This document shows positions 1 through 64,000 of a stretch of 64,000 nt of DNA, in pieces. This DNA is from Pirellula sp. SH-Sr6A (GTDB taxonomy: Bacteria > Planctomycetota > Planctomycetia > Pirellulales > Pirellulaceae), in assembly GCF_001610875.1 (NCBI RefSeq), contig NZ_CP011272.1, positions 5,747,988-5,811,987 on the forward strand, read 5' to 3'. Under the pieces are notes generated by a model. The model was not told the DNA's origin, made no database searches, and saw nothing but the letters and a program-made list of their open reading frames with translations. The translations under genes and the position numbers were made by a program. Within the stretch, counting starts at the first letter, position 1. Every line of letters begins with the position of its first letter.

Positions 1-16
1 CGAATGCGAAGGCCAT
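1..16 (-). CDS. Four-helix-bundle protein, first codons only (copy A)
   Basis: The window opens inside the first codons of a minus-strand gene whose ATG complement lies at 14-16. The bases are identical to the start of the intact four-helix-bundle (23S rRNA intervening-sequence-type) gene at 45678-46040, so the rest of this copy should lie to the left of the window. Confidence 0.6.
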
Positions 17-300
17 GGTTCTCTCGGGCGGTGGAGAAGGGATGGGCTAGAAGTGACAGACTGCTAGATGGGGCGTTGGATTGCAGCAATCGTGTTTGAC
101 GACGCTGCGGTTTTAGAAAGTAGTGAGTGGAACGTAGACCGAGTAGAGAGGGAGAAAGAAGATTTTGTAGTTGGATCGGTGTGAGGAGTGCGATGCAAAC
201 CTGCTCCGGTCCTGTTTTTCTACTATCTACTTTCTCCCCTCTACTCTCTATTCGCCAAAGGCGAATCGGGGTGACAGGACACCAGTTGAACTTTTTTGGG
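1..300. repeat. Long direct repeat, left copy (four-helix-bundle cassette upstream region)
   Basis: This stretch matches 46025-46324 almost base for base. I see only two or three differences, near the end. It holds the start and upstream region of a four-helix-bundle gene, a pyrimidine-rich tract (TACTTTCTCCCCTCTACTC), a short hairpin (ATTCGCC/GGCGAAT at 250-266) and the tail CGGGGTGACAGGACACC. Both copies have the same orientation, so recombination between them could delete or circularise about 46 kb. Confidence 0.9.
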
Positions 301-480
301 AAGCTACTCAACGCCTTGGCTGCGAAATGCTCAGAGATTTCGCTAGTAAGGGGCATGGATTCAAACGGTTACAGAACGAATAGGTTCAAATCTGAAGCAT
401 ACTGGCTCAAGTCCTCACTAAAGAGAAACCATAGGCTGGTCGACACGCGATGTGAGCTATTTATTTCGCAAGGGCAACCG

Positions 481-1272
481 ATGAGCCAAGAGTATAGAAG
501 TAGATACTGCAACAATTGTCAGAAGCAGGTTCGCGCAGAACGCCCAGGAACTAACCACATGCTTCATTTACTCTTGTCCATTTTGACAATTGGGCTTTGG
601 CTAATCTGCTGGCTTCTCGCTTGTATCAAGATTGGCGGTTGGCAGTGTCCAAACTGCGGAGGAAAGAAACTAGATCCTGGACCGAGCCCAACCCTTAACT
701 TCAAGAATCTATCGAGAACTTCGGGAACAGTGCGCCCGCTAGATGGTCTAGCTGTAATTACCCGATCGCAAGCTCCATCTTTGGACGAGGTCGAAATCAA
801 CGATGGAGAGAGAGAAAAAGCTATTTGGTTATTTGGTGCGCTCACGGGCTTCTTACTGGTCGCTTCACTCACTTCACGATTTTTGGGAGCAGCCGAAAAT
901 GAACAGACCATAAAAAATTCTGCACCAGAAATCACTCAAACTTCGTCGATTGAAAATAAAAGAATCAGTCCAATCAGCCATTTAGTGGAATCTTCCCCCA
1001 ACACAACCTGCCAGCTCGACAAGATTGGTGCATGGATCGTTTCGAAGAAATTCGTTTTGCAACAGATCAAATCGCCTGCAACTGCCGTCTTCCAAAATGC
1101 AAAAGCCGATCTGCTGGTCGTTGCACTTGAAGATTGTAGTTACCTAGTTGAATCATACTTAGATTCGGAGAATGGATTCGGAGCGAAGGTCCGCACGAGT
1201 TTCACAGTATTAGTCGAGTACGATCCCGTAAGTGAGCGCTGGACTCACCAGAAGACTACGTTTAGACACTGA
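481..1272 (+). CDS. Zinc-ribbon membrane protein, function unknown
   Basis: The protein has 263 residues and begins MSQEYRSRYC. An N-terminal zinc-ribbon is suggested by two CxxC pairs (CNNC and CPNC) flanking a first hydrophobic helix rich in Leu and Trp. A second helix (AIWLFGALTGFLLVAS) lies mid-protein, followed by a polar C-terminal domain of about 140 residues. The open frame runs back to 127, but that part translates the repeat shared with 46025-46324 and is not plausible protein. I chose the ATG at 481, preceded by AAGGG. I do not recognise the family. Confidence 0.6.
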   Translation: MSQEYRSRYCNNCQKQVRAERPGTNHMLHLLLSILTIGLWLICWLLACIKIGGWQCPNCGGKKLDPGPSPTLNFKNLSRTSGTVRPLDGLAVITRSQAPSLDEVEINDGEREKAIWLFGALTGFLLVASLTSRFLGAAENEQTIKNSAPEITQTSSIENKRISPISHLVESSPNTTCQLDKIGAWIVSKKFVLQQIKSPATAVFQNAKADLLVVALEDCSYLVESYLDSENGFGAKVRTSFTVLVEYDPVSERWTHQKTTFRH

Positions 1273-1418
1273 GCCAGTTGTTTTGGCCGTGGTGGGCGGC
1301 GTAACAATTCTCTTGAATAAAGTCCAAGGGGCCAACGTGTCACGTCCTGTTTCATCCGAAATGAGAAAAAATATAGCTAAAACATTCGACCTATGACTGG
1401 GATAATGGTTAGACAAAA

Positions 1419-3935
1419 CTATTTCTTCGTCGGGACACTGTACGAAGATCTAATACTCCCGGCATCGAGTCGATGGCTCGCAAGCAAACTTCCGATTTCC
1501 CCAGCGGTCCAGGATTCGGGAGCTTTGGCAGACAATGCAGCTGCGAAGGCACGCAATCGAGCGTGGAGTTCTTCCAATTTAGTTAAGGTCATTACTTCCA
1601 TGCTTGCTGGAGGATACGCTGAGTCCGACAACTTGGACGTCGGGTGTATCATCAGCAAAACGACCGGTGTATCCTTGCCGTACTCCTTGATGAACCAGTT
1701 GAGGCTATTTGACATCTGCTCAGCTTCATTTTGGTAAATCTCCTTCCTATCAAGTTCGACCTCGTTCTTGATTTCCGTTAGAAGGAAGCGATTATCAGGC
1801 ATCGCCCACAACGCGTCTGGTCCCTTGCCCAGTTCTTCCTCCGGGCGTTCGCTGGCAAAGCCAAGAATTTTTCCGAGGTGCTTCCATGCCTCCTCGAATC
1901 GCGAATGATTGACGCCGAATACGAGACTATTTGTGAGAGAGTCGATTGAAACCGTTATAGCATTCGGGTCCGTGTGTGATTGCACCCAGGAAAGGGTGTT
2001 TTGGGCCTGCAGCCCCGTTTTTGCAATTATCTTCTGATAGCGAACTCCAGCTATAGGGCGGAAAAGTAGCCTGTTCCATTGGTGAGCCTTGCGTTGCATT
2101 TCTTGAGCCCGGGTCGGATCGGCTAGCTGAATGTATGACGCGGCAATCTGCATGAACCAGCCTTTGTCAGACTCGGCGTCAATATTCCGGAGATCCAGCA
2201 CCTTTTGAAGGTACTCGCCGGCCTCAATGTAGCTGCCTGAGTGGACCAGAAGCGATGCTTCACGCTCTGCTTCTGCTATGTTCAACTTAACTGGGTCTTG
2301 AGTATTTGGAGTCAGCCCAACCATTTTTTTAGCATGGTAAGCCTTCCATCCTGGGTCACGATTGAGGCAACTCTTCATTAAACCTAAAAGCTTTTCGAGG
2401 GGCTTGCCTGTTTCGTCCTTCGACTGTTTAACGATCTCTTGGCCAATTATGAACTGCTGTTTCGTTTCAGGTGAGAAGAGATTGAGCCTTTCCTTTACTC
2501 CTACGAACTGCACAAGATGCGATCCGCACAATAGAACGACACAGTAATCCTTTCCGGACCTCACACCTCTGCCCAACCCTTGTTCAATATTCTGTGCAAC
2601 TCGACCGGTAACCAAGGTAGAGTCCGACCGAACCGAAGCGATGTGTTGCTCGTAATATGACTCCCCAGTTGGAACACCGTCGAGGACGAGGAGGCGACAA
2701 GCAGTATCGGGCAGATCGATCCCATCATACCGGTTCGCTAAAACAACGAAATTCCCCTGTGTCGTGCGAAGCTTCGCGACAGTTGCTCCGATCTCATCTC
2801 CTTGTGGAAGGATCGCACCAGCCTTAGTCCATCTCTCAGCGGCCTTGAATGATGGAACAAGAACAACAACATTGTGACCCTTTGATGCTACTGACTTACA
2901 AAGCGAAGGAATTTGAGCTTCCAAGGAGTTGTCGATCAGACTTGGAGCCAGAACCATACGCTCACCGATGTCACCAACAAGAGGAGGGCGGATTGGCGAC
3001 GCCGCAGCCGCTTTCGCGATTCCAAATTCCTTTAGTAAGATAGAATCGTCGATCAGTGTCGCAGATAGGAAGAAACGGCGTTTAGCTTTCGAAAAACTTG
3101 GTACGGATTCGATGGGTACTATATGAGGTGTTATTTCCAATTTCCTACCAGAAATGAAGCAGTGGCAGGTATAAAGGTTGTCCTTAATCAAGTCCCAGGC
3201 GAACGCCAGAGACGAATCTTCGCGGTGCTTGGCAAGAATCTTAGCAACGTCCTGTTGAAGGTCCATCCAAGCCCAATAAGGAACGGGCATGGTTGTCCAT
3301 GGATATCCTTGCTCAATCTCAGCAACTTTGCTGGAAGACTGTTCATTAAGGACAGACCTGAACAATCCAAAAATCTTGTTGTAACCCAATGTTCCGGCCT
3401 CCAGCGTGACGGTAACTGTTTCGCGGGCAAGAGATAGGCAACTGTGCGCATCGTCAACAAGAACGCCGCCAATCGTGACGGGCTGTCGATTGGAACCAGG
3501 GATGCCAAAAACCGATCGGCCGTTGAACAACTTCTTGAAGGTGGTTACGTAGATTGCTTCGCTGTTGAGGAATTCGTGCGGTAACTCAGTCGATGCGCCG
3601 TCGGATACAGCGGTAATACCTATTTCATGGGCTGTCTGACATACTTGATCCACAAGTTGCTTGTTGGGACAAAGGTAAAGGGCTGGTCCAATTTCCTCGT
3701 TCAATAACGATTGGAGCATCAACAGGCCCACAAGAGTCTTTCCGGATCCCGTGTTCATTTTGATGACGATGTCTCGTTCGTGACGGCGAGAATGCCAAGC
3801 CTTCAGTACTTCGCCTTGGACATCGCGAAGATAATCAAACTTCGTGTCTGACCTAGGTAAAGAATGGAAAATGTCTGAAGGAACTACAGGAACTGGTGAG
3901 ACGTCCTCACTAAGCAACTTGCTAAAATTGACCAT
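1419..3935 (-). CDS. DEAD/DEAH superfamily 2 helicase with C-terminal PD-(D/E)XK nuclease site
   Basis: The protein has 838 residues. The helicase core shows Walker A TGSGKT (62-67), a DDAH box (161-164), SAT (291-293), a motif V-like NRYDGIDLPD (401-410) and motif VI QGLGRGVRSG (452-461). The region around 550-690 is helical. A restriction-endonuclease-type site follows: GPD (705-707) and EIK (721-723). It should be an ATP-driven nucleic acid translocase joined to a DNA-cutting domain. It is the third minus-strand gene after the Argonaute and nuclease genes, 133 bases downstream, so it may belong to the same defence locus. That link is inferred from position only. Confidence 0.8.
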   Translation of the reverse strand: MVNFSKLLSEDVSPVPVVPSDIFHSLPRSDTKFDYLRDVQGEVLKAWHSRRHERDIVIKMNTGSGKTLVGLLMLQSLLNEEIGPALYLCPNKQLVDQVCQTAHEIGITAVSDGASTELPHEFLNSEAIYVTTFKKLFNGRSVFGIPGSNRQPVTIGGVLVDDAHSCLSLARETVTVTLEAGTLGYNKIFGLFRSVLNEQSSSKVAEIEQGYPWTTMPVPYWAWMDLQQDVAKILAKHREDSSLAFAWDLIKDNLYTCHCFISGRKLEITPHIVPIESVPSFSKAKRRFFLSATLIDDSILLKEFGIAKAAAASPIRPPLVGDIGERMVLAPSLIDNSLEAQIPSLCKSVASKGHNVVVLVPSFKAAERWTKAGAILPQGDEIGATVAKLRTTQGNFVVLANRYDGIDLPDTACRLLVLDGVPTGESYYEQHIASVRSDSTLVTGRVAQNIEQGLGRGVRSGKDYCVVLLCGSHLVQFVGVKERLNLFSPETKQQFIIGQEIVKQSKDETGKPLEKLLGLMKSCLNRDPGWKAYHAKKMVGLTPNTQDPVKLNIAEAEREASLLVHSGSYIEAGEYLQKVLDLRNIDAESDKGWFMQIAASYIQLADPTRAQEMQRKAHQWNRLLFRPIAGVRYQKIIAKTGLQAQNTLSWVQSHTDPNAITVSIDSLTNSLVFGVNHSRFEEAWKHLGKILGFASERPEEELGKGPDALWAMPDNRFLLTEIKNEVELDRKEIYQNEAEQMSNSLNWFIKEYGKDTPVVLLMIHPTSKLSDSAYPPASMEVMTLTKLEELHARLRAFAAALSAKAPESWTAGEIGSLLASHRLDAGSIRSSYSVPTKK

Positions 3936-4068
3936 GCTTTGCCTTCTAAACTTCGTTAGATCAAAAAAATAATTCTACTCTACATCGGATAGAGTAGCTG
4001 TCGTCCAGGTTCGGGGGCCAATTTACCGAATTGAGAACTCGCTTTCCAATTCGCGACTAATTCACCGA

Positions 4069-5337
4069 TTATGCACTTTTGTCCGAAATTTCTCCTGTAT
4101 TGATGTTTGATTCGCAAGCTTCAAATGTCACCATACTCCCGGGTTTTGAAACAATAATCGCATCAGCGACACCGCTAATCTGTCGAAGTCCTTGGATCAT
4201 CTCCTCGTGATATTCGGTACGCCGTGAGTCATCCCAGATGAAGGAAATCAGCTTGTCGTACTTCGAGCCTGGTACGAGGTAGAGACTTGCATCCTGCGCT
4301 ATCTGCTCAACCATTTTCTTGGGCGGATCGCTCGAGCGCATAAACTTGGCTTCAACGATCAGACGAAGGGAAGGCAAGCCAATGTCTGCCCTCGGTTGAA
4401 CTGGACCGACCTTCGGCGTTGAGTCTTCATCGACAAGGTTAGGGTGCAAGGGGGCCAAAACTAGCCAAAGCATATTCTGAACGTGGTATTCATTTTCAAT
4501 ATGCCATTGCCTAGCAGCTGGTGCTGTTCGGGTCCGAGGATTGCTTTCCCAAGTCCATTTTTTCAAGCCTGATGGGATTCGTCGAAGCACCTCGGCGACA
4601 TCTGTGGCGTTCACGGCATGGATATCACATGTTGGACGCTCTCGCTTGATCCAATCCAATGCGGCAAGTCGGATGGCCGCACGAGCATTTCCGATTCCCG
4701 TTATCGACGAACTGCGAACGAAGTCAAGTACAAGTTGTTCGTCTTCGGAGCTGATCGCTCCGATTCCACGAGAACTAAGTGCTACCCGAACAGCGGCAGC
4801 CTCTTGGCAATCAACACACCTTCGGTTCCAACTCGCAGCTGTTTGTTTGGCGATACAGTCGAGAAGCCAATCTTGCCATGATTCGAGCCCCAAACCTTCA
4901 GCAGTTGCCTCGCGACACTTGCGAAGCCAATTACATGTATTTTTCCAGATTGCATCGTCGCCGGTCGCTTTAGCTCCAAGAACTAAGGATCCAAGCGCCA
5001 CGCCGTTCATACAGAAACCCATCGGCGTTCCCGCAACAACGGGCTCTCTATTTATCGTCACATTTAAGCCAGCGACTAGGGCTTCTCTTTCTTGGGGAGA
5101 AAGCGCGCGAACCTGTGCTGCCAGTCCGAGGACAGCGACGTGGGCGAAGCTCCTCTCGGCTCCGGCGACGTTAACCGCATCAGATACTGCTCTTTCTATG
5201 CTTACTCCAGGAATAGCATTGGGACAGAGCCAAGCTACAAACGCCTCATGCAGATCGCTGCGTCCTGCAACCGTTGCGATCTCGCGAGTTAGCGTTTGAC
5301 GTGCATCTTCAATCAGGATGGTGTGAACGCTACTCAT
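4069..5337 (-). CDS. Argonaute-associated PD-(D/E)XK nuclease
   Basis: The protein has 422 residues and starts MSSVHTIL. Its ATG overlaps the Argonaute stop codon as ATGA (5334-5337), which sets the start and indicates translational coupling. The frame extends further upstream to 5490, but that part lies inside the Argonaute gene. The N-terminal 260 residues are mostly helical and unassigned. The C-terminal domain has a nuclease core: E281/E283 in HIENEYHVQ, D318 in RADIGLPS and E329-x-K331 in IVEAKF, followed by a QIAQDASLY helix. In long-B Argonaute systems (Song et al. 2023) a partner nuclease acts as effector once the Argonaute senses foreign nucleic acid. I infer the same role here. Confidence 0.8.
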   Translation of the reverse strand: MSSVHTILIEDARQTLTREIATVAGRSDLHEAFVAWLCPNAIPGVSIERAVSDAVNVAGAERSFAHVAVLGLAAQVRALSPQEREALVAGLNVTINREPVVAGTPMGFCMNGVALGSLVLGAKATGDDAIWKNTCNWLRKCREATAEGLGLESWQDWLLDCIAKQTAASWNRRCVDCQEAAAVRVALSSRGIGAISSEDEQLVLDFVRSSSITGIGNARAAIRLAALDWIKRERPTCDIHAVNATDVAEVLRRIPSGLKKWTWESNPRTRTAPAARQWHIENEYHVQNMLWLVLAPLHPNLVDEDSTPKVGPVQPRADIGLPSLRLIVEAKFMRSSDPPKKMVEQIAQDASLYLVPGSKYDKLISFIWDDSRRTEYHEEMIQGLRQISGVADAIIVSKPGSMVTFEACESNINTGEISDKSA

Positions 5338-7667
5338 AGAAACCATCTTCCTTCTCCGATCCGCCCGACCAGATGAATGGGATTCCATTGCGGCACAGTG
5401 GAAAGATTTCCTAGAAGTCGTGCGATCAACTCCGAATACTGGATCGTTACTGGAAGTGGCGAAGGGAAATAACTTCGCCATGAATGACACGCAAACGTGT
5501 TAACTTGACGGGTGAGGTAGGTCATGTCGTTAAACGTAGATCCTCGACCCAACCGCAATATGACGGGACGAGGCATTCCGTCTGATACCTGTTTAACATC
5601 CTTCGGCCCGGTAAGAGTCATTAAGATCTCGTGTCCGGATAATCGTAAGAAGCGTCCCCGCTCCGGCGCATAGACTCCTTTCATACCATTCTTGCCATCG
5701 TACGCAGGTTCACCTTCTTGGGATTGGTCGAACAACAGTAAGGGATGCTCCTCAACGACATGTAAAAATGCGTACTCGACGTCGTAATCACCAAGGCTTG
5801 CAATGAGTGCTTTGACTGCTTCTTCCTCAGCTTCCTTTAGCGGCTTGAAGGCGTGAAATACGAGTCGAACGTGTTCCTTTGGCTGCCATCCCATGTTCTT
5901 GGAAAGTCGCTCGATCGTATTTTTCAACGATACCAGCAATTCATCTGCGTAGTCCTCGAATCGTACAGCCCTGGACAGTGTTGAGAGACAGTAGTTGCCA
6001 TCTCCACTGAAAACTGTGGTTATCCCGACAACACGCTGAGTCTCGCCGAGCCTGCCCTCAGTGATTTGCGCACTACCCATGCCGACCACGAGTTCGTGTG
6101 CAATTGGCAGATGTGCCCTCACAAGCCATGGGACACCTCCAAGTTTAGCGTAAGTCGCGAGCGCCATATTGTTCAGTACATATTGCAACCTGCTGTCGGG
6201 AATTTCTGTTGTCTCGATCTCAAACTCCTGGACCGGAATCTGAAGACTCATGAATTCCGCTTTGGTGACTAGATAGGGGCTATTGCTACCCCGCAGTTCG
6301 TGAAATCGCTCTTCGGTCTCTACAAGAGCTAGGTCGTATCGGAAGTTCTGCTCACTTTGCGCCGCGGCAGCGCGGTACACTGCTTTTTGATAAGCATGGG
6401 CAGTAGGTCCATCACTCTCGTAAAAGTCTGTCGTAGCATCCTCAAGCGCGTACTTTCGAATTAGTCCCTTGGCAAATGGCGATCGATTGGATCCCGGAAT
6501 GGAGATTCCTCGTAGAAATTTGCGTATAAATTGTTCAACGCGACCCTTGTGATTCCTCTGGCAAACAACACAGATTCTTGGACGTGTTGGAGTAAACGTT
6601 GGTGCAGAATACGGGCCAAAATTTTCCATGCCACGATCGTGCCATGTGTCAGTCTTCCCACCAGACGGATCAAAAACATACGCAACCGATGGTGCCTTAT
6701 CGATGCGAGGAAAATTTCGACCATTGTCTTGCGACAGAAAAGAGCCAGTATGGCATCCAACACCTGGAGCGACTTCCAGTCGACGATCGGAAAAATATTT
6801 GCAAGTCGCTCGAAGTCGTTCAAAACGCGATGGACCGGTGTAAAAATTCTCAAGTAAGCCCCGTAATCGTTCGAGCGTGGCACCCGCCAAGTCTCCTAAA
6901 GCGTGTCGGACGAGCGGCTCGAACGCTGCCGCTTCGATTTGGACTTCATCAGGAGCGACATTGTCTTCGTTGTCGCGGTGATCGCTCAGAATCAACCTTT
7001 CAGCATCAATTCGATCGACACGACCGGCCAATCGGAATCGTGGTTGGATTCGTGAATCAGTCGATAGGACTTGCCGACCTACGTAATAGCCTTGGATATC
7101 AAAACCATCAGCGAGAAGTTCTTTACAGGTACGTGAAATCCTTCGCCGAGTGAATACGTTCAGGCAAAGACCCACAAAAGGCTCTTGCTGGTCAAAATGA
7201 AAAACTCGCACGTCTGCCTCAAACATCGGGCAAACATTAAGCCAATTCGGACAATCGACACCATCTGGAACCGCTTTCGAGAGAAGGTTTTCCCGTGATT
7301 CATCAGCGAGGAACGTAACTGGCCGAAAGTCATACACCTTACGCGGCATGGCGTATAAATGGCTTATTAGAGCGTTTCGCATCATGGAAGCTGCAAGTCC
7401 TAGTTCTTGCTTGAACGTAATGTTCTTGAAGCTGTCACCAATGGAAGGAGCATCCGCAACGAAGGCTACCGCCTCAATCTTTGATCCGTTCGTCCTGCGA
7501 AACACGTGTGTCGAACCATATTCAGCTCTAAGTGCTGCGAGCTGTTCCGCATTTTCATATGGCAATAGCCCGACGCGGACCTCAGTGTCGTCGAATACAA
7601 CTCTGGCAATGTTCAGACTAAATTTTGCCGCAGCGTGAGACCTCTGCGATCTAACGGTTTTTGACAC
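5334..7667 (-). CDS. Prokaryotic Argonaute, long type, catalytically inactive PIWI
   Basis: The protein has 777 residues, the length of a long pAgo. The MID domain lies at about 440-520, with a 5'-phosphate-pocket-like SPYLVTK (463-469) and IPVQ (477-480). PIWI runs from about 525 to the end. The strand that normally holds the first catalytic Asp reads VVGMGS, with Gly at 531. The strand usually ending in HRDG reads FHAFKPL (604-610). The C-terminus shows the family pattern STFNDMTYLTRQ...SWRSYFPS and ends RWFL. The catalytic tetrad is therefore absent, as in long-B pAgos that guide a partner effector. The protein probably binds a guide and detects plasmid or phage nucleic acid. It is the first gene of the cluster. 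Confidence 0.9.
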   Translation of the reverse strand: MSKTVRSQRSHAAAKFSLNIARVVFDDTEVRVGLLPYENAEQLAALRAEYGSTHVFRRTNGSKIEAVAFVADAPSIGDSFKNITFKQELGLAASMMRNALISHLYAMPRKVYDFRPVTFLADESRENLLSKAVPDGVDCPNWLNVCPMFEADVRVFHFDQQEPFVGLCLNVFTRRRISRTCKELLADGFDIQGYYVGRQVLSTDSRIQPRFRLAGRVDRIDAERLILSDHRDNEDNVAPDEVQIEAAAFEPLVRHALGDLAGATLERLRGLLENFYTGPSRFERLRATCKYFSDRRLEVAPGVGCHTGSFLSQDNGRNFPRIDKAPSVAYVFDPSGGKTDTWHDRGMENFGPYSAPTFTPTRPRICVVCQRNHKGRVEQFIRKFLRGISIPGSNRSPFAKGLIRKYALEDATTDFYESDGPTAHAYQKAVYRAAAAQSEQNFRYDLALVETEERFHELRGSNSPYLVTKAEFMSLQIPVQEFEIETTEIPDSRLQYVLNNMALATYAKLGGVPWLVRAHLPIAHELVVGMGSAQITEGRLGETQRVVGITTVFSGDGNYCLSTLSRAVRFEDYADELLVSLKNTIERLSKNMGWQPKEHVRLVFHAFKPLKEAEEEAVKALIASLGDYDVEYAFLHVVEEHPLLLFDQSQEGEPAYDGKNGMKGVYAPERGRFLRLSGHEILMTLTGPKDVKQVSDGMPRPVILRLGRGSTFNDMTYLTRQVNTFACHSWRSYFPSPLPVTIQYSELIARLLGNLSTVPQWNPIHLVGRIGEGRWFL

Positions 7668-8106
7668 GATTACCTTTCTTCAGGGGTAGGATCCGCATAA
7701 TCACTTGGTCGAGTCCGTCTGCGAATTCGCGTTTCAATGGATCATAAACCGTCGAATGCTACGGCGAAATTCAAAGATACCGACACACGTTAGAAATGGC
7801 AAAATCGATTGTCTAGTAGCTCAGGAATCACTTGTCGCGATTTCACGACGATTTTCTATGATTTTGAAGCAGATTGCACGTAGTCGATCCTGAATCAAAA
7901 CTGCGCCGAATGAATCATCGGCAACTTTTTATTCTCCTATCAGAATCCCAACGTGTTAGCCCTTCTGGTCAAGAATCTTTGCGTTTCAACGGTGCTAAGA
8001 GACGCGTTCAAGTGCCACTTCGAGTGCGTGATTCGAGACTGCCTGATCCGGTCCACGTACAATCAGGAAATCAGATTAGCCTGATTCTATCGCACAACCA
8101 GTCCAA
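7668..8106. other. Intergenic region between Argonaute gene and small-ORF array
   Basis: This interval must hold the promoter of the minus-strand Argonaute cluster and that of the plus-strand small-ORF array. Open frames at 7705-7893 and 7874-8110 have no clear ribosome binding site or recognisable protein. I see no gene here. Confidence 0.5.
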
Positions 8107-8148
8107 TTAGCTTTTCCCCGGCTAGCGAAAGATAAGGGGACCCCCTCG
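8107..8148 (+). promoter_or_regulatory. Leader motif copy 1 (riboswitch-like)
   Basis: Core: CTTTTCCCC, GGCTAGCGAAAGATAA, GGGG, ACCCCC. The 5' CCCC (8116-8119) can pair with GGGG (8136-8139), and GGGG can instead pair with the following C-run (8141-8145). Other copies keep the loop GGCTAG..GAAA.ATA while stem bases change together. It lies 89 bases before a 50-residue ORF. Confidence 0.65.
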
Positions 8149-8236
8149 ATTTCCAGCAACGCACTCTAGACGCGAGCGTATTTCGCTCAGGCAATCCTGC
8201 CTGGGCGCAATGCGTTACGTAACATGGAGATGCGTT

Positions 8237-8389
8237 ATGAAAACCTGGAAAACCTGGTGGTGTGACTTACCAATCGTCGGCAGCAAGGACGAACTCGAGT
8301 TCTTGTTGGCACTCATCCAGCATGCTGTTTCGATTTTCCTGATCTACTGCACGATCTGGGGAATCGCAGTGTACTTGTTGCTACTTTAG
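8237..8389 (+). CDS. Small membrane protein 1 of the tandem array
   Basis: The protein has 50 residues. It begins MKTWKTWWCDLPIVG, has a polar stretch SKDELE, then one hydrophobic helix running to the C-terminus (...YCTIWGIAVYLLLL). A GGAGATG motif lies upstream, and an identical or nearly identical gene exists at 45342-45494. It sits between a leader motif and a strong terminator, so it is probably its own transcription unit. I do not recognise the family. Conservation of both the leader and the protein between the copies argues for a real gene. Confidence 0.65.
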   Translation: MKTWKTWWCDLPIVGSKDELEFLLALIQHAVSIFLIYCTIWGIAVYLLLL

Positions 8390-8396
8390 GTTGTCA

Positions 8397-8421
8397 GGCT
8401 TCCCTTCGGGGAAGCCATTTT
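8397..8421 (+). terminator. Rho-independent terminator after small ORF 1
   Basis: Perfect 8-base stem GGCTTCCC/GGGAAGCC with a TTCG loop, followed by ATTTT. Confidence 0.8.
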
Positions 8422-8455
8422 GAAATTCGATCGCCATCACGCTCGTCCGACATAA

Positions 8456-8497
8456 CTCTGCTTTTCCCGGCAGGCTAAACATAAGGGAAACCCTTCG
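8456..8497 (+). promoter_or_regulatory. Leader motif copy 2
   Basis: CTTTTCCC, GGCAGGCTAAACATAA, GGG, AAACCC. The stem has shrunk to CCC/GGG and the 3' arm likewise reads CCC (8491-8493). It precedes small ORF 2 and is followed by a long GC-rich hairpin (CGCCCGCC/GGCGGG, about 8540-8563). Confidence 0.65.
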
Positions 8498-8592
8498 TTT
8501 TTGAACCGCAATCAGCCACCCAAGCAGCCACCATTCGACACGCCCGCCAATTCCGGCGGGTGTGCAGAGCAGTGACAACCAAGGAGGGCTGA

Positions 8593-8745
8593 ATGCGAAA
8601 TCGAAGTTATGCGAAGGGACAGAAAAAACCATGGATGAGCGACTACGAGCGTAGATATTTGCGGCAAGCATTGGCACAGGGAACACTTATCCTGATGTTT
8701 TTCTTCGTCGTGATGCTCCTCGCGTTTGTTTCGCTTCACCGATAG
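8593..8745 (+). CDS. Small membrane protein 2 of the tandem array
   Basis: The protein has 50 residues: a basic, Tyr-rich N-terminal half (MRNRSYAKGQKKPW, then DYERRYLRQALAQG) and a C-terminal hydrophobic helix (LILMFFFVVMLLAF) ending SLHR. AAGGAGGG at 8581-8588 is a near-ideal ribosome binding site and fixes the start. A decayed relative lies at 36360-36450. The family is unknown. The architecture of cationic head plus one helix resembles small regulatory membrane peptides, but that comparison is only structural. Confidence 0.65.
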   Translation: MRNRSYAKGQKKPWMSDYERRYLRQALAQGTLILMFFFVVMLLAFVSLHR

Positions 8746-8752
8746 GTTTTTT

Positions 8753-8775
8753 GGTTCCCGCAAGGGGACCTTTTT
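8753..8775 (+). terminator. Rho-independent terminator after small ORF 2
   Basis: Stem GGTTCCC/GGGGACC (one G-T pair) with a GCAA loop, then TTTTT. Confidence 0.75.
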
Positions 8776-8819
8776 GATCCAACTCCCGAATCGGTTCACG
8801 CCGAATCGGTCCGACTCAA

Positions 8820-8862
8820 CTAGCTTTTCCTCGGCTAGAGAAACATACGAGGAACTCCTCAC
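8820..8862 (+). promoter_or_regulatory. Leader motif copy 3
   Basis: GCTTTTCCTC, GGCTAGAGAAACATAC, GAGG, AACTCCTC. The 5' arm CCTC (8829-8832), the middle GAGG (8849-8852) and the 3' arm CTCCTC (8855-8860) all differ from copy 1 in step, which keeps both alternative pairings possible. Confidence 0.7.
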
Positions 8863-8960
8863 TCCGAAACCCTTCTCGACTCCATCACCAACGGGCTTCC
8901 GAATGGCTGGCTGCAAGCCAGTCATCAGGCAGTCATACCTGGTAACAATGGAGAAATGAG

Positions 8961-9110
8961 ATGAACGCTCAGAGAAGGGCACAACAGATTGAGAAGTGGC
9001 ATGAACATCAAATCAGAAAACATCAGCTAGCAGCGTTTAAGCGACTCTACTGGCAGCTTCTACTTTTCTTGGTCGTTTACACGATTGCGATCGTAGAGAT
9101 GATCAGCTGA
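8961..9110 (+). CDS. Small membrane protein 3 of the tandem array
   Basis: The protein has 49 residues: a highly charged N-terminal helix (MNAQRRAQQIEKWHEHQ) and a C-terminal hydrophobic helix (WQLLLFLVVYTIAIVEMI). A GGAGA-type ribosome binding site lies before the ATG. It shows no clear sequence match to small ORFs 1 and 2 but has the same length, topology and unit layout. Function unknown. Confidence 0.55.
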   Translation: MNAQRRAQQIEKWHEHQIRKHQLAAFKRLYWQLLLFLVVYTIAIVEMIS

Positions 9111-9126
9111 CTTGCCATTCATGCCC

Positions 9127-9147
9127 GGCCCCGCAAGGGGCCTTTTT
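9127..9147 (+). terminator. Rho-independent terminator after small ORF 3
   Basis: Perfect stem GGCCCC/GGGGCC with a GCAA loop, followed by TTTTT. Confidence 0.8.
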
Positions 9148-9456
9148 CGTTTTAGCGCTATGGCGTTTGCTAATCAACGGTGACGAGGATTGGAACCCAG
9201 AGAAACTGATGCTTCTTCGAGCAAGCGAAGTGCCCGTCGTCGATTTCCCGACAACAGTTCCTTCAACACTCTTGTGGCATCGTTTGTGTCAAGAATTGCC
9301 CAGAAGGGGACACTGGCAGTTCCCGACTCGTTGCTGTCGGGCTGAATGCGACCGTTGTCCTGCTGTAGAGAACGAAGTCCGCTTGCGTCGATGATTCCTG
9401 CGAAGGCTTGTAACATTCCCAAGCGTTTAGCACAGTTCTCGCGAATCAGTAAAGTT
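9148..9456. other. Intergenic stretch with a doubtful minus-strand ORF
   Basis: A minus-strand frame ending at 9174 could encode about 80 residues from an ATG at 9416 (MLQAFAGIID...), with ordinary codons. It has no good ribosome binding site and no family I recognise. It could be a third gene after the PLP enzyme or chance. I leave it uncalled. Confidence 0.4.
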
Positions 9457-10704
9457 CTATCTGCAAGAATAATGCAAATGATGCGGCACGCCGTTGAATC
9501 CCAAGACAAGTTGATCGAGTTCGTCGCCAATCAGAGCGGATGTGGGCTCGGATACGCGAACCAATCCCTTGTCGTAAGCACTGACCACCAATCCACTGCG
9601 AAAGAATCGGCTTCGAATAACTTCCGCTGGTAGCTTTCTCACGCTTGCAGTGCCCGCCTTGAACACTGAGGCTTTGCTTTCCATGTCCGATGCTGTGGCA
9701 AGCCGTGTCCAACCATGGAGCGACTCGTAAGAGTCGATTGTGGTTCGGGCATCGGTGTTTGGGATATCGATCCGTGCCAAGGCGTCGATACAAGCTGCAT
9801 TGACGTTGAAAAGGGGAGCGATAGAAACCGTTTCGCCGAATCGATTGAATCGACCGGTCTCAAGTTCCATGGTGAATCGGAGGAGCGGATCTTCGAGGTA
9901 TCCCATCCTTGTCCAACGCTCCAGGGTGGAATGGACATAACTCCCGTTCTGCCGCATGCAGTAGAATCCCACGCCCATCGGGGAATAGGCTCGGAGCCAC
10001 TTTTGAGTACTCGCAATAAGTAAGTCGCAGTAGCATTCACTCAGCTCCAAGGGGATCTGACCCAGTGCTTGAGCACCATCAACGAGCACAAACCGCAAAT
10101 CAGCTGATGATTCAATCGCACGAACGATTCTCCGCACAGGTAGCTTCACGCCAAAATTATCGATTAGTGGTAAAAACAGCCCATCGCAGCGAAATGTGTG
10201 AAACGCCGCAGTGATTAACTGGACGACTTCACTCGAAGAAACCCCGTCCCGCATTATCTTTTCGCGAAGTGGTATCAGGGAGACCCTGCACGCGGCTGTG
10301 TGACTCTGCTGCTGGAGAATTGCTTGATAACCGGGCCAAGACAGGTCGGTGACCAAAACGTTCCTACATGGGCCAGAGAGGAGCTTTGCTCCAAACTGCA
10401 TCAGCGAGCTTGATCGAGAGGCGAGGGCAACCTCAACTTGCTCGTTTGCTTGGGATAGGCTTCTCAAATTCGCCTTCAGACCAGCGATGCCTTGCCACTC
10501 AGAGAGCCCTTCAAATTGCTCTTGCATCCACTGGGGCCAACTGTCGAAGCCACTTGATAACAGTTTACTCAGGTACAGATCGCCACCGAACTCAGCAGCA
10601 AACCGAGAGAAATCTACCGAAGCACGACAGGCCCTTGGCGACATTTGTCCTAGTCGTGCCGTATCGAGGTACAACGGCTTCAACACGACTGCAAAAACCT
10701 CCAC
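9457..10704 (-). CDS. PLP-dependent aminotransferase class V-like (cysteine desulfurase fold) protein
   Basis: The protein has 415 residues. The fold-type I PLP site is clear: VLVDGAQALGQ with D209 and Q212, then DLLIASTQKW with Schiff-base lysine K235. The arrangement matches the NifS/isopenicillin-epimerase class. I do not see the mobile cysteine loop of true cysteine desulfurases, so the substrate is unknown. It starts 19 bases after the upstream membrane-protein gene, on the same strand, so the two are probably co-transcribed. No Suf, Isc or thiolation partner lies nearby, which makes a housekeeping sulfur role unlikely. Confidence 0.7.
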   Translation of the reverse strand: MEVFAVVLKPLYLDTARLGQMSPRACRASVDFSRFAAEFGGDLYLSKLLSSGFDSWPQWMQEQFEGLSEWQGIAGLKANLRSLSQANEQVEVALASRSSSLMQFGAKLLSGPCRNVLVTDLSWPGYQAILQQQSHTAACRVSLIPLREKIMRDGVSSSEVVQLITAAFHTFRCDGLFLPLIDNFGVKLPVRRIVRAIESSADLRFVLVDGAQALGQIPLELSECYCDLLIASTQKWLRAYSPMGVGFYCMRQNGSYVHSTLERWTRMGYLEDPLLRFTMELETGRFNRFGETVSIAPLFNVNAACIDALARIDIPNTDARTTIDSYESLHGWTRLATASDMESKASVFKAGTASVRKLPAEVIRSRFFRSGLVVSAYDKGLVRVSEPTSALIGDELDQLVLGFNGVPHHLHYSCR

Positions 10705-10723
10705 TACCCCGATCGTAGTGGGA

Positions 10724-11758
10724 TCAATGCTTCTGATCCAGTAGCTCCGCGTAAGAAACTGAGTAAACCGTCAGTCGACTCCACTGGGCTTCAGCCTGGC
10801 GAAGTTTTGCGAAATCGAAACTCAGAACGAATCGAATGGTCCGGCCAGCTGGGTCGGCAAGCTGTATTCCAACTGCTCGGTTTCCGTAGATCCCAAAGTC
10901 ATTCAACAGATCTGTCTCCGTACCTACATCAGACTCCCGGAGCAATCTCAAGCGAATGCCATGGCGATGCTGCTCATCAAGCCATGAGTGAATTGGCTCA
11001 ATTGGGAACAAGGCCTCCTCTGGCCAAAGATGGTCGGCGATGATTGCAATGCGTTCGATGCTCACGATCCTTGCATCCTGCAATTCCAGATTGAGCTTGG
11101 TGCTCTGTTGCCCTGGACCGTCCTGCCAGTAGTGGGCGGATTCGATGTAGGAGACCGATCGATAAAGATGCAAGCCAGGACTGCGGAGCAACTCCTCATA
11201 GACAACCCTCCAGCTTTCTGTGGAGGGAAACTCAATTGTCGCAGCTCCCATCAGTTCGCTTTGCTCAATAATTGATTGCAGACGCTGGTGTGCCAGACTG
11301 CGAAAGATTGGATCTGTTTGGTCTGCGACTTTCTCCAATGCATCAGCGAGCGCGTTGTGAAGCTGACTAATCTCCCGGTCGCGAGAAAGCCCCAAAAGCA
11401 TTTTGAGGATTCTTGGTTGCGATTCTGTTGCTCGCAATGCGTGAAGTGTTTGGAGGGTGAATGTGAGTAAGACGCATAGAAGAATCGAAATGTAAGCCGC
11501 GACGACGCTAAGAGGAGCGAAAGCGGCCAAGACCAATCCGATTGATGCCAAAGTTAATGCAGTTGGTAATGGTGGCAGCTGTATCGTACTCCGAAATGCT
11601 TGACTGGAAGTGATCATCTCCATCGGAATCTCCATCACCTTGTGTCGTGTTCTCTCAGGGACCACGATAATCGCGATGTAGCATGACAAGAGAATACGAC
11701 TTAGAGCAATGATCTTGCGGTGAAATACTTTAAGCCCGTCATGAGTTGTGACTAACAA
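10724..11758 (-). CDS. Membrane-anchored protein of unknown function, partner of the PLP enzyme
   Basis: The protein has up to 344 residues. A first hydrophobic stretch (IIALSRILLSCYIAIIVV) near residue 20 and a strongly hydrophobic hairpin at about 65-105 suggest membrane insertion. The remaining 230 residues look soluble, with conserved-looking patches such as SAHYWQDGPG and DHLWPEEALFP. A later start at MEIPMEMI is possible and would remove the first stretch. I do not recognise the soluble domain. It is the first gene of the pair with the PLP-dependent protein. Confidence 0.6.
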   Translation of the reverse strand: MLVTTHDGLKVFHRKIIALSRILLSCYIAIIVVPERTRHKVMEIPMEMITSSQAFRSTIQLPPLPTALTLASIGLVLAAFAPLSVVAAYISILLCVLLTFTLQTLHALRATESQPRILKMLLGLSRDREISQLHNALADALEKVADQTDPIFRSLAHQRLQSIIEQSELMGAATIEFPSTESWRVVYEELLRSPGLHLYRSVSYIESAHYWQDGPGQQSTKLNLELQDARIVSIERIAIIADHLWPEEALFPIEPIHSWLDEQHRHGIRLRLLRESDVGTETDLLNDFGIYGNRAVGIQLADPAGRTIRFVLSFDFAKLRQAEAQWSRLTVYSVSYAELLDQKH

Positions 11759-11993
11759 TTAGTTCGTCATCAGCACACGGTTCTGATGTAGATCAAGACC
11801 GAACCCACGCATCTGCATGATACCCGTCAACATCGCAGCGCAAAGAATTTTTGGATTCACGCTCTCCGAGTTGGAACTCAGACTGAATGCGTACCTAAGT
11901 CGCTTGTGTCGGAGTCTTACAGATAAACCGATTACCACCGATGCCTAGCGAAGCGACATGTTTCGCTCGCTTCGAATTCGAAGTACCCAATCG

Positions 11994-12494
11994 TCACCGG
12001 ACAGCTTCTTGAATCGATGGTGCTCCGGCTTTCAGACGTCGCAACACAAGCTCAACATCCGCTTTGGAATACAAATGACGTAAGATTACAATCTCATTCC
12101 CTTGGGAATCGACCACACGGTACCTATTGAACGAACCTACTTTCCACCACCGGTCAGTGATATCTGTGCGCTGCGAATCAATCGAAGAGATCAGGATCGA
12201 TTGGCGTTGCGGGACTTTGGTGAGCGAAATGATTGATGGTCCCGAGATATTCTCAGATGAGATGGAAACGGGGACCTGTCTGCATTTCCATGTCATTAAG
12301 ATCGCAGGTAAGTAAAACAGGCTGGCAACAACCGCACTACTCAAGCTTTCAAGGACGCCTTCGTAAACGTCGGACAATAACAGGCTGCTAAACACTACTG
12401 CACACAAGTATTCGACGCCTAAGGCAAAGAATAATTTAACCGGCAGCGGATGTAGAAAACGTTCGCTATCAGCTTTTCCGTTGCCTCCGTTCAA
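11994..12494 (-). CDS. Small two-helix membrane protein in the parAB operon
   Basis: The protein has 166 residues. Two hydrophobic helices (FFALGVEYLCAVVFSSLLL and SSAVVASLFYLPAILMTW) precede a soluble tail of about 90 residues ending in a helix (DVELVLRRLKAG). The pattern resembles small proteins with a bacterial PH-like domain, but I cannot confirm that. It begins 5 bases after parB ends, so it is the third gene of the parA-parB operon. The role is unknown. Confidence 0.6.
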   Translation of the reverse strand: MNGGNGKADSERFLHPLPVKLFFALGVEYLCAVVFSSLLLSDVYEGVLESLSSAVVASLFYLPAILMTWKCRQVPVSISSENISGPSIISLTKVPQRQSILISSIDSQRTDITDRWWKVGSFNRYRVVDSQGNEIVILRHLYSKADVELVLRRLKAGAPSIQEAVR

Positions 12495-12499
12495 AGCGT

Positions 12500-13411
12500 T
12501 TATCCTAGCTGCACGTTGTTCTCGATTCGAAGTCGCACTTCATCGAGAGCTTGCTGCAATGCTTGCTCCACTTCGTGATAGTTGGCTTTGCGTGCCGCCG
12601 AAACGGTGATCTTCCAACCATCTTCCAGAACGAAGGTCTGCTTCACACCTCGCTGCTTCTTAGTGGTACTGCCTGCACGCATCCGAACCTGCTTTTGCAC
12701 CGAGTCGATCGAGGGCTGCACCTGATCCGATGGTCCTACAGTAACGGCGGCACGTTGTTGTTCTTCGGACTCAAGTTTCGAGGCCTCATAGGCCGCACGT
12801 GCTGAAATTTCTCCAGCATCGATGCGTTCGCGAATGTCCGAAGGCAGTTTTAGCAAGGCGAGGGAACGCGCGATCTTTGGCTGGCTTACTCGTATCGCCT
12901 CGGAAAGCTCCTTAGCGGTCCAGCCATTGAGTTTCATCAGATCATCAAACGCCGTTGCCTCTTCAATTGGCTTGAGGTCAGCTCGAAGTAAGTTCTCGAT
13001 CAACTGTTGTTCGAGAATGTCTGTTTTGGTCAGCTCGCCTTCTTGGAAGTAACACTCTGCGGTGGTTAGTCCTGCTAGCTTGATTGCTCGGAAGCGACGT
13101 TCACCGGAGATTATGATCCATTTGCCATGCGTTTCAGACCATCGAACTCGAATGGGGTGCAATTGCCCCTTATCCAGGATGCTCTTGGAAAGGTGCTCAA
13201 TCTCTTGCTCATCGAACTCCGTTCTCGGCTGGTCGGGATCGGGGATGAGGATTTCAATCGCAAGTGTTCCGAACGTGCGAAGAGCGCGTCTCCCAACATC
13301 CTTGGCATTTGGAACAGGGCTCAACTGAGGACGAGAATCGTTGGCACGAACTCCCATCGATTCATCGAGCTGGGGTTTGATTCGTTCTAAGATGTTTCGT
13401 GTGCTTGTCAT
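12500..13411 (-). CDS. parB: ParB-family partition protein
   Basis: The protein has 303 residues. It carries the ParB/Srx nuclease-like N-terminal domain (IPDPDQPR about residue 56, SGERRFRA about 109, then EQQLIENLLR) and a helix-turn-helix region (WTAKELSEAIRVSQPKIARSLALL). The C-terminus is helical and charged, suited to dimerisation. With ParA it should segregate or stabilise a replicon by binding a centromere-like site. The palindromic repeats at 14261, 14737 and 14939 are the best local candidates for that site. The gene starts 6 bases after parA. Confidence 0.92.
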   Translation of the reverse strand: MTSTRNILERIKPQLDESMGVRANDSRPQLSPVPNAKDVGRRALRTFGTLAIEILIPDPDQPRTEFDEQEIEHLSKSILDKGQLHPIRVRWSETHGKWIIISGERRFRAIKLAGLTTAECYFQEGELTKTDILEQQLIENLLRADLKPIEEATAFDDLMKLNGWTAKELSEAIRVSQPKIARSLALLKLPSDIRERIDAGEISARAAYEASKLESEEQQRAAVTVGPSDQVQPSIDSVQKQVRMRAGSTTKKQRGVKQTFVLEDGWKITVSAARKANYHEVEQALQQALDEVRLRIENNVQLG

Positions 13412-13417
13412 AACTAC

Positions 13418-14230
13418 CTACGCCACCGTTCTCTTCTTCGCTTTCTGTGCAATTCGCCCCATGATCTCGCCGACCAATTCTCGCATCGTCACCGCCGCAG
13501 CCGATTTGGAACTGTAAAACTCCACTGGCTGCCGACATGCCAATGCAACTTTGAATGCGGAAGCTTCTGGCACGATCGTGTCTAGCACCATCTCTCGATA
13601 GAGTTCTCGCAATCGCTCCTCGTAGGAACGATGAACGAGGAGCCGTTTGTCATACCTTGTTACTAGATGTCCCAAGCGGCGAAGTGATGGATTCAGCTGG
13701 CGTGCGTTATCGATGGCTTGATGCACGGCACGCAGGCCTTGGGTTCCGAAGTCTTCAGGAGGAACTTGAATCACAACGTAGTTCGCTGCAATCATCGAGT
13801 TCCAACTGCATTGATAGAGATTTGGTGGGCAGTCGATCATCACGATGTCGTATGCGTCCTGCTGCTCAAGGAATTCACGGACGACGAATTGAGTCATGCC
13901 TGCGGTTGCAGGCTTTGGAGCGTTGAAGTCGGCGAGGTGTTGGTTCGCAGGAACGATCGAGATCTTCTCAAATCCTGTTGGGCGGATGAGCAACTGCTGA
14001 TCGAGGAAGAAGCAGTTCTCATCGAACAATGCGGCAAGTGTTTCGCTTGCTGGTAACTGTTCCACGAAATCAGATCCGAGAAAGCCCTGGCTAAGTGATC
14101 CTTGTGGATCGGCGTCAACGAGCAGAACCGAATAGCCAAGTGCTGCGTACGCACCTGCTAGATGGAAGCATGTCGAACTCTTGCCGCAGCCGCCTTTCTG
14201 ATTGATGAGACAAAGTGTGATTGCTGCCAT
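13418..14230 (-). CDS. parA: ParA-family partition ATPase
   Basis: The protein has 270 residues, a typical small ParA length. The deviant Walker A KGGCGKSS (12-19) follows the first strand, then LLVDADPQGS and the Walker B-like IVMIDCPPN. It belongs with plasmid-type ParA proteins (no N-terminal DNA-binding domain). It uses ATP to position its replicon through ParB. First gene of the operon; a 19-base palindromic repeat lies 31 bases upstream of the start, where it could also act as operator. Confidence 0.92.
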   Translation of the reverse strand: MAAITLCLINQKGGCGKSSTCFHLAGAYAALGYSVLLVDADPQGSLSQGFLGSDFVEQLPASETLAALFDENCFFLDQQLLIRPTGFEKISIVPANQHLADFNAPKPATAGMTQFVVREFLEQQDAYDIVMIDCPPNLYQCSWNSMIAANYVVIQVPPEDFGTQGLRAVHQAIDNARQLNPSLRRLGHLVTRYDKRLLVHRSYEERLRELYREMVLDTIVPEASAFKVALACRQPVEFYSSKSAAAVTMRELVGEIMGRIAQKAKKRTVA

Positions 14231-14260
14231 GGGACCTCACGTGACTACAGGCAACAATTT

Positions 14261-14279
14261 GATTTCCAATGGAAATTCC
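14261..14279. repeat. Palindromic repeat copy 1 (candidate partition or operator site)
   Basis: GATTTCCAATGGAAATTCC. AATTTCC and GGAAATT arms flank a 3-base centre. It lies 31 bases upstream of parA and could bind ParB, ParA or the initiator. It is not the canonical chromosomal parS. Confidence 0.6.
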
Positions 14280-14736
14280 TTCTAAGTTGCCGAAATCATT
14301 TCCGTTACGGTGACACATAGCGGATAAGCGGTCAAATACAAGCGTCGAGTTCAGTGGTTCGTCAGTTGGTAAGAGTCGATGGTCTGTATCGACATACTTT
14401 TCTGCAATGATCAGTCCTAGAGAAACCTCGTCAGCATTTGGCACGGTTACAGCAAAGGATGTGACTCCATTTGTACCTATGGACATCGGATCGGCCTTTC
14501 ATAAAGCACTCATCGAGAAGACAGGGACCACCGAGAGATTTCGTCCCTCGGTGATCCCTGCTCAGTGGATATGCCCGTTTCCACCCATTGATTGGAATGC
14601 CTCGCACGCCAAAACCTATTTTCGTCCTCACTCGTAAATGCAGCCTGCCACCGACAACAGTCACAAGCAAGATTTGCTCATCGATTAACGGCATTACTAA
14701 GAAGGCGAACCCCGCCGCCAAACTACTGGGCGTGTC

Positions 14737-14755
14737 GATTTCCAATGGAAATTCC
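14737..14755. repeat. Palindromic repeat copy 2
   Basis: Identical over 19 bases to copy 1, in the parA-rep intergenic region. The flanks of copies 2 and 3 are also related: TTAGCT(A/G)ATAGGGTC occurs about 55-60 bases after each. Confidence 0.6.
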
Positions 14756-14938
14756 GCGCAACCCTTTTGAATTATTCGCAAAAAACCGATCCTTAGCTAA
14801 TAGGGTCTATGGAAATCGGACCAACTACCCGCCACGGATGCTCCCAATGGCCCGGATCGTAGTACGAATGGCCGGTGCTATGTACGTGTCGTTTGCGTCG
14901 CATTTTTCCGAGGAAGAATGCTTTGAACTCGATTTGCC

Positions 14939-14957
14939 AATTTCCAATGGAAATTCC
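14939..14957. repeat. Palindromic repeat copy 3
   Basis: AATTTCCAATGGAAATTCC, about 205 bases upstream of the replication initiator gene. It completes the set of three sites spread over the 930-base parA-rep interval, which otherwise shows no convincing gene. Confidence 0.6.
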
Positions 14958-15162
14958 GGCCAAGTCTCTACGAACATTGAGCAATCGGCGTTTCTTAGCT
15001 GATAGGGTCCATGATCGCCGTCCTACTACCCTTCATTGCTCTGGTGAAGGATGCTCGTCACGGTTGCCGTCGTACGTAGTTGATTTGACTTGAAAAAGTA
15101 CGTTTCGAGATCAAACGTTCCGTGCTAGTTCCTTTAACTGGATTAAACCAGGAAAGGGATCC

Positions 15163-16440
15163 ATGGCAGCAAAAAACGCAGCGACAAAGCGAACCACTGG
15201 GATCGGCCAACTCTCGCTGGTCGAACACGCCTTGTGTCCACTCGACCCAAAGGTATCCCTGACCGAAAACCTCGTCTTTGACTCCGAGTATTTCTACTAC
15301 CCCAACTCAGACACCAAGCGTTCTGCTCGCGCTCGAGTGTTCTGCCCACTTGGACTCTCCGCCGCTGATGAGCTTTATCTCTGGGGATTGCTCGCCCTCA
15401 CCCTACTCCAGCCAAATCCCGAGCCAGAACTCTTCGCAACTCCGCATTGGTGCCTTCGCCAGCTCGGCGTGATCAATCAAACCAACAAACGTGGTGGCCG
15501 TCAGTACAAGCAATTTGCCGAAGCCATCCGCCGATTGTCTGCTGTGACCTACATGAACGATGGGTTCTACGATCCGATCCGCGAAGAGCATCGTCGAGTC
15601 AGCTTTCGCTTCTTCAGTTACAGCCTGCCGGTGAATCTCGAATCAGGCCGGAGCTGGCGAATCGCCTGGGACCCAATCTTCTTTGAGATGATTCAATCTG
15701 CCGCTGGCCACTTCCGATTCGACTTAGCCATCTACCGAGAACTTGATGCAGCCAGTCGACGGTTGTTTCTCTTTGTCAGCAAGGTTCTTCCCCGTCGCTC
15801 GCACTTGAACGCCCTTCGGTTGGAACACGTCGCGGTAAACATCCTCGGGTTCAGTTCCTCGGTGGCAACTCGGGATATGAAGGTAAAAGTCTCGAAGTGC
15901 CTTCAGAACCTCATCGACCTGCATGTCCTAAGCGAAGCTGAAGTGTTCAAGACCTCCCCTGGCCGCTATTACGTTCGCTTGTCACGAGGTCCCTACTTCG
16001 CTCAAAAGTCTCAGCGTGCATACATTGCCGCAGCCGAAGATTCGCCGTTGTTTGAAACACTCCAGATCATCGGATTCGAGGAAGCTGCTGCCGCGAGATT
16101 AATCGCCAAGTTCCCTCCCCGACTCCTTGCGGAATGGGCTGACATTACCCAAGCAGCCATCGAGCGATTCGGTGTTAGCTACTTCCACAAGTCGCCAATG
16201 GCTTACCTCGTTGATTCCGTGACTAAGGCAGCACAAGGTACACGAACTTGTCCCGATTGGTGGCAAGATCTTAAACGAGCAGAGCGACAAGAGTTGGAGA
16301 TGTCTGTCGAGAGCCAGCGAGTCTTCACTCAGATTCGAGCTGAACTCTTCGGTGATGTTTCCGAACCAACAGCACCAGCAAAACGCCGCGAAGGTCCAAT
16401 TGCAAGCGTCAGCCAGATCCTTCGCAACATCGCATCGTAG
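15163..16440 (+). CDS. Plasmid-type replication initiator protein (RepA/RPA-like)
   Basis: The protein has 425 residues. The region at about 20-270 fits the winged-helix replication initiator A family: FCPLGLSAADELYLWGLL, then TPHWCLRQLG, FSYSLPVN, a WDPIFFEMI strand and YRELDAASRRLFLFVSKVL. The C-terminal 150 residues are helical. AGGAAAGGG precedes the ATG. It lies divergent from parAB across an iteron-like region, with a DnaA box downstream: the normal layout of a plasmid replicon, here inside apparently chromosomal DNA. Assignment rests on pattern and context. Confidence 0.75.
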   Translation: MAAKNAATKRTTGIGQLSLVEHALCPLDPKVSLTENLVFDSEYFYYPNSDTKRSARARVFCPLGLSAADELYLWGLLALTLLQPNPEPELFATPHWCLRQLGVINQTNKRGGRQYKQFAEAIRRLSAVTYMNDGFYDPIREEHRRVSFRFFSYSLPVNLESGRSWRIAWDPIFFEMIQSAAGHFRFDLAIYRELDAASRRLFLFVSKVLPRRSHLNALRLEHVAVNILGFSSSVATRDMKVKVSKCLQNLIDLHVLSEAEVFKTSPGRYYVRLSRGPYFAQKSQRAYIAAAEDSPLFETLQIIGFEEAAAARLIAKFPPRLLAEWADITQAAIERFGVSYFHKSPMAYLVDSVTKAAQGTRTCPDWWQDLKRAERQELEMSVESQRVFTQIRAELFGDVSEPTAPAKRREGPIASVSQILRNIAS

Positions 16441-16539
16441 CCATTGCTTCACACGCACCTCCAAGCAAGACGTTTCAACACTGCGTTGTGCCTTTCATCG
16501 ATCCTCAAAACAGTTCCCTCAGAAGCAAATCTCTTTGTC

Positions 16540-16572
16540 TGTACAAGTACTCTTGTACAAGTACTTTGTACG
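16540..16572. repeat. TGTACAAGTACT direct/inverted repeats
   Basis: TGTACAAGTACT occurs twice in tandem, followed by a third partial TTTGTAC. Each contains the palindrome TTGTACAA. It lies 100 bases after the initiator gene and may belong to an origin or a regulator site. Confidence 0.5.
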
Positions 16573-16758
16573 GAAGCGACGGGAATTCGAAAATAGCCCG
16601 AAAAGTCAAGCGTTTCTGGCCTGTTGCAGGAGGAGCGACAACAGATTGTTTTCCAAAAATGCGACGACACCGACACGCCTAACCCTGTGAATAGCGACGC
16701 CTCCGACACGCATTGTCAGAATTATTTTGCGATGCGACCGACACAACGACTCGAGAAG

Positions 16759-16767
16759 TTATCCACA
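16759..16767 (+). promoter_or_regulatory. DnaA box (origin candidate)
   Basis: TTATCCACA is a perfect DnaA-box consensus. It follows several CCGACAC-containing short repeats (about 16668-16742). Together with the adjacent initiator gene this marks a candidate replication origin. Confidence 0.55.
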
Positions 16768-16989
16768 CTTTTCTTGATGTGCATGCTGGTAAAACTTCGA
16801 GCAAAAATGACCGCATCGTTGCCGAAGTATTACATTATTCTCACATTCCACTTCTTCTCTTGCTGTCCGATGCTCAATGCATAGTGACCGCCAAAGATGC
16901 CTCATTTTGGCTTGATCAAGCACGAATCGCGGCAAAATTCCGTTGCCAGATTGTTTCCTTTTGATAACGGAAACTGTAGCAGTTGGGAT

Positions 16990-18200
16990 CGGATCCCCGC
17001 TGCGGCTGTTGCTTACGTCAACGCGTTGCTGCGAGCGAACCGCAAAATCGGTTCGTCAGTGGTGGCTGCTGACAGACTTAGACAGACAGTTGCACCCGGT
17101 AAAGCTGAGCTTACCACTCAGACTAAGGGAGCAGGAGTTAACCACCTGCTACGCAACTGGCCCGTAGAGCTGGATGCATCGAGAGGTGCTCGTCCAGTTC
17201 GACGGAGGCTTTGTTGAGTAATCCGTTTTCCTACTTGCTGACTCTGTAACTCAGCAAGGCAGTCAACGAGCAATCCAACAATTCGATCCGATTTTGGAGT
17301 TTCACGCCCGGAGGCAACTCCGAGCGAGGGCGATGCGGAAAGACCTCGGTGCGAAGTGCATTGAGGCTGTCATTACTGAAACAGGTGAGGTGTTCTGATG
17401 ATTCAGATGCGTAATCCTGTGCAAGGGGCTCGAGGTCTCCGACCTCGTTCAACTTGCCCGGCGTGGGGAGTTCCGAGCTTGGTGACAAGCCGGACCGGGA
17501 GAGACGAATCCCGGAGATCGCGAGCAAATCTCGCGACTGCGAATAGCTCAACCATGAAAGGCCTGCGAGGGCTTGCCGGTGAGACTTGTGGAAGACGCTG
17601 CCAAGCTGCGAAAGACCTTGGTTGGTGGGTAAGGGGATGCTTCTACGTTCGGTCCCCAGAAATGCTTGTGCAGGCCTCTGTAGGCGCTCTCAAGCGAAAC
17701 TATGCCGACTCTGACGAGTTGGACATACAACCAACGTCCCTCCCGTTAAACCGGGATAGCGACGTGAGCCACAAGACGACAGTTCTGACTAACGCAGGAA
17801 GCTCTGCGGCAACCGGTTGGTTACCGGTGCCTGGTCTTTAGTGTTCACCACCAGAGAGTCAACCAGGTGATTCAAACGCCGTAGAGCGGGAGTGTGGTCT
17901 GAGTAGAAAGTCGAGCGGACTTCAATCGGGAGATTGAAGCTCTGTTCGAGCGATGTTTCCTGCAAGGCAGTGGGGACTCGTTAGCGTCGAAACAGGTGGT
18001 GCTGTCGGCAATGCTACGACGAAAGGACTGACGGGCAATATGAAGCTGTCTGTGTTCTGTGCGGTCGAGTTCGCATGCGAACTCGGCTGTCCTTGGTCAG
18101 GCGCGAGGCGGTTACACAAGACTTGTGCGGGAGCACTAGCCTTCTGTGACGGCGGATCAACGGCGTACGGTCGGAGTGTTTTTTGTCTCCGGCATTGCCG
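16990..18200 (+). ncRNA. Candidate large structured non-coding RNA
   Basis: About 1.2 kb has no convincing protein but many strong local hairpins: GAGGTC/GACCTC near 17431-17446, CGGGA/TCCCG and CGCGAG/CTCGCG near 17500-17540, CCGGTTGGTTACCGG near 17813, CTTCAATC/GATTGAAG near 17920-17940 and GAGTTCGCATGCGAACTC near 18067. The hairpins span the whole stretch and are not flanked by poly-T, so they are not simple terminators. An unrecognised ORF follows. I cannot match it to a named RNA class. No group II intron domain V or reverse transcriptase is evident. Boundaries and strand are guesses. Confidence 0.45.
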
Positions 18201-18437
18201 TCGCCTGGTTGTTTATATGGTGGGTTCTATGGATTGGCGGGTCTCTATTGAAGAATGTAGCGCCCCGCCAGAAATTGAGCTTGCCGGTCAAGATTCTGTT
18301 GCGATGGTGTGCGTTGGATGAATCCGAACGCGCTGGTTCGCGCCCCCCGTTCTTTAGGGTGAAGGAGGCTTTTGGGAGTTTGTGCCACGAAAACAAACTC
18401 CATTTCTAAGAACAGGTGATTTCATTGGAAAGGACTT

Positions 18438-19145
18438 ATGCCCTATCGATCAGTCGCGACCTCAGTCGAGGGATTCATTCAGCAGTTAGCTTGTTCATAC
18501 CTCCGTCATGGATACTGGTTCTACGTCGTTGGGAAGGTTCCCGAAGACAAAGACCCAGCGGAAGTGGATGCGAAGATCATTCGCAAGTATGGCATCGATG
18601 TTTCCGAATCAACGAGGGCCAGAAGAAAGAAGGCAGGCCATGCAAACCTGCAATACATCCGTTACGAGCGAACGTTCGTGATCCTTGCCACCAAAGGGAA
18701 GCATCGATTCTTCGCGGAGGAGGCAAAGCAGATCCGAGACATTCGCCATGTGCCGCTCAGGTTTGCGGGCTATGCACTCAGCTACAAACGCGGAGGTAGG
18801 ACCAAGGAGGGGCTACCCGATCCAAAGTGGCACTCGCATGTCGCCATCGAGCGTCGTCAGTACCTCGAACTCAAGGCGATGTTCGCATCGAATGCTGTAA
18901 AGGAAACAGCCACTGGACTTGCTAAGGCGTTCTACCATCTCCCCGTTGTACCATACGCTCCGGTGCGGAGGCAGCTCCTGATGATGCTTCGAGAGGTCAA
19001 TCGAGTACGCAAAAAGGCAGGGAAAAGCACGCTACCGACCGAGGTTCTTCCGTTGCGGCGAAAAGTCGTGAAGCCTTTTTCGCTTGAGATCTTCGTCGCA
19101 GGGCTCAATTTCGAAACGATCGGGAGTGTTGCTGCCTTGTTGTAG
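18438..19145 (+). CDS. Protein of unknown function following the structured-RNA candidate
   Basis: The protein has 235 residues and starts MPYRSVATSVEGF, with GGAAAGGA as ribosome binding site. It is strongly basic and rich in Arg/Lys, with segments such as ARRKKAGHANLQYIRYERTF and a C-terminal LRRKVVKPFS. The charge suggests nucleic-acid binding. I have a general impression that similar ORFs recur in planctomycete genomes, but I cannot name a family. The position 240 bases after a long hairpin-rich region recalls other RNA-plus-ORF elements. It contains no LAGLIDADG, HNH or GIY-YIG motif that I can see. Confidence 0.6.
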   Translation: MPYRSVATSVEGFIQQLACSYLRHGYWFYVVGKVPEDKDPAEVDAKIIRKYGIDVSESTRARRKKAGHANLQYIRYERTFVILATKGKHRFFAEEAKQIRDIRHVPLRFAGYALSYKRGGRTKEGLPDPKWHSHVAIERRQYLELKAMFASNAVKETATGLAKAFYHLPVVPYAPVRRQLLMMLREVNRVRKKAGKSTLPTEVLPLRRKVVKPFSLEIFVAGLNFETIGSVAALL

Positions 19146-19237
19146 CGATACTCTGGGATGGATTACCCGGGATTGTCGGCACCTGAATCGTTTGGTAAGG
19201 TTTGAATCTTGCTGTTTTCGGTCAGGAGTACACGACG

Positions 19238-19462
19238 ATGATGCGTAACGAAGGCTTTGTGACAGTGAAGGAAGCAGCGAAGATCTTGGACGTTGCTCCG
19301 AACACTGTTCGCGCGTGGGGTGCTGCGGGCACTCTTACAGAGTACCGCCACCCAGCAAACAACTATCGGCTTTATAAACAGTCGGACGTCGAGAAGTTAC
19401 TCTTGGCGGCGAAGATCCCAATTAGTCGAAAAACAACGCTCAAACATAAAACATCACGATGA
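19238..19462 (+). CDS. MerR-like helix-turn-helix DNA-binding protein
   Basis: The protein has 74 residues: MMRNEGFVTVKEAAKIL, then the recognition helix VAPNTVRAWGAAG and the wing EYRHPANNYRLYKQSDVEKLL. This is the excisionase/MerR winged-helix pattern of a short DNA-binding protein with no effector domain. AGGAG at 19224-19228 supports the ATG at 19238; an earlier TTG at 19202 is less likely. Its stop overlaps the next gene as ATGA, so the two should be co-expressed. It may regulate its own operon. Confidence 0.75.
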   Translation: MMRNEGFVTVKEAAKILDVAPNTVRAWGAAGTLTEYRHPANNYRLYKQSDVEKLLLAAKIPISRKTTLKHKTSR

Positions 19463-21006
19463 CTACGGAACCTGAAAGTGAGATCTCATCCGACGCAGGA
19501 ACAGAAATCAGCGATGGATTGCGTGATCGCTTACTATTTCGCTGCAAACGAATCGAGCTAGAACTGCCAGACTACGGAACCATTGAGATCTTTCCTTATA
19601 TCTCTTCAGGAGCCATGTCTGCCGCCGCGACGTCGATTGAGGAAGAAACAAACATTCTACGTTCTGTTCTTGAAGCTAGCGTTAATAAAGACAAAGTATC
19701 GTCTGATCAGCTTTCCGATAATGACTGGGTAGTAATCGCCAAACATTTTTTGAAGACGTTGGATACAGAAGCGGAATTTGAAAGCCAACTTGAAAAAGGG
19801 GCCAATTGTTCTGAAGCGTTTGCGAAGTGTTTTGTTGGATCGTCAATATGGAAGGAAACGGAAGAGAGCTTCGAAGAGTTCCGAAAGTCGATGGAATTGC
19901 AAGCCAGTCCCTTCATTGAAGCGGCGCAGTCACTGCAGAAATCGTTCGAACTAATGAATCCAGCAAATTCGATCGGTCTGAGTTTGATTAATATGATTGG
20001 TTCGCGCAATCCAATTTGGGATATCACTCAAAGCATCAGTGAACGGAGCACAATCAGGTTACCAAGTTTCGATTTGCTTCATCCCGAGATGGACTTCTTA
20101 AGATCGTTTGAAAAACAAGCTGAGGAGATTCGGCGAATCCAAGATGCTCATATCTCAACAATGTTGAATATAGAGCGATTGACCACGATACCATTTTTCG
20201 AGAACTACAAGGGTTTCGAAAGTCTGACTGCACTAAATTCCGTCATAGCAGACGCGGTGAAGCATACAGAGGATTCCAACGCTTATTTCTCTTCGCAAGA
20301 TTATCTATCACCGTTCCAAGTTAGACGGATTTTGCGTTCGAATTCTCTTGATGAAGGTTGGGTTGAGGAAGTCGAGCAGATTGAAACGGCTATCGTTATT
20401 GAAGCGTTGCTTAAACAGAGCGTTGTCGATGATGTTGTCCGACCTCGCTTGAAGCAGTTGAAGAAAGCGAAGCGATTAAATGAATTTAGTGACTTGGAGC
20501 GTCGTGTCCGCGCGCTTGAAATCGAGAAGGAAGAGGATTTTCACAACTTGCTTACTCGCTTTGCCACTAGGGTTGCGCGTTATGACCATCGCGTGTTCTG
20601 GCTAGAGTACGGTTCAAAATTTATTCCTCGCCCCGAGGCGATCGGAAGGTCGTTACTCGGCAACTTTCTCGATGGTAACGCTCGCGGTAGAGCTTTCGTT
20701 GGACAAGAAGTTGCTGCAGGTGAGGGTTTTATTGACGTTCACTCGTTCGCGAATGGTAAACACTTCATTGTGGAACTTAAAGTAGTTGGTTGTGGATGGG
20801 GAATAGGCAAATCAGACCTTGGTCTTCATCAGTTGGACTATTACGATGCGCGATTCGAAAATGCAGAACTATTTTTGATCGTCTTTGACGGGCGGAAATC
20901 AGATAAGGGACGTCAGTTAGAGGATGAGTATGAGATTGCTAACGGAAAAATTGTAAAGGTTATAACAATCCCGATTTACAGTGTTGCACCTACTTCCGCG
21001 ATGTGA
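19459..21006 (+). CDS. Large protein with C-terminal PD-(D/E)XK nuclease-like domain
   Basis: The protein has 515 residues. The C-terminal part shows a nuclease-fold signature: D426 in GFIDVHSF, E439-x-K441 in IVELKVVG and a conserved-looking HQLDYYDA helix (457-464). The central region (about 130-360) is predominantly helical and charged. The N-terminus (RIELELPDYGTIEIFPYISSG) resembles no domain I know. It is translationally coupled to the HTH gene and ends 24 bases before hsdM. It may be a defence effector carried with the type I restriction locus. Confidence 0.6.
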   Translation: MTTEPESEISSDAGTEISDGLRDRLLFRCKRIELELPDYGTIEIFPYISSGAMSAAATSIEEETNILRSVLEASVNKDKVSSDQLSDNDWVVIAKHFLKTLDTEAEFESQLEKGANCSEAFAKCFVGSSIWKETEESFEEFRKSMELQASPFIEAAQSLQKSFELMNPANSIGLSLINMIGSRNPIWDITQSISERSTIRLPSFDLLHPEMDFLRSFEKQAEEIRRIQDAHISTMLNIERLTTIPFFENYKGFESLTALNSVIADAVKHTEDSNAYFSSQDYLSPFQVRRILRSNSLDEGWVEEVEQIETAIVIEALLKQSVVDDVVRPRLKQLKKAKRLNEFSDLERRVRALEIEKEEDFHNLLTRFATRVARYDHRVFWLEYGSKFIPRPEAIGRSLLGNFLDGNARGRAFVGQEVAAGEGFIDVHSFANGKHFIVELKVVGCGWGIGKSDLGLHQLDYYDARFENAELFLIVFDGRKSDKGRQLEDEYEIANGKIVKVITIPIYSVAPTSAM

Positions 21007-21030
21007 TCGAACTGCATGAGGCATTAAGAG

Positions 21031-22491
21031 ATGTTTGAACAAGCTTTTAAGAATATCGACGACGTACTATGGAAAGACGCTGGTTGCACCAGCGAATTGG
21101 ACTACACCGAGCAATCCTCCTGGCTGCTGTTCCTAAAATACCTCGACTCTCTGGAGGCAGACAAAGCGACGGAAGCAGCTCTCTCGGGTAAGAAATACGC
21201 ATATATTCTCGACAAGCCGTACCGCTGGGAAACTTGGGCCGCGCCAAAAGGTAAGGATGGCAAGATCGATCACAACACTGCCCTCACCGGCGACGACCTA
21301 ACTCAGTTCGTAAACAGCAAGCTCTTCCCATATCTGATGGGCTTCAAGCAGCGAGCCACCGGCCCGGACACCATCGAATACAAGATTGGGGAAATCTTCG
21401 GCGAGATCAAGAATCGCATTCAAAGTGGTTACAACCTGCGAGAGATTATCGACCATATCGACGAACTTCGCTTCGCCTCCCAAGTCGAGAAACACGAGCT
21501 TTCTCATCTATACGAATCCAAGATCAAAAACATGGGAAACGCCGGTCGTAACGGCGGCGAGTATTACACTCCACGCCCGCTAGAGCGCGCTATTATCCAG
21601 GTCGTTCGCCCGAAGCTTGGCGAGACGATTTATGACGGTGCTGGTGGCTCAATGGGCTTTCTTTGTGAAGCCTTCGACTACCTTCGCAAGCAGAACCCCA
21701 AACGAACTACTGCTCAGGACCGTTTCCTTCAACAGCAAACTTTCTATGGTAAAGAAAAGAAGTCGCTCGCATACGTTATCGGCGTCATGAACATGATCCT
21801 GCATGGGATCGAAGCGCCAAACATCATCCACACCAATACGCTTACCGAAAACCTCGCAGACATTCAGGAGAAGGATCGCTATGACATCGTGTTGGCCAAC
21901 CCGCCGTTCGGTGGAAAGGAGCGAAAAGAGATTCAACAGAACTTTCCTATTCGCACCGGCGAGACAGCCTTCCTCTTCCTCCAGCATTTCATAAAAATCC
22001 TCAAAGCAGGCGGACGAGCGGGCATCGTTATCAAGAACACGTTTTTATCCAACACCGACAACGCTTCGGTGAGCTTACGAAAACTCTTGCTGGAAAGTTG
22101 CAATCTTCATACCGTGCTCGATTGCCCTGGCGGCACGTTCCAAGGGGCGGGAGTAAAAACGGTCGTACTTTTTTTTGAGAAAGGCTCACCAACTCGGAAG
22201 GTATGGTACTACCAGCTCGATCCAGGCCGTAATCTTGGCAAGACCAACCCGCTCAACGACTCAGACCTCGCCGAGTTTGTTGAATTGCAGAAAACGTTTG
22301 CCGACTCGCCCAAAAGCTGGAGCGTGGACGCCAAAATGATTGACCAATCAAGCTTCGACCTTTCAGTCAAGAATCCCAATGGTAACGAGTCAGTGATTTA
22401 CCGCAGTCCTCTGACGATCATGAAAGAGATTGCCGCGTTGGACGCTGAGAGCGCGGCGGTGCTGGAAACTATTAAGGGACTTCTCGTATGA
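21031..22491 (+). CDS. hsdM: Type I restriction-modification system, methyltransferase subunit
   Basis: The protein has 486 residues. The HsdM N-terminal helical domain (residues 1-150) precedes GGEYYTPRPLERAII, the SAM-binding YDGAGGSMGF (201-210; most HsdM proteins have DPxxGxGGF, so this is a variant) and the N6-adenine catalytic NPPF (290-293). It methylates adenine in the target set by HsdS. Its stop overlaps hsdS as ATGA. Both genes look intact although hsdR is disrupted, so the locus may still methylate. Confidence 0.93.
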   Translation: MFEQAFKNIDDVLWKDAGCTSELDYTEQSSWLLFLKYLDSLEADKATEAALSGKKYAYILDKPYRWETWAAPKGKDGKIDHNTALTGDDLTQFVNSKLFPYLMGFKQRATGPDTIEYKIGEIFGEIKNRIQSGYNLREIIDHIDELRFASQVEKHELSHLYESKIKNMGNAGRNGGEYYTPRPLERAIIQVVRPKLGETIYDGAGGSMGFLCEAFDYLRKQNPKRTTAQDRFLQQQTFYGKEKKSLAYVIGVMNMILHGIEAPNIIHTNTLTENLADIQEKDRYDIVLANPPFGGKERKEIQQNFPIRTGETAFLFLQHFIKILKAGGRAGIVIKNTFLSNTDNASVSLRKLLLESCNLHTVLDCPGGTFQGAGVKTVVLFFEKGSPTRKVWYYQLDPGRNLGKTNPLNDSDLAEFVELQKTFADSPKSWSVDAKMIDQSSFDLSVKNPNGNESVIYRSPLTIMKEIAALDAESAAVLETIKGLLV

Positions 22492-23666
22492 CGAAGGGGT
22501 GGGCAATGAAGAGACTCGGCGACGTTTGTGGGTTCGACAAATCGCAAGGCATTCATCATGGTTTGCCTTACGTCGGACTTGAAAACATTGAGTCGCACAC
22601 AGGTCGTTTCATTGGGTCAAGTGAGCCGCTGGAAGTCAAAAGCTCCACGTTTAAGTTTACCCGAGAGCACGTTCTTTATGGGCGGCTTCGCCCATATTTG
22701 AACAAGGTGCTTGCTCCAGATTTCGAGGGGCATTGCTCTACAGAAATCTTCCCAATAAAACCGGCGCCGCAACTTTCGCGAGAATACCTCCTCTACTGGC
22801 TTCTTGCCGACGAAACGGTTGAACGGATTAATGAAACATGCACTGGCGCACGGATGCCGCGAGCCGACATGAACGACGTTTTGGAGTTCGATTTCCCGCT
22901 TCCCCCGCCAGCCGAACAACAGCGGATCGTCGCCGTGCTGGACGAAGCATTTGCCGGTATCGGGATCGCCCAGGCCAACGCCGCAAGAAACCGCCTTAAC
23001 GCCCGTGCGCTGTTTGAAAGCCACCTCCAAAGCGTGTTCTCTCAAAGTGGCAACAATTGGTTGGAGAGACCATTGTCCGAATTGTGCGATATCAAGCATG
23101 GCTATGCTTTTGAAGGTGAGTTCTTTTCCAACGAAGGAGAATACGTTTTGCTGACGCCTGGCAACTTTTTCGAAAAGGGCGGCTATCGTGACCGTGGTGA
23201 GAAACAGAAATACTATACGGGGGAGATTCCTCGTGACTACGTTCTAAATGAAGGCGACCTGCTCGTGGCGATGACGGAGCAGGCTGCTGGCCTACTCGGA
23301 AGTCCTATTATCGTTCCCGAGTCCAGTAAGTTTCTTCACAACCAGCGACTAGGCCTTGTGACCAAGAAGCCCGGTGTCCCATGGATAAATGAATTTTTCT
23401 TCCACGTCTTCAATACGCTACAGGTTCGAAAGGAGATTCATGCAAGCGCATCCGGAGTGAAGGTCCGACACACTTCACCGAAAAAGATTGGCGCCGTAAT
23501 GGTTGCATTTCCAAATTCAATTTCCGAACAGAGAAAGATCGTTTCTACTCTGGCCTCTCTAGCGACCGAAACCCAACGGCTGGAGAGCTTCTATACGCAA
23601 AAACTAGCGGTGTTGACTGAATTGAAGAAGTCGTTACTGCATCTGGCCTTTAGAGGGCAACTTTGA
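22488..23666 (+). CDS. hsdS: Type I restriction-modification system, specificity subunit
   Basis: The protein has 392 residues with the usual two target-recognition domains. The first spans about 1-150, followed by a conserved spacer (LPPPAEQQRIVAVLDEAF). The second (LCDIKHGYAFEGEFF...) ends with a second coil (SISEQRKIVSTLASLATE) and LKKSLLHLAFRGQL. The two halves together define a bipartite DNA target that cannot be predicted by eye. Coupled to hsdM by ATGA. Confidence 0.93.
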   Translation: MTKGWAMKRLGDVCGFDKSQGIHHGLPYVGLENIESHTGRFIGSSEPLEVKSSTFKFTREHVLYGRLRPYLNKVLAPDFEGHCSTEIFPIKPAPQLSREYLLYWLLADETVERINETCTGARMPRADMNDVLEFDFPLPPPAEQQRIVAVLDEAFAGIGIAQANAARNRLNARALFESHLQSVFSQSGNNWLERPLSELCDIKHGYAFEGEFFSNEGEYVLLTPGNFFEKGGYRDRGEKQKYYTGEIPRDYVLNEGDLLVAMTEQAAGLLGSPIIVPESSKFLHNQRLGLVTKKPGVPWINEFFFHVFNTLQVRKEIHASASGVKVRHTSPKKIGAVMVAFPNSISEQRKIVSTLASLATETQRLESFYTQKLAVLTELKKSLLHLAFRGQL

Positions 23667-23675
23667 AAGGCTCCG

Positions 23676-24719
23676 ATGACTGACGAAACTCCCCAATCAG
23701 AACTCATTCTCTACCAGACTGAAGATGGCGAAACTCGCATTCAGTGCCGATTTGAAAACGAGACCATTTGGCTTACTCAGTCACTTATTGCGGAACTGTT
23801 TCAAGTAACGCCTCAAAACGTTACCCTTCACCTCAAGTCGATTTACGAGGAGGGAGAACTGGTGCAGGAGGCAACTTGTAAGGAATTCTTACAAGTTCGA
23901 ATTGAGGGTGGCAGAGAGGTTTCGCGTCGACTACTGCACTACAGTCTTCCGGCGATCCTCGCCGTGGGCTATCGAGTCCGCAGCCCGCGTGGCACTCAAT
24001 TCCGCCAGTGGGCCACCAGCCGCTTGACCGAGTACCTGGTGAAAGGCTTCACCATGGACGATGAGCGTCTGAAGAATCCGCCGGGGCCTGGCGTTCCTGA
24101 TTACTTCGATGAGCTACTCGAACGCATTCGTGACATCCGCGCGAGCGAGAAACGGATGTATCTTCGTGTTCGCGAAATTTTCGCGTTAGCTGCTGACTAC
24201 GTTCAAGCTGAACCAGAAACGCAACGTTTCTTTCAGGTGATTCAAAACAAGCTACACTTTGCAGCAACTGGCAAGACAGCACCGGAGCTAATCGCGGAAC
24301 GAGTGGACTCGTCTAAGCCGAATATGGGACTCACCACTTGGAAAGGTGACGTCGTTCGCAAGGGTGATGTTACTGTAGCCAAGAATTATCTCCGAGAAGA
24401 TGAGATCGATGGACTCAATCGCATTGTCGTCATGTTTCTAGACTTCGCTGAAGATCAAGCCCGACGCCGCAAACAAGTTTTCCTGTCAGATTGGCAAACC
24501 AAGTTGGACGAATTCCTACGTTTCAATGATCGAAGCGTACTGCCGGACGCTGGCAAAGTCTCCCGAGAATCGGCAGATGAGCGTGCCAACTCCGAGTATG
24601 ATATTTTCAACGAGCGACGCCGCATTGCCATCGAAACACAAGCCGAACAGGCTGCGGTAAAGGAGTTAGAAGACACAGTGAAAAAGTTGCCCAAGCGGAA
24701 GAAACCCAAGCAAGGATAG
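23676..24719 (+). CDS. RhuM-family virulence/DNA-binding protein in the hsd operon
   Basis: The protein has 347 residues. It has the RhuM signature: LILYQTEDGETRIQCRF, WLTQSLIAELFQVTPQNVTLHL (HTH), EGGREVSRRLLHYSLPAILAVGYRVRS and GTQFRQWATSRLTEYLVKGF, then a C-terminal domain with SKPNMGLTTWKG and a basic tail. RhuM-type proteins often sit inside type I restriction operons; their function is not established. It begins 10 bases after hsdS. It looks intact. Confidence 0.85.
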   Translation: MTDETPQSELILYQTEDGETRIQCRFENETIWLTQSLIAELFQVTPQNVTLHLKSIYEEGELVQEATCKEFLQVRIEGGREVSRRLLHYSLPAILAVGYRVRSPRGTQFRQWATSRLTEYLVKGFTMDDERLKNPPGPGVPDYFDELLERIRDIRASEKRMYLRVREIFALAADYVQAEPETQRFFQVIQNKLHFAATGKTAPELIAERVDSSKPNMGLTTWKGDVVRKGDVTVAKNYLREDEIDGLNRIVVMFLDFAEDQARRRKQVFLSDWQTKLDEFLRFNDRSVLPDAGKVSRESADERANSEYDIFNERRRIAIETQAEQAAVKELEDTVKKLPKRKKPKQG

Positions 24720-24812
24720 TGCTTTAGCGCAATTCTGGCCGAGGCAGCTCACCTTTCGTTATGTATCTAATTTGAAGGACTTACGTGCTTTAATGCAAAA
24801 TAAAGTGAGCCA

Positions 24813-26142
24813 ATGAACGAAGCTGAAACCCGAGCCGAGCATATCGACCCGGCACTTGCCAAGGCTGGCTGGGGTGTAGTCGAGGGAAGTCGCATCCGAC
24901 GCGAGTATCCAATTACCTTGGGGCGATTGGAAGGATTTGGTCGTCGCGGTAGGGCACTCACTGCGGACTATGTGCTCATTTATCGCAACACGAAACTGGC
25001 TGTGGTCGAAGCAAAAGCTTGGGAGGAAGCCCCTTCAGAAGGACTTGCTCAGGCGAAAAACTACGCTGGAAAACTTGCAATCCGATTTACCTACTCAACG
25101 AATGGCCAAGGCATCTACGCGGTTGACATGCAAGAAGGCACTGAGGGGGAAGTGGACAATTTCCCAACTCCCGAGGAACTGTGGAACAGAACCTTTGCCG
25201 AGTCTAACGAATGGCGAGATCGATTCGCTGAAGTTCCCTTTGAAGACCGAGGTGGATACTTTCAAGGACGTTACTATCAAGACATCGCTATCGAGCGAGT
25301 TCTCTCTGCACTAGCAGATGGAAATGACCGCGTCCTTTTGACGCTCGCAACCGGCACGGGCAAAACTTTTATCGCGTTTCAACTTGCGTGGAAGCTATTT
25401 CACAGTCGGTGGAACCTTACGGATTGGAAAGCAAAAAGGGAGCCAACCCGTCGACCAAGAATACTCTTCTTGGCGGATCGCAACATCCTTGCCAATCAAG
25501 CGTACAACGCTTTTTCTGTATTTCCTGATGATGCACTGGTGCGAATTGATCCTGCTGATATTCGAAAAAAAGGCAAAGTCCCTAAAAACGGAAGTCTGTT
25601 CTTCACGATCTTCCAAACCTTCATGGCCTCAGGTGGCACGAAGTCAGCATCGATGTTGACTGGTTCTGGGCAAGGCATTTCGATGGCAGCTGAGCCCCCT
25701 AAGTTTTACTTCGGAGAGTATCCTCCCAACTTCTTCGATTTCATCATTATCGATGAGTGTCACCGCGGTGGAGCAAATGACGAAAGCTCCTGGCGAGGGA
25801 TACTCGAATATTTCTCACCAGCAGTGCAGCTTGGATTGACGGCCACACCAAAACGAAAAAACAACATCGATACCTACGAGTATTTTGGCGAGCCAGTTTT
25901 CATCTATTCGTTGAAAGACGGAATCAACGATGGATTCCTCACGCCATTCAAGGTCAAGCAAATTTCAACGACTTTGGACGAGTATGTCTATACCGCTGAC
26001 GATACTGTAGTCGAAGGCGACATCGAAACAGGCAAGCGATACGAAGAAAAGGACTTCAACAAGATTATTGAGATCAAGGAACGTGAGAGGAAGCGTGTCG
26101 AGATTTTCATGAGTCAAATTGACCAGCGTGAAAAGACGCTAG
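24813..26142 (+). pseudogene. hsdR: Type I restriction endonuclease subunit, 5' part (interrupted)
   Basis: This is the N-terminal 443 codons of HsdR. The nuclease site has D52, E66-x-K68 in VVEAKAW and Q80. The motor has Walker A TGTGKT (179-184), IIDECHRGG with DECH at 313-316 and LTATPKR. The frame breaks at 26142, where an IS1380-type element is inserted. Read-through into the element gives a false stop at 26174. Joining this piece to 28028 restores EKTLVFCATQ exactly in frame, for a protein of about 815 residues. Restriction activity should be lost. Confidence 0.92.
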
Positions 26143-28023
26143 TCCTCAAACAAGCGAACGCTTGTTCGTCTTAGCTTGATTTTCGCTGCGCAGCGGTCAC
26201 CGAGCCAGCAGTGCTGGTCGCTTTTTTTCAATTGCTTGCTCTCCATTGTTTTATTTTATCTGGGTTAGGCGTTGCGGTTACGGTTCGCTTTGGACTTACG
26301 ATGCCCCAAGCTCTTCTTGCTAGCTCGTTTCCGTGCTAGCGATTCGATGCTACAGATTGAGCACAGCACACAATCGGAAGAATGCTGATGTGTAGTCCGT
26401 CCAGTTCAGGAGCCGATGAATCGTTTTCCTGGCATGTCGTAGAATTTGGCATGGCACATGAATGAACACGGACAGAAACGTTTTAAATTCCATTGTTAGG
26501 AGCCGTTTCTTTTCTGCTTGATGTTCTTGCTCTTGACCAGTCACCACGGGGGTCAGTAGTGCAGACCAGGATTTTAGGTTCCACGCAATACTCGTTATCA
26601 CCATATACGCCCAGTTGCTTTCCAAATTGTCCACCGGAGCGCACAGCGATCGAACTCCACCGGAGAGTTGTGCTATCAAATTTTCTTGGTCGCATCGGTC
26701 ATTGCAGCCAAAAACAATGTCCTCGCTCGATACCGAGGGCATGTCGTTGCTGATGTAAAAGAAGTAGCGGATCTCGTCGATGAGCCGAACATCGCCCTGC
26801 TCTTTGGAGACGTTCTTCCGAACAACCACCATTCGATACGTTTTCTCGCAGGCGTTGGGTTGGTATTCGAACTCGGCCACTTCCTCATGTAGTAACTCCA
26901 GATGGACGTAATTGCGTTCCCGAATGATTTGGCGTTTGACATTGGTGGGTTTGGTACGAGTTTCATTGGTCTTGTTTTTTGGCAAGGCGCGGGTGAGTTT
27001 CTTCCATGCCGACGCATCCAAGTTGTCTGCGATTTCCTTCAGATTCGCTCGCGCCTCATAACCGAACTGGAAGCGTACTCCCAGGGCGTCCCATCCGTCG
27101 AGATACTCCGTCTGCGAGAACTTGCAGTCCCCTCGCATTCGAATGCGCCGGAAGCCTCCAGCGATACAAGTGCAGATCGCCTTATCTAAGTAGGCTGCCG
27201 CGTTGTGAGCGCTGTGAACCGAACCGCTGCGATTCACAATCGCAAGTACTTCTTTGGTGTTGGCTAAGCTGACCAGCAAAGGGTGGTATCCCCAACTCCC
27301 CTTGTACGAGATATCCATTCCTTCTTTGCACTCGGCTGTAGTTGCCACGATAACGCCATCGACATCGATAAGGGCTTGGTCAAAGAACGCATCATCCTGT
27401 TGTCTCCATACGTTGATCCTGGCTTCGTTAATAGCTTGCATCAGGGAGTCGATGTCGGATTGATGGAATCGACGGCAGAAATCGCCTGCCGTGGTTGGAT
27501 CAGGAATCGAATCGGCACCGATCGCATCGAGGAATGTCGAATCGTTTCGAAGACGCTCCAAATGCTCCAGCCTCGTTCCGTTGCATAGAACATTCATAAC
27601 CATCGCGAGGACGTGGTCGGATTCATGATAAGGAGCATGTGACTTTAAGAGTTGGACACGATGATTGATGGCATCGGTCAATCCGACATGCCCGGCGAGC
27701 TTGAGCATGGCGGAGACACCAGCGTAGCTGATGGCATGGGTGCGATCAGCAAGTTCGTATTTGACAGAGTTGGTAGCGAGAACGGGATTCGGATTCGAGA
27801 TACCACGAGAGAAGCGATTCTCCCTTGCTACTGCGAGCCTTTTCAGGATTTGCTTCTTGCGTGCACCGATACGTTTTGCGAAACTTGACTTCACCTGAAA
27901 CCCTCCGTGTGTGTGGCTTAATCGATTTGTTGTTACTTCGTTAAACCGCAAAAACACCGGGAGGTTTCAGGTTTTTTTACGAAAATCTCAAACGAACTCA
28001 ACCAAGCTTCGCTTGATCGAGGG
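26143..28023 (-). mobile_element. IS1380-family insertion sequence in hsdR
   Basis: The element is 1,881 bases long. Imperfect terminal inverted repeats read TCCTCAAACAAGCGAA at the left and, on the other strand, CCCTCGATCAAGCGAA at the right. CTAG is duplicated at 26139-26142 and 28024-28027, giving a 4-base target site duplication. Matching target copies and intact open frames suggest a fairly recent insertion. It carries one transposase gene on the minus strand. Confidence 0.9.
26350..27894 (-). CDS. IS1380-family transposase
   Basis: The protein has 514 residues if translation starts at the GTG at 27894, which has GGAGGG 6 bases upstream. The frame is open up to 27957. It has the IS4/IS1380-type DDE fold: ALIDVDGVIVATTAE (first Asp), GFRRIRMRGDCKFSQ (second Asp), and later SNDMPSVSSEDIVFGCNDRCDQENLI containing the Glu region. 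It is uninterrupted and probably active. Confidence 0.88.
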   Translation of the reverse strand: MKSSFAKRIGARKKQILKRLAVARENRFSRGISNPNPVLATNSVKYELADRTHAISYAGVSAMLKLAGHVGLTDAINHRVQLLKSHAPYHESDHVLAMVMNVLCNGTRLEHLERLRNDSTFLDAIGADSIPDPTTAGDFCRRFHQSDIDSLMQAINEARINVWRQQDDAFFDQALIDVDGVIVATTAECKEGMDISYKGSWGYHPLLVSLANTKEVLAIVNRSGSVHSAHNAAAYLDKAICTCIAGGFRRIRMRGDCKFSQTEYLDGWDALGVRFQFGYEARANLKEIADNLDASAWKKLTRALPKNKTNETRTKPTNVKRQIIRERNYVHLELLHEEVAEFEYQPNACEKTYRMVVVRKNVSKEQGDVRLIDEIRYFFYISNDMPSVSSEDIVFGCNDRCDQENLIAQLSGGVRSLCAPVDNLESNWAYMVITSIAWNLKSWSALLTPVVTGQEQEHQAEKKRLLTMEFKTFLSVFIHVPCQILRHARKTIHRLLNWTDYTSAFFRLCAVLNL

Positions 28024-28027
28024 CTAG

Positions 28028-29145
28028 TCTTCTGTGCAACTCAACTCCATGCACTCGTTGTTCGGGATCTCATCAATCAAATCAAAACAAGCAAGGGACC
28101 TGATTACTGCCAGCGTGTAACAGCCAACGACGGTGCTCTAGGTGAGCAGCACCTAAGGGATTTTCAGGACAATGAACGGTCGATTCCCACTATCCTGACT
28201 ACTTCGCAAAAGCTATCAACCGGCGTAGACGCAAGAAACATTCGCAACATCGTCTTAATGCGTCCAGTTGATTCAATGATTGAGTTCAAACAGATCATCG
28301 GGCGTGGTACTCGTCTCTACGACGGCAAAGACTATTTCACCATATACGATTTTGTGAAGGCCTATCACCATTTCAGCGACCCAGAGTGGGACGGTGAGCC
28401 GCTCGAGCCCAATCCGTGTTCAAAATGTAGTCAAAATCCATGCGTTTGCGAGCCCACCACTCCTCAACCATGTGCAACGTGCTGTAACTCGCCTTGCAGT
28501 TGTCCAAAAGAACCGTGTCCTGATTGCGGACAGTTTCGATGTGTTTGCAATCGTAAAAAGAAGGCAACTGTAAAACTTGCAGATGGCAAGGCGCGATCCA
28601 TCCAGCACATGATGGTGACCAGCTTTTGGCATCCAGATGGAACTCCTATGTCGGCCCAACAGTTCATGGAACAACTCTTCGGCAAACTACCAGAATTTTT
28701 CAAGGATGAATCTGAGTTGCGGGCAATTTGGAGTGTGCCCGATACGCGTGCCAAGCTCCTAGATGGACTGTCCGAAAAGGGATTTGGCAACGCACAGATG
28801 GCCGAAATGCAACGGATCATCGACGCGGAGAAAAGCGACCTGTTCGACGTGCTGGCCTATGTCGCTTATGCGTTACCCACAAAGACCCGCGAAGAACGCG
28901 CCAACCAAGCTCGGCTGGAAATTAACGCCAATTTTAATGCAAAGCAGCAGGCGTTTCTCGATTTCGTGCTAGCACACTACGTTACCGAAGGCGTTCACGA
29001 ACTCGCAACCGAAAAGCTCACACCGCTTTTGCGATTGAAATACAATAATAGCATCGCCGATGCCGTCTCTGATCTCGGACATCCCAATGAGATTGGAAAA
29101 GTGTTCGCGGACTTTCAGCACTATCTATATGAGGAAGCGGCTTGA
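28028..29145 (+). pseudogene. hsdR: Type I restriction endonuclease subunit, 3' part
   Basis: The coding sequence resumes after the IS with VFCATQLHALVVRDLINQ. Motor motifs VI-like IIGRGTRLY and the C-terminal helical domain follow. Between them lies a segment with 13 cysteines in about 50 residues (28411-28556), in pairs such as CSKC, CVC, CATCC, CSC, CPDC and CVC, which probably binds several zinc ions. A downstream ATG at 28258 could allow an N-terminally deleted product, but it would lack nuclease and Walker A. Confidence 0.92.
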
Positions 29146-29256
29146 GCGACGCGCAATTAAACTAACATTTCGCGAGGCGGCAACTTCGCCAACCTAGAAA
29201 ATTCTGATGACCAAAGTTAAACAACGACCGAAGCGATTTCTAATCAAGGACAGGCA

Positions 29257-30336
29257 ATGGCGTCGAGCATAGCTCCAATCACATTACCACTACCAACAAG
29301 TACCGGCGCGACACCAAGTGATTTCGTTCATGCGGGGAGGCCTATTCCAGCGATTGAGAGAATTCGATTATTTGAGCCCACGGCATGGGAGGAGTTTGTG
29401 TTGGAGTGGGCAGATAGCTTGCGAACCGAGTATGAGAGGGTAGAACGTTGCGGCGGCGCTGGCGACTGCGGTCGGGACATCATAGGCATTAGCAAATGTG
29501 GAACCGGGCAATGGGACAACTACCAGTGCAAGCATTATCGCGATCCTGTGACACCCACTGACATTTGGTTAGAACTTGGCAAACTCGTATATTACACACA
29601 TCAAGGCGTATACACGTATCCAAGAAAATACTCTTTTGTTGCACCCCAAGGGGCAGGAAACAAATTATCGCGACTCTTGAGAGATCCTAGCCTGCTAAAA
29701 AGTCAACTAATTCAGAATTGGGATGCTTATTGCCGGAATGGCATCACCAGTACAGGCGTAATCTCACTCGATGCATCCCTTACAACACATCTTGGCCAAC
29801 TAGATTTTTCGATTTTCGACGCCATCCCGCCGCTACGAATAATTGATGGGCATGCGAAGACAAGATGGCATGTCGCACGCTTCGGTGGTGGCCTACCCGC
29901 GAGACCTCCCATCGCAAGTCCTCCAAGCACTCCCACTGCAGAAGAGATTACTTATATCCGGCATCTTCTCGAGGCTTATGGCTCCCATTTAAATCGAGTA
30001 ATTGAGCGCCTAGATGATCTCTCGGATGATGAACTAAAGGCACACCTTCTCGATTCTCGACGTGAGTTTTACAGTGCGGAATCATTGAGGGCGTTTTCTC
30101 GCGATACATTGCCTCCCGGTGAATTTGAAGTGCTTCAAGATGAGCTGCATAGTGGAATCTGCGATGAAGTAAGGGGAGAACACAGTAACGGCTACCATCG
30201 AGTTCTCGCTGTAGTCAGGGTAGCTCGCTCACTCCAGCTTACGGCACATGCTCTCGTGAGCCGCTTGACAGTTCGAGATCGCGGAGGAATTTGTCATCAA
30301 CTCGCAAACGATAACAAGTTGAGGTGGGTAAAGTGA
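29257..30336 (+). CDS. ABC-3C system effector with Mrr-like restriction endonuclease domain
   Basis: The protein has 359 residues. The N-terminal domain has a Mrr-type nuclease core: FEPTAWEEFVLEW (E45/E46), D74 in CGRDIIGI and Q90-x-K92 in NYQCKHY. The rest is a helical C-terminal domain (about 230-359) as in ABC-three-component proteins. AAGGA precedes the ATG. Its stop overlaps the next gene as GTGA. In the ABC-3C systems defined by Krishnan et al. (2020), an ABC ATPase is thought to control such an effector during invasion. Confidence 0.75.
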   Translation: MASSIAPITLPLPTSTGATPSDFVHAGRPIPAIERIRLFEPTAWEEFVLEWADSLRTEYERVERCGGAGDCGRDIIGISKCGTGQWDNYQCKHYRDPVTPTDIWLELGKLVYYTHQGVYTYPRKYSFVAPQGAGNKLSRLLRDPSLLKSQLIQNWDAYCRNGITSTGVISLDASLTTHLGQLDFSIFDAIPPLRIIDGHAKTRWHVARFGGGLPARPPIASPPSTPTAEEITYIRHLLEAYGSHLNRVIERLDDLSDDELKAHLLDSRREFYSAESLRAFSRDTLPPGEFEVLQDELHSGICDEVRGEHSNGYHRVLAVVRVARSLQLTAHALVSRLTVRDRGGICHQLANDNKLRWVK

Positions 30337-30836
30337 GCAATACTGATACTCGACTTAACCTCTTCAATAGTCCTGTTGAAGTTGGTCTTAGAGCTCTGGT
30401 AATTTTGACGGACATTTTTCCTGACGCCTGTACTTTAGACAGGCTCGTAATTCTGGACTATTTTGTTATCCACTCCGACGATCTTCCTGAAGGCCCGCTA
30501 GGTCTCCATCCCAAAACGCCTCATCGAAGCGGCGAAATACTGGTCCGTAGAAATACGCTTCAAGCAGGTCTTATGCTTTTCCAAAGTCGAGGTTTAATTG
30601 AGATTCAATACCGCAAGAACGGAGTTTGCTATGCCGCAATGGAAACATCATCAAGCTTCCTAGACGCAATCGATGCGGAATATGTGACTGATTTGCGTAA
30701 CCGGTCGGCATGGTTGAACTCCACGCTAGGTAACATGCCGGATGTTGAGCTTCACTCCGTTGTTCAATCCAATCTAGGGGTGTGGGGAGCCGAGTTCGAA
30801 ATGGAATCGGTCTTGCATCTGGAGGACAAAGAATGA
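30333..30836 (+). CDS. ABC-3C middle component
   Basis: The protein has 167 residues from a GTG that overlaps the preceding stop (GTGA); an in-frame GTG at 30324 is an alternative. It has the winged-helix look of ABC-3C middle components: LVILTDIFPDACTLDRLVILDYFVIHSDD, then LHPKTPHRSGEILVRRNTLQAGLMLFQSRGLI. It probably bridges the ATPase and the effector. Its stop overlaps the next gene as ATGA. All three genes are thus translationally chained. Confidence 0.75.
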   Translation: MSNTDTRLNLFNSPVEVGLRALVILTDIFPDACTLDRLVILDYFVIHSDDLPEGPLGLHPKTPHRSGEILVRRNTLQAGLMLFQSRGLIEIQYRKNGVCYAAMETSSSFLDAIDAEYVTDLRNRSAWLNSTLGNMPDVELHSVVQSNLGVWGAEFEMESVLHLEDKE

Positions 30837-32689
30837 GCAACTTTGGATTCTATTTGAAACAATTAACGCTGCGTGGAGCGGGGCTTCAGGACGCATCAAT
30901 CGACTTTGACGATGGCCTAAATGTTGTCACCGGTCCATCCGACACCGGGAAAACCTTCATCTCCCAATGTATCGACTTCATGTTCGGTGGAAGCAATCCC
31001 CCGGAGGAAATACCGGAAGCGGAAGGTTACGATGAAATTTTCCTTTCACTGGTTAGTCGAAATGACAATAGAACTCACGTTCTATCGAGAGGACGGCGTG
31101 GAGGCGCATTTGCCCTTAATTCCGCAGGTCGGGAAGAGGTCATCCTGAGTGCGACGCACGATCCGAACAGCGAGAATACCATATCGCACTTTTTGCTAAG
31201 GTTAACGGGAACAGCTGGAAAACTAATTCGAACAAACGCCCGCGGCAAAACTCGACAAGTAAGCTTTCGGGATATCGCTCGACTGGTCGTAATTGATGAA
31301 GAGACGGTTATAACTAGACGGTCTCCAATTTTGACCGGTCAATTTACGACATCCACAGTTGAGAAAGGGGTTTTTCGGTTGCTGCTGACAGGTGTTGACG
31401 ATTCCGCAATCCGTGAAGAACCTAATCGACAGATTGCAAAGCAAAGAGAATCAGCCAAGTACGAGGTGATCGATAAGGTCCGCGAAAACCTGCTATCACG
31501 AATAAAGTCAATGGGAGTCGAAGGCACGAGCGATGCGTTGCGTGATCAGCTCGCAAAGTCTGATACTTACTTAGCGGAGCTAAACACCGAACTAAGTCGG
31601 AGCCAACAATCAGCGACGAATTTAGAGAATTCTAGACGTGCGAGATGGTTTGAACTGCATCGTGTAGAATCGCGGATCGCGGTTATCGAGCAGTTACAAG
31701 CTAGATTTGTATTATTGGATGAGCAATATACCTCGGACCTACGTCTCTTGGAGACAATAACAGAGGTTGGATTTCGCTTAGATCAATTGCAAGAAAATCG
31801 CTGTCCAGTGTGTGGTGCGCCGCCGGAACACCATGCGGCAGATTTCCATTCCGATAATGCAACGCCAGCGACTGTAGCCACGGCCTCTCGGGCAGAGGCA
31901 GAGCGTACTCGAGAGCTGAAAACCGATTTGGTGAAAACTCTCAACGATAACGAACGAGAACTGTCTTCTTTAAGACTCAATTTGATAAGTCTTCGAAACT
32001 CTTTGAGCGATATTGGAAAAGAACTGGACCTTGAGGCAAAACCAAGACTTCAGGAGATCATTCAGCAAATTCAAGAATCTCAAGAACGAAGGGCGGCTTT
32101 GCTCCGAGTGATTGAACTTTACGAACAACTAGTTGAACTAGATGAGCTAAGCGACGTGGAAAAGTCGGAAGTGTCCACGGCCTCCCATGGTGCAGCACCT
32201 TCTGTCAGTGTGGGTGAGGCCGAGCAATTTAGTCAAGAAGTAGAGAACCTTTTGAGAGAATGGAAGTTTCCTGGATTAGACCGAGTTGTATTTAGTGAAG
32301 TTGACCAAGACGTTGTGATTTCCGGGCGAAAGCGCGGTGGTCGAGGAAAAGGAGTTCGAGCAATAACCCATTCGGCATTCAGTATTGCGTTAGCAAACTA
32401 TTGTGCAAATCGAGGTATGCCACATCCGTCAACCCTAACCATTGATTCGCCGCTTGTTGTTTATCGCGAACCGGATGATGATGAGGGAGAGTTTTCGACG
32501 GATGTTAAGGATATGTTTTATCGGACCTTAGCCACAAGCGATTTGGCTGTGCAAGTGATCATCCTTGAGAACGATATTCCGCCGGATGATGTTGATGCCG
32601 TTGCAAACGTGATAAAGTTCACAGGAAGTAGCGTGGGTAGACGTGGTTTCATTCCAGCAAGGCAGGATGAATTGGATACCGGAGTATAG
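30833..32689 (+). CDS. ABC-3C SMC/Rad50-like ATPase
   Basis: The protein has 618 residues, starting MSNFGFYLKQL at the ATGA overlap. Walker A reads GPSDTGKT near residue 40. Long coiled-coil arms flank a zinc-hook-like CPVCGAPPEHH near residue 325. The C-terminal lobe carries Walker B TLTIDSPLV. It is the DNA-sensing or regulatory ATPase of the three-gene system. The long coiled coil and hook are Rad50-like, but the neighbours are those of ABC-3C and not an Mre11 pair. Confidence 0.82.
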   Translation: MSNFGFYLKQLTLRGAGLQDASIDFDDGLNVVTGPSDTGKTFISQCIDFMFGGSNPPEEIPEAEGYDEIFLSLVSRNDNRTHVLSRGRRGGAFALNSAGREEVILSATHDPNSENTISHFLLRLTGTAGKLIRTNARGKTRQVSFRDIARLVVIDEETVITRRSPILTGQFTTSTVEKGVFRLLLTGVDDSAIREEPNRQIAKQRESAKYEVIDKVRENLLSRIKSMGVEGTSDALRDQLAKSDTYLAELNTELSRSQQSATNLENSRRARWFELHRVESRIAVIEQLQARFVLLDEQYTSDLRLLETITEVGFRLDQLQENRCPVCGAPPEHHAADFHSDNATPATVATASRAEAERTRELKTDLVKTLNDNERELSSLRLNLISLRNSLSDIGKELDLEAKPRLQEIIQQIQESQERRAALLRVIELYEQLVELDELSDVEKSEVSTASHGAAPSVSVGEAEQFSQEVENLLREWKFPGLDRVVFSEVDQDVVISGRKRGGRGKGVRAITHSAFSIALANYCANRGMPHPSTLTIDSPLVVYREPDDDEGEFSTDVKDMFYRTLATSDLAVQVIILENDIPPDDVDAVANVIKFTGSSVGRRGFIPARQDELDTGV

Positions 32690-32807
32690 TCTAGATTTTC
32701 ATGAAGTCGGGAGCATTCGCCACTGCATCGACAGTTGAACAGTTGAAGAAAAGTCCCTCACGCTTTTTGAGGCAAAGTCGTTCGGTGTAAAGTTTACATA
32801 GTCGCTT

Positions 32808-33857
32808 TTAGGTTGAAATTCGCTCTACAACATTTCTTGTCACCTTCCGTTGTCGTCGATCGTAGAGCCTTGTCGTTCGTGGATCTGCATGACCAGCTAG
32901 ATTCTGTACATCCTCCAGGGGCACTCCCTGGCTGAGCAAATCTGTGATCGTCCCTGCTCGAAACGAGTGTGGTGAGAGAATGCTTGGCAGGCCCGCATCA
33001 CTGATGCGTCGCTTGACCATACGGCCGATATCGCCGGGCGTCATTCCGTTCATCGTCAATTGCTTTGTTCGGCGAATGACGGAGCGGAAGAGCGGGGTGT
33101 TCTTTTCCGAGTACTCGATCTTCGCAGCAGCGATGTATTCAGCGATGAACTGGCGGAGATCGTGTCGAACTGGGATCTCCCGATACTTCCCGCCTTTTTC
33201 CGTGAACCGGAGGCAGTACTGATCGCCAACATCGTAAAAGTCTCCTCGTCGTAAGCGAGCAACCGCCCCACGTCGCACAATAGTGTATTTCAGGATGCCG
33301 AGAATCGCTCGATCACGGAGTCCAACAACGGTAGAAGTGTCGATACTCTGTAAGAGCTGCCGAGTCTGTTGCACAGTGATCTCGGGTGTCTTGCCTTCCA
33401 AGACTTGTAGCCGGTCTCCACGTACTGAGTGTGCGGGATTGAGGATGACAACGTGCCGCGTTACCAGCGTGTCGAAAAAATGTCGCAGCCCGGCCAGATG
33501 AAGCTTCTTGGTTGCCGTCGCTAGATTGAGCTGGTCGAGGTAGCTCGCAACATCCCTCGGGGATATTTGAGGTAACTCGCGGCCGAGTTGCTCGCAATGC
33601 TTCAGGAACTGCTTGACCGCTCGCTCGTAGGCGAGTCGTGTGTGAGGATTGCGAATCTTCGCAAAGATGAACTCCTCCCAAGCAAACTGTGCCGCTGGTC
33701 CCTGCTGCTGGAGCAGCACGGGCAAGTTCGGATCGAAGGTGGCTAATACCGGCAACGTCGCTGAGCCAATTAGTTGACTGGGTAACAACTGGTCTGGCTG
33801 AGCATTCAACGTTTTCAAGTGGTACCCATGCGAATGCTGTAAATAGCAGCAACTCAT
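32808..33857 (-). CDS. Tyrosine recombinase / phage-type integrase
   Basis: The protein has 349 residues. A SAM-like N-terminal core-binding domain (about 55-140) precedes the catalytic domain with R195 or R196 (IVRRGAV), H297-x-x-R300 (PHSFR), H323 (AGHADPRTT) and Y332 (RLYDRR). The catalytic set looks complete. It could integrate or excise the island or a smaller unit. An inverted repeat lies just upstream (33938-34054). Confidence 0.9.
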   Translation of the reverse strand: MSCCYLQHSHGYHLKTLNAQPDQLLPSQLIGSATLPVLATFDPNLPVLLQQQGPAAQFAWEEFIFAKIRNPHTRLAYERAVKQFLKHCEQLGRELPQISPRDVASYLDQLNLATATKKLHLAGLRHFFDTLVTRHVVILNPAHSVRGDRLQVLEGKTPEITVQQTRQLLQSIDTSTVVGLRDRAILGILKYTIVRRGAVARLRRGDFYDVGDQYCLRFTEKGGKYREIPVRHDLRQFIAEYIAAAKIEYSEKNTPLFRSVIRRTKQLTMNGMTPGDIGRMVKRRISDAGLPSILSPHSFRAGTITDLLSQGVPLEDVQNLAGHADPRTTRLYDRRQRKVTRNVVERIST

Positions 33858-33937
33858 TCAACAACACGGCTCGTCGGGAGTTACCGATCCGGTGAGTTGT
33901 TTACCTCTGATCTAATAATGCACTATAACGTCCTTTG

Positions 33938-34054
33938 TCGAGCATTAACTGGTGCTTGATGTGATTAAAGTTAAGACACAATCTAGTTCTGTATCATCGC
34001 TATTACGATTAACTTAGTCGTATATTAGTGCTTAACTAGGACGCTAATGCTCGA
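33938..34054. repeat. Inverted repeat upstream of integrase (candidate attachment or regulatory site)
   Basis: TCGAGCATTA (33938-33947) and TAATGCTCGA (34045-34054) are perfect 10-base inverted copies flanking an AT-rich centre that has several GATTAA and TTAACT motifs. It lies in the 445-base gap 33858-34302 upstream of the integrase gene, in which I see no gene. The role is inferred from position. Confidence 0.45.
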
Positions 34055-34302
34055 TATGAATCACCCGCCGATTTTCCGTAATTATAAGTAATCAGGTGGG
34101 GATTAATGCCATTAAAGCCACGAATTTTCAGATGGACTCGAATGAAAGTGAACTATCGAATGTTGGCGAACGTCCTTGAGACGGCAGGTGTGGCTGTTGC
34201 CTAAAAGGAAGAAGGGTACCAGGGTCACGCCCCTCTCTATTTCCTAGAATACAGAGGGACGGTTCGTTTCATGTATCATTGACTCGCGTTTCAATTTCGG
34301 AC

Positions 34303-34617
34303 TCAACGACGGTCTCTGCTTTTTCTCATAAATGCAGCAAGTCTCAACGCCCAATTATTCGCAAGATAGCCAAAAATTAAGATAAGTGGGACTGCAGTAA
34401 CGAGTAGCCCAATTCCTATCGAACGTGCATTGTTTGCCAAATGCCTCGGTCCACACCACCATTCGTTGGTTACCCAACGAAAACAAATGGCGTTGTCTAC
34501 TTCAATCGCCACATAGAATGCCGAAACAACAAATAGAAGGAGCAGGACACAATATACAACCCACTCCAAAGCAGTTAGATCATCGCAGTCTTGGATAGTA
34601 TCAGGCTCATCTTGCAT
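34303..34617 (-). CDS. Two-helix membrane protein, possible immunity protein of the RHS tail
   Basis: The protein has 104 residues from the ATG at 34617; the frame is open to 34722 but overlaps the preceding gene. Two hydrophobic helices (VVYCVLLLLFVVSAFYVAI and GIGLLVTAVPLILIFGYL) flank a loop with several Cys and Trp residues. It starts 16 bases after the stop of the RHS C-terminal segment. That is where polymorphic toxin systems place the immunity gene, so the role is inferred from position. Confidence 0.5.
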   Translation of the reverse strand: MQDEPDTIQDCDDLTALEWVVYCVLLLLFVVSAFYVAIEVDNAICFRWVTNEWWCGPRHLANNARSIGIGLLVTAVPLILIFGYLANNWALRLAAFMRKSRDRR

Positions 34618-34633
34618 TGGGACAGTCTCAGAA

Positions 34634-35082
34634 TTATCGCACTTTTCCAAATTCGCGTTGGTAGTCAACGATGCTATCAAGGACTTCGAACGGGAATCTC
34701 GCGTTGGTTGCCGGCAAACCACATGTCCGAAAGCAGTCTACTACAAAGTGCGTGCAGTTTTGAAATATGGCGTTGTAGGTTGCTACGTAATCCCATCGCT
34801 CTCTACATTCGACGAGGCATTCTTCCTGACTCTTCGTCGTCTCAATTGTGTAGCAAATCCCGTTGTCGTGCGGGTCTTCGATAACTACTGCTGTTGAACC
34901 CGTATAGTCGTTATTTGGATATACGCCTTTGGTTCTTTTTTCTCCACTGACTTTGTACCCCATGTGACCAGCTCCCATTAGCGCGTCTGGGTATGCACAA
35001 ACGGTAGTATCTAGGCCGGAGGGATCAATCTTCATCACGGGATCTCCAGCAACGTATGCAAATTGATTATCGCCTCCGCTGT
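34634..35082 (-). pseudogene. RHS-repeat protein, C-terminal toxin tail (truncated)
   Basis: The fragment starts at the IS junction with DSGGDNQFAYVAGDPVMKIDPSGLD, the RHS core end motif. About 120 variable residues follow. The tail has GAGHMGYKV and, later, NCTHFVVDCF. A His followed by an NC(x)HF motif is the pattern of permuted papain-like (LRAT/NlpC-type) domains, which would make it a peptidase or acyltransferase toxin. That is a motif-level guess. The large N-terminal RHS region is missing: the ISAs1 element cuts it off and no RHS sequence appears beyond. Confidence 0.75.
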
Positions 35083-36344
35083 CAGGGCAACCGCATCTTA
35101 AATGATTGCTGCGAGGCGGTTTAGGAGATAGTTTTCGTCCCAAGCCGCGCGTTTGCGTTTTTTGCGCGTGCTCTCCTTGGATGTGTCCAAGCTGAGAATA
35201 TTAATTGCAAAGCGTCGAAGTAGGGCAAAGTTATCAGGGCCATGACCCTTTCGTATCCGGCTTTGATCTTCGTTGAATGTCATATCCAGCACCCAATGGA
35301 GCGAGTTCTCGATGCCCCAATGGCTTCGGACCGCACTCGCAAATCGTTTCACGCCTACTTCAAGGCTGCTCAGATAATAGCGAGTCTCAATCGTTTCCTT
35401 GCCGTTGCGAAGCGTGATGCTGTGCACTTGTCCAATTGACTTAGCGCCATCCCATGACTCTGTAAACTCCCGCAGGCAGTCAGGAATTGGGGCGTGATAG
35501 TAGTACCGTTTCTCGGTGCGACCGTGTGCTTTGTCATAAGTCTCGTGGTGCCTAACTTTGTGTTCGGCTAATCCCTGCTCATGCACGTTATCGAAGTATT
35601 CGCCCATAGCCTTCGCCAACTTAGGATGGTTGTCCTTGATTGCCAAAACGTAGTCACCTCCGTCATCAGAAATCTGCTTGGCGATTTCTTTCTGGCTTCC
35701 CATCGCATCTGTCGTGATGATGGCACCACGAAGCTCGAGTTTCTTCAGTAACTCGGGGATTGCCGTGATCTCGTTGGATTTCTCATCGACAGACTCGCAG
35801 CCGAGAACAAGCCGATTTGCAACACTCCATGCAGCAACACTGTGCAACATGTTTTTGAACGACTTCTTGTCGTGCGATCGTCGAAGGGATTTTCCATCGA
35901 TCGCGATAACATTGAGTCCGTCGCTACCAAAGTCCAAGCTTTCTACCCATGCTAAAAAGGCCTCTTGAAAGGCATCCGGCTTGATCATCCGAAAAACACG
36001 GCTGATGGTGTCGTGGGACGGCACACCGTTCTTGAGTTTGATGAATTTGCGAAGCCACGACAATCGGATCTTTCCGAACAACTCGATATCTTCCCATCCA
36101 TCGGCTCCACAAAGGACAGCCAGGACCGAGAGTACAAGAATATCCTTAAGGTCATGAGCCTTTGTTCGCTCAATGCGTGGATCTTCAACAAGCGACATAC
36201 ACTCGACGAGATTGGTTTTTGCTGCCATTCCATGGACTCCACGAAGAAGATCGGATCAACTTCTGAAATCTATTGCTGCTAGCATTTGCTTAGACAACCC
36301 CCAAACGAATAATCAAAGTTTGTACTGATGATGCGTTTGCCCTG
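35083..36344 (-). mobile_element. ISAs1-family insertion sequence
   Basis: The element is 1,262 bases long. The ends are CAGGGCAACCGCATC at the left and, on the other strand, CAGGGCAAACGCATC at the right, the typical ISAs1 terminal repeat. The flanks (CTCCGCTGT on the left, CCGAATGGA on the right) are not duplicated. The element therefore probably sits at the edge of a deletion or recombination, and not at a fresh insertion. Confidence 0.88.
35098..36228 (-). CDS. ISAs1-family transposase
   Basis: The protein has 376 residues, full length for the family. The N-terminal DPR...LKDILVLSVLAVLCGADGWEDIE motif is the transposase-associated domain. The DDE residues fit VIAIDGKSLRRS, IITTDAMGSQKEIA and SHWGIENSLHWVLDM. 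It has no interruption and is probably functional. Confidence 0.92.
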   Translation of the reverse strand: MAAKTNLVECMSLVEDPRIERTKAHDLKDILVLSVLAVLCGADGWEDIELFGKIRLSWLRKFIKLKNGVPSHDTISRVFRMIKPDAFQEAFLAWVESLDFGSDGLNVIAIDGKSLRRSHDKKSFKNMLHSVAAWSVANRLVLGCESVDEKSNEITAIPELLKKLELRGAIITTDAMGSQKEIAKQISDDGGDYVLAIKDNHPKLAKAMGEYFDNVHEQGLAEHKVRHHETYDKAHGRTEKRYYYHAPIPDCLREFTESWDGAKSIGQVHSITLRNGKETIETRYYLSSLEVGVKRFASAVRSHWGIENSLHWVLDMTFNEDQSRIRKGHGPDNFALLRRFAINILSLDTSKESTRKKRKRAAWDENYLLNRLAAII

Positions 36345-36359
36345 CCGAATGGAGGCCTT

Positions 36360-36450
36360 ATGCGGCGGAAAAACTATATAAGGGGCGTAAAAAGCCATGG
36401 CTAAGCGACTACGAACGTCGATTGTTTAACCAAGCATTGGCACAGGGAAC
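36360..36450 (+). pseudogene. Decayed copy of small membrane protein 2
   Basis: GGAGG and an ATG at 36360 precede a sequence aligning with 8593-8686: the parts encoding RNRSY, KKPW.SDYER and FNQALAQGT-like residues are recognisable. One base is lost near codon 8, shifting the frame. The match stops at 36450 (CACAGGGAAC), where the four-helix-bundle cassette begins. The hydrophobic C-terminal half is missing. Confidence 0.7.
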
Positions 36451-36467
36451 GTGCAGGAGCAAAATGT

Positions 36468-36829
36468 TCATGTTTCTCGATTTTCAAGACCATTGATCAG
36501 ACCGGATAACATGCGAGAGATTTCCTCAAGTTGTGATTTAATCTGTTTGTGTTTTGCATCGTCGATCAGCCCTCGACGTTTGGCAAGTTCGAGTTGAGGT
36601 ACACATTCCTGGACAGATCCTCGTGCGATGCCGAAGAAGTGTTTGCGATCTGCTTTGGTGAAGCGACCATTGCCTTCGGCGATGTTCGAGGAAATCGAGA
36701 GGGCGGCGCGATTGAGTTGATCTACGAGGAAGCCGTAGCCGCGTTGGAATTGTTCAGTGGCAACGCAAACGGAGTCTGCAAAGTCGACAGTTTTTTGGTG
36801 ACGAGGAGTTTCTCGAAGGCGAAGGTCAT
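36468..36829 (-). pseudogene. Four-helix-bundle protein, frameshifted (copy B)
   Basis: It starts MTFAFEKLLV like copies C and D, but a single base is missing at codon 11 (the expected TAC CAA reads AC CAA). From there the family sequence continues in another frame: QKTVDFADSV, GYGFLVDQLNRAALSIS, NIAEGNGRFTKADRKHFFGIARGS, CVPQLELAKRRGLID, ending MLSGLINGLENRET. The long frame to 37142 enters the family frame only by chance. The frameshift could be a sequencing artefact. Confidence 0.8.
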
Positions 36830-37045
36830 GGACTACTCCAAAAGAAGAGAGTAGTGAGTAGAAAGCAGATCGAGTCGATGGGAGAAAGTAGCTTGCGGCC
36901 TTGGATCGGCTTATGGCGTGTAAACCACCTGTTCTCCGATCTTGGTCTTTTCTACTCTCCACTTTCTCCCATCTACTCTCTATTTTTTTGGCCTTCCGGC
37001 CCAAAAAATCGGGGTGACAGGACACCAGTTGAACTTTTTTGGGCA
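36830..37045. repeat. Cassette upstream region and tail (copy B)
   Basis: It holds polypurine and polypyrimidine tracts, then a hairpin TTTTTTGG-CC/GG-CCCAAAAAA (36983-37008) and the tail TCGGGGTGACAGGACACC shared with 267-300 and 46291-46324. The hairpin bases differ from copy A but still pair. The stretch 37046-37293 holds no gene that I can see. Confidence 0.75.
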
Positions 37046-37293
37046 GGAATTCTGGAATCAAGTCTGTGCTTCGCAGCTTTTGGAACTGTTGGAACGGTCT
37101 AAAATGCTGAACTGAGCGGGGGCTGGACATTCCTGCGGTCAAGCCGAGCCTGCTATCACTCTCGAAAGGTGCGTTTTCTCAATTAGTGAAAACCTCATGA
37201 CAACCGTAAAATCCCTCACCAGGATGGAGGTCGGGGGGATGTCCTGCTATGATTGCTCCATTCAACAAACCCAGCAATTAGTGAGCAATTCCC

Positions 37294-38535
37294 TTGGAAA
37301 ACTTCATTCAGCAATTCCTCGATGCACAGCTTTTCAACATTGCGGACAACGAAGAACGCTTGGAGAAACTATTGGCTTCGGCCGAATCACTTAGCGACGC
37401 TTTTATAGAAAACAATTCGCTTCTACTGCAGTTTTTGAGAGCATCTCTCGTACCAAACGTTGACGAGAATTCCCTCGTACTCTCGCAGATCGAAGCGCAC
37501 ATTAAGAAGGACTGGTCGACATTTCTCAGTGCACAACGCGAACGTCCGACGGCGATCAACTTGGCAGTTGGTTGGCAAGCCGCTCGAAGGGCTTCAGAAA
37601 AGGATACTGAGCTGTGTGCACTACTCTGGTATGGTTCAGCAAATCTGTTACTTGATTCGAAAGTCGACCCCCTTTCGAATCTGGTGATTGATTTTGTCAA
37701 ATCGCAGGGTGTCGAGTTGGAAAGACGTGCGGTTGCTGAGTGGAGCCCATACACAGCAAAGACCATTAAGCAGGTTAAGGCTGTGGCGATGGTTGAAGTG
37801 AAAAATACGCTGCAAATCCCTCTGTTGAAAGCGAGCGCGGCAGTTGATCCATCAACGGGAAGTGCGGTTGAGGGGGGCAACACTCATCAACCCTCAACTG
37901 ACGGCAACTGGGCTGCGTTTTTCTCAAAGCACGCATCCTCAGGAATTACCAATTCGATCGCTCAAGTAACAAAAGCGGTCTTAGAATCAGTGCAATCTTC
38001 TATCGACGATCTTAGTAAGAAAGTCACCGCTACTAGTGCAGAGTTGAATCGTAGCCACACTGCGCAGAGCAGACGAACTGAGCTGCTTTGGTTATCCGAG
38101 TCGCTTTATTCCACTCGTCTTAAGAAGGGTTACAGAGAACTCACGCCGAACGAAACAATCGTTTCTCTGACGTCGGACGTTGCGGAGATTGCGACAGGAT
38201 TATCCCCTCAAAGTGTCGAATATTTTCTGGCTGATAAAATCTCCCGATTGTTGCCCAGTGACGAAATAAAATTGGAGTCTTTTGTTCGAGAGCTTTCTGG
38301 TTCAGCAGTTCGAGTAGCCCTGCCCACACAATTATTCATCCCGATACAAGGGACAAAGAGGATAGGACTACTGGAATTCGCTGGCGCGTTAGCTGCTGGC
38401 CAAACAGACATTAAGAAGTTCATAGAATGCACGGGGTTCCCAAAAAGCAAGTCCATGTCGGCAAGTGCGTTGGCCAGATGGGTTTTCCGTGAAATCAAAT
38501 GTGCTGAATGCATCAATAAGGAACTATGGTCATGA
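37294..38535 (+). CDS. GTPase-associated system all-helical protein (GASH-like)
   Basis: The protein has 413 residues from a TTG at 37294. A stop codon 12 bases upstream in frame leaves no earlier start. It is almost wholly helical and opens MENFIQQFLDAQLFNIA. A ...LAVGWQAARRASEKDTELCALLWYG segment and a C-terminal ALARWVFREIKCAECINKE are notable. First gene of a four-gene chain with two GTPases. It matches my recollection of the all-helical subunit of predicted GTPase-centred conflict systems (Kaur et al. 2020). Its stop overlaps the next gene as ATGA. Confidence 0.7.
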   Translation: MENFIQQFLDAQLFNIADNEERLEKLLASAESLSDAFIENNSLLLQFLRASLVPNVDENSLVLSQIEAHIKKDWSTFLSAQRERPTAINLAVGWQAARRASEKDTELCALLWYGSANLLLDSKVDPLSNLVIDFVKSQGVELERRAVAEWSPYTAKTIKQVKAVAMVEVKNTLQIPLLKASAAVDPSTGSAVEGGNTHQPSTDGNWAAFFSKHASSGITNSIAQVTKAVLESVQSSIDDLSKKVTATSAELNRSHTAQSRRTELLWLSESLYSTRLKKGYRELTPNETIVSLTSDVAEIATGLSPQSVEYFLADKISRLLPSDEIKLESFVRELSGSAVRVALPTQLFIPIQGTKRIGLLEFAGALAAGQTDIKKFIECTGFPKSKSMSASALARWVFREIKCAECINKELWS

Positions 38536-39494
38536 TTGGAGCATGCAGCCAGCAACATTGCCATCCGGATAGTGGCTGTATTCTTGGGGAGCCCGACGTT
38601 GCAGCTTGTAAACACTGGACGCAAAATACAGACACACCTGGAACTAACAGTCATGTGCATTCACGAAATTCAGTTCCGTGGAGCGGCAGTGCATTGGGCT
38701 TAGACGATATTAGGATGCTCTCTGCTTGTGCTAGGCCACGCGTAGTCGCGTTGATTGGACCCCATAACGCTGGAAAAACCACGTACCTCGCAGCGCTTCA
38801 TCTTCTTTGCCTCAGAAAGCAGATAGTTCCTCATCTCTGCTTTTGCGGCTCATGGACTCTTGCGGGCTGGGAGAAGATCGCTGATTTTATGCGGTATCCC
38901 AAAGAATCGAGTCCATCGTATCCCCCGCACACGCCAATCTCCACGGAGAGATCCCCTGGTCTACTGCACTATGCTTTCAGGAAAAACGACGAGTTGATAC
39001 AAAATGTCATGTTCACAGACGCTCCCGGCGAGTGGTTTACAGAGTGGTCAGTTAACCCGTCTCCAACGCAATATCCTGGCGCTACTTGGACCATTGAACA
39101 TGCCGATACTTTTCTCTTCTTCATCGACCGAGAATCGTTGGTTGGTCCGGAAAGAGGAAAGGCACGTCTCCAAATTAAGACCCTTGCTTCCAGACTTTCG
39201 GAACATCTCGCGGAGCGACCAATCGCGATCGTGTGGGCAAAAAGTGACATCTCAGTTGCCACTGATTTTCAATCGTCAATCGAGGAAATCCTGATGCGAA
39301 CGCTACCTTCCGCAACGCATTTCCACACGAGATTCAGATTAGCGACACAGGAAGCCCAAGAAGAAGTTGTAGCTCCGCTAGTCAAATCATTCAAATTTGC
39401 AATTGAGCAGGGAAGAAACAAAAACACGTTCATAGTCGATTTATCGCCCCAGGTATCAACCGATAGGTTTCTCGCATATCGAGGAGTAAGTTAA
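38532..39494 (+). CDS. TRAFAC-class GTPase with N-terminal cysteine cluster
   Basis: The protein has 320 residues from the ATG overlapping the upstream stop (ATGA). An ATG two codons earlier is possible. The N-terminus has CSQQHCHPDSGC and a later Cys (residues 5-26), a likely zinc site. The GTPase core has a P-loop GPHNAGKTT (76-84), a DAPGEW switch II and a later IAIVWAKSD. The system's two GTPases were described as a paired double-GTPase module. Its stop overlaps the next start as TAATG. Confidence 0.8.
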   Translation: MIGACSQQHCHPDSGCILGEPDVAACKHWTQNTDTPGTNSHVHSRNSVPWSGSALGLDDIRMLSACARPRVVALIGPHNAGKTTYLAALHLLCLRKQIVPHLCFCGSWTLAGWEKIADFMRYPKESSPSYPPHTPISTERSPGLLHYAFRKNDELIQNVMFTDAPGEWFTEWSVNPSPTQYPGATWTIEHADTFLFFIDRESLVGPERGKARLQIKTLASRLSEHLAERPIAIVWAKSDISVATDFQSSIEEILMRTLPSATHFHTRFRLATQEAQEEVVAPLVKSFKFAIEQGRNKNTFIVDLSPQVSTDRFLAYRGVS

Positions 39495-40357
39495 TGAGCG
39501 ATAGGGCGATTGCAAATAAGTCAATCGTGATGGTTGGTGCTTCCAACACAGGGAAATCGCACTTTACTTTTCAGCTTTTTGGGAGGCTTTCCGACCATTC
39601 CTGCAAGCTCAGGTTGCGAGAAATGCCAAACCTAGAGCTGTTTAAAGTCGGTCTAGAGCAGCTGAATAAGGGATTACCAGCAGAGCACACGAATGCAGAC
39701 AAGTATGACAATGCCGATTTGCGAATTGCTGGACCCAACGGCGAGCCATTTGACTTACTTTGGCCAGACTATGGAGGAGAGCAAATTCGCCTCATATTAG
39801 AGAACCGGGGAGTCGATGAGGGTTGGAAAAAACGGTTGGAATCAGCTGAAGGCATCCTGCTATTTTTACGCCTACAAGAAATCATAGACTATAAGAACAT
39901 CGTAGATCACCCACTCGACGTCGAGCTAACACGACGAGCCGCATCGGCAACACACCAAGAGCCTGACCTTTCATCCCAAATTGGAATTGTCGAGATGCTA
40001 CAAATATTGATGTGGGCGGCCCAAAAAGGCAATTCAAGTCGACTGCGAAGTCCAAAGTTAGGTGTCCTACTTTCATGTTGGGATGAGTTGGGTGTTGAAA
40101 ATACAACCCCTTCGGAACTTTTGCGGGAACGTGCGCCGCTACTTGAACAGTTTGTTCGTGCAAATTGGACCCAAGACAGCGTTTTCGTCCTAGGGCTTTC
40201 ATCACTTGAGCGACCACTAAACAGAGAGAAGTATGATGAAGATTACGTAAACAAAGGGCCAGAGTCCTTTGGATACATCATCCAGTCAAATGGCCATCGG
40301 GACGACGATCTCACGATCCCACTTCTAAAAATGCTTGAATTGATTGATGAAAATTAA
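39494..40357 (+). CDS. TRAFAC-class GTPase, second of the pair
   Basis: The protein has 287 residues. It has the P-loop GASNTGKS (15-22), switch II-like LLWPDYGGEQIR and a guanine-specificity-like LGVLLSCWDELG. It starts at TAATG, one base overlapping the stop of GTPase 1, and its end overlaps the next gene by 11 bases. Such tight coupling implies fixed stoichiometry. It should act with GTPase 1 as the sensing or switching unit of the conflict system. Confidence 0.8.
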   Translation: MSDRAIANKSIVMVGASNTGKSHFTFQLFGRLSDHSCKLRLREMPNLELFKVGLEQLNKGLPAEHTNADKYDNADLRIAGPNGEPFDLLWPDYGGEQIRLILENRGVDEGWKKRLESAEGILLFLRLQEIIDYKNIVDHPLDVELTRRAASATHQEPDLSSQIGIVEMLQILMWAAQKGNSSRLRSPKLGVLLSCWDELGVENTTPSELLRERAPLLEQFVRANWTQDSVFVLGLSSLERPLNREKYDEDYVNKGPESFGYIIQSNGHRDDDLTIPLLKMLELIDEN

Positions 40358-42881
40358 ATTCGACACTGCGATTTTTGGTGAAAGTGGTAAAGCTCATTCG
40401 ATCTTGCATTCATCCATACCGGAGTTCGCAAAAACCCTAGTTGCGGTCACTGACTTGCCACTTGATCTGCCTAACGACGCAGGGAACACGCCAATGTTGA
40501 GCGGTTTCCCGCATGATCGCAAATACGTCTTTTTGAGTACTTTACGTGACGCAAGTGCATCGCGAGGAGGAATGGCGAGGACAACTGCACTGATCACCAA
40601 TATTGAGGAAGTTTCGAAAATAGAATGCCTCGATTCGGTATTTCAAAACCTCGGACATGATTTGGACCATATGTCCCTTGGTACGGCGATTGAATTTGAA
40701 CCAGTAGACATGATTGGGTCAATCCATTCCGTGGGAACAGTGGCACTCATTCGCGCGCTGATTTCAAGCAAGAACTCTCAGCCAGTAGTCTGGATTGGTG
40801 ACGAAGGTTTTCGTGAATCAGTGTGCGACCTGTGGCGAGGTCTTCCAGTCACTTTGAAGCGCAATTTTACCTTCCGCTATAGTTGCACTCCGCGTGATGG
40901 TCGAATCCAGGGGACTGATTTGATTCTCACGCCAGTGCAATTTCGTTCAAGGTGGACACAGCAAATATGTATCCAACCGCCACTCGAGTGTACGCCAAAT
41001 AGACAGGCGGAACGATATTTTTGTGACGACAGTGTTCGGATAGCAGTGTCTAAGTGGTCTGACGAGCTCAGTGCAGAAGTCAATTCATTTGAAACCCTAT
41101 CCTTGCTTGCCGAATCGCAGACACTTTTCGAGCAATTGAACTCGATCACTAGCCTTGAAGTAACGATATTGCTTCGCAATTTGGCCCGATTGTCTCCAAT
41201 TCCAAACAATGGAAAAGCAATCAAGCAGCGAGTTCTTCAAGAGCTGCAGACCCGTATAACTTCTGGGCCTCTTGACGTCATTGGATACCTCAGAAATGTT
41301 GAGGCGAATGAATTTTTTAAAGGGTTCGATGCGATCCGAATTGCGACACAGCAGAGATTCACCCAAGCAATTGCAATGGCAGAAGAGAATTCTCTTGATT
41401 TGATGCGTCAAGCAATTAAAGACGCATCGCGCCCCTGGGCTGTCGGAATACTAAGCGCATTCACGCATATACTCAAACAGAAGCAAAAATCTGCCTTAGA
41501 TCTCTGTTGGCGACTAATAGCGACATCTGCAGAGATAGTTGTTCAATCGTGGCTAGTTCAAACGAGTGAAAAAATCCAGCGTTTTGAACGGTGTTTAATC
41601 GATACAATTCCGAAATCTCTCTCAGAAGTTGAATCACAATTAGTGGCGACATTCTGTAAACGAAACAATTGGGCCAATCTTCACGCTATCGTTATATCTT
41701 CGAACACAAATCCACAACTCGCGATAGCTGAACAACTGCACTTTCAGAAAGCATCAGACAACGGGTTTCGCGAGCTGTCCAGGCGACTGGGAAATCGTGT
41801 CTTTGTCAGGGCCGCAATGCAGACAGAATTAGTACCAGCACTGTTTAATCAAGTCGTCATCGACTGCATTGAGGACATTCAGCTGCTTGATATGTTTGAT
41901 ATATACGATTTTGAGTGGAGGCGAGTTCTAAGAGGAATAATAAACCTAGCCCCAAAACATGTTGATCAATCGACCGTGTTGGATAATGCGATTGAAGCTT
42001 ATTGGCCCTTGCATGTGGAAGGAACTCTGATTGATATCGATTTACTTGGCTCACTCAGTGGGACGAAGTATGCGAACCTTGTCTACACAAATAATCGGCA
42101 GGAGATTTGGGATTCCTTGCCTGCGAATGTCTGCGGGGAATTTTTAAAAGTGACTGCTCGAGCATGGATTGACCGTGCACTTCACGATATCGCTTCCCTG
42201 GCTAGACCGGAACCTGTCTTAGTTAGTGAGATTCTATCGAACAACAATCGCCAACAGCTACTTCCAGTTTCTGGTGCAGATTCCGTCGTTTTCGCTTTGA
42301 GTGCATTTCGTGTTTTTCCCGAACTCACACAATCCGATTTCGATGACTGGCGTGTTCGTCTACTTACGGCCCAACGCAATTTGCCAACAACGACGGCCCG
42401 ACAGATTGGTGCACTTTTGTCAAAGAATGGTTGGAGGAACTGCGCAGATGGTTTGCTTTCAGACTACTCCGCATACAGCCGACAAGATTTGCATCCCGCC
42501 CTCTGCGAGTGTTCCAATCTCTTTGGATGGCTTACTCGATTTAGATACGGGTTTTCACGAGAGTCCCCGTCAATTGACCAATGGTGGGAAGAAATAGAAA
42601 ACGTGTTGCTTTATCTTTATCCCGAGGGACCGAGAGACAAACATCTATGGGAACGATCTGGCGGACATGTTGGCGATCTTCGAGTACATACCACAGGTCG
42701 CGAGCAATGGAGCAAGTTAATTACCGACCTGAAGAAAGGAAAAGATTTCGGCGAGGCGTCGCTAAACACTTTGCTAAGCGTATGTTTAAGTGATTACGGT
42801 TCCAATTCAGACATTACATTGCTTGTCGCGAATTGCCCTTTTAAGCTGCGAATTTCAAGAGATGACTCCTTCGTCGACTAA
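40347..42881 (+). CDS. GTPase-associated protein 1 (GAP1)-like large protein
   Basis: The protein has 844 residues from the ATG at 40347 (a TTG lies one codon earlier). The N-terminal part (FDTAIFGESGKAHSILHSS, RDASASRGGMARTTALITN, and later ALISSKNSQPVVWIG) fits the GAP1 N-terminal domains found with double GTPases. The remaining 550 residues are helical. It is the last gene of the chain, and its 3' end overlaps the convergent protease gene by 27 bases. The effector role is undetermined. Confidence 0.72.
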   Translation: MKIKFDTAIFGESGKAHSILHSSIPEFAKTLVAVTDLPLDLPNDAGNTPMLSGFPHDRKYVFLSTLRDASASRGGMARTTALITNIEEVSKIECLDSVFQNLGHDLDHMSLGTAIEFEPVDMIGSIHSVGTVALIRALISSKNSQPVVWIGDEGFRESVCDLWRGLPVTLKRNFTFRYSCTPRDGRIQGTDLILTPVQFRSRWTQQICIQPPLECTPNRQAERYFCDDSVRIAVSKWSDELSAEVNSFETLSLLAESQTLFEQLNSITSLEVTILLRNLARLSPIPNNGKAIKQRVLQELQTRITSGPLDVIGYLRNVEANEFFKGFDAIRIATQQRFTQAIAMAEENSLDLMRQAIKDASRPWAVGILSAFTHILKQKQKSALDLCWRLIATSAEIVVQSWLVQTSEKIQRFERCLIDTIPKSLSEVESQLVATFCKRNNWANLHAIVISSNTNPQLAIAEQLHFQKASDNGFRELSRRLGNRVFVRAAMQTELVPALFNQVVIDCIEDIQLLDMFDIYDFEWRRVLRGIINLAPKHVDQSTVLDNAIEAYWPLHVEGTLIDIDLLGSLSGTKYANLVYTNNRQEIWDSLPANVCGEFLKVTARAWIDRALHDIASLARPEPVLVSEILSNNNRQQLLPVSGADSVVFALSAFRVFPELTQSDFDDWRVRLLTAQRNLPTTTARQIGALLSKNGWRNCADGLLSDYSAYSRQDLHPALCECSNLFGWLTRFRYGFSRESPSIDQWWEEIENVLLYLYPEGPRDKHLWERSGGHVGDLRVHTTGREQWSKLITDLKKGKDFGEASLNTLLSVCLSDYGSNSDITLLVANCPFKLRISRDDSFVD

Positions 42882-43847
42882 CCGATTGCGGATTAGTTCG
42901 ATGGGAGTTCCTTCGTTTCGAAAGTACTGTCGAGTCGATGGCGAATTCGGCTCTCGTAGCATTCCACCAGCGCGGTGAAGCGCTACAACTTCCCATGATG
43001 AGTTAAACACAGGCGACCCTGACGACCCATTCATCGTATCGGTCAAATACTGAACACAGGTTCGGTCAGCGAACTGAACAAGATTGTTATAAATTGCAAT
43101 CTGTTTAGGTTGGCCGCCTGGATGCTGAATTATATTAACGTGCTGATCCTTTTCAGCCGGCGCTTTAGCGAACATCAGCTGCCCCCAATTTGCATTCGCG
43201 TCACCAACAACTCGTACCGCAGTCCAATCATCCTCTTTGGATGTAATGAATAGATCGTCGGGAGAAAACTTGAACGTCGCAACCGTTCCATCCCTGCCTT
43301 CGCGCGTGATTTGATAGTTGAAAAGTGCTTCCGCTGACGCGGCGGTCGATTCGCAATCCAATACATGATTATTTGTCAGGAAAACGTTTCGCTCGATTAG
43401 AAAGCCTGATCCGCTTCCAACTCCCGGAATTTGGACTTTTGCGACACTTCGGGAAGCGTCGATTCCATTTTCGAGAAAGCTTATTGGGAGCAAAGTCGAT
43501 TGCTTCCCAATAATTTTTTCAAGAACGGTCCCGGTGGTGCTCCCCTTCCAGCTTTCCGGAGGAATTGCAAATGGCGCGATGGTTGATAATGGGGCAAGGA
43601 TAACCGGTTCTACGTTTGCCCAGTCGAGATTAGGGAAGTCTTGCTTGACTTGCTGAAATACAGCGAGGAACGTCGTATGTTTCCCAGCTTCCGCTAGAAG
43701 CTTGAACCACATGGTTTTGGGTGGGCCGCTGAAATCCAGGTAATCAGTTGGAATGGAAAGGCTATTCATCAGGACGCGAGCTCGATCGCTGTCTGGATAG
43801 TAGTCGCACATTAGCTGTAGCAGTTGTGGGGGAACTTTTGTAGCCAT
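42855..43847 (-). CDS. Trypsin-like serine protease with N-terminal effector-associated domain
   Basis: The protein has 330 residues. Residues 1-75 form a helical domain (LLQLMCDYYPDSDRARVLM, then FLAVFQQVKQDFP) like the effector-associated domains (EAD) that recruit effectors to NTPase conflict systems. The protease domain has H161 (LTNNHVL), D207 (DDWTAVRV) and S276 in GSSGSP. It has no signal peptide, so it should act in the cytoplasm. It converges with the GTPase operon and may be its effector or a neighbouring system. Confidence 0.82.
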   Translation of the reverse strand: MATKVPPQLLQLMCDYYPDSDRARVLMNSLSIPTDYLDFSGPPKTMWFKLLAEAGKHTTFLAVFQQVKQDFPNLDWANVEPVILAPLSTIAPFAIPPESWKGSTTGTVLEKIIGKQSTLLPISFLENGIDASRSVAKVQIPGVGSGSGFLIERNVFLTNNHVLDCESTAASAEALFNYQITREGRDGTVATFKFSPDDLFITSKEDDWTAVRVVGDANANWGQLMFAKAPAEKDQHVNIIQHPGGQPKQIAIYNNLVQFADRTCVQYLTDTMNGSSGSPVFNSSWEVVALHRAGGMLREPNSPSTRQYFRNEGTPIELIRNRLVDEGVIS

Positions 43848-44196
43848 TCACTCTCTCGCGCATCTCACGTGTTCTGAGTAGTTATCAGGGGTTCGGAGAT
43901 CAGTTTAGCAAAAATGCATTTCTCCATCAGGGTTTTCGCGTTTTTCCAAATACTCCATGGGAAACAACATCGAGTCTGCGAATTCGCCCTTCCCCTCGCA
44001 ACGAATGCTTCTCTAATGGGACTGCAAAGTTGTCGCGTACATTTGTCTCTAGATTTGGCGAACGTGGCAAGGGATAACAGTGCACAACATCAAAGCACGT
44101 CCGGAAGTTGGAGCATAAATCGTACGGCTCGTTGAAACGCTAGACACAGTTGGATGAGTGTCCCTGGGTTTCACCACAAACTCTGATTTGAGTGGC
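43848..44196. other. Intergenic region, no gene seen
   Basis: It probably holds the promoter of the minus-strand protease gene. The small plus-strand frame at 43914-44135 has no convincing start signal or family. Confidence 0.4.
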
Positions 44197-44230
44197 CATT
44201 CCCAGGCTAGCGAAAGATAGCGGGATTGCC
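44197..44230 (+). promoter_or_regulatory. Leader motif copy 4, upstream of XRE regulator
   Basis: CCC (44201-44203), AGGCTAGCGAAAGATAGC, GGG (44222-44224), then ATTGCC. The loop matches copy 1 while the flanks differ. It is followed by hairpins TTGCCT/AGGCAA and CTTGTAAG/CTTACAAG. The next gene is the regulator at 44424. Confidence 0.5.
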
Positions 44231-44423
44231 TTTCATTGAATCAGCAGGCAATTTACCGAGCAAGTTGTAAGGAACACTTACAAGTTCGACCCACGGGGGA
44301 AACCGGTGGCCTCTGTGCGTTTGTATTCAAAGCATGATAAGGCGATTGTCTATCCGAGAAATGCAGTTCATAGATCCGGAAGGCTTACCAAGAGCAAGTG
44401 TACTTTGCATAGGCAGTTGGAAT

Positions 44424-44879
44424 ATGACTACTCACGAACAACAGCGATCGCTATCACGTCAGCTCTTGAGAGCTCGACTTGCCGCTGAACTCTCTCAAAA
44501 CCAAGTAGCGACGGCCCTACAACTCTCGGTAAAGGAAGTCGCTGCGTTGGAATCCGGTGAGCGTCTAGTCAGCACCCTTGAACTTTCCAAACTCGCCAAG
44601 TTGTTCCGGCAACCAATCAGGTCATTCGTTTTCGATGAGAATCTCGGGGAGCCGTCCGGCCGAATGCCGGATTCCGATTCGGCCCTTCAGCAAATGCTGG
44701 ATGAGCTTGCGACTCGAGAGCCGAACGCCATCAGCGACGACGAGCGATCTGCCGCGTTGCAATTGGCGCTGTACGCGTTTAAATCGGAAGAAATCTCGGC
44801 AGGCAAACTGAGAGATGTCGGTGCGTTGCTCGGCATATCAGCAGAAGAGTTGTTAAAGCTACGTCCAAATGACGAGTAA
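44424..44879 (+). CDS. XRE-type helix-turn-helix regulator
   Basis: The protein has 151 residues from the ATG at 44424; the frame is open to an ATG at 44334, giving 181. The HTH lies near the N-terminus: LSRQLLRARLAAELSQNQVATALQLSVKEVAALESGERL. A helical C-terminal region resembles those of regulators paired with ImmA/IrrE peptidases, but no such peptidase follows. Leader motif copy 4 lies upstream. Confidence 0.75.
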   Translation: MTTHEQQRSLSRQLLRARLAAELSQNQVATALQLSVKEVAALESGERLVSTLELSKLAKLFRQPIRSFVFDENLGEPSGRMPDSDSALQQMLDELATREPNAISDDERSAALQLALYAFKSEEISAGKLRDVGALLGISAEELLKLRPNDE

Positions 44880-45211
44880 CGACGTTTGTTTGATTTACTT
44901 ATACTCCGTGTATTTACCGAGAAAGGTCAAACCTGAGGGAATAACTGAGGGGAAACCGTACCTACCAACTTTCCAGCATTAACTCCCGATTTACGGCGAA
45001 CAGACAATCTAGAATTAGCCAAGTTGGCACTAGCCGCTAGGTCTATGGTGTCGATTCCGATTGCCGCACGATCTGAACGAAATAGAAGGCAACAACCAAC
45101 CACGCCCGTATAGTAGGTGCCGCCGCGAGTGCGTGATTCGCGGCTGTTCTCCGATCATCCGATACAACACTCCCACCGATGGCTGATTCATTCAGCCAAT
45201 CCACAATTCAA
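44880..45211. other. Intergenic region, no gene seen
   Basis: No start signal or recognisable protein is visible between the regulator and the second small-ORF array. Confidence 0.4.
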
Positions 45212-45253
45212 TTAGCCCTTCCCCGGCTAGCGAAAGATAAGGGGACCCCCTCG
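45212..45253 (+). promoter_or_regulatory. Leader motif copy 5
   Basis: Same core as copy 1: CCCC (45221-45224), GGCTAGCGAAAGATAA, GGGG (45241-45244), ACCCCC. It precedes the duplicate small ORF. Confidence 0.65.
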
Positions 45254-45341
45254 ATTTCCAGAAACGCACTCCAAACGCGAGCGTATTTCGCTCAGGCAAT
45301 CCTGCCTGGGCGCAATGCGTTACGTAACATGGAGATGCGTT

Positions 45342-45494
45342 ATGAAAACCTGGAAAACCTGGTGGTGTGACTTACCAATCGTCGGCAGCAAGGACGAACT
45401 CGAGTTCTTGCTGGCACTCATCCAGCATGCTGTTTCGATTTTCCTGATCTACTGCACGATCTGGGGAATCGCAGTGTACTTGTTGCTACTTTAG
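45342..45494 (+). CDS. Small membrane protein 1, second copy
   Basis: The protein has 50 residues. It encodes the same protein as 8237-8389 (MKTWKTWWCDLPIVG...); the one base change I see (TTG to CTG) is silent. One hydrophobic C-terminal helix. It keeps its leader motif and terminator. Confidence 0.65.
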   Translation: MKTWKTWWCDLPIVGSKDELEFLLALIQHAVSIFLIYCTIWGIAVYLLLL

Positions 45495-45501
45495 GTTGTC
45501 A

Positions 45502-45526
45502 GGCTTCCCTTCGGGGAAGCCATTTT
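45502..45526 (+). terminator. Rho-independent terminator, second copy
   Basis: GGCTTCCC/GGGAAGCC stem with TTCG loop and ATTTT, as at 8397-8421. Confidence 0.8.
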
Positions 45527-45560
45527 GAAATTCGATCGTCCTCACGCTCAACCGACATAA

Positions 45561-45602
45561 CTCTGCTTTTCCCGGCAGGCTAAACATAAGGGAAACCCTT
45601 CG
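45561..45602 (+). promoter_or_regulatory. Leader motif copy 6, orphaned
   Basis: Identical to copy 2. Its small ORF has been replaced by four-helix-bundle cassette C, so it now faces a convergent gene. Confidence 0.6.
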
Positions 45603-45677
45603 TTTTTGAACCGCAATCAGCCACCTAAGCAGCCACCATTCGACACGCCCGCCAATTCCGGCGGGTGTGCAGAGTTT

Positions 45678-46040
45678 TTATATTTCGCGGTTCTCGAGTC
45701 CATTGATCAAGCCGGATAGCATGCGAGAGATATCTTCAAGTTGGGATTTGAGTTTGACGTGCTTGGGCTCGTCGATCAGACCTCGACGTTTCGCGAGTTC
45801 AAGTTGAGGGACGCATTCTTGGACGGAGCCCCGTGCGATGCCGAAAAAGTGTTTGCGCTCGGCTTTGGTGAATCGACCATTGCCTTCGGCAATGTTGGAT
45901 GAAATCGATAACGCGGCGCGATTGAGTTGATCTACGAGGAAACCATAGCCGCGTAGAAATTGTTCGGTGGCGGTGCAGACTGCGTCAACGAAGTCGACGG
46001 ACTTTTGGTAGACGAGAAGCTTCTCGAATGCGAAGGCCAT
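45678..46040 (-). CDS. Four-helix-bundle protein (copy C, intact)
   Basis: The protein has 120 residues, the normal length of the 23S rRNA intervening-sequence protein family. It starts MAFAFEKLLVYQKSV and has the family motifs GYGFLVDQLNRAALSIS, NIAEGNGRF and CVPQLELAKRRG. The molecular function is not established; relatives include bAvd of diversity-generating retroelements. No rRNA gene is nearby. The gene abuts the truncated small-ORF array, 3 bases after its last matching base. Confidence 0.88.
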   Translation of the reverse strand: MAFAFEKLLVYQKSVDFVDAVCTATEQFLRGYGFLVDQLNRAALSISSNIAEGNGRFTKAERKHFFGIARGSVQECVPQLELAKRRGLIDEPKHVKLKSQLEDISRMLSGLINGLENREI

Positions 46041-46707
46041 GGTTCTCTCGGGCGGTGGAGAAGGGATGGGCTAGAAGTGACAGACTGCTAGATGGGGCGT
46101 TGGATTGCAGCAATCGTGTTTGACGACGCTGCGGTTTTAGAAAGTAGTGAGTGGAACGTAGACCGAGTAGAGAGGGAGAAAGAAGATTTTGTAGTTGGAT
46201 CGGTGTGAGGAGTGCGATGCAAACCTGCTCCGGTCCTGTTTTTCTACTATCTACTTTCTCCCCTCTACTCTCTATTCGCCAAAGGCGAATCGGGGTGACA
46301 AGACACCAGTTGAACTTTTCTGGGACGCGGTTCAGGATTGGACGTAAGACTTTGCGATTCGCCAAACCGCTGATTAGGCCGGAGAGCATTTTGGAGATCT
46401 CTTCGAGTTGCAATTTGAGCTCAATATGCTTTTCTTCATCGATCAAGCTTCGGCGACGCGCAAGTTCGAGTAGCGGCACGCATTCCTGAACCGACCCGCG
46501 TGCGATGATGAAGAAGTTCTTGCGGTCAGCTTTGGTGAAGCGACCGTTTCCTTCGGCAATGTTAGCAGAGACGGATAGAGCGGCACGATTGAGTTGGTCG
46601 ACAAGAAAACCGTAGCCTCGCGTGAACACTTCGGTGGTGGCACAGACTTGATCGGCGAAGTCAACCGCTTTTTGGTAGACTAGGAGCTTCTCGAATTGGA
46701 AAGTCAT
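45985..46707 (-). CDS. Four-helix-bundle protein (copy D) with aberrant C-terminal extension
   Basis: The frame encodes 240 residues. The first 120 are a complete family member (MTFQFEKLLVYQKAVDF ... MLSGLISGLANRK). Where other copies stop, this frame runs on through the tail and upstream region of cassette C and overlaps its start. The native stop was therefore probably lost when cassette C arrived at about 46324. The last 120 residues are unlikely to be functional. Confidence 0.75.
   Translation of the reverse strand: MTFQFEKLLVYQKAVDFADQVCATTEVFTRGYGFLVDQLNRAALSVSANIAEGNGRFTKADRKNFFIIARGSVQECVPLLELARRRSLIDEEKHIELKLQLEEISKMLSGLISGLANRKVLRPILNRVPEKFNWCLVTPIRLWRIESRGEKVDSRKTGPEQVCIALLTPIQLQNLLSPSLLGLRSTHYFLKPQRRQTRLLQSNAPSSSLSLLAHPFSTARENHGLRIREASRLPKVRRLR
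46025..46324. repeat. Long direct repeat, right copy
   Basis: Matches bases 1-300 almost exactly, in the same orientation. It covers the start of copy C, its upstream region, the hairpin ATTCGCC/GGCGAAT and the CGGGGTGACA tail. It marks the right end of the 46-kb repeat-bounded segment. Confidence 0.9.
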
Positions 46708-46852
46708 CTACCGCTCCAGAAGAAGAGAGTAGAAAGTAGAGCAGTCGACCAAGTAGAAAAGAGAAAGTCGATCGGTCCGTTGAGTCAAACGCCTTTGATA
46801 AACTCTCGGGCGTGAAAGCTCTACTGCTCTACTTTCTCTTTTCTACTCTCTA

Positions 46853-46871
46853 TTTTCGCCTTAGGCGAAAA
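46853..46871 (-). terminator. Hairpin directly after tRNA-Pro
   Basis: TTTTCGCC/GGCGAAAA with a TTA loop directly follows the tRNA 3' end on the minus strand. It is equivalent to the covarying hairpins in cassettes A-C. Confidence 0.6.
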
Positions 46872-46872
46872 T

Positions 46873-46945
46873 CGGGGTGATAGGATTCGAACCTACGACC
46901 CTCTGGTCCCAAACCAGATGCGCTAGCCAGACTGCGCTACACCCC
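46873..46945 (-). tRNA. tRNA-Pro (anticodon TGG)
   Basis: The minus strand folds as a cloverleaf: acceptor GGGGTG/CACCCC, anticodon stem TCTGG/CCAGA around loop TTTGGGA (anticodon TGG, proline), and T-arm with GGTTCGAATCC. CCA is not encoded. It is the boundary between the accessory island and the housekeeping genes, and tRNA genes are common integration sites. Four-helix-bundle cassette D lies directly downstream of its 3' end. Confidence 0.93.
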
Positions 46946-47233
46946 GGTCGATGGCCGAGGGGTGAACCCCGCAGCCAATCGATGTGCGAATATTTACCCG
47001 ACGGCATTTTTGTTTGCTAGGCCATTTCTCCTTTTTTTCTAGTTCCCCTCCTCGTTTTCCGGGTTTTTGAAGTGAGGCGGAGATCGTGGCTGCCCTCCAA
47101 ATCCCAACGCTTTCCCCGTTGGCTCGCGTTTCGTTGCTCAAAGAAACTTTCGGCGGTAAACTGCTGCTTACGGGAGGTTTCTCCTCTCGGTTCCCCTACT
47201 CGGACTTTGTCAAAACAGGTTTTTGCCTTGGAC

Positions 47234-48031
47234 ATGCTGCAGAATCTCAGAAAACTTCAACTGACAGAGTCCCAACGCGACGGGATGCGTCGAGCCGGCG
47301 AATTCAATGCCCAGCTGATGGATTACGTTCGCCCTTTCGTCAAACCAGGTATTTCTACCGAGGAAATCGATCGCCTCGTCCACGAATACACGATCCGGAA
47401 CAAACATCAGCCTGCTACCCTCGGTTACTTGGGGTATACCAAGTCGTGCTGCACCAGTGTGAACGACGTCATTTGCCACGGTATCCCGGACAGCTACGTC
47501 TTGAAAGAGGGTGATATCGTCAATGTCGATATCACCTCGATCGTCGATGGTTGGCATGGCGATCAGTCGGAAACGTTTTTGGTCGGGACGGTCTCCGATG
47601 AAGCCCGCGCTGTCACCCAATGCGCTTTCGACGCCATGCACCGTGCCATCGCCGCTTTGGAACCAGGATGCACCGTAAGTGTCATCGGCGACAATGTCGT
47701 TGCTGAAGCGACCGAGCGAGGGTTTTCCGTGGTTCGTGAATATGTCGGCCACGGGTTGGGCAAGCGGTTCCACCAATACCCGAACATTCCTCACGTTCCC
47801 GATCGCAAGAGCCGCCAAGAACGCTTGCTCCCCGGTATGTGCTTCACGGTCGAACCGATGATCAACGTTGGCACGCGCTTTACCAAACTCGACACTACCG
47901 ACAACTGGACGGTGCGAACCAAAGATGGAAAGCTTTCCGCCCAATTCGAACACACTGTCTTGATGCGAGAAGATGGCCCAGAGATCTTGACGCAGTGCCC
48001 AGCCGGACCGAAACGCGGCCATCGCTTCTAA
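47234..48031 (+). CDS. map: Methionine aminopeptidase, type I
   Basis: The protein has 265 residues, starting MLQNLRKLQLTE at 47234. The frame is open to 47072 but family length favours this start. Metal ligands are in place: D99 (VNVDITS), D110 (WHGDQSE), H173 (VGHGLG), E207 (FTVEPM) and E239 (QFEHTV), with H82 (VICHGIP) for substrate binding. It removes the initiator Met from new proteins. Essential housekeeping gene in most bacteria. Confidence 0.95.
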   Translation: MLQNLRKLQLTESQRDGMRRAGEFNAQLMDYVRPFVKPGISTEEIDRLVHEYTIRNKHQPATLGYLGYTKSCCTSVNDVICHGIPDSYVLKEGDIVNVDITSIVDGWHGDQSETFLVGTVSDEARAVTQCAFDAMHRAIAALEPGCTVSVIGDNVVAEATERGFSVVREYVGHGLGKRFHQYPNIPHVPDRKSRQERLLPGMCFTVEPMINVGTRFTKLDTTDNWTVRTKDGKLSAQFEHTVLMREDGPEILTQCPAGPKRGHRF

Positions 48032-48061
48032 TCGCCTTTCACAACGAAATCGACTTACCAC

Positions 48062-49531
48062 ATGCTCCGAAGACGTTGGAAATGGACCATTGCTATCGGA
48101 TCGATAGGATTGCTCCTCGTCCTGGCCGCGCCCAGCTTTTTCGGTAGCAAATGGGTGTACGAACCGCTCATTCGCTCCTTCGCCCAAGACCGGCTGCAAC
48201 TCCAGGTTGGACAGGTCAAGCTCGGTTGGTTTCGCCCCATCGAAATCACCGACGTCGTCGTCTCCGACTTGGATACCGCACCGGATCCCCTTCTTCCTCC
48301 CACTCTGTCCACGGCGACCACCGTCGCGTCCGCAAACAGACCACTTCTTACGATTGAGTCGATTCGCGCCGATCGAGGGCTACTCGGCTTCCTCCTCGGA
48401 GGGCGGAAACTAGGGCGTATTGAGATCGTCGCGCCTCGCATGGATATTTCGTTGTTAGAAAATGGGTCCAATCTCGAACGCTTGATTCAGTCGTTGCAAC
48501 GCTCCCAACAAGATGATGCACCGAATTCCTCAAAGGCTCTAGGGTCTCGCCCCAAGTTCGATTTGCAAATCGCCATCCGTTCGGCCAGTGTTCATGTCGA
48601 ACGCGCTGGAGTCGAAGGTCCCTTGGTCGTCATCCCTCCGTTCGATGTAACCGCCGACTATTTAGGGGCCGCGGATGACCCGCGTCTGATCGTGGAGCCA
48701 ACAACGTTGCTTCATGAGGTGGAGCTCACGCAAGAACTCGTCCGTCTCGGGCTGGGCAAGGCGGTCCCGCTGTTGGCGAAGTCGGCTTGGTTCGACGGCC
48801 GTGTTACCTTGTCGAGCGAGAAGTTCGAAATACCCCTTGAGCATCCTGTCGACTCGCTGGGCAAGGCACGTATCGTGCTTCATCAAGTGCGAACGGGGCC
48901 CTCAGAACCGATGATGATTGATGCAATTGAGTTGCTGGCCCGACTTCGTAACAAACCGGCGGCTTTGGAGCTTGTGTTTGTCGATGGTTCGGAAATCGAA
49001 GTCGCCATCCAAGATCGTCGGGTCTTTCACAGTGGTTTAGAGGCTGGATTGCCCAAGGTCGATGAGAGATTGCAATTCTCGTCTTCCGGCTCTGTCGGGA
49101 TCGAGGATCGTTCGCTCGACATGACGCTGTTGGTTCCAGTACCTGTCGAGCAAATCGCGATGAGGGAGAAGGTGAAGGAGCTTGGCGTCCCGCGGCTTCG
49201 CGTTCCGGTGGGTGGTGCCTTGGACCAGCCTCAAGTCGATTGGAATTTGATGCGTAAGGACTCGGGATTGGTGCTTGCTATGATGGCCGGGCAGTTGGAG
49301 GGGGACGCCCCGATCCTCAGCAATATCGTCGGTTCCCTCGGAAACGTCGCAGAGGGGCAGGCGGATGAAGCGATAGCGGCTGCTGCCGAATTGTTGAAAT
49401 CGATTCGCGATCGGCGCAAGCAGACATCGGGGGACGCGAAGAAGCCTGATGAACCAGCGACTACCACGGAGGAGCCTGCATCGAAGCGACCGCTGCTAGA
49501 TGCCCTCCGAAAGGCCGTTCGGCCTCGTTAA
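48062..49531 (+). CDS. AsmA-like membrane-anchored protein
   Basis: The protein has 489 residues. One N-terminal helix (WTIAIGSIGLLLVLAAPSFF) is followed by a long, beta-rich region opening VYEPLIRSFAQDRLQLQVGQVKLGWFRPIEITDVVVSD. That is the start pattern of AsmA/TamB-type proteins thought to move or shield lipid between membranes. The C-terminus is charged and probably disordered. It starts 30 bases after map. The specific role is unknown. Confidence 0.6.
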   Translation: MLRRRWKWTIAIGSIGLLLVLAAPSFFGSKWVYEPLIRSFAQDRLQLQVGQVKLGWFRPIEITDVVVSDLDTAPDPLLPPTLSTATTVASANRPLLTIESIRADRGLLGFLLGGRKLGRIEIVAPRMDISLLENGSNLERLIQSLQRSQQDDAPNSSKALGSRPKFDLQIAIRSASVHVERAGVEGPLVVIPPFDVTADYLGAADDPRLIVEPTTLLHEVELTQELVRLGLGKAVPLLAKSAWFDGRVTLSSEKFEIPLEHPVDSLGKARIVLHQVRTGPSEPMMIDAIELLARLRNKPAALELVFVDGSEIEVAIQDRRVFHSGLEAGLPKVDERLQFSSSGSVGIEDRSLDMTLLVPVPVEQIAMREKVKELGVPRLRVPVGGALDQPQVDWNLMRKDSGLVLAMMAGQLEGDAPILSNIVGSLGNVAEGQADEAIAAAAELLKSIRDRRKQTSGDAKKPDEPATTTEEPASKRPLLDALRKAVRPR

Positions 49532-49555
49532 GCAAACATAGAGGGTCGTTCGGGG

Positions 49556-50017
49556 CTAGTCCGCGAGCAGCGATCGGGCCGTGGATCGGATCTGCTGAAT
49601 CCATAACCGCGCCCGGGAAGCTTGATCGCCGTTTCCCTTTTTCATGTGTTCTCGTTCGATCGATTCCAGGTCCCGAGCGCCTCTCAGGAGATGCTCTACG
49701 GCGTGCCACTGCGCGTCTGGAATGTCAGAGATCGATCTGCTCGATGGCGTTTGCGGTTGGGTTGGGACACCCTCACGCGGCATAAAGGCTTTCTTGATCT
49801 CTTGAAAGACAGGATCGTTATCTAGGTCGACTGGAGGAGTCGTAGGTGAGAGCGAAGGACTGGGCTGTGAGGAGCTGGGCTGCGTGGGGGCAGATGGTGG
49901 ATCTTGGACGAAAAGAAAGGAGCTGATCCCCAGCATGCTACCTAGGGTAACGGTGCTTTGGAAAAAGAAACGGTATGGCGATTGGTGCATCAGTTTGTTT
50001 TTGGAGATGAGGGGCAA
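49556..50017 (-). CDS. Anchored Pro/Ser-rich hypothetical protein
   Basis: The protein has 153 residues. A hydrophobic N-terminal segment (TVTLGSMLGISSFLFV) acts as signal or anchor. A Pro/Ser/Thr-rich linker and a helical C-terminus (WHAVEHLLRGARDLESIEREHMK) follow. The likely location is periplasmic. I do not recognise the family. Confidence 0.6.
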   Translation of the reverse strand: MPLISKNKLMHQSPYRFFFQSTVTLGSMLGISSFLFVQDPPSAPTQPSSSQPSPSLSPTTPPVDLDNDPVFQEIKKAFMPREGVPTQPQTPSSRSISDIPDAQWHAVEHLLRGARDLESIEREHMKKGNGDQASRARLWIQQIRSTARSLLAD

Positions 50018-50283
50018 GGGAACGCGGCGCGCGGGAAGATTCTTCCGACAGGGGCTTACCCTGCAACCGCGAAACGTTGGACTAGCAGGATCGGGATGTA
50101 GGCCTAGATTGTAAAGGGTAGGGGTGGTAGGGATTGTTCGGAAGCCGGCAAAAAGGCTTTGGCGAAGCCGGTCGAGCTTCCGATATCAGACTTTTGGTGG
50201 GTCTATGGAGTAGACCCGTGAGCCTACGAAGAGTCTTCGTGGCATTCCATGGATGGAGGACCCAGTTGTTCAAGGAACCATCC

Positions 50284-50670
50284 ATGCGCCTTTTACGTTT
50301 CGCCATTGCCATCGCCCCACTTCTGCTCTCTTCGGCTGTCTACGGACAGCAAAAAGAGCCTTTAACCGGCGGATCGCCCTCTGATAAGAAGTTAGTTCCG
50401 GGATGGGCTCGATTCGAACCCAACCCTGCACATCAATACATCGTCGCAAGGGCTCGCGAGCAAGAAGCCCACCGGGTCGCGGTGGCTCGATACTACGAGT
50501 CGATCGGGTACGACTATGCACACCCCGTGCTGAGTTCATCGCAAGGGATGGTGCCTGCTTCCCTTCAATTCCCGCGTCGCAATTACGTCGGACCGACGTT
50601 TTACGCTTCCTACCATGGAGTTCCGGTTTACAGCACGATTCCCTTCGGATCCCCTTGGTGGTCGGAGTGA
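50284..50670 (+). CDS. Secreted hypothetical protein
   Basis: The protein has 128 residues from the ATG at 50284, preceded by AAGGA. A clean signal peptide (MRLLRFAIAIAPLLLSSAVYG, cut before QQKE) leads to a Tyr/Pro-rich mature protein ending PFGSPWWSE. The frame is open back to 50134 but the signal peptide fixes the start. Function unknown. Confidence 0.65.
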   Translation: MRLLRFAIAIAPLLLSSAVYGQQKEPLTGGSPSDKKLVPGWARFEPNPAHQYIVARAREQEAHRVAVARYYESIGYDYAHPVLSSSQGMVPASLQFPRRNYVGPTFYASYHGVPVYSTIPFGSPWWSE

Positions 50671-50948
50671 AGGCGGGAGAAGATAGGCTGTGGCATGCCC
50701 AGCCGTGCAATCCATTCGCATAACGCAGGCGAAGGAAGGGTGAGAAGTTTGGCTGGACCACGACAAGGGCTGGCCAGGATTCTCGCCCTTTCTTCTTTTC
50801 ATCTTCTTTTCACTCGATCCTGGAATGGATCCTTTCGAGTTGGATGTGACGAGATACCGCTCGGTGGATATACTCCTGAGCAAGGCCGCGGGCAGGTAGG
50901 TTCTGACCGTCTGCATCGCGGCAAGGCCCCGCACTCTTTGGTTGCCTC

Positions 50949-51152
50949 ATGATTCAAATTCAATTCAACGGCGAGCCTCAATCGATCGATCCGGATACGA
51001 CCCTTTTGCAGCTTCTGGAGCGATTTGGCGTGGAGAGTCGGTTTTGTGCCGTCGAGATTAACTTGGACATTCTCCCTAAATCGGATTACGAAACCTACTG
51101 CCTGCGGGATGGAGATCGTATCGAGGTCGTCACTTTGGTAGGAGGTGGTTGA
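50949..51152 (+). CDS. thiS: Sulfur carrier protein ThiS
   Basis: The protein has 67 residues with the ubiquitin-like fold pattern and the C-terminal VGGG whose terminal Gly-Gly is thiocarboxylated. It delivers sulfur for the thiazole ring of thiamine. It ends one base before the start of thiG. I see no TPP-riboswitch signature in the 278 bases upstream. Confidence 0.92.
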
Positions 51153-51153
51153 A

Positions 51154-52089
51154 ATGTCCGATTCCGTTCCTCGCACGGATCCGCCCGCGACTCCATCCTC
51201 CAATGCTTCCAGAGAGAGCGCATCCGGAAGCAGTTCCTCCTCGGATAGTACAGCGATCCAGCGCTCGCTCGCGGATACAGGCTTTCAGGTTGGCAAGCAC
51301 ACGCTCGCCAGTCGGCTGATTGTTGGGACAGGGAAATACGATACCAACGCGCTCATGCGCGACTCATTGCTGGCCAGTGGCAGCGATTGTGTCACGGTCG
51401 CAGTTCGCCGCGAAAAGCTTTATGATCGAGAAGGCAAGAATCTGCTCGACTACATCGATTGGACGCGATTCACATTGCTCCCGAACACCGCGGGTTGTTT
51501 CAATGCAACCGACGCGGTCCGGGTAGCCCGACTTGGCCGAGAGATTCTCAGTTCGCTTGGAAACCCTGGTGCTGACTGGGTCAAGCTCGAAGTGCTCGGG
51601 GATACCAAAACGTTGCTCCCCGACCCTATTGCCACGTTGGAGGCTTGCAAGCGACTGGTGGACGAAGGGTTTCAAGTCCTCTGTTACACGAGCGACGATC
51701 CGATCATGGCCGTCCGGTTGAAGGCTGCGGGAGCCACGAGCGTGATGCCCGCAGGTTCTCCCATCGGTTCCGGGCAAGGGATATTGAATCCGAATAATTT
51801 GAAGATCATTCTCGAATATCTCAAAGGGGACGATCCAGACTATCCCGTCATTGTGGATGCGGGCGTTGGCACGGCGAGCGACGTTGCGACTGCATTTGAG
51901 CTTGGGGCCGACGGGGTGTTGCTCAATACCGCAATCGCTCACGCGAGGGACCCGATCTCGATGGCTGCTGCGATGAAGCATGCGGCCATAGCAGGGCGAC
52001 TTGCTTTCCTCTCCGGCCGAATTCCGAAGCGACTGTATGCAACAGCGAGCAGTCCTGAAGAGGGGGTAATCACCTCGAGGCCTTGGTAG
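51154..52089 (+). CDS. thiG: Thiazole synthase ThiG
   Basis: The protein has 311 residues. AGGAGG at 51140-51145 supports the ATG at 51154 over the GTG at 51145. Schiff-base lysine K144 sits in [10 protein letters not shown], followed by [10 protein letters not shown], the phosphate-binding [13 protein letters not shown] and VDAGVG. It makes the thiamine thiazole with ThiS-thiocarboxylate and deoxyxylulose phosphate. The first 40 residues are a Ser-rich extension absent from most ThiG proteins. Confidence 0.95.
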
Positions 52090-52213
52090 TACGGCTCAGG
52101 AAATCGTGTTTTCGTGGGCGCACAGTTTTTCTCCGATGAAAAGTTTTCTCGGATGACGGATCCGGGGGGCAAGCAGGCCTCCCTGAAGCTATCGATGGAA
52201 AGGAAATCGCAAA

Positions 52214-53596
52214 GTGACTGAACGCAGTTTCGATGTCGTGGTGATTGGAACCGGGCCTGGGGGTGAAGGTGCAGCCATGCAGGCCGCTAAAGGTGGCAAG
52301 CGAGTGGCGGTCGTCGAGGCCTACGATCGAATTGGGGGAGGATGCACGCATTGGGGAACTATCCCCAGCAAGGCGCTTCGGTTCTCCATTTACAGCGTCA
52401 TGGAAGCGATGAACAATCCGATCGTAAAAGAGCTCGGTGTTCATCTGAATCCGACTTTTGCCCAGCTACGTGCCAGCAGCAAATCGATTATTTCCAAACA
52501 AGTCTCGATGCGACAGACGTTTTACGAGCGGAACAATGTGCCGGTCTTTTACGGCAAAGCTCGGTTTTTGGATGCCAATACTATTGAAGTCGACGCGGAT
52601 ACTCGGCTTCGAGGCGATTACGTAGTGATCGCGACTGGTTCCCGCCCCTATCGCCCGTTGGGAGTCGATTTCTCCCACCCACGAATATTCGATAGCGATA
52701 CGATTCTCGATCTCGCGTTCAAGCCGCAGTCGATCACAATCTATGGTGCAGGCGTGATTGGGTGCGAGTATGCGTCAATGTTTAGGAACTTGGGCATCAA
52801 GGTGAATTTAGTCAATACTCGCGCCAAGCTGCTTGAGTTTCTCGATGATGAAATCATCGATGCTTTGAGTTACCAGATGAGAGACTCGGGTGTCGTGATT
52901 CGGCACAACGAAACCTTCTCCAAGATTGAGCCTCGCGACGATGGAGTTGTTTTGTCGCTTGAAAGTGGCAAGCAGGTCAAAACGGACATCCTTCTTTGGG
53001 CCAACGGCAGGACCGGTAATATCGATGGTCTTCAATTGGAGGCAATCGGAGTTCAGGGAAACTCACGGGGAGTGATTCCGGTCGATGAGAACTTCCGAAC
53101 CACGTGTGAAAACGTGTACGCCGTAGGGGATGTTATCGGATACCCGTCGTTAGCGAGCGCTGCGTACATGCAGGGCAGGTCAGCCGCCCAGCATATTGAG
53201 GGGACGGTTAGTCACGTCAAGCTTTCCGATATCCCAACCGGGATCTACACCAGTCCGGAAATCAGTTCCATCGGACGAACCGAGCGAGAATTGACGGAAG
53301 CCAAGGTTCCGTACGAGGTGGGGCATTCCCAATTCAAGAGCTTAGCGAGAGCCCAGATTACGGGACGTGCGATCGGGATGCTCAAGCTCCTGTTTCATCG
53401 CGAGACATTGGAAATATTAGGGGTTCATTGTTTTGGGCCTAACGCGTCCGAGATCATTCACATCGGTCAGGCGATTATGAAGCAGCCGGCTCCCCTGAAT
53501 ACACTCGAGTACTTTATCAATACAACATTCAACTATCCGACCATGGCGGAGGCGTATCGGGTCGCGGCGCTGAATGGGTACAACCGATTGTTCTGA
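52214..53596 (+). CDS. sthA: Si-specific NAD(P)+ transhydrogenase
   Basis: The protein has 460 residues from a GTG start with GGAAAGGA upstream. FAD-binding GTGPGGEGA is followed by [16 protein letters not shown], which has one Cys where disulfide reductases have a CxxxxC pair. This is the SthA hallmark. NAD-binding [29 protein letters not shown] and the C-terminal [20 protein letters not shown] all match E. coli SthA as I recall it. It converts NADPH to NADH as needed in the cytoplasm. Confidence 0.95.
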
Positions 53597-53603
53597 TCGT
53601 CGA

Positions 53604-54356
53604 CTAGTAGCGTTTTGGTTCGCTGGAGGGAGAGGTGTTGTTGCCGGGGGCTCCAGCGTTTCCAGCGATCACGCTTGGGCTATTGGGGTTCGGTGTCCCT
53701 TGTGCGATACGAACGTTAAGAGCGCTGATCCGCTGGTAGAGATCAGGTTGACTGGCGTTGATGGCCAAACTTTGTTGGTAGTTTTGAACCGCTTGCATTA
53801 GTTCGCCGGAGTTTTCGCGGAGCTTCCCCTTGGCCGCCCACGCATTGGGGTTCCGTGGGTCCATCGCAAGGGCTTCATCCAGGTATTGTTCGGCTACTTT
53901 GGATTGGTTGAATTCTTGGTGCAACCGAGCCAATTCCACACGTGCATCCGAAAGAGTTGGGCTTCGCTGCGTCCAGTTCTTTAAGAGAGCGAATGCTCGG
54001 TCCGATCGCCCGGTATCGACCAGGAGCACTGCTAGTCCGCGATGGCAATCGACGTGGTTGGGGGAGAGGTCTAGGCACTGGTTGTAGAGCGCTTCGGCGG
54101 TTTCCATCATCTTGGCATCTTTCGCATTCGCTCCGAGGCGGTGGTAGGTCGATGCGAGGTTGTAATGGACGTCGGGGTTTGCGGGGTCTACTTGTTTGGC
54201 TTGCTGGAAGACTTGGAGAGCCTCCGCATACCTGCCTTGTTGAAAGAGGGAGACCCCGGTGCCATTAGGGCCCATGCTCGATCGGCAGCCGACGCTTCCC
54301 ATCAACAAAGCCCACACAAGAACGGTTGTAGAAAGGTGAATGGCTTTGAATATCAA
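53604..54356 (-). CDS. TPR-repeat lipoprotein
   Basis: The protein has 250 residues if read from a TTG at 54356, which places a signal sequence (IFKAIHLSTTVLVWALLMG) and lipobox SVGC at the N-terminus. The frame is open to 54611 but that stretch is implausible as protein. Several TPR units follow (YAEALQVFQQAKQVDPANPDVHYNLA, YNQCLDLSPNHVDCHRGLAVL, YLDEALAMDPRNPNAWAAKG, NYQQSLAINASQPDLY). It is probably membrane-attached with a scaffold role. The start codon is uncertain. Confidence 0.7.
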   Translation of the reverse strand: MIFKAIHLSTTVLVWALLMGSVGCRSSMGPNGTGVSLFQQGRYAEALQVFQQAKQVDPANPDVHYNLASTYHRLGANAKDAKMMETAEALYNQCLDLSPNHVDCHRGLAVLLVDTGRSDRAFALLKNWTQRSPTLSDARVELARLHQEFNQSKVAEQYLDEALAMDPRNPNAWAAKGKLRENSGELMQAVQNYQQSLAINASQPDLYQRISALNVRIAQGTPNPNSPSVIAGNAGAPGNNTSPSSEPKRY

Positions 54357-54840
54357 GATAACACCGTCACTCTGGGGGTTATAACGCGGGAACGGGGCTT
54401 GCTGTTTGGAGCATGTTGTGGAGCGGATGGCTCCGTCCGGGATGGGGGAATCTCCCATTTCCACTTGTTCAAAGGCGTGGATAACAAATAGAATTCGGGA
54501 AAGCAAGACAAACTGGGTAGGCGGTTTGAAGCGGTTGGGTAACCCTTGCGATGCGGTGAAAGATTGCTCCACTTTCGGGCTGGGTATTGGAACTTGAGTG
54601 GTTTCACTCAATTTGCTTGCAATCCAATAAGGGTTTCAGGTTGAAAACGCTGATAACCGAAGTGCGAGATATTGCTCGCGCCGGTCCCCTCCGAACGTCC
54701 CACTGCACTGTGGACTCGCCAAGCCGCTCCAAATCTGTCTTGTGCGAAGCATAGCTTCTCCTGTTTTGAAGGCGAAGTTTACATAAATGTCCAGTTGGGA
54801 GCCGGAAACATCCCATTCCATCATCCGTGGAGATAGATCA
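54357..54840. other. Intergenic region, no gene seen
   Basis: Promoters for the divergent TPR lipoprotein and DUF1573 genes must lie here. Open frames on both strands lack family features and ribosome binding sites. Confidence 0.45.
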
Positions 54841-55851
54841 ATGCGTTCCTTGGCCGCAGCGACAGCGATTGTCGCTTTGTGGGTTAGCCCCACGTTCGCG
54901 ACGCAGTTATCGAGTATGTTCGCGTCCCATTCTCATGATTTCGGTACCGTCGCGAGAGCTGCGAAGACCGAGCATCGCTTTTACTTTGAGAACCCGTTTT
55001 CGCAAACTTTGCATGTCCAAAGCGTGAGGACATCGTGTGGTTGCACCACCCCAATTGTCGAGACGCACGAAGTCCCACCGAAGGGGCGCGGCAGTATTTT
55101 GGCGAAGTTCAACACGGGCACGCACACAGGCCAGCGGGCAGCGACCCTCACTGTGACATTCACGAAGCCGGTTTATGGTGAAGTCCAGCTCCATGTGAAG
55201 GGTTACATTCGCACCGACGTGGTCTTCAATCCAGGGGAGGCCTCGTTCGGAACCGTCGATCAAGGGGCGTCGAAGTCTGTCGATGTGGCTTTGGAGTACG
55301 CAGGCCGAGCCGATTGGCAAATCAGGGGAGTCAGCTCGAGCGAAGGGTTTCTCACTGCGACTGCCACCGAAGTTTCGCGTGGATCGGGGCGTGTGCGATA
55401 TAACCTTTCGCTCCAGTTGAGCGAGAACGCCCCGTCGGGTCCGTTGCAAAGCGAGATTGTGGTCCTCACCAATGATCGCAATTTGACGCGTGTTCCGCTC
55501 CGGGTGGTCGCCAACGTGGTTGCGGGCCTTTCTGCTTCTCCTTCTTCCATTGCATTGGGGGATGTTCTACCAGACGAGTCGATGAAACAGCTGGTATTGC
55601 TCAAGGGGAACAAGGACTTTCTCGTGAAAAGCGTTTCGAGCGACGTTTTCGATGTCGAAGCGTCTCTCGGAGACGAGCCAAAGTCGCTCCAACCTCTGCA
55701 GTTGGTTTTGAAACCGAAAGCAACGGACTTTGGGAAAGAGATCAAGGGATCGATTCGCTTTGAGACTGACCTCGAGGATAAGCCCGAGATCGAGATCGTC
55801 GCGGTTTATCGTCTGAAAGCACCAGCGGCGGTCGAAATCGTTGGCAAATAG
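54841..55851 (+). CDS. DUF1573-domain secreted protein
   Basis: The protein has 336 residues from the ATG at 54841 with GGAG upstream. Signal peptide MRSLAAATAIVALWVSPTFA is followed by HDFGTV and the DUF1573 signature VQSVRTSCGCTTP with three tandem Ig-like (ASH-type) modules, the later ones starting FGTVDQG and LGDVLPDES. It is an exported protein of unknown function; DUF1573 proteins are abundant in planctomycetes. Confidence 0.85.
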   Translation: MRSLAAATAIVALWVSPTFATQLSSMFASHSHDFGTVARAAKTEHRFYFENPFSQTLHVQSVRTSCGCTTPIVETHEVPPKGRGSILAKFNTGTHTGQRAATLTVTFTKPVYGEVQLHVKGYIRTDVVFNPGEASFGTVDQGASKSVDVALEYAGRADWQIRGVSSSEGFLTATATEVSRGSGRVRYNLSLQLSENAPSGPLQSEIVVLTNDRNLTRVPLRVVANVVAGLSASPSSIALGDVLPDESMKQLVLLKGNKDFLVKSVSSDVFDVEASLGDEPKSLQPLQLVLKPKATDFGKEIKGSIRFETDLEDKPEIEIVAVYRLKAPAAVEIVGK

Positions 55852-55909
55852 TCGATCTGGCGCAACTTCTGAGTCGTCGAAACTCAAGCCCAGCGGCATA
55901 AAGTAAGAG

Positions 55910-55938
55910 AAAAGCCCGGCCGATTTGGCCGGGCTTTT
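55910..55938 (+). terminator. Strong bidirectional-looking terminator
   Basis: AAAAGCCCGGCC/GGCCGGGCTTTT with a GATTT loop, 59 bases after the DUF1573 gene. Confidence 0.85.
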
Positions 55939-56129
55939 CGTTTTGCTGCGATCGGTCTTGAGCGAGTCGGTTCGCTAGCCTTACTTCGCTTCGCCACATC
56001 AACCTTGCCTTGCTCTCGCAAATCGTGTTGTGGTAAGGTGGGCGATGGAAGCCCAAGGAGAGTAGGTGATGGGTCTCATCGCTCGGTCTCCGTGGGTTGG
56101 TTCATTCCCAACCGACCAAGGAAGGTCAG

Positions 56130-57797
56130 ATGTACAAGTTGCTTCTTTGCTGGCGTTATTTGCGAACCCGTTGGATTGCGCTCGCCTCGATTGTCTCGGT
56201 GACATTGGGAGTGGCGACGCTGATTGTCGTCAATAGCGTCATGGATGGTTTCACATCGCAGATGCAGGATCGGATGCACGGCATTCTGAGCGATCTCGTC
56301 GTCGAGACTCGATCGACAGCAGGACTGAGTCAGCCCGATTGGTACATCAAACGCATTCATGAACGATTAGGGGATTCGTTATCCGGAGTCACCACGGTCG
56401 TCACCTTACCTGCCATGATGACCTTCACTGTCAACGGGCAATCGCATACCCAGCAGATCAACTTGATCGGTATCGATGAATCGAGTTATGCAGACGTTAG
56501 CGATTTCAGCAAGTACCTTCTGCACCCTTCCAATCAGAAGCAACTAGATTTTCGATTGCAGGAAAGTGGTTATGACCCTGCTCGTGACGCGCTTCAACCG
56601 GCTGGTTGGGAGCACCGTCGCTACGTCGAAGCGTTGAAGAAAGAGAATGCAAAGCAGCAGCGGTTATTCCGAGAAGAAATGGACCGGTACCAACAGCTTC
56701 AGAAGCAAATTCGCGAAAGTCAGTTAGCGAAGGATACTCCGGATGTTCTCGAAAAGGAATCGGCCAGCGCGGGAGCTGCTGAGACGGTTGTCGAAGGTAC
56801 GGGAGAAGAGGTCGATTCACGTCTCACTAGTCCTAGCCAGAACAAAGCTTCGCTCGATCTATTGAATCAAAATCCGTCCATTTCTTCGGCGCCGACACAA
56901 GGTTATGCGTTTGACGGAGAGAAAGAGCAGCATACAGGAATCGTGCTTGGAATCGGTTTGGGAAGCATTCGGGGCCGCGACCAGGACGGGAAGGTCAAGG
57001 ATCACTTCTATTTGCGACCAGGTGATGACGTAAGTGTTGCATTTCCCAATGCAGGTACACCTCCTCGCGCGATCGACCAATCCTTTACCATCGTGGATTT
57101 CTACGAGAGCAAGATGAGCGAGTACGATGCAACCTTTGCATTCGTTCCCATTCAGGCGTTGCAGAAGGCTCGTGGGATGATCGACCCACAAACCGGTATG
57201 GGAGCTGTTACGTCGATCCAAATCAAACTGAAGCCGAACGTCGATCTGGCAATGGCTCGAGATGCCTTGAGGGCTGAGTTTCCACCGGAGTCGATGGTGT
57301 CGGTGAATTCCTGGAAAGATACCCAAGGTCCTTTGTTGGCTGCAGTGGCCATGGAGACCACCATCCTGAACATCCTTTTGTTCATGATTATTGCGGTAGC
57401 AGGTTTCGGCATTCTCGCGACATTCTTCATGATCGTTGTGGAGAAGACTCGCGACATTGGAGTCCTCAAATCGCTCGGGGCACCTGGGACTGGAATCGCA
57501 GCCATTTTCCTCGGCTACGGTGTATTGCTCGGAAGCGTCGGTGCAGGAGTTGGTTTGGCTGTTGGCCTGGTGTTCGTTTGGAAAATCAATGAAATAGCGA
57601 GAGTTGTGGAATTCGTTACCGGCCGAGAAGTCTTTGATCCGACCGTGTATTACTTTGATAAGATTCCGACGATCGTCCATCCCACCATGCTGGTATGGGT
57701 CAGTATCGGCTCGGTGTTGATCGCGGTTCTAGCAAGTGTTCTTCCATCCATTCGTGCAGCGCGCATGCACCCAGTTGAGGCATTGCGATATGAATAG
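56130..57797 (+). CDS. ABC transporter permease, LolCE/FtsX-like
   Basis: The protein has 555 residues from the ATG at 56130, with AAGGAAGG upstream. It has the MacB/LolC layout: one N-terminal helix (WIALASIVSVTLGVATLIVV), a large periplasmic domain containing a charged coiled-coil insertion (about 170-240), then three C-terminal helices and PSIRAARMHPVEALRYE. It overlaps the ATPase gene by 8 bases. It may extract lipoproteins or move other substrates across the envelope. Confidence 0.85.
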   Translation: MYKLLLCWRYLRTRWIALASIVSVTLGVATLIVVNSVMDGFTSQMQDRMHGILSDLVVETRSTAGLSQPDWYIKRIHERLGDSLSGVTTVVTLPAMMTFTVNGQSHTQQINLIGIDESSYADVSDFSKYLLHPSNQKQLDFRLQESGYDPARDALQPAGWEHRRYVEALKKENAKQQRLFREEMDRYQQLQKQIRESQLAKDTPDVLEKESASAGAAETVVEGTGEEVDSRLTSPSQNKASLDLLNQNPSISSAPTQGYAFDGEKEQHTGIVLGIGLGSIRGRDQDGKVKDHFYLRPGDDVSVAFPNAGTPPRAIDQSFTIVDFYESKMSEYDATFAFVPIQALQKARGMIDPQTGMGAVTSIQIKLKPNVDLAMARDALRAEFPPESMVSVNSWKDTQGPLLAAVAMETTILNILLFMIIAVAGFGILATFFMIVVEKTRDIGVLKSLGAPGTGIAAIFLGYGVLLGSVGAGVGLAVGLVFVWKINEIARVVEFVTGREVFDPTVYYFDKIPTIVHPTMLVWVSIGSVLIAVLASVLPSIRAARMHPVEALRYE

Positions 57798-58602
57798 TGT
57801 TGTCCCCACCTCGACCGCTAACAAATCCAAGTCGATCGAGCAAAGCCGCTACCGTGTGGTTCGCGTTGAGTCGGAGGAAAATTCTCGTCTCGACCCTTCG
57901 TCCCAACGTGTGATCTTGCAAGCGACTCAGGTCACCAAGGCCTATATACGCCATAACATGCGCGTCGATGTTTTGAAGGGAGTCGATTTCCAAGCCGAAG
58001 AAGGAAAGATGACTGCTATCGTCGGACAAAGCGGGTCTGGCAAGAGTACGCTTCTCCATCTGCTCGGGACATTGGATCGACCCGATAGCGGAGAGATCTT
58101 CTTCGATCAAAATCGAATTGATAATGTCCCCAACCGTCAGCGCGACCAATTTCGAAATAGCAAGCTTGGAATGATCTTCCAATTCTATCACTTGCTACCC
58201 GAGCTGACGTTGCTGGAAAATATTCTCGCTCCGGCGTTGATTGGCCAAGGTATATGGGGTTATTGGTCCAAGCGACGAGAGATCGTCGCGCGTGCCAAGG
58301 ATTTGGCGAAAACGGTTGGCCTGGATCATCGCTTGCACCATAAGCCGAATCAGCTTTCGGGTGGGGAGATGCAACGCACGGCCATAGCCCGGGCATTGAT
58401 TGCGTCGCCAGCTTTATTGCTGGCGGATGAACCAACGGGAAATTTGGATCAGGAAACAGGCACCTCGATTCTCAATATTCTCCGCAACCTGAATCAGCAG
58501 CAAGGACTCACGATTGTGATGGTCACCCATGACGAATCGATCGCAGCCCAATGCGATGCGCTCGTGCGTCTCAAAGGTGGCCGGGTCGAGAAACTAAAAT
58601 AG
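57790..58602 (+). CDS. lolD: ABC transporter ATP-binding protein, LolD-like
   Basis: The protein has 270 residues. Walker A GQSGSGKST, the Q-loop in MIFQFYHLLPELT, signature LSGGEMQRTAIARAL, Walker B LLLADEPTGNLD and the H-loop VMVTHDE are all intact. An N-terminal 40-residue extension precedes the ATPase fold. It powers the permease encoded immediately upstream, with which it overlaps. The LolD name is by family resemblance; the cargo is not proven. Confidence 0.88.
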   Translation: MNSVVPTSTANKSKSIEQSRYRVVRVESEENSRLDPSSQRVILQATQVTKAYIRHNMRVDVLKGVDFQAEEGKMTAIVGQSGSGKSTLLHLLGTLDRPDSGEIFFDQNRIDNVPNRQRDQFRNSKLGMIFQFYHLLPELTLLENILAPALIGQGIWGYWSKRREIVARAKDLAKTVGLDHRLHHKPNQLSGGEMQRTAIARALIASPALLLADEPTGNLDQETGTSILNILRNLNQQQGLTIVMVTHDESIAAQCDALVRLKGGRVEKLK

Positions 58603-58629
58603 CCATCCTCAGCGCGATGGGATTCACCG

Positions 58630-59670
58630 TTGGACCGAACTGATGAAAACGGCGCGAGGCATTCCTTACCAGACTCGCTTCGCCCATTACTAACATGTCA
58701 CTTCGGTGCTCAGCGTTGGCAAGCAGTCGAACCAAATCATCGCGGAATGAGTGGGCTGCCCCTCTTTCAGTTAATCACTGACGGAGGGACCTATGCCCTC
58801 CGGGCCTGGCCAAAGACATCGCTTACCATTCAAAAAATTGGATGGTGGGCCGACGCGTGTGAAAGGTTTCCAAAAGCGGGCTATGAAGAGGATTCGCCGA
58901 TTCCGCGGCCTCTCCGATGGCACGAGCTAGTTACTAGGCTCGATAGCTGGCTACCGTCCACTCTGGTCCAATCTGCGGATTGGTATTGGACTCTTTCCAC
59001 CTGGGTTCCGGGTGTTCCGTTATCCATCTCTGCATTGACGAACGGACTGCGTGGGCGGCTCATGGGGTTTCTTGCCGATTTGCATCGACTTTGCCGAACT
59101 ATTGCATGCACCGAAGAGCCCTCCCGGGGGATTCGAGAACGGTGGGAAGCATTGCAAAACGATGAGTGGAGCGTGCCAACGCGGGGTGTCGACGAAGCCG
59201 ACATTGCTCGATACGCATCGTTTGTCCGCATGGTAAATCGCGATGCAAACGAGTGGAAGAAATTTCTGTTCGCATGGACACAGCGCCCCGTACGTCAGCA
59301 CTGGATTGTCCGCGATCTCTGGAGAGAAAACCTTTTGATTTCAAACGACTCCGCGCGGATTTGGGTTGTGGATCTCGGAGCATCTCGCGTCGAAGCTCCC
59401 TTCTTCGATTTGGTCCGGCTGCTCGGAAGTTTACATGTTCATTGGGGCCAATGGCGTGAGGGAGTTCAGGCATACATCGACGCCTCGGAGTGGAAGTTAC
59501 CCTTGTCGGCGGAGGAGTTGTGGATGTTGCATCGAGTCTCCGTGGCGATTTCTATCAGGCACTGGAGTCGAGTGTTTAGTTTCGAATCAGGGCGAAGCGA
59601 GGGGAAGGATACGGCAGGCTGGGAGCGGTTTCGTGAATTGTTGACGATTTGGGAGCTTGCACAACGGTGA
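58630..59670 (+). CDS. Aminoglycoside phosphotransferase (APH)-family kinase
   Basis: The protein has 346 residues from a TTG at 58630. It has a protein-kinase-like fold with catalytic WIVRDLWRENLLI (Asp and Asn) and the metal-binding VVDLGASRVEAPFFDLVRLLG. The N-lobe resembles phosphotransferases acting on small molecules. The substrate is unknown; an antibiotic-resistance role is not indicated. It lies 28 bases after the ABC gene. Confidence 0.7.
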   Translation: MDRTDENGARHSLPDSLRPLLTCHFGAQRWQAVEPNHRGMSGLPLFQLITDGGTYALRAWPKTSLTIQKIGWWADACERFPKAGYEEDSPIPRPLRWHELVTRLDSWLPSTLVQSADWYWTLSTWVPGVPLSISALTNGLRGRLMGFLADLHRLCRTIACTEEPSRGIRERWEALQNDEWSVPTRGVDEADIARYASFVRMVNRDANEWKKFLFAWTQRPVRQHWIVRDLWRENLLISNDSARIWVVDLGASRVEAPFFDLVRLLGSLHVHWGQWREGVQAYIDASEWKLPLSAEELWMLHRVSVAISIRHWSRVFSFESGRSEGKDTAGWERFRELLTIWELAQR

Positions 59671-59755
59671 GGTGAATGGGCTTCCGGGGGGTGAGGGATT
59701 GGGAAAGATTGGTCGATGTTTCTCCATCGTATGGAGCGAATCTTCTTCGATGCAT

Positions 59756-59786
59756 AAAAAAACGCGAAGCCGTGTGGGGCTTCGCG
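59756..59786 (-). terminator. Terminator of the minus-strand PDZ gene
   Basis: CGCGAAGCC/GGCTTCGCG stem with a run of T on the minus strand, 44 bases after the stop of the PDZ gene. Confidence 0.8.
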
Positions 59787-59829
59787 AATCGGGTGTTGCG
59801 ACGTTCGAAGGACGTGTGTGCGGTCGATA

Positions 59830-60813
59830 TTACTTTTTCAAGTCGCGGATCATTTCCTTTAGTTCGGCGACTTCTTTGCGGAGCTTTTCAATCTCCATCT
59901 TGAGTTCTCTGTCGCCGGCAGAAAATGCGAACGCGCGTGCGGCATTCATGCCTTGTACGCCCGGTACTGGCATTTCTTGAAGCGGCGCTCCTTGGAACAG
60001 CCAACCGCCGGAAGGCATGTTCAGTTCGATATTCTCTACCACGCGATCGAGGTCTTTGATCTCTGCTGGTTTGACTTCCAGCGTGAGTTTTTCTTCGTCG
60101 CGAGCAATAGCGATATGGAGGGCCTTGTTTTCTTTCCCTGCGACTTGCACTGCTTTCATCAACTGGTCGACATCGGTGAGTGCCTTTTCGTCGATCTTCA
60201 GCAACAAGTCCCCTTCCTTCACGCCTGCTTTCGCTGCAGGGGAATCAGGAAATACACTTTCGACAACCAGCCCTTCTTGGCCTTCGGGTTTCTCAATTGT
60301 GGAGCCGTCTTCTGCCATTTCCGAACGGCAAGCGACTCCGATACGGTATTTTTGATCCGCCATATCGCGCAGAACACGCGCTCGGAGTTGTTTAAGTCTC
60401 TGTTGAACACCGCCTTCTCCTGTTACATTCAGTTCGACGACATCGCCGGGTTCACCGCCATGAAGTTCGATGATTTGAACTTCGGCATCTTTGGCCATCT
60501 TTTCTGCTGCCTCAGCTTTCTTCGCTGACAATTCTCCCTTCTTGGCAGCTTGCCGAGCTTTCTCTTCGGCGACGGCGACCTCTTTGAGAATCTTGGCCTT
60601 CATCTCATCGGCTACACCTGCTTTTTCAAGCGCTTCCGCCACCTTCTTTTGGATATCGGCTTGCTGGTTACCTTCCGCTCGCACGATGAAAGCCGTCGTC
60701 TTCTTTTCCTCTTTCGTCTCCTCCTGAGCGTAGGCGAGAGGCATCAGAATACTGCTCGTACCGGAAACGGCGATCACAGGTGCAACCAAATGTTTAAATA
60801 CAGATCTCATCAT
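59830..60813 (-). CDS. Secreted PDZ-domain protein with coiled coils
   Basis: The protein has 327 residues. A signal peptide (HLVAPVIAVSGTSSILMPLAYA) leads to an Ala/Lys/Glu-rich coiled coil (about 50-115), a PDZ domain (EGLVVESVFPDSPAAKAGVKEGDLLLKIDEK) and a second coiled coil at the C-terminus (LKMEIEKLRKEVAELKEMIRDLKK). There is no protease domain. AAGGA lies before the start; the second ATG (60810) is equally possible. Downstream of the sigma/anti-sigma pair on the same strand. Confidence 0.8.
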   Translation of the reverse strand: MMRSVFKHLVAPVIAVSGTSSILMPLAYAQEETKEEKKTTAFIVRAEGNQQADIQKKVAEALEKAGVADEMKAKILKEVAVAEEKARQAAKKGELSAKKAEAAEKMAKDAEVQIIELHGGEPGDVVELNVTGEGGVQQRLKQLRARVLRDMADQKYRIGVACRSEMAEDGSTIEKPEGQEGLVVESVFPDSPAAKAGVKEGDLLLKIDEKALTDVDQLMKAVQVAGKENKALHIAIARDEEKLTLEVKPAEIKDLDRVVENIELNMPSGGWLFQGAPLQEMPVPGVQGMNAARAFAFSAGDRELKMEIEKLRKEVAELKEMIRDLKK

Positions 60814-60859
60814 TCAATCCTTAAGCAAAAAATAAAAATCCTTAATGAACTCTGCTGAT

Positions 60860-61765
60860 TTATTGTCCGTAGGGCCTCAATCCAACTTGGTGGATTGGAA
60901 CCACCACTTGACGCCCATCGTTCAGTTGACCTGTCATGTACTCAGGTCTTAAGTCGATCTCGAAGCCTTGCTGCCGCAGTCGTTGATTGGCCTTTTGGAC
61001 TTCGTAGGCCTGCAATGCAAGTACCAATTGAGGATCGATGTCGTTCGGATCGAAGATAGGGATATCTTGATTGCCAATTTGGACTCTCAGGTCAGTTTCA
61101 GGTAACCCCTCATAGGGATTGCCTGGATCCGATACGAGTTGATTGGTAGCAGCGAGCCCGCTAGTGCCAGGGGTGTGCGATTGGATGCTCGGTTTGAACA
61201 ACGTGGATTGGTTGGTGGCCAATGCGTCTTTGGAGGGCGAATCCTGTGAATTGGAGGAGGGCACCATGCGGCCGCCCCAAAAGGCGGCGAGACCGATCAG
61301 TCCGGCGGCGAGGAAAGGTCGCCAGGAATGTTCTCGCTCCTCGGGTCGCTCGTGGAGAACGGGTCGCTCGTGGAGAACGGGTCGCTCGTGGAGAACGGGT
61401 CGCTCGTGGAGAACGGGTCGCTCGTGGAGAACGGGTCGCTCGTGGAGAACGGGGCGCTCGTGGAGAACGGGGCGATCGTGGAGAACGGGGCGATCGATTG
61501 CGGTCGAAAGGTTTTGGATCGGCAGGTTCGCAAGTGAATTCGAGTTGAAAATCTTGGGCGAAGCAGGTTCGGAAGAGACGGCAGCAATCGGGTTCGCAGG
61601 GGGCACGTTGTGAAGCTGCTTCGAGAACTGTTGCTCTTCGAGCATCGCCAGGGCGATCTCTCTCCAATTTTCAGGATTGGAATCGCAATGCTCGAGCAGT
61701 TCTCGCCGCTGGCCGGGAGAGCACTCACCGTCCACTAACGCTTGAAGTTGCAAGGGGTCGATCAT
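60860..61765 (-). CDS. Putative anti-sigma factor with RPVLHE repeats
   Basis: The protein has 301 residues. The N-terminal LQALVDGECSPGQRRELLEHC pattern is that of anti-sigma zinc-finger-like domains. Eight RPVLH(D/E) hexapeptides follow, then one transmembrane helix (FLAAGLIGLAAFWGG) and a periplasmic tail. It starts 47 bases after the sigma-factor gene on the same strand. It probably tethers and inhibits that sigma factor. The repeat block extends the linker between cytoplasmic domain and membrane. Confidence 0.72.
   Translation of the reverse strand: MIDPLQLQALVDGECSPGQRRELLEHCDSNPENWREIALAMLEEQQFSKQLHNVPPANPIAAVSSEPASPKIFNSNSLANLPIQNLSTAIDRPVLHDRPVLHERPVLHERPVLHERPVLHERPVLHERPVLHERPVLHERPEEREHSWRPFLAAGLIGLAAFWGGRMVPSSNSQDSPSKDALATNQSTLFKPSIQSHTPGTSGLAATNQLVSDPGNPYEGLPETDLRVQIGNQDIPIFDPNDIDPQLVLALQAYEVQKANQRLRQQGFEIDLRPEYMTGQLNDGRQVVVPIHQVGLRPYGQ
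61345..61490. repeat. 18-base tandem repeat (minisatellite) in the anti-sigma gene
   Basis: Eight units of TCGCTCGTGGAGAACGGG with slight variation at one end. Each encodes one RPVLHE-type hexapeptide on the minus strand. The unit is a multiple of three, so copy-number changes keep the frame. Confidence 0.92.
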
Positions 61766-61812
61766 AGGAAGGAAACCTATTGAGTCTGGTGCTTATCGGT
61801 ATTGCGAAGTGA

Positions 61813-62367
61813 CTACGAATAATAAGTGGACAGCTTTGCCCTCAAGGCCTTTCGGGCTTTGAGCAAGCGATATTCAACTGTCTTAATTGAAATTCCAAGG
61901 TGATCAGCCAGATCCTGGTACCCCCAACCTTCGGTGTATTTGAGGAGTAGGATTTGGCGGTCTGGAGAGGATAGCTTTTGGATAGCGCTGGCGACGACCG
62001 AATCACTTTCCAACTTCATCAGCCACTCTCCCGGGCAGGGAGAGTCCGATAATTCGGAACCTTTTCCCGCGTCGGCCGCACCCACCAGCAGTTTTTTTCG
62101 CCTGCCGTTGGATCGGTGATGATTGATGACTTTTCGCAAGGCAATGCGATAGAGCCAAGGTGCAATCTTTGCGGGATCCTCAGGTCGGCTGCGTTGTGTG
62201 ATGGCCGCAAGTGCGACTTCCTGCAAAACGTCTTCTGCCGCCTGGTGGTCCGCTAACCGGGAATGGATGACGGTGGACAACCAGCGACGATGTCTATCGA
62301 TCGCATTGCCCCAATCGATCTGCTCCGATTTTTCTTCCATGGGTAATCTCATTGCCAGCGCGCTCAT
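61813..62367 (-). CDS. ECF-type RNA polymerase sigma factor
   Basis: The protein has 184 residues. Region 2 includes HQAAEDVLQEVALAA and PWLYRIALRKVINHHR. Region 4 includes LSSPDRQILLLKYTEGWGYQDLADHLGISIKTVEYRLLKARKAL with its HTH. It redirects RNA polymerase to a stress or envelope regulon and is probably held by the anti-sigma-like protein encoded next. The start could also be at one of two later ATGs. Confidence 0.9.
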   Translation of the reverse strand: MSALAMRLPMEEKSEQIDWGNAIDRHRRWLSTVIHSRLADHQAAEDVLQEVALAAITQRSRPEDPAKIAPWLYRIALRKVINHHRSNGRRKKLLVGAADAGKGSELSDSPCPGEWLMKLESDSVVASAIQKLSSPDRQILLLKYTEGWGYQDLADHLGISIKTVEYRLLKARKALRAKLSTYYS

Positions 62368-62448
62368 GATGCGAAAAGAGTCGCTAGCAAGCCGTCTTTC
62401 CCCTGACGGAATGGGGGAATTAGGGGTGATTTTTGAAGATTTTGTGGG

Positions 62449-63354
62449 TCATCCGTGGACATAGCCGCGCGGAGGAAGCTGTTTGACTCCACCTTTCTCT
62501 TTCGACCACAGTCCGGTCCTGCCCACAATTTCCCCGATGCGTGTGAGAGGCACTCCGCCGATTACGGCCGGCAACCGATCGACTTTTTCCTTGGGAATCG
62601 CGAGCAAGAGCTCGAAATCTTCCCCGTCCCCTAACGCGTGGTCGAGGGGGGAGCGACCCGTGGATTCTGCCAATCGCCGCGCCGCATCGCTGATCGGGAT
62701 CCTGCTTAAGTCCACTTCGGCACCGCATCGGCTCGCCACGGTCATATTGAGAAGGTCGATCCCCAAGCCATCGCTGATATCGGTCGCAGCCGAAACAATA
62801 TCGAGTTGTGCCAGTTGGTTCGCCAAGCGGAGGCGGGGTTCAAAATCGAGGTGTTTCCCGAGAATGCTTCCTCCGAGCGTGCCGGTGACGACAATGGCAT
62901 CGCCTGTCTTCGCCCCTGAACGCTTCCATGCCCGATCGGGCGCGACGCTTCCAATGGCAGTCAAGTGGAGAGCCAAGGGCCCGTCCCAGACGTTGGTATC
63001 CCCGCCCGCAATGGCGACGGCGTATTCTCTGGCCATTTCGAGAACCCCTTCGAAAACTTCGGCGGCGATATCTCCAGCAGAAGCCCGCGGTAAGCAAAGG
63101 GACAAAAATGCGGCCACTGGGGTGGCCCCCATACTGGCAAGGTCGCTCAGACTAACCCCGAGGAGCTTGCGTCCAGCCCTTCGACCGCCGCACTCCGATA
63201 GGATAAAATGCGTACCGTCGCAAAGCGAGTCCGTGGTGACGACGCAATCGTCGGCTGAACCGGCCAGAAGCGCGCAGTCATCGCCAATCCCCAGTTTGAC
63301 CTGCGGGAGCTTCGACGAACGTTGTTTTGCCCAGGCGATAAAGCTATGTTCCAT
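62449..63354 (-). CDS. thiL: Thiamine-monophosphate kinase
   Basis: The protein has 301 residues from the ATG at 63354 (MEHSFIAWAK); the frame is open to 63417. Signatures: LGIGDDCALL, VVTTDSLCDGTHF, SLSDLASMGATP, AIAGGDTN, TDISDGLG and GDGEDFELL. It phosphorylates thiamine monophosphate to the diphosphate cofactor, completing the pathway to which thiS and thiG contribute. It is divergent from the gene starting at 63431. Confidence 0.92.
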   Translation of the reverse strand: MEHSFIAWAKQRSSKLPQVKLGIGDDCALLAGSADDCVVTTDSLCDGTHFILSECGGRRAGRKLLGVSLSDLASMGATPVAAFLSLCLPRASAGDIAAEVFEGVLEMAREYAVAIAGGDTNVWDGPLALHLTAIGSVAPDRAWKRSGAKTGDAIVVTGTLGGSILGKHLDFEPRLRLANQLAQLDIVSAATDISDGLGIDLLNMTVASRCGAEVDLSRIPISDAARRLAESTGRSPLDHALGDGEDFELLLAIPKEKVDRLPAVIGGVPLTRIGEIVGRTGLWSKEKGGVKQLPPRGYVHG

Positions 63355-63430
63355 GGTTGAACCGTCAGGATGTTGCGATCGATCGAAACAGCGGGACATG
63401 CGCCCGCCCATTGCCAAAGCCTATCGACCT

Positions 63431-64000
63431 ATGAACCGAAGCACTAGACGTTTTCGTACCTGCCTGACTGCAGCTTTTTGTTCGGACGGTGGGAGGCACC
63501 GACTCTTGCAATGGGGGGTGTTCCACCTCGCGGCAGGTTGCTTTCTGACCGCACCGGTTTCCTGCTGGGCGCAATCCCCGTCTGATCCACCTGCATCGGT
63601 TTCGGCTATTGAGGGGGAATCGTCCGAGGGGCCCTCTGAAACGGAGATCTTGGGTTGGATCGAGAATTTGAGCGACAAAAGTTACGGCAAGAGAGAATGG
63701 GCCAGCGACCAACTTTATCGGCACGCGGATGCCGCGTTCCCCATGATCGAGAAATCGCTCAAAAAAGCAGACGGAGAGGCTTTTACTCGGATGCTGGAGA
63801 TCGTCTGCGATTTGATTCGTTCCAGCCACCCCCCACGTAAATCGCAAGCTACCGCGCTGATCAAACGTCTTGCAAACGAAACGACGGGGAGCCGAGGGTT
63901 GCAGGCAGCTCGAGTGCATGAAGCGGTTCGCTTGCAGGTGGGACAAAGCGCGTGGGCGCGCGTTCAGAGATTGTCTCCCGAGATGCGGTTGAGCTTTCCC
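63431..64000 (+). CDS. Secreted hypothetical protein, cut by window end
   Basis: An open frame of 190 codons runs off the end of the window. An N-terminal hydrophobic segment (HLAAGCFLTAPVSCWA) acts as signal peptide, followed by an acidic linker and a helical region (LGWIENLSDKSYGKREWASDQLYRHADAAFPMIEKSLKK) resembling HEAT-like repeats of planctomycete exported proteins. An ATG 33 bases earlier is also in frame. Its function is not recognisable from this part. Confidence 0.65.
   Translation, partial: MNRSTRRFRTCLTAAFCSDGGRHRLLQWGVFHLAAGCFLTAPVSCWAQSPSDPPASVSAIEGESSEGPSETEILGWIENLSDKSYGKREWASDQLYRHADAAFPMIEKSLKKADGEAFTRMLEIVCDLIRSSHPPRKSQATALIKRLANETTGSRGLQAARVHEAVRLQVGQSAWARVQRLSPEMRLSFP

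Follow-up and report, generated by a model that had tools for sequence, protein, structure and literature searches.

Layout and copies of the array

Three short genes in a row, each behind a copy of the same motif, raise the question of what the motif is and what it does for the genes that follow it. The array lies at 8107-9147 of a 64,000-nt stretch of the Pirellula sp. SH-Sr6A genome (6.53 Mb; G000:C1:5747988-5811987), hereafter the window. The initial annotation had described three tandem units at this place, and each unit was indeed found to hold a motif of about 35 nt, a long leader, an open reading frame (ORF) of 49 to 50 residues and a terminator. The ORFs (50, 50 and 49 aa) begin at 8237, 8593 and 8961; in unit 1 the ORF lister takes an earlier ATG at 8210, and the Shine-Dalgarno (SD) sequence fits 8237. 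A 44-nt repeat is present in three copies at 8104, 8453 and 8817, with spacings of 349 and 364 nt. The annotated GCAA hairpins with T-runs 3' of ORFs 2 and 3 were recovered by a terminator scan, and the TTCG hairpin 3' of ORF 1 (8397-8416, with four T), which the scan missed, was read by eye. The features are as follows:

8107..8140, + strand: unit 1 H-type pseudoknot (hand dissection, pair counts, descriptor)
8107-8112/8120-8125, 8115-8119/8136-8140 and 8126-8135, + strand: P1, P2 and A-rich L3 of the unit 1 pseudoknot (hand dissection)
8141..8240, + strand: unit 1 leader, a pyrimidine-rich spacer of 17 nt followed by a long stem in which the ribosome-binding site (RBS) and AUG are predicted to lie
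8237..8389, + strand: unit 1 protein of 50 aa with a hydrophobic C-terminal helix, unrecognised by the profile of the others
8397..8421, + strand: unit 1 terminator-like hairpin, TTCG loop, four T (sequence read by eye)
8457..8490, + strand: unit 2 pseudoknot (descriptor, hand dissection)
8593..8745, + strand: unit 2 small protein, 50 aa, weak relation to the unit-3 family
8753..8775, + strand: unit 2 terminator, GCAA loop (terminator scan)
8820..8854, + strand: unit 3 pseudoknot (descriptor, hand dissection)
8961..9110, + strand: unit 3 small protein, 49 aa, homologues in genomes G112, G250, G113 and G195
9127..9147, + strand: unit 3 terminator, GCAA loop (terminator scan)
44193..44225, + strand: isolated pseudoknot copy with one P2 mismatch, before an HTH_3 (XRE-type) gene, no small membrane protein
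45212..45245, + strand: array 2 copy of the unit 1 pseudoknot, the second one in the window
45562..45595, + strand: second copy of the unit 2 pseudoknot, ORF absent, then a 23S_rRNA_IVP gene

All six motif copies annotated in the window (8107, 8457, 8820, 44193, 45212 and 45562) were found, and two further copies lie directly before it (C1:5747145 and C1:5747522), which brings the genome to eight, all inside about 46 kb. Elsewhere in the 6.53-Mb genome, no copy was detected by DNA match, exact pattern or covariance model R1. In array 2, the unit 1 ORF (45342-45494) is intact and differs by a single synonymous change, and homology to array 1 stops at 45674. The unit-1 ORF of the copy upstream of the window has a stop at codon 4, and two unit-2 copies are without their ORF, with an IVP-type gene in its place. 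Mutual homology of the three unit-1 copies begins 3 to 18 nt before the pseudoknot, with none further upstream. Across nine intact units, the leader measured 130 to 149 nt and the protein 47 to 51 aa, and a hairpin with T-run followed each stop codon (hairpins outside the window were read by eye). This unit anatomy is secure.

A compact H-type pseudoknot precedes each small gene

The motif had been annotated as three pairing segments, the middle one free to choose between its two neighbours. That reading overlooked the first helix, (Y)TAGC/GGCTAG, and the motif is a compact H-type pseudoknot in which two covarying helices cross and one loop is rich in A. In unit 1, the 5' strand of P1 (TTAGCT) pairs with GGCTAG; between the P1 strands lie a loop of 0 to 3 nt and then the 5' strand of P2 (TCCCC in unit 1), which is contiguous with the P1 3' strand. 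The P2 3' strand, GGGGA, comes after the A-rich loop CGAAAGATAA. L3 is conserved, mostly AAANAUAA, and L1 is variable, differing between most copies.

Hand dissection covered eleven distinct copies, drawn from five genomes. At positions 1 to 5, 54 of 55 pairs were standard in P1 and likewise in P2, while position 6 paired in 7/11 copies in P1 and 5/11 in P2. Covariation, which the initial annotation had named as support, was seen in both helices: (Y)TAGC/GGCTAG in P1 covaries to CTGCT/GGCAG, TCGGCC/GGCTGG and AAGCC/GGCTT, and among eight non-redundant copies, P1 had 39/40 standard pairs and four double changes (mean of shuffles, 1.0; P = 0.007) and P2 had 40/40 and eight double changes (mean of shuffles, 2.7; reached by 0/5000), P values that are optimistic because shuffling ignores relatedness. 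Counting only how many pairs show a double change gave no significance by itself (P1, P = 0.07; P2, P = 0.31). Covarying changes were of several kinds (A-U, G-U and U-A at position 4 and U-A, U-G, C-G and A-U at position 5 of P1; C-G/U-A at positions 2, 4 and 5 of P2) and were spread over different genera. An automated count on eight distinct rows gave 93.8% paired and a covariation of 0.318, versus 0.219 in shuffles (0/500), and with a sliding partner strand at most 57.5% paired. G-U pairs were common in P1, at positions 1, 4 and 5, which fits RNA. In 445,124 bases on both strands, a descriptor of the pseudoknot matched the 11 true copies and 3 other places (10 other places without the GGC condition).

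The part of the annotated leader that stands is thus a structured, covarying RNA before tandem small membrane-protein genes; its three-segment switch form does not. The third, C-rich arm after P2 does complement GGGG in units 1 to 3, and we rejected three-way switching as a conserved feature since relatives preserve this segment poorly. When the loop was required to have 3 nt or more, six of the eleven copies (u1c, x44205, g112a, g112b, g250 and g195) had no Watson-Crick complement of at least 3 nt, and only u1, u1b, u2, u3 and g113 had one, of 3 to 4 nt; with G-U allowed, 11/11 had 3 to 5 nt, a weak match whose chance level was not computed. The third segment may pair weakly with the GGGG strand as an alternative, and this is not what is conserved.

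The encoded proteins

In 8/8 distinct intact proteins (47 to 51 aa), the best 19-residue hydropathy was 1.95 to 2.77 and C-terminal. The part N-terminal to it comprised 26 to 32 residues with a net charge of +3 to +6, except in unit 1 (-1). From sequence, the unit proteins are predicted to be membrane proteins with a single C-terminal helix; like type I toxins, which usually span the membrane, they are hydrophobic and have fewer than 60 aa. A leave-one-out profile test placed u3, g112b, g250, g113 and g195 clearly in one family (28 to 52 bits), recognised u2 (15.6 bits) and g112a (17.1 bits) weakly and left u1 unrecognised (1.0 bit). With 45.8, 15.6 and 1.0 bits for units 3, 2 and 1, the earlier impression that the three proteins are not obviously alike was largely borne out, and common descent of all unit peptides was not accepted, units 1 and 2 being un- or weakly recognised. 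Between the unit 3 ORF and its G112 homologue, pS was 0.72 and pN 0.30, which argues that this ORF is translated and under purifying selection. No family for the small proteins was found in Pfam, NCBIfam or PADLOC (the last for u1, u3 and g250 only). In PHROGs the best match (g112b, E = 0.0067) was to a 'membrane protein' family over 26 residues of the helix, and plasmid searches with u1, u3 and the G250 protein were negative.

Link between RNA and protein, and distribution

A profile of two unit-3-type sequences (A7) found G250 at an E value of 7.6e-8 among 241 genomes of the family, of which eight scored at E values up to 0.05, including G113 at 0.031. When G250 was added and 396 genomes of the order were searched, G113 scored 1.6e-6 and G195 0.001, with 7/396 genomes at E values up to 0.02. 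G250, G113 and G195 were thus discovered from the protein side alone, the RNA not being used, and 3/3 carried the pseudoknot on the coding strand, 139 to 144 nt before the ATG. From the background rate of the descriptor, three of three would arise by chance with a probability of about 3e-13 (1e-11 without the GGC condition). The pseudoknot is linked to the unit-3 protein family. Repeated association with small ORFs, the second kind of support that had been proposed, was seen at these three loci. As to whether the motif also occurs independently of small ORFs, the nine intact units are coupled to one and the 44193 copy stands without a small protein. The other three genomes of the order search (G272, G079 and G280) had no pseudoknot by the ORF-like match. 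At one of these loci (L111), one descriptor match lay about 1 kb away.

In all, the pseudoknot unit was present in 5/241 family genomes, and its carriers belong to four genera. A six-sequence profile added no member among the 241 genomes (all but its own six at E values of 0.0087 or worse; 31/241 genomes in all at up to 0.1); 25 loci of its weak matches held no pseudoknot, two weak places being without a locus. A phylum sample of 139 genomes yielded only the genome of the window itself. The covariance-model search of planctomycete genomes suggested by the annotation succeeded in part: model R1 retrieved G112, a real carrier, from the 241 family genomes, whereas three further carriers came from the protein profile instead. 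Models R1 and R2 were too narrow, R1 missing G250, G113 and G195 among the 241, and absence from these searches is weak evidence because in each genome only the 25 or 15 top candidates were scored. Two R1 matches (L024 and L025) were discarded on reading, as were two of model R2 in the 396 order genomes (L084 and L085), and two exact-pattern matches in 99 relatives (L020 and L021) lacked the arms and were taken as chance matches. Among viral contigs, the exact pattern matched 12 times, by eye never with both helices; one identical viral sequence (L103 = L104) kept P2 and the A-rich loop and had no P1 partner. Profile A7 found no protein relatives in the viral contigs.

Genomic setting

Beyond the array, the window carries genes of a plasmid-like backbone:

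12500..13411, - strand: parB (Pfam ParB_N and HTH_ParB), convergent with the array, genes between
13418..14230, - strand: parA (by reading; the G250 counterpart matches Pfam AAA_31 and CbiA)
15163-16440: 425-aa protein, beyond parA

The order in the window is array, aminotransferase-like and 344-aa genes, parB, parA and 425-aa protein, and it is the same in G112. In 5/5 genomes the unit is convergent with parB, about 0.1 to 3.4 kb apart; in G195 it directly adjoins parB. One flank of the unit in G250 and G113 holds a cupin-like gene and, farther out, an integrase; on the other flank are a nucleotidyltransferase-like gene, a small gene, parB and parA (cupin and nucleotidyltransferase matches were below the Pfam cut-offs, and the G113 genes were read by eye); the small gene of G250 had no Pfam match. 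The best 8 of 455 plasmid matches of the G250 ParA were planctomycete plasmids (38 to 46% identity). The array lies on what looks like an integrated plasmid. The protein of 420 to 430 aa beside parA was considered as replication initiator and set aside, with no match in Pfam, NCBIfam, PDB or plasmids. Defence genes occur nearby, a prokaryotic Argonaute in the window (PADLOC class II) and Dsr1 in G112 (PADLOC). The 344-aa neighbour gene was found in 17/241 genomes at 23 places, and no motif was present in 20 regions around it and five further loci, some contigs being only 4 to 8 kb. Since no array was found near the other copies of this gene that were examined, the units look like optional cargo.

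Leader and ribosome-binding site

The RBS stretch (-16 to +3) was predicted in the minimum-energy fold to pair upstream solely with the first 45 nt after the pseudoknot in 8/8 leaders. Shuffling each leader gave P values of 0.000 to 0.203 for this pairing (2/8 below 0.05; combined, 9e-5, the leaders not being fully independent). Opening the RBS would cost 8.1 to 16.2 kcal/mol in the eight leaders, more than in shuffles in five of them (at most 9/200 as high; g112a, g195 and g250, 17, 55 and 57 of 200). For unit 1 the energy was 14.5 versus 6.6 in shuffles (1/200), and 4/40 control genes were as high. Against 40 SD-like control genes, whose starts are unverified, the excess was modest (Mann-Whitney P = 0.024), and u3, g112a, g250 and g195 were unremarkable (14 to 23 of 40 as high). 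These folds give moderate support to sequestration of the RBS and start codon by the sequence directly after the pseudoknot. Folding z scores of five whole leaders were -4.9 (unit 1), -5.0, -3.8, -1.2 and -2.7, the last for a leader folded minus the 5' part of its pseudoknot.

From the end of the pseudoknot to the AUG there are 96 to 114 nt. The spacer between pseudoknot and RBS stem is 10 to 25 nt long and 53 to 80% pyrimidine, and its mean predicted unpaired probability (computed without the pseudoknot and with 36 nt of the coding sequence) was 0.08 to 0.50, so that a single-stranded standby site is not evident. Promoter-like sites support a position of the pseudoknot close to the 5' end in G250 and G113 only, where such a site ends 15 to 16 nt before it. 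The best site lay 43 to 85 nt upstream in u1, g112a, g112b and g195, and u2 and u3 had low-scoring sites only, both without shuffle control; given distant or weak sites in these six units, the pseudoknot need not sit at the 5' end.

Comparison with known leaders and proposed function

Among known systems, the units come nearest to the type I toxin mRNAs tisB and timP with their pseudoknot leaders. Translation of E. coli tisB (tisB/istR-1) is described as depending on two features, a pseudoknot at the 5' end and, 100 nt before the sequestered RBS, a region that is single-stranded; the pseudoknot is required for S1 and 30S binding (PMC7708055). The units resemble it in an H-type pseudoknot, a sequestered RBS about 100 nt downstream (a prediction here, by the distance to the AUG) and a small encoded protein, which is a membrane-acting toxin in tisB and a putative one here. 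The dimensions differ, S1, S2 and L3 of tisB having 9, 5 and 3 nt and P1, P2 and L3 here 4 to 6, 5 to 6 and 8 to 12 nt. Moreover, tisB has a single-stranded standby region, whereas the spacer here is not clearly single-stranded, and tisB needs processing and has the antitoxin IstR-1, whereas no antitoxin was found here in the 3-kb flanks. In Salmonella timP/TimR, timP encodes a 38-residue inner-membrane protein and has its SD in a stable stem (PMC11228461, PMC11295053), and its leader pseudoknot is reported to be supported by covariation and essential for translation, with processing unneeded (PMC11228461). The likeness again lies in a small membrane protein, an SD placed in a stem and a covarying leader pseudoknot; that of timP, as described, joins two distant stem-loops, whereas the present one is local and compact, and TimR is known, whereas the 3-kb flanks here yielded no antitoxin. 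The layout of pseudoknot, spacer, predicted RBS stem and AUG is the same in kind as in tisB and timP, with a different geometry of the pseudoknot and no clearly single-stranded region. The STAXI motif (RF01728) is also a repeated pseudoknot, present in two or three copies close to integrase and antirestriction genes; where the survey treats it, it is listed for Enterobacteriales and not described as a small-gene leader (PMC2864571), and the present motif had no Rfam match.

We propose that each unit is a small gene with an H-type pseudoknot near the start of its mRNA; behind it come a short spacer rich in pyrimidines, a long stem predicted to hide RBS and start codon, the protein of about 50 residues and a terminator. 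The pseudoknot would act as a platform for the 30S subunit and protein S1, giving access to the sequestered start site, and a membrane peptide that may be harmful would in this way be translated at a low, controllable level. The peptide may serve as a toxin-like stabilisation (addiction) factor of the parAB element, a role made probable by the position of the units on the parB side of a parAB plasmid-like element. Standby, toxicity and addiction are all inferred. On the analogy to tisB and timP, standby-type control with a toxin-like stabilising role riding on it is the reading we tentatively favour, although we hold it to be plausible rather than probable; the 44193 copy without a small protein, the unrecognised unit 1 protein, the low unpaired probability of the spacer, the negative antitoxin search and a family known from only five genomes speak against it. 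It is possible, if rather doubtful, that the units form a new class of pseudoknot leaders in Planctomycetota that control element-stabilising membrane peptides, a standby toxin system that arose independently of the enterobacterial ones and is controlled by the leader only, with no antisense antitoxin, in which the tandem peptides diverged until barely recognisable and the RNA stayed constant.

Alternative explanations

Complete type I toxin-antitoxin modules with an unrecognised cis- or trans-encoded antisense RNA would fit several features of the units: a small membrane protein behind a structured leader, a terminator for each gene, the tandem arrangement, the parB-side position, and a decaying orphan copy, the one upstream, with its nonsense codon 4. 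Weak antisense promoter-like sites exist, such as CTGACA-18-TACACT inside unit 1, but among the units they have no recurring position (no shuffle control). No direct exact segment of at least 14 nt was common to a 3-kb flank and any of the eight units (longest, 13), and the single inverted match of 14 nt (G195) falls in the 5' end of parA. We consider such modules unlikely, and we do not assign the units to the type I toxin-antitoxin systems, since the search for an antitoxin RNA in the 3-kb flanks was negative and the spacer is not predicted to be clearly single-stranded.

A ligand- or ion-sensing riboswitch, with the pseudoknot as aptamer, the RBS stem as expression platform and the peptides as transport or stress accessories, would explain a covarying pseudoknot of about 35 nt placed 10 to 25 nt before a predicted RBS-sequestering stem and the conservation of L3. 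The preQ1-I riboswitch, also about 35 nt in size, folds as an H-type pseudoknot whose third loop is A-rich. Size, fold and loop are shared, but here the SD lies outside P2, L1 is unconserved and Rfam gave no match. The initial annotation could place the motif in no riboswitch class, and the Rfam searches agree: Rfam 15 at the gathering score returned one tRNA only for the whole window and, at E values up to 5, nothing for 7950-9200, and at E values up to 1 the four homologous loci gave one weak ar35 match (E = 0.32), outside the unit. L3, moreover, is simply A-rich, L1 differs in most copies, and the genes after the motif are, bar the 44193 copy, small membrane-protein genes on a mobile element. 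A riboswitch is distinctly unlikely.

It is improbable that the pseudoknot chiefly guards the 5' end of the mRNA from decay and that translation control is incidental. The -10-like site in G250 and G113 would have transcription begin about 9 nt upstream of the pseudoknot, and timP pseudoknot mutants are reported also to have a lower mRNA level (PMC11228461). The near-constant distance to the predicted sequestered RBS would be left unexplained.

Integron attC sites mark the 3' ends of cassettes, whereas the present motif precedes the ORF. A DNA-level element, either a folded single-stranded site or a recombination cassette boundary with the ORFs as passengers, is very improbable: the homology of unit-1 copies does start just before the pseudoknot, and the tandem STAXI pseudoknots near integrases have been discussed as possible ssDNA structures (PMC2864571), but the P1 G-U pairs fit RNA, orientation and the 130- to 149-nt spacing to an SD-bearing ORF are constant, solitary units sit on the parB side in other genera, and the unit-3 ORF is under purifying selection.

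Significance

Reports of type I toxin-antitoxin systems cover Proteobacteria, Firmicutes and Tenericutes, and there is one claim from 2025 for a cyanobacterium (PMC12390103). For pseudoknot-dependent translation of toxin mRNAs, the sources describe two enterobacterial cases, tisB and timP, and predict it for zor and shoB (PMC7708055, PMC11228461, PMC11295053). In the text of the matches listed by literature searches on Planctomycetota type I toxin-antitoxin, structured RNA and Pirellula plasmids, the element is not described. A survey of 104 motifs lists a 'Rhodopirellula-1' motif without an Rfam number (PMC2864571), with which the present motif may be identical.

If true, a type I-like toxin leader would be new for this planctomycete group. 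The 11 copies can serve as a seed alignment for finding small-protein modules left without a family by the Pfam, NCBIfam and PADLOC searches. In Planctomycetota, a leader built on such a compact, covarying pseudoknot would be an independent natural test of the standby mechanism, and its 11 natural variants already hold the compensatory changes.

Genes adjoining the array and parA

The array of three tandem pseudoknot units is adjoined by a gene for a prokaryotic Argonaute of 777 amino acids (PADLOC pAgo_II, E = 5e-248), which scored 419 bits against NCBIfam NF052569, under the family cut-off of 700; in G112, a relative's genome carrying such units, a Dsr1 (SIR2) defence gene replaces it on the corresponding side. 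Three genes separate the array from parB of the plasmid-like backbone. Homologues of the third were present in 17 of 241 family genomes, and no family was found for its 344-aa product.

Genes adjoining the array (window, all minus strand)
5337-7667, Argonaute
9174-9530, small gene
9457-10704, class-V aminotransferase-like gene
10724-11758, 344-aa gene

Adjoining parA, a protein of 420 to 430 aa was conserved in four carriers of pseudoknot units, and is possibly the replication initiator of the parAB element. Its G250 and G112 copies (both relatives' genomes) had no match in Pfam, nor had the G250 copy in NCBIfam or PDB.

Copies of the parA-side protein
window 15163-16440
L106:12879-14141
L033:15411-16685
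L114:6077-7369

A pseudoknot copy and unit-2 remnants elsewhere

A further pseudoknot copy (44193-44225) lies upstream of an HTH_3 gene (44334-44879), an in-frame ATG of which follows it by 141 nt, a spacing matching that of the small-protein units. By eye, the HTH_3 gene resembled parts of an XRE-ImmA-like protein (L017:7193-8434).

23S rRNA-intervening-sequence-type (IVP-type) genes
window 45681-46040 (23S_rRNA_IVP match)
window 46371-46707 (DNA similarity)
window 36459-36831 (DNA similarity)
L017:9642-10004 (DNA similarity)

These genes are flanked by TCTACTTTCTC-rich stretches. At 36361-36450, a fragment of a diverged unit-2 ORF (80% DNA identity over 71 nt), with no pseudoknot detected upstream, is cut short by the IVP-type gene. 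Such a gene was directly preceded by a truncated unit-2 leader in two cases and by a truncated unit-2 ORF in one, as though it inserts at the same units.
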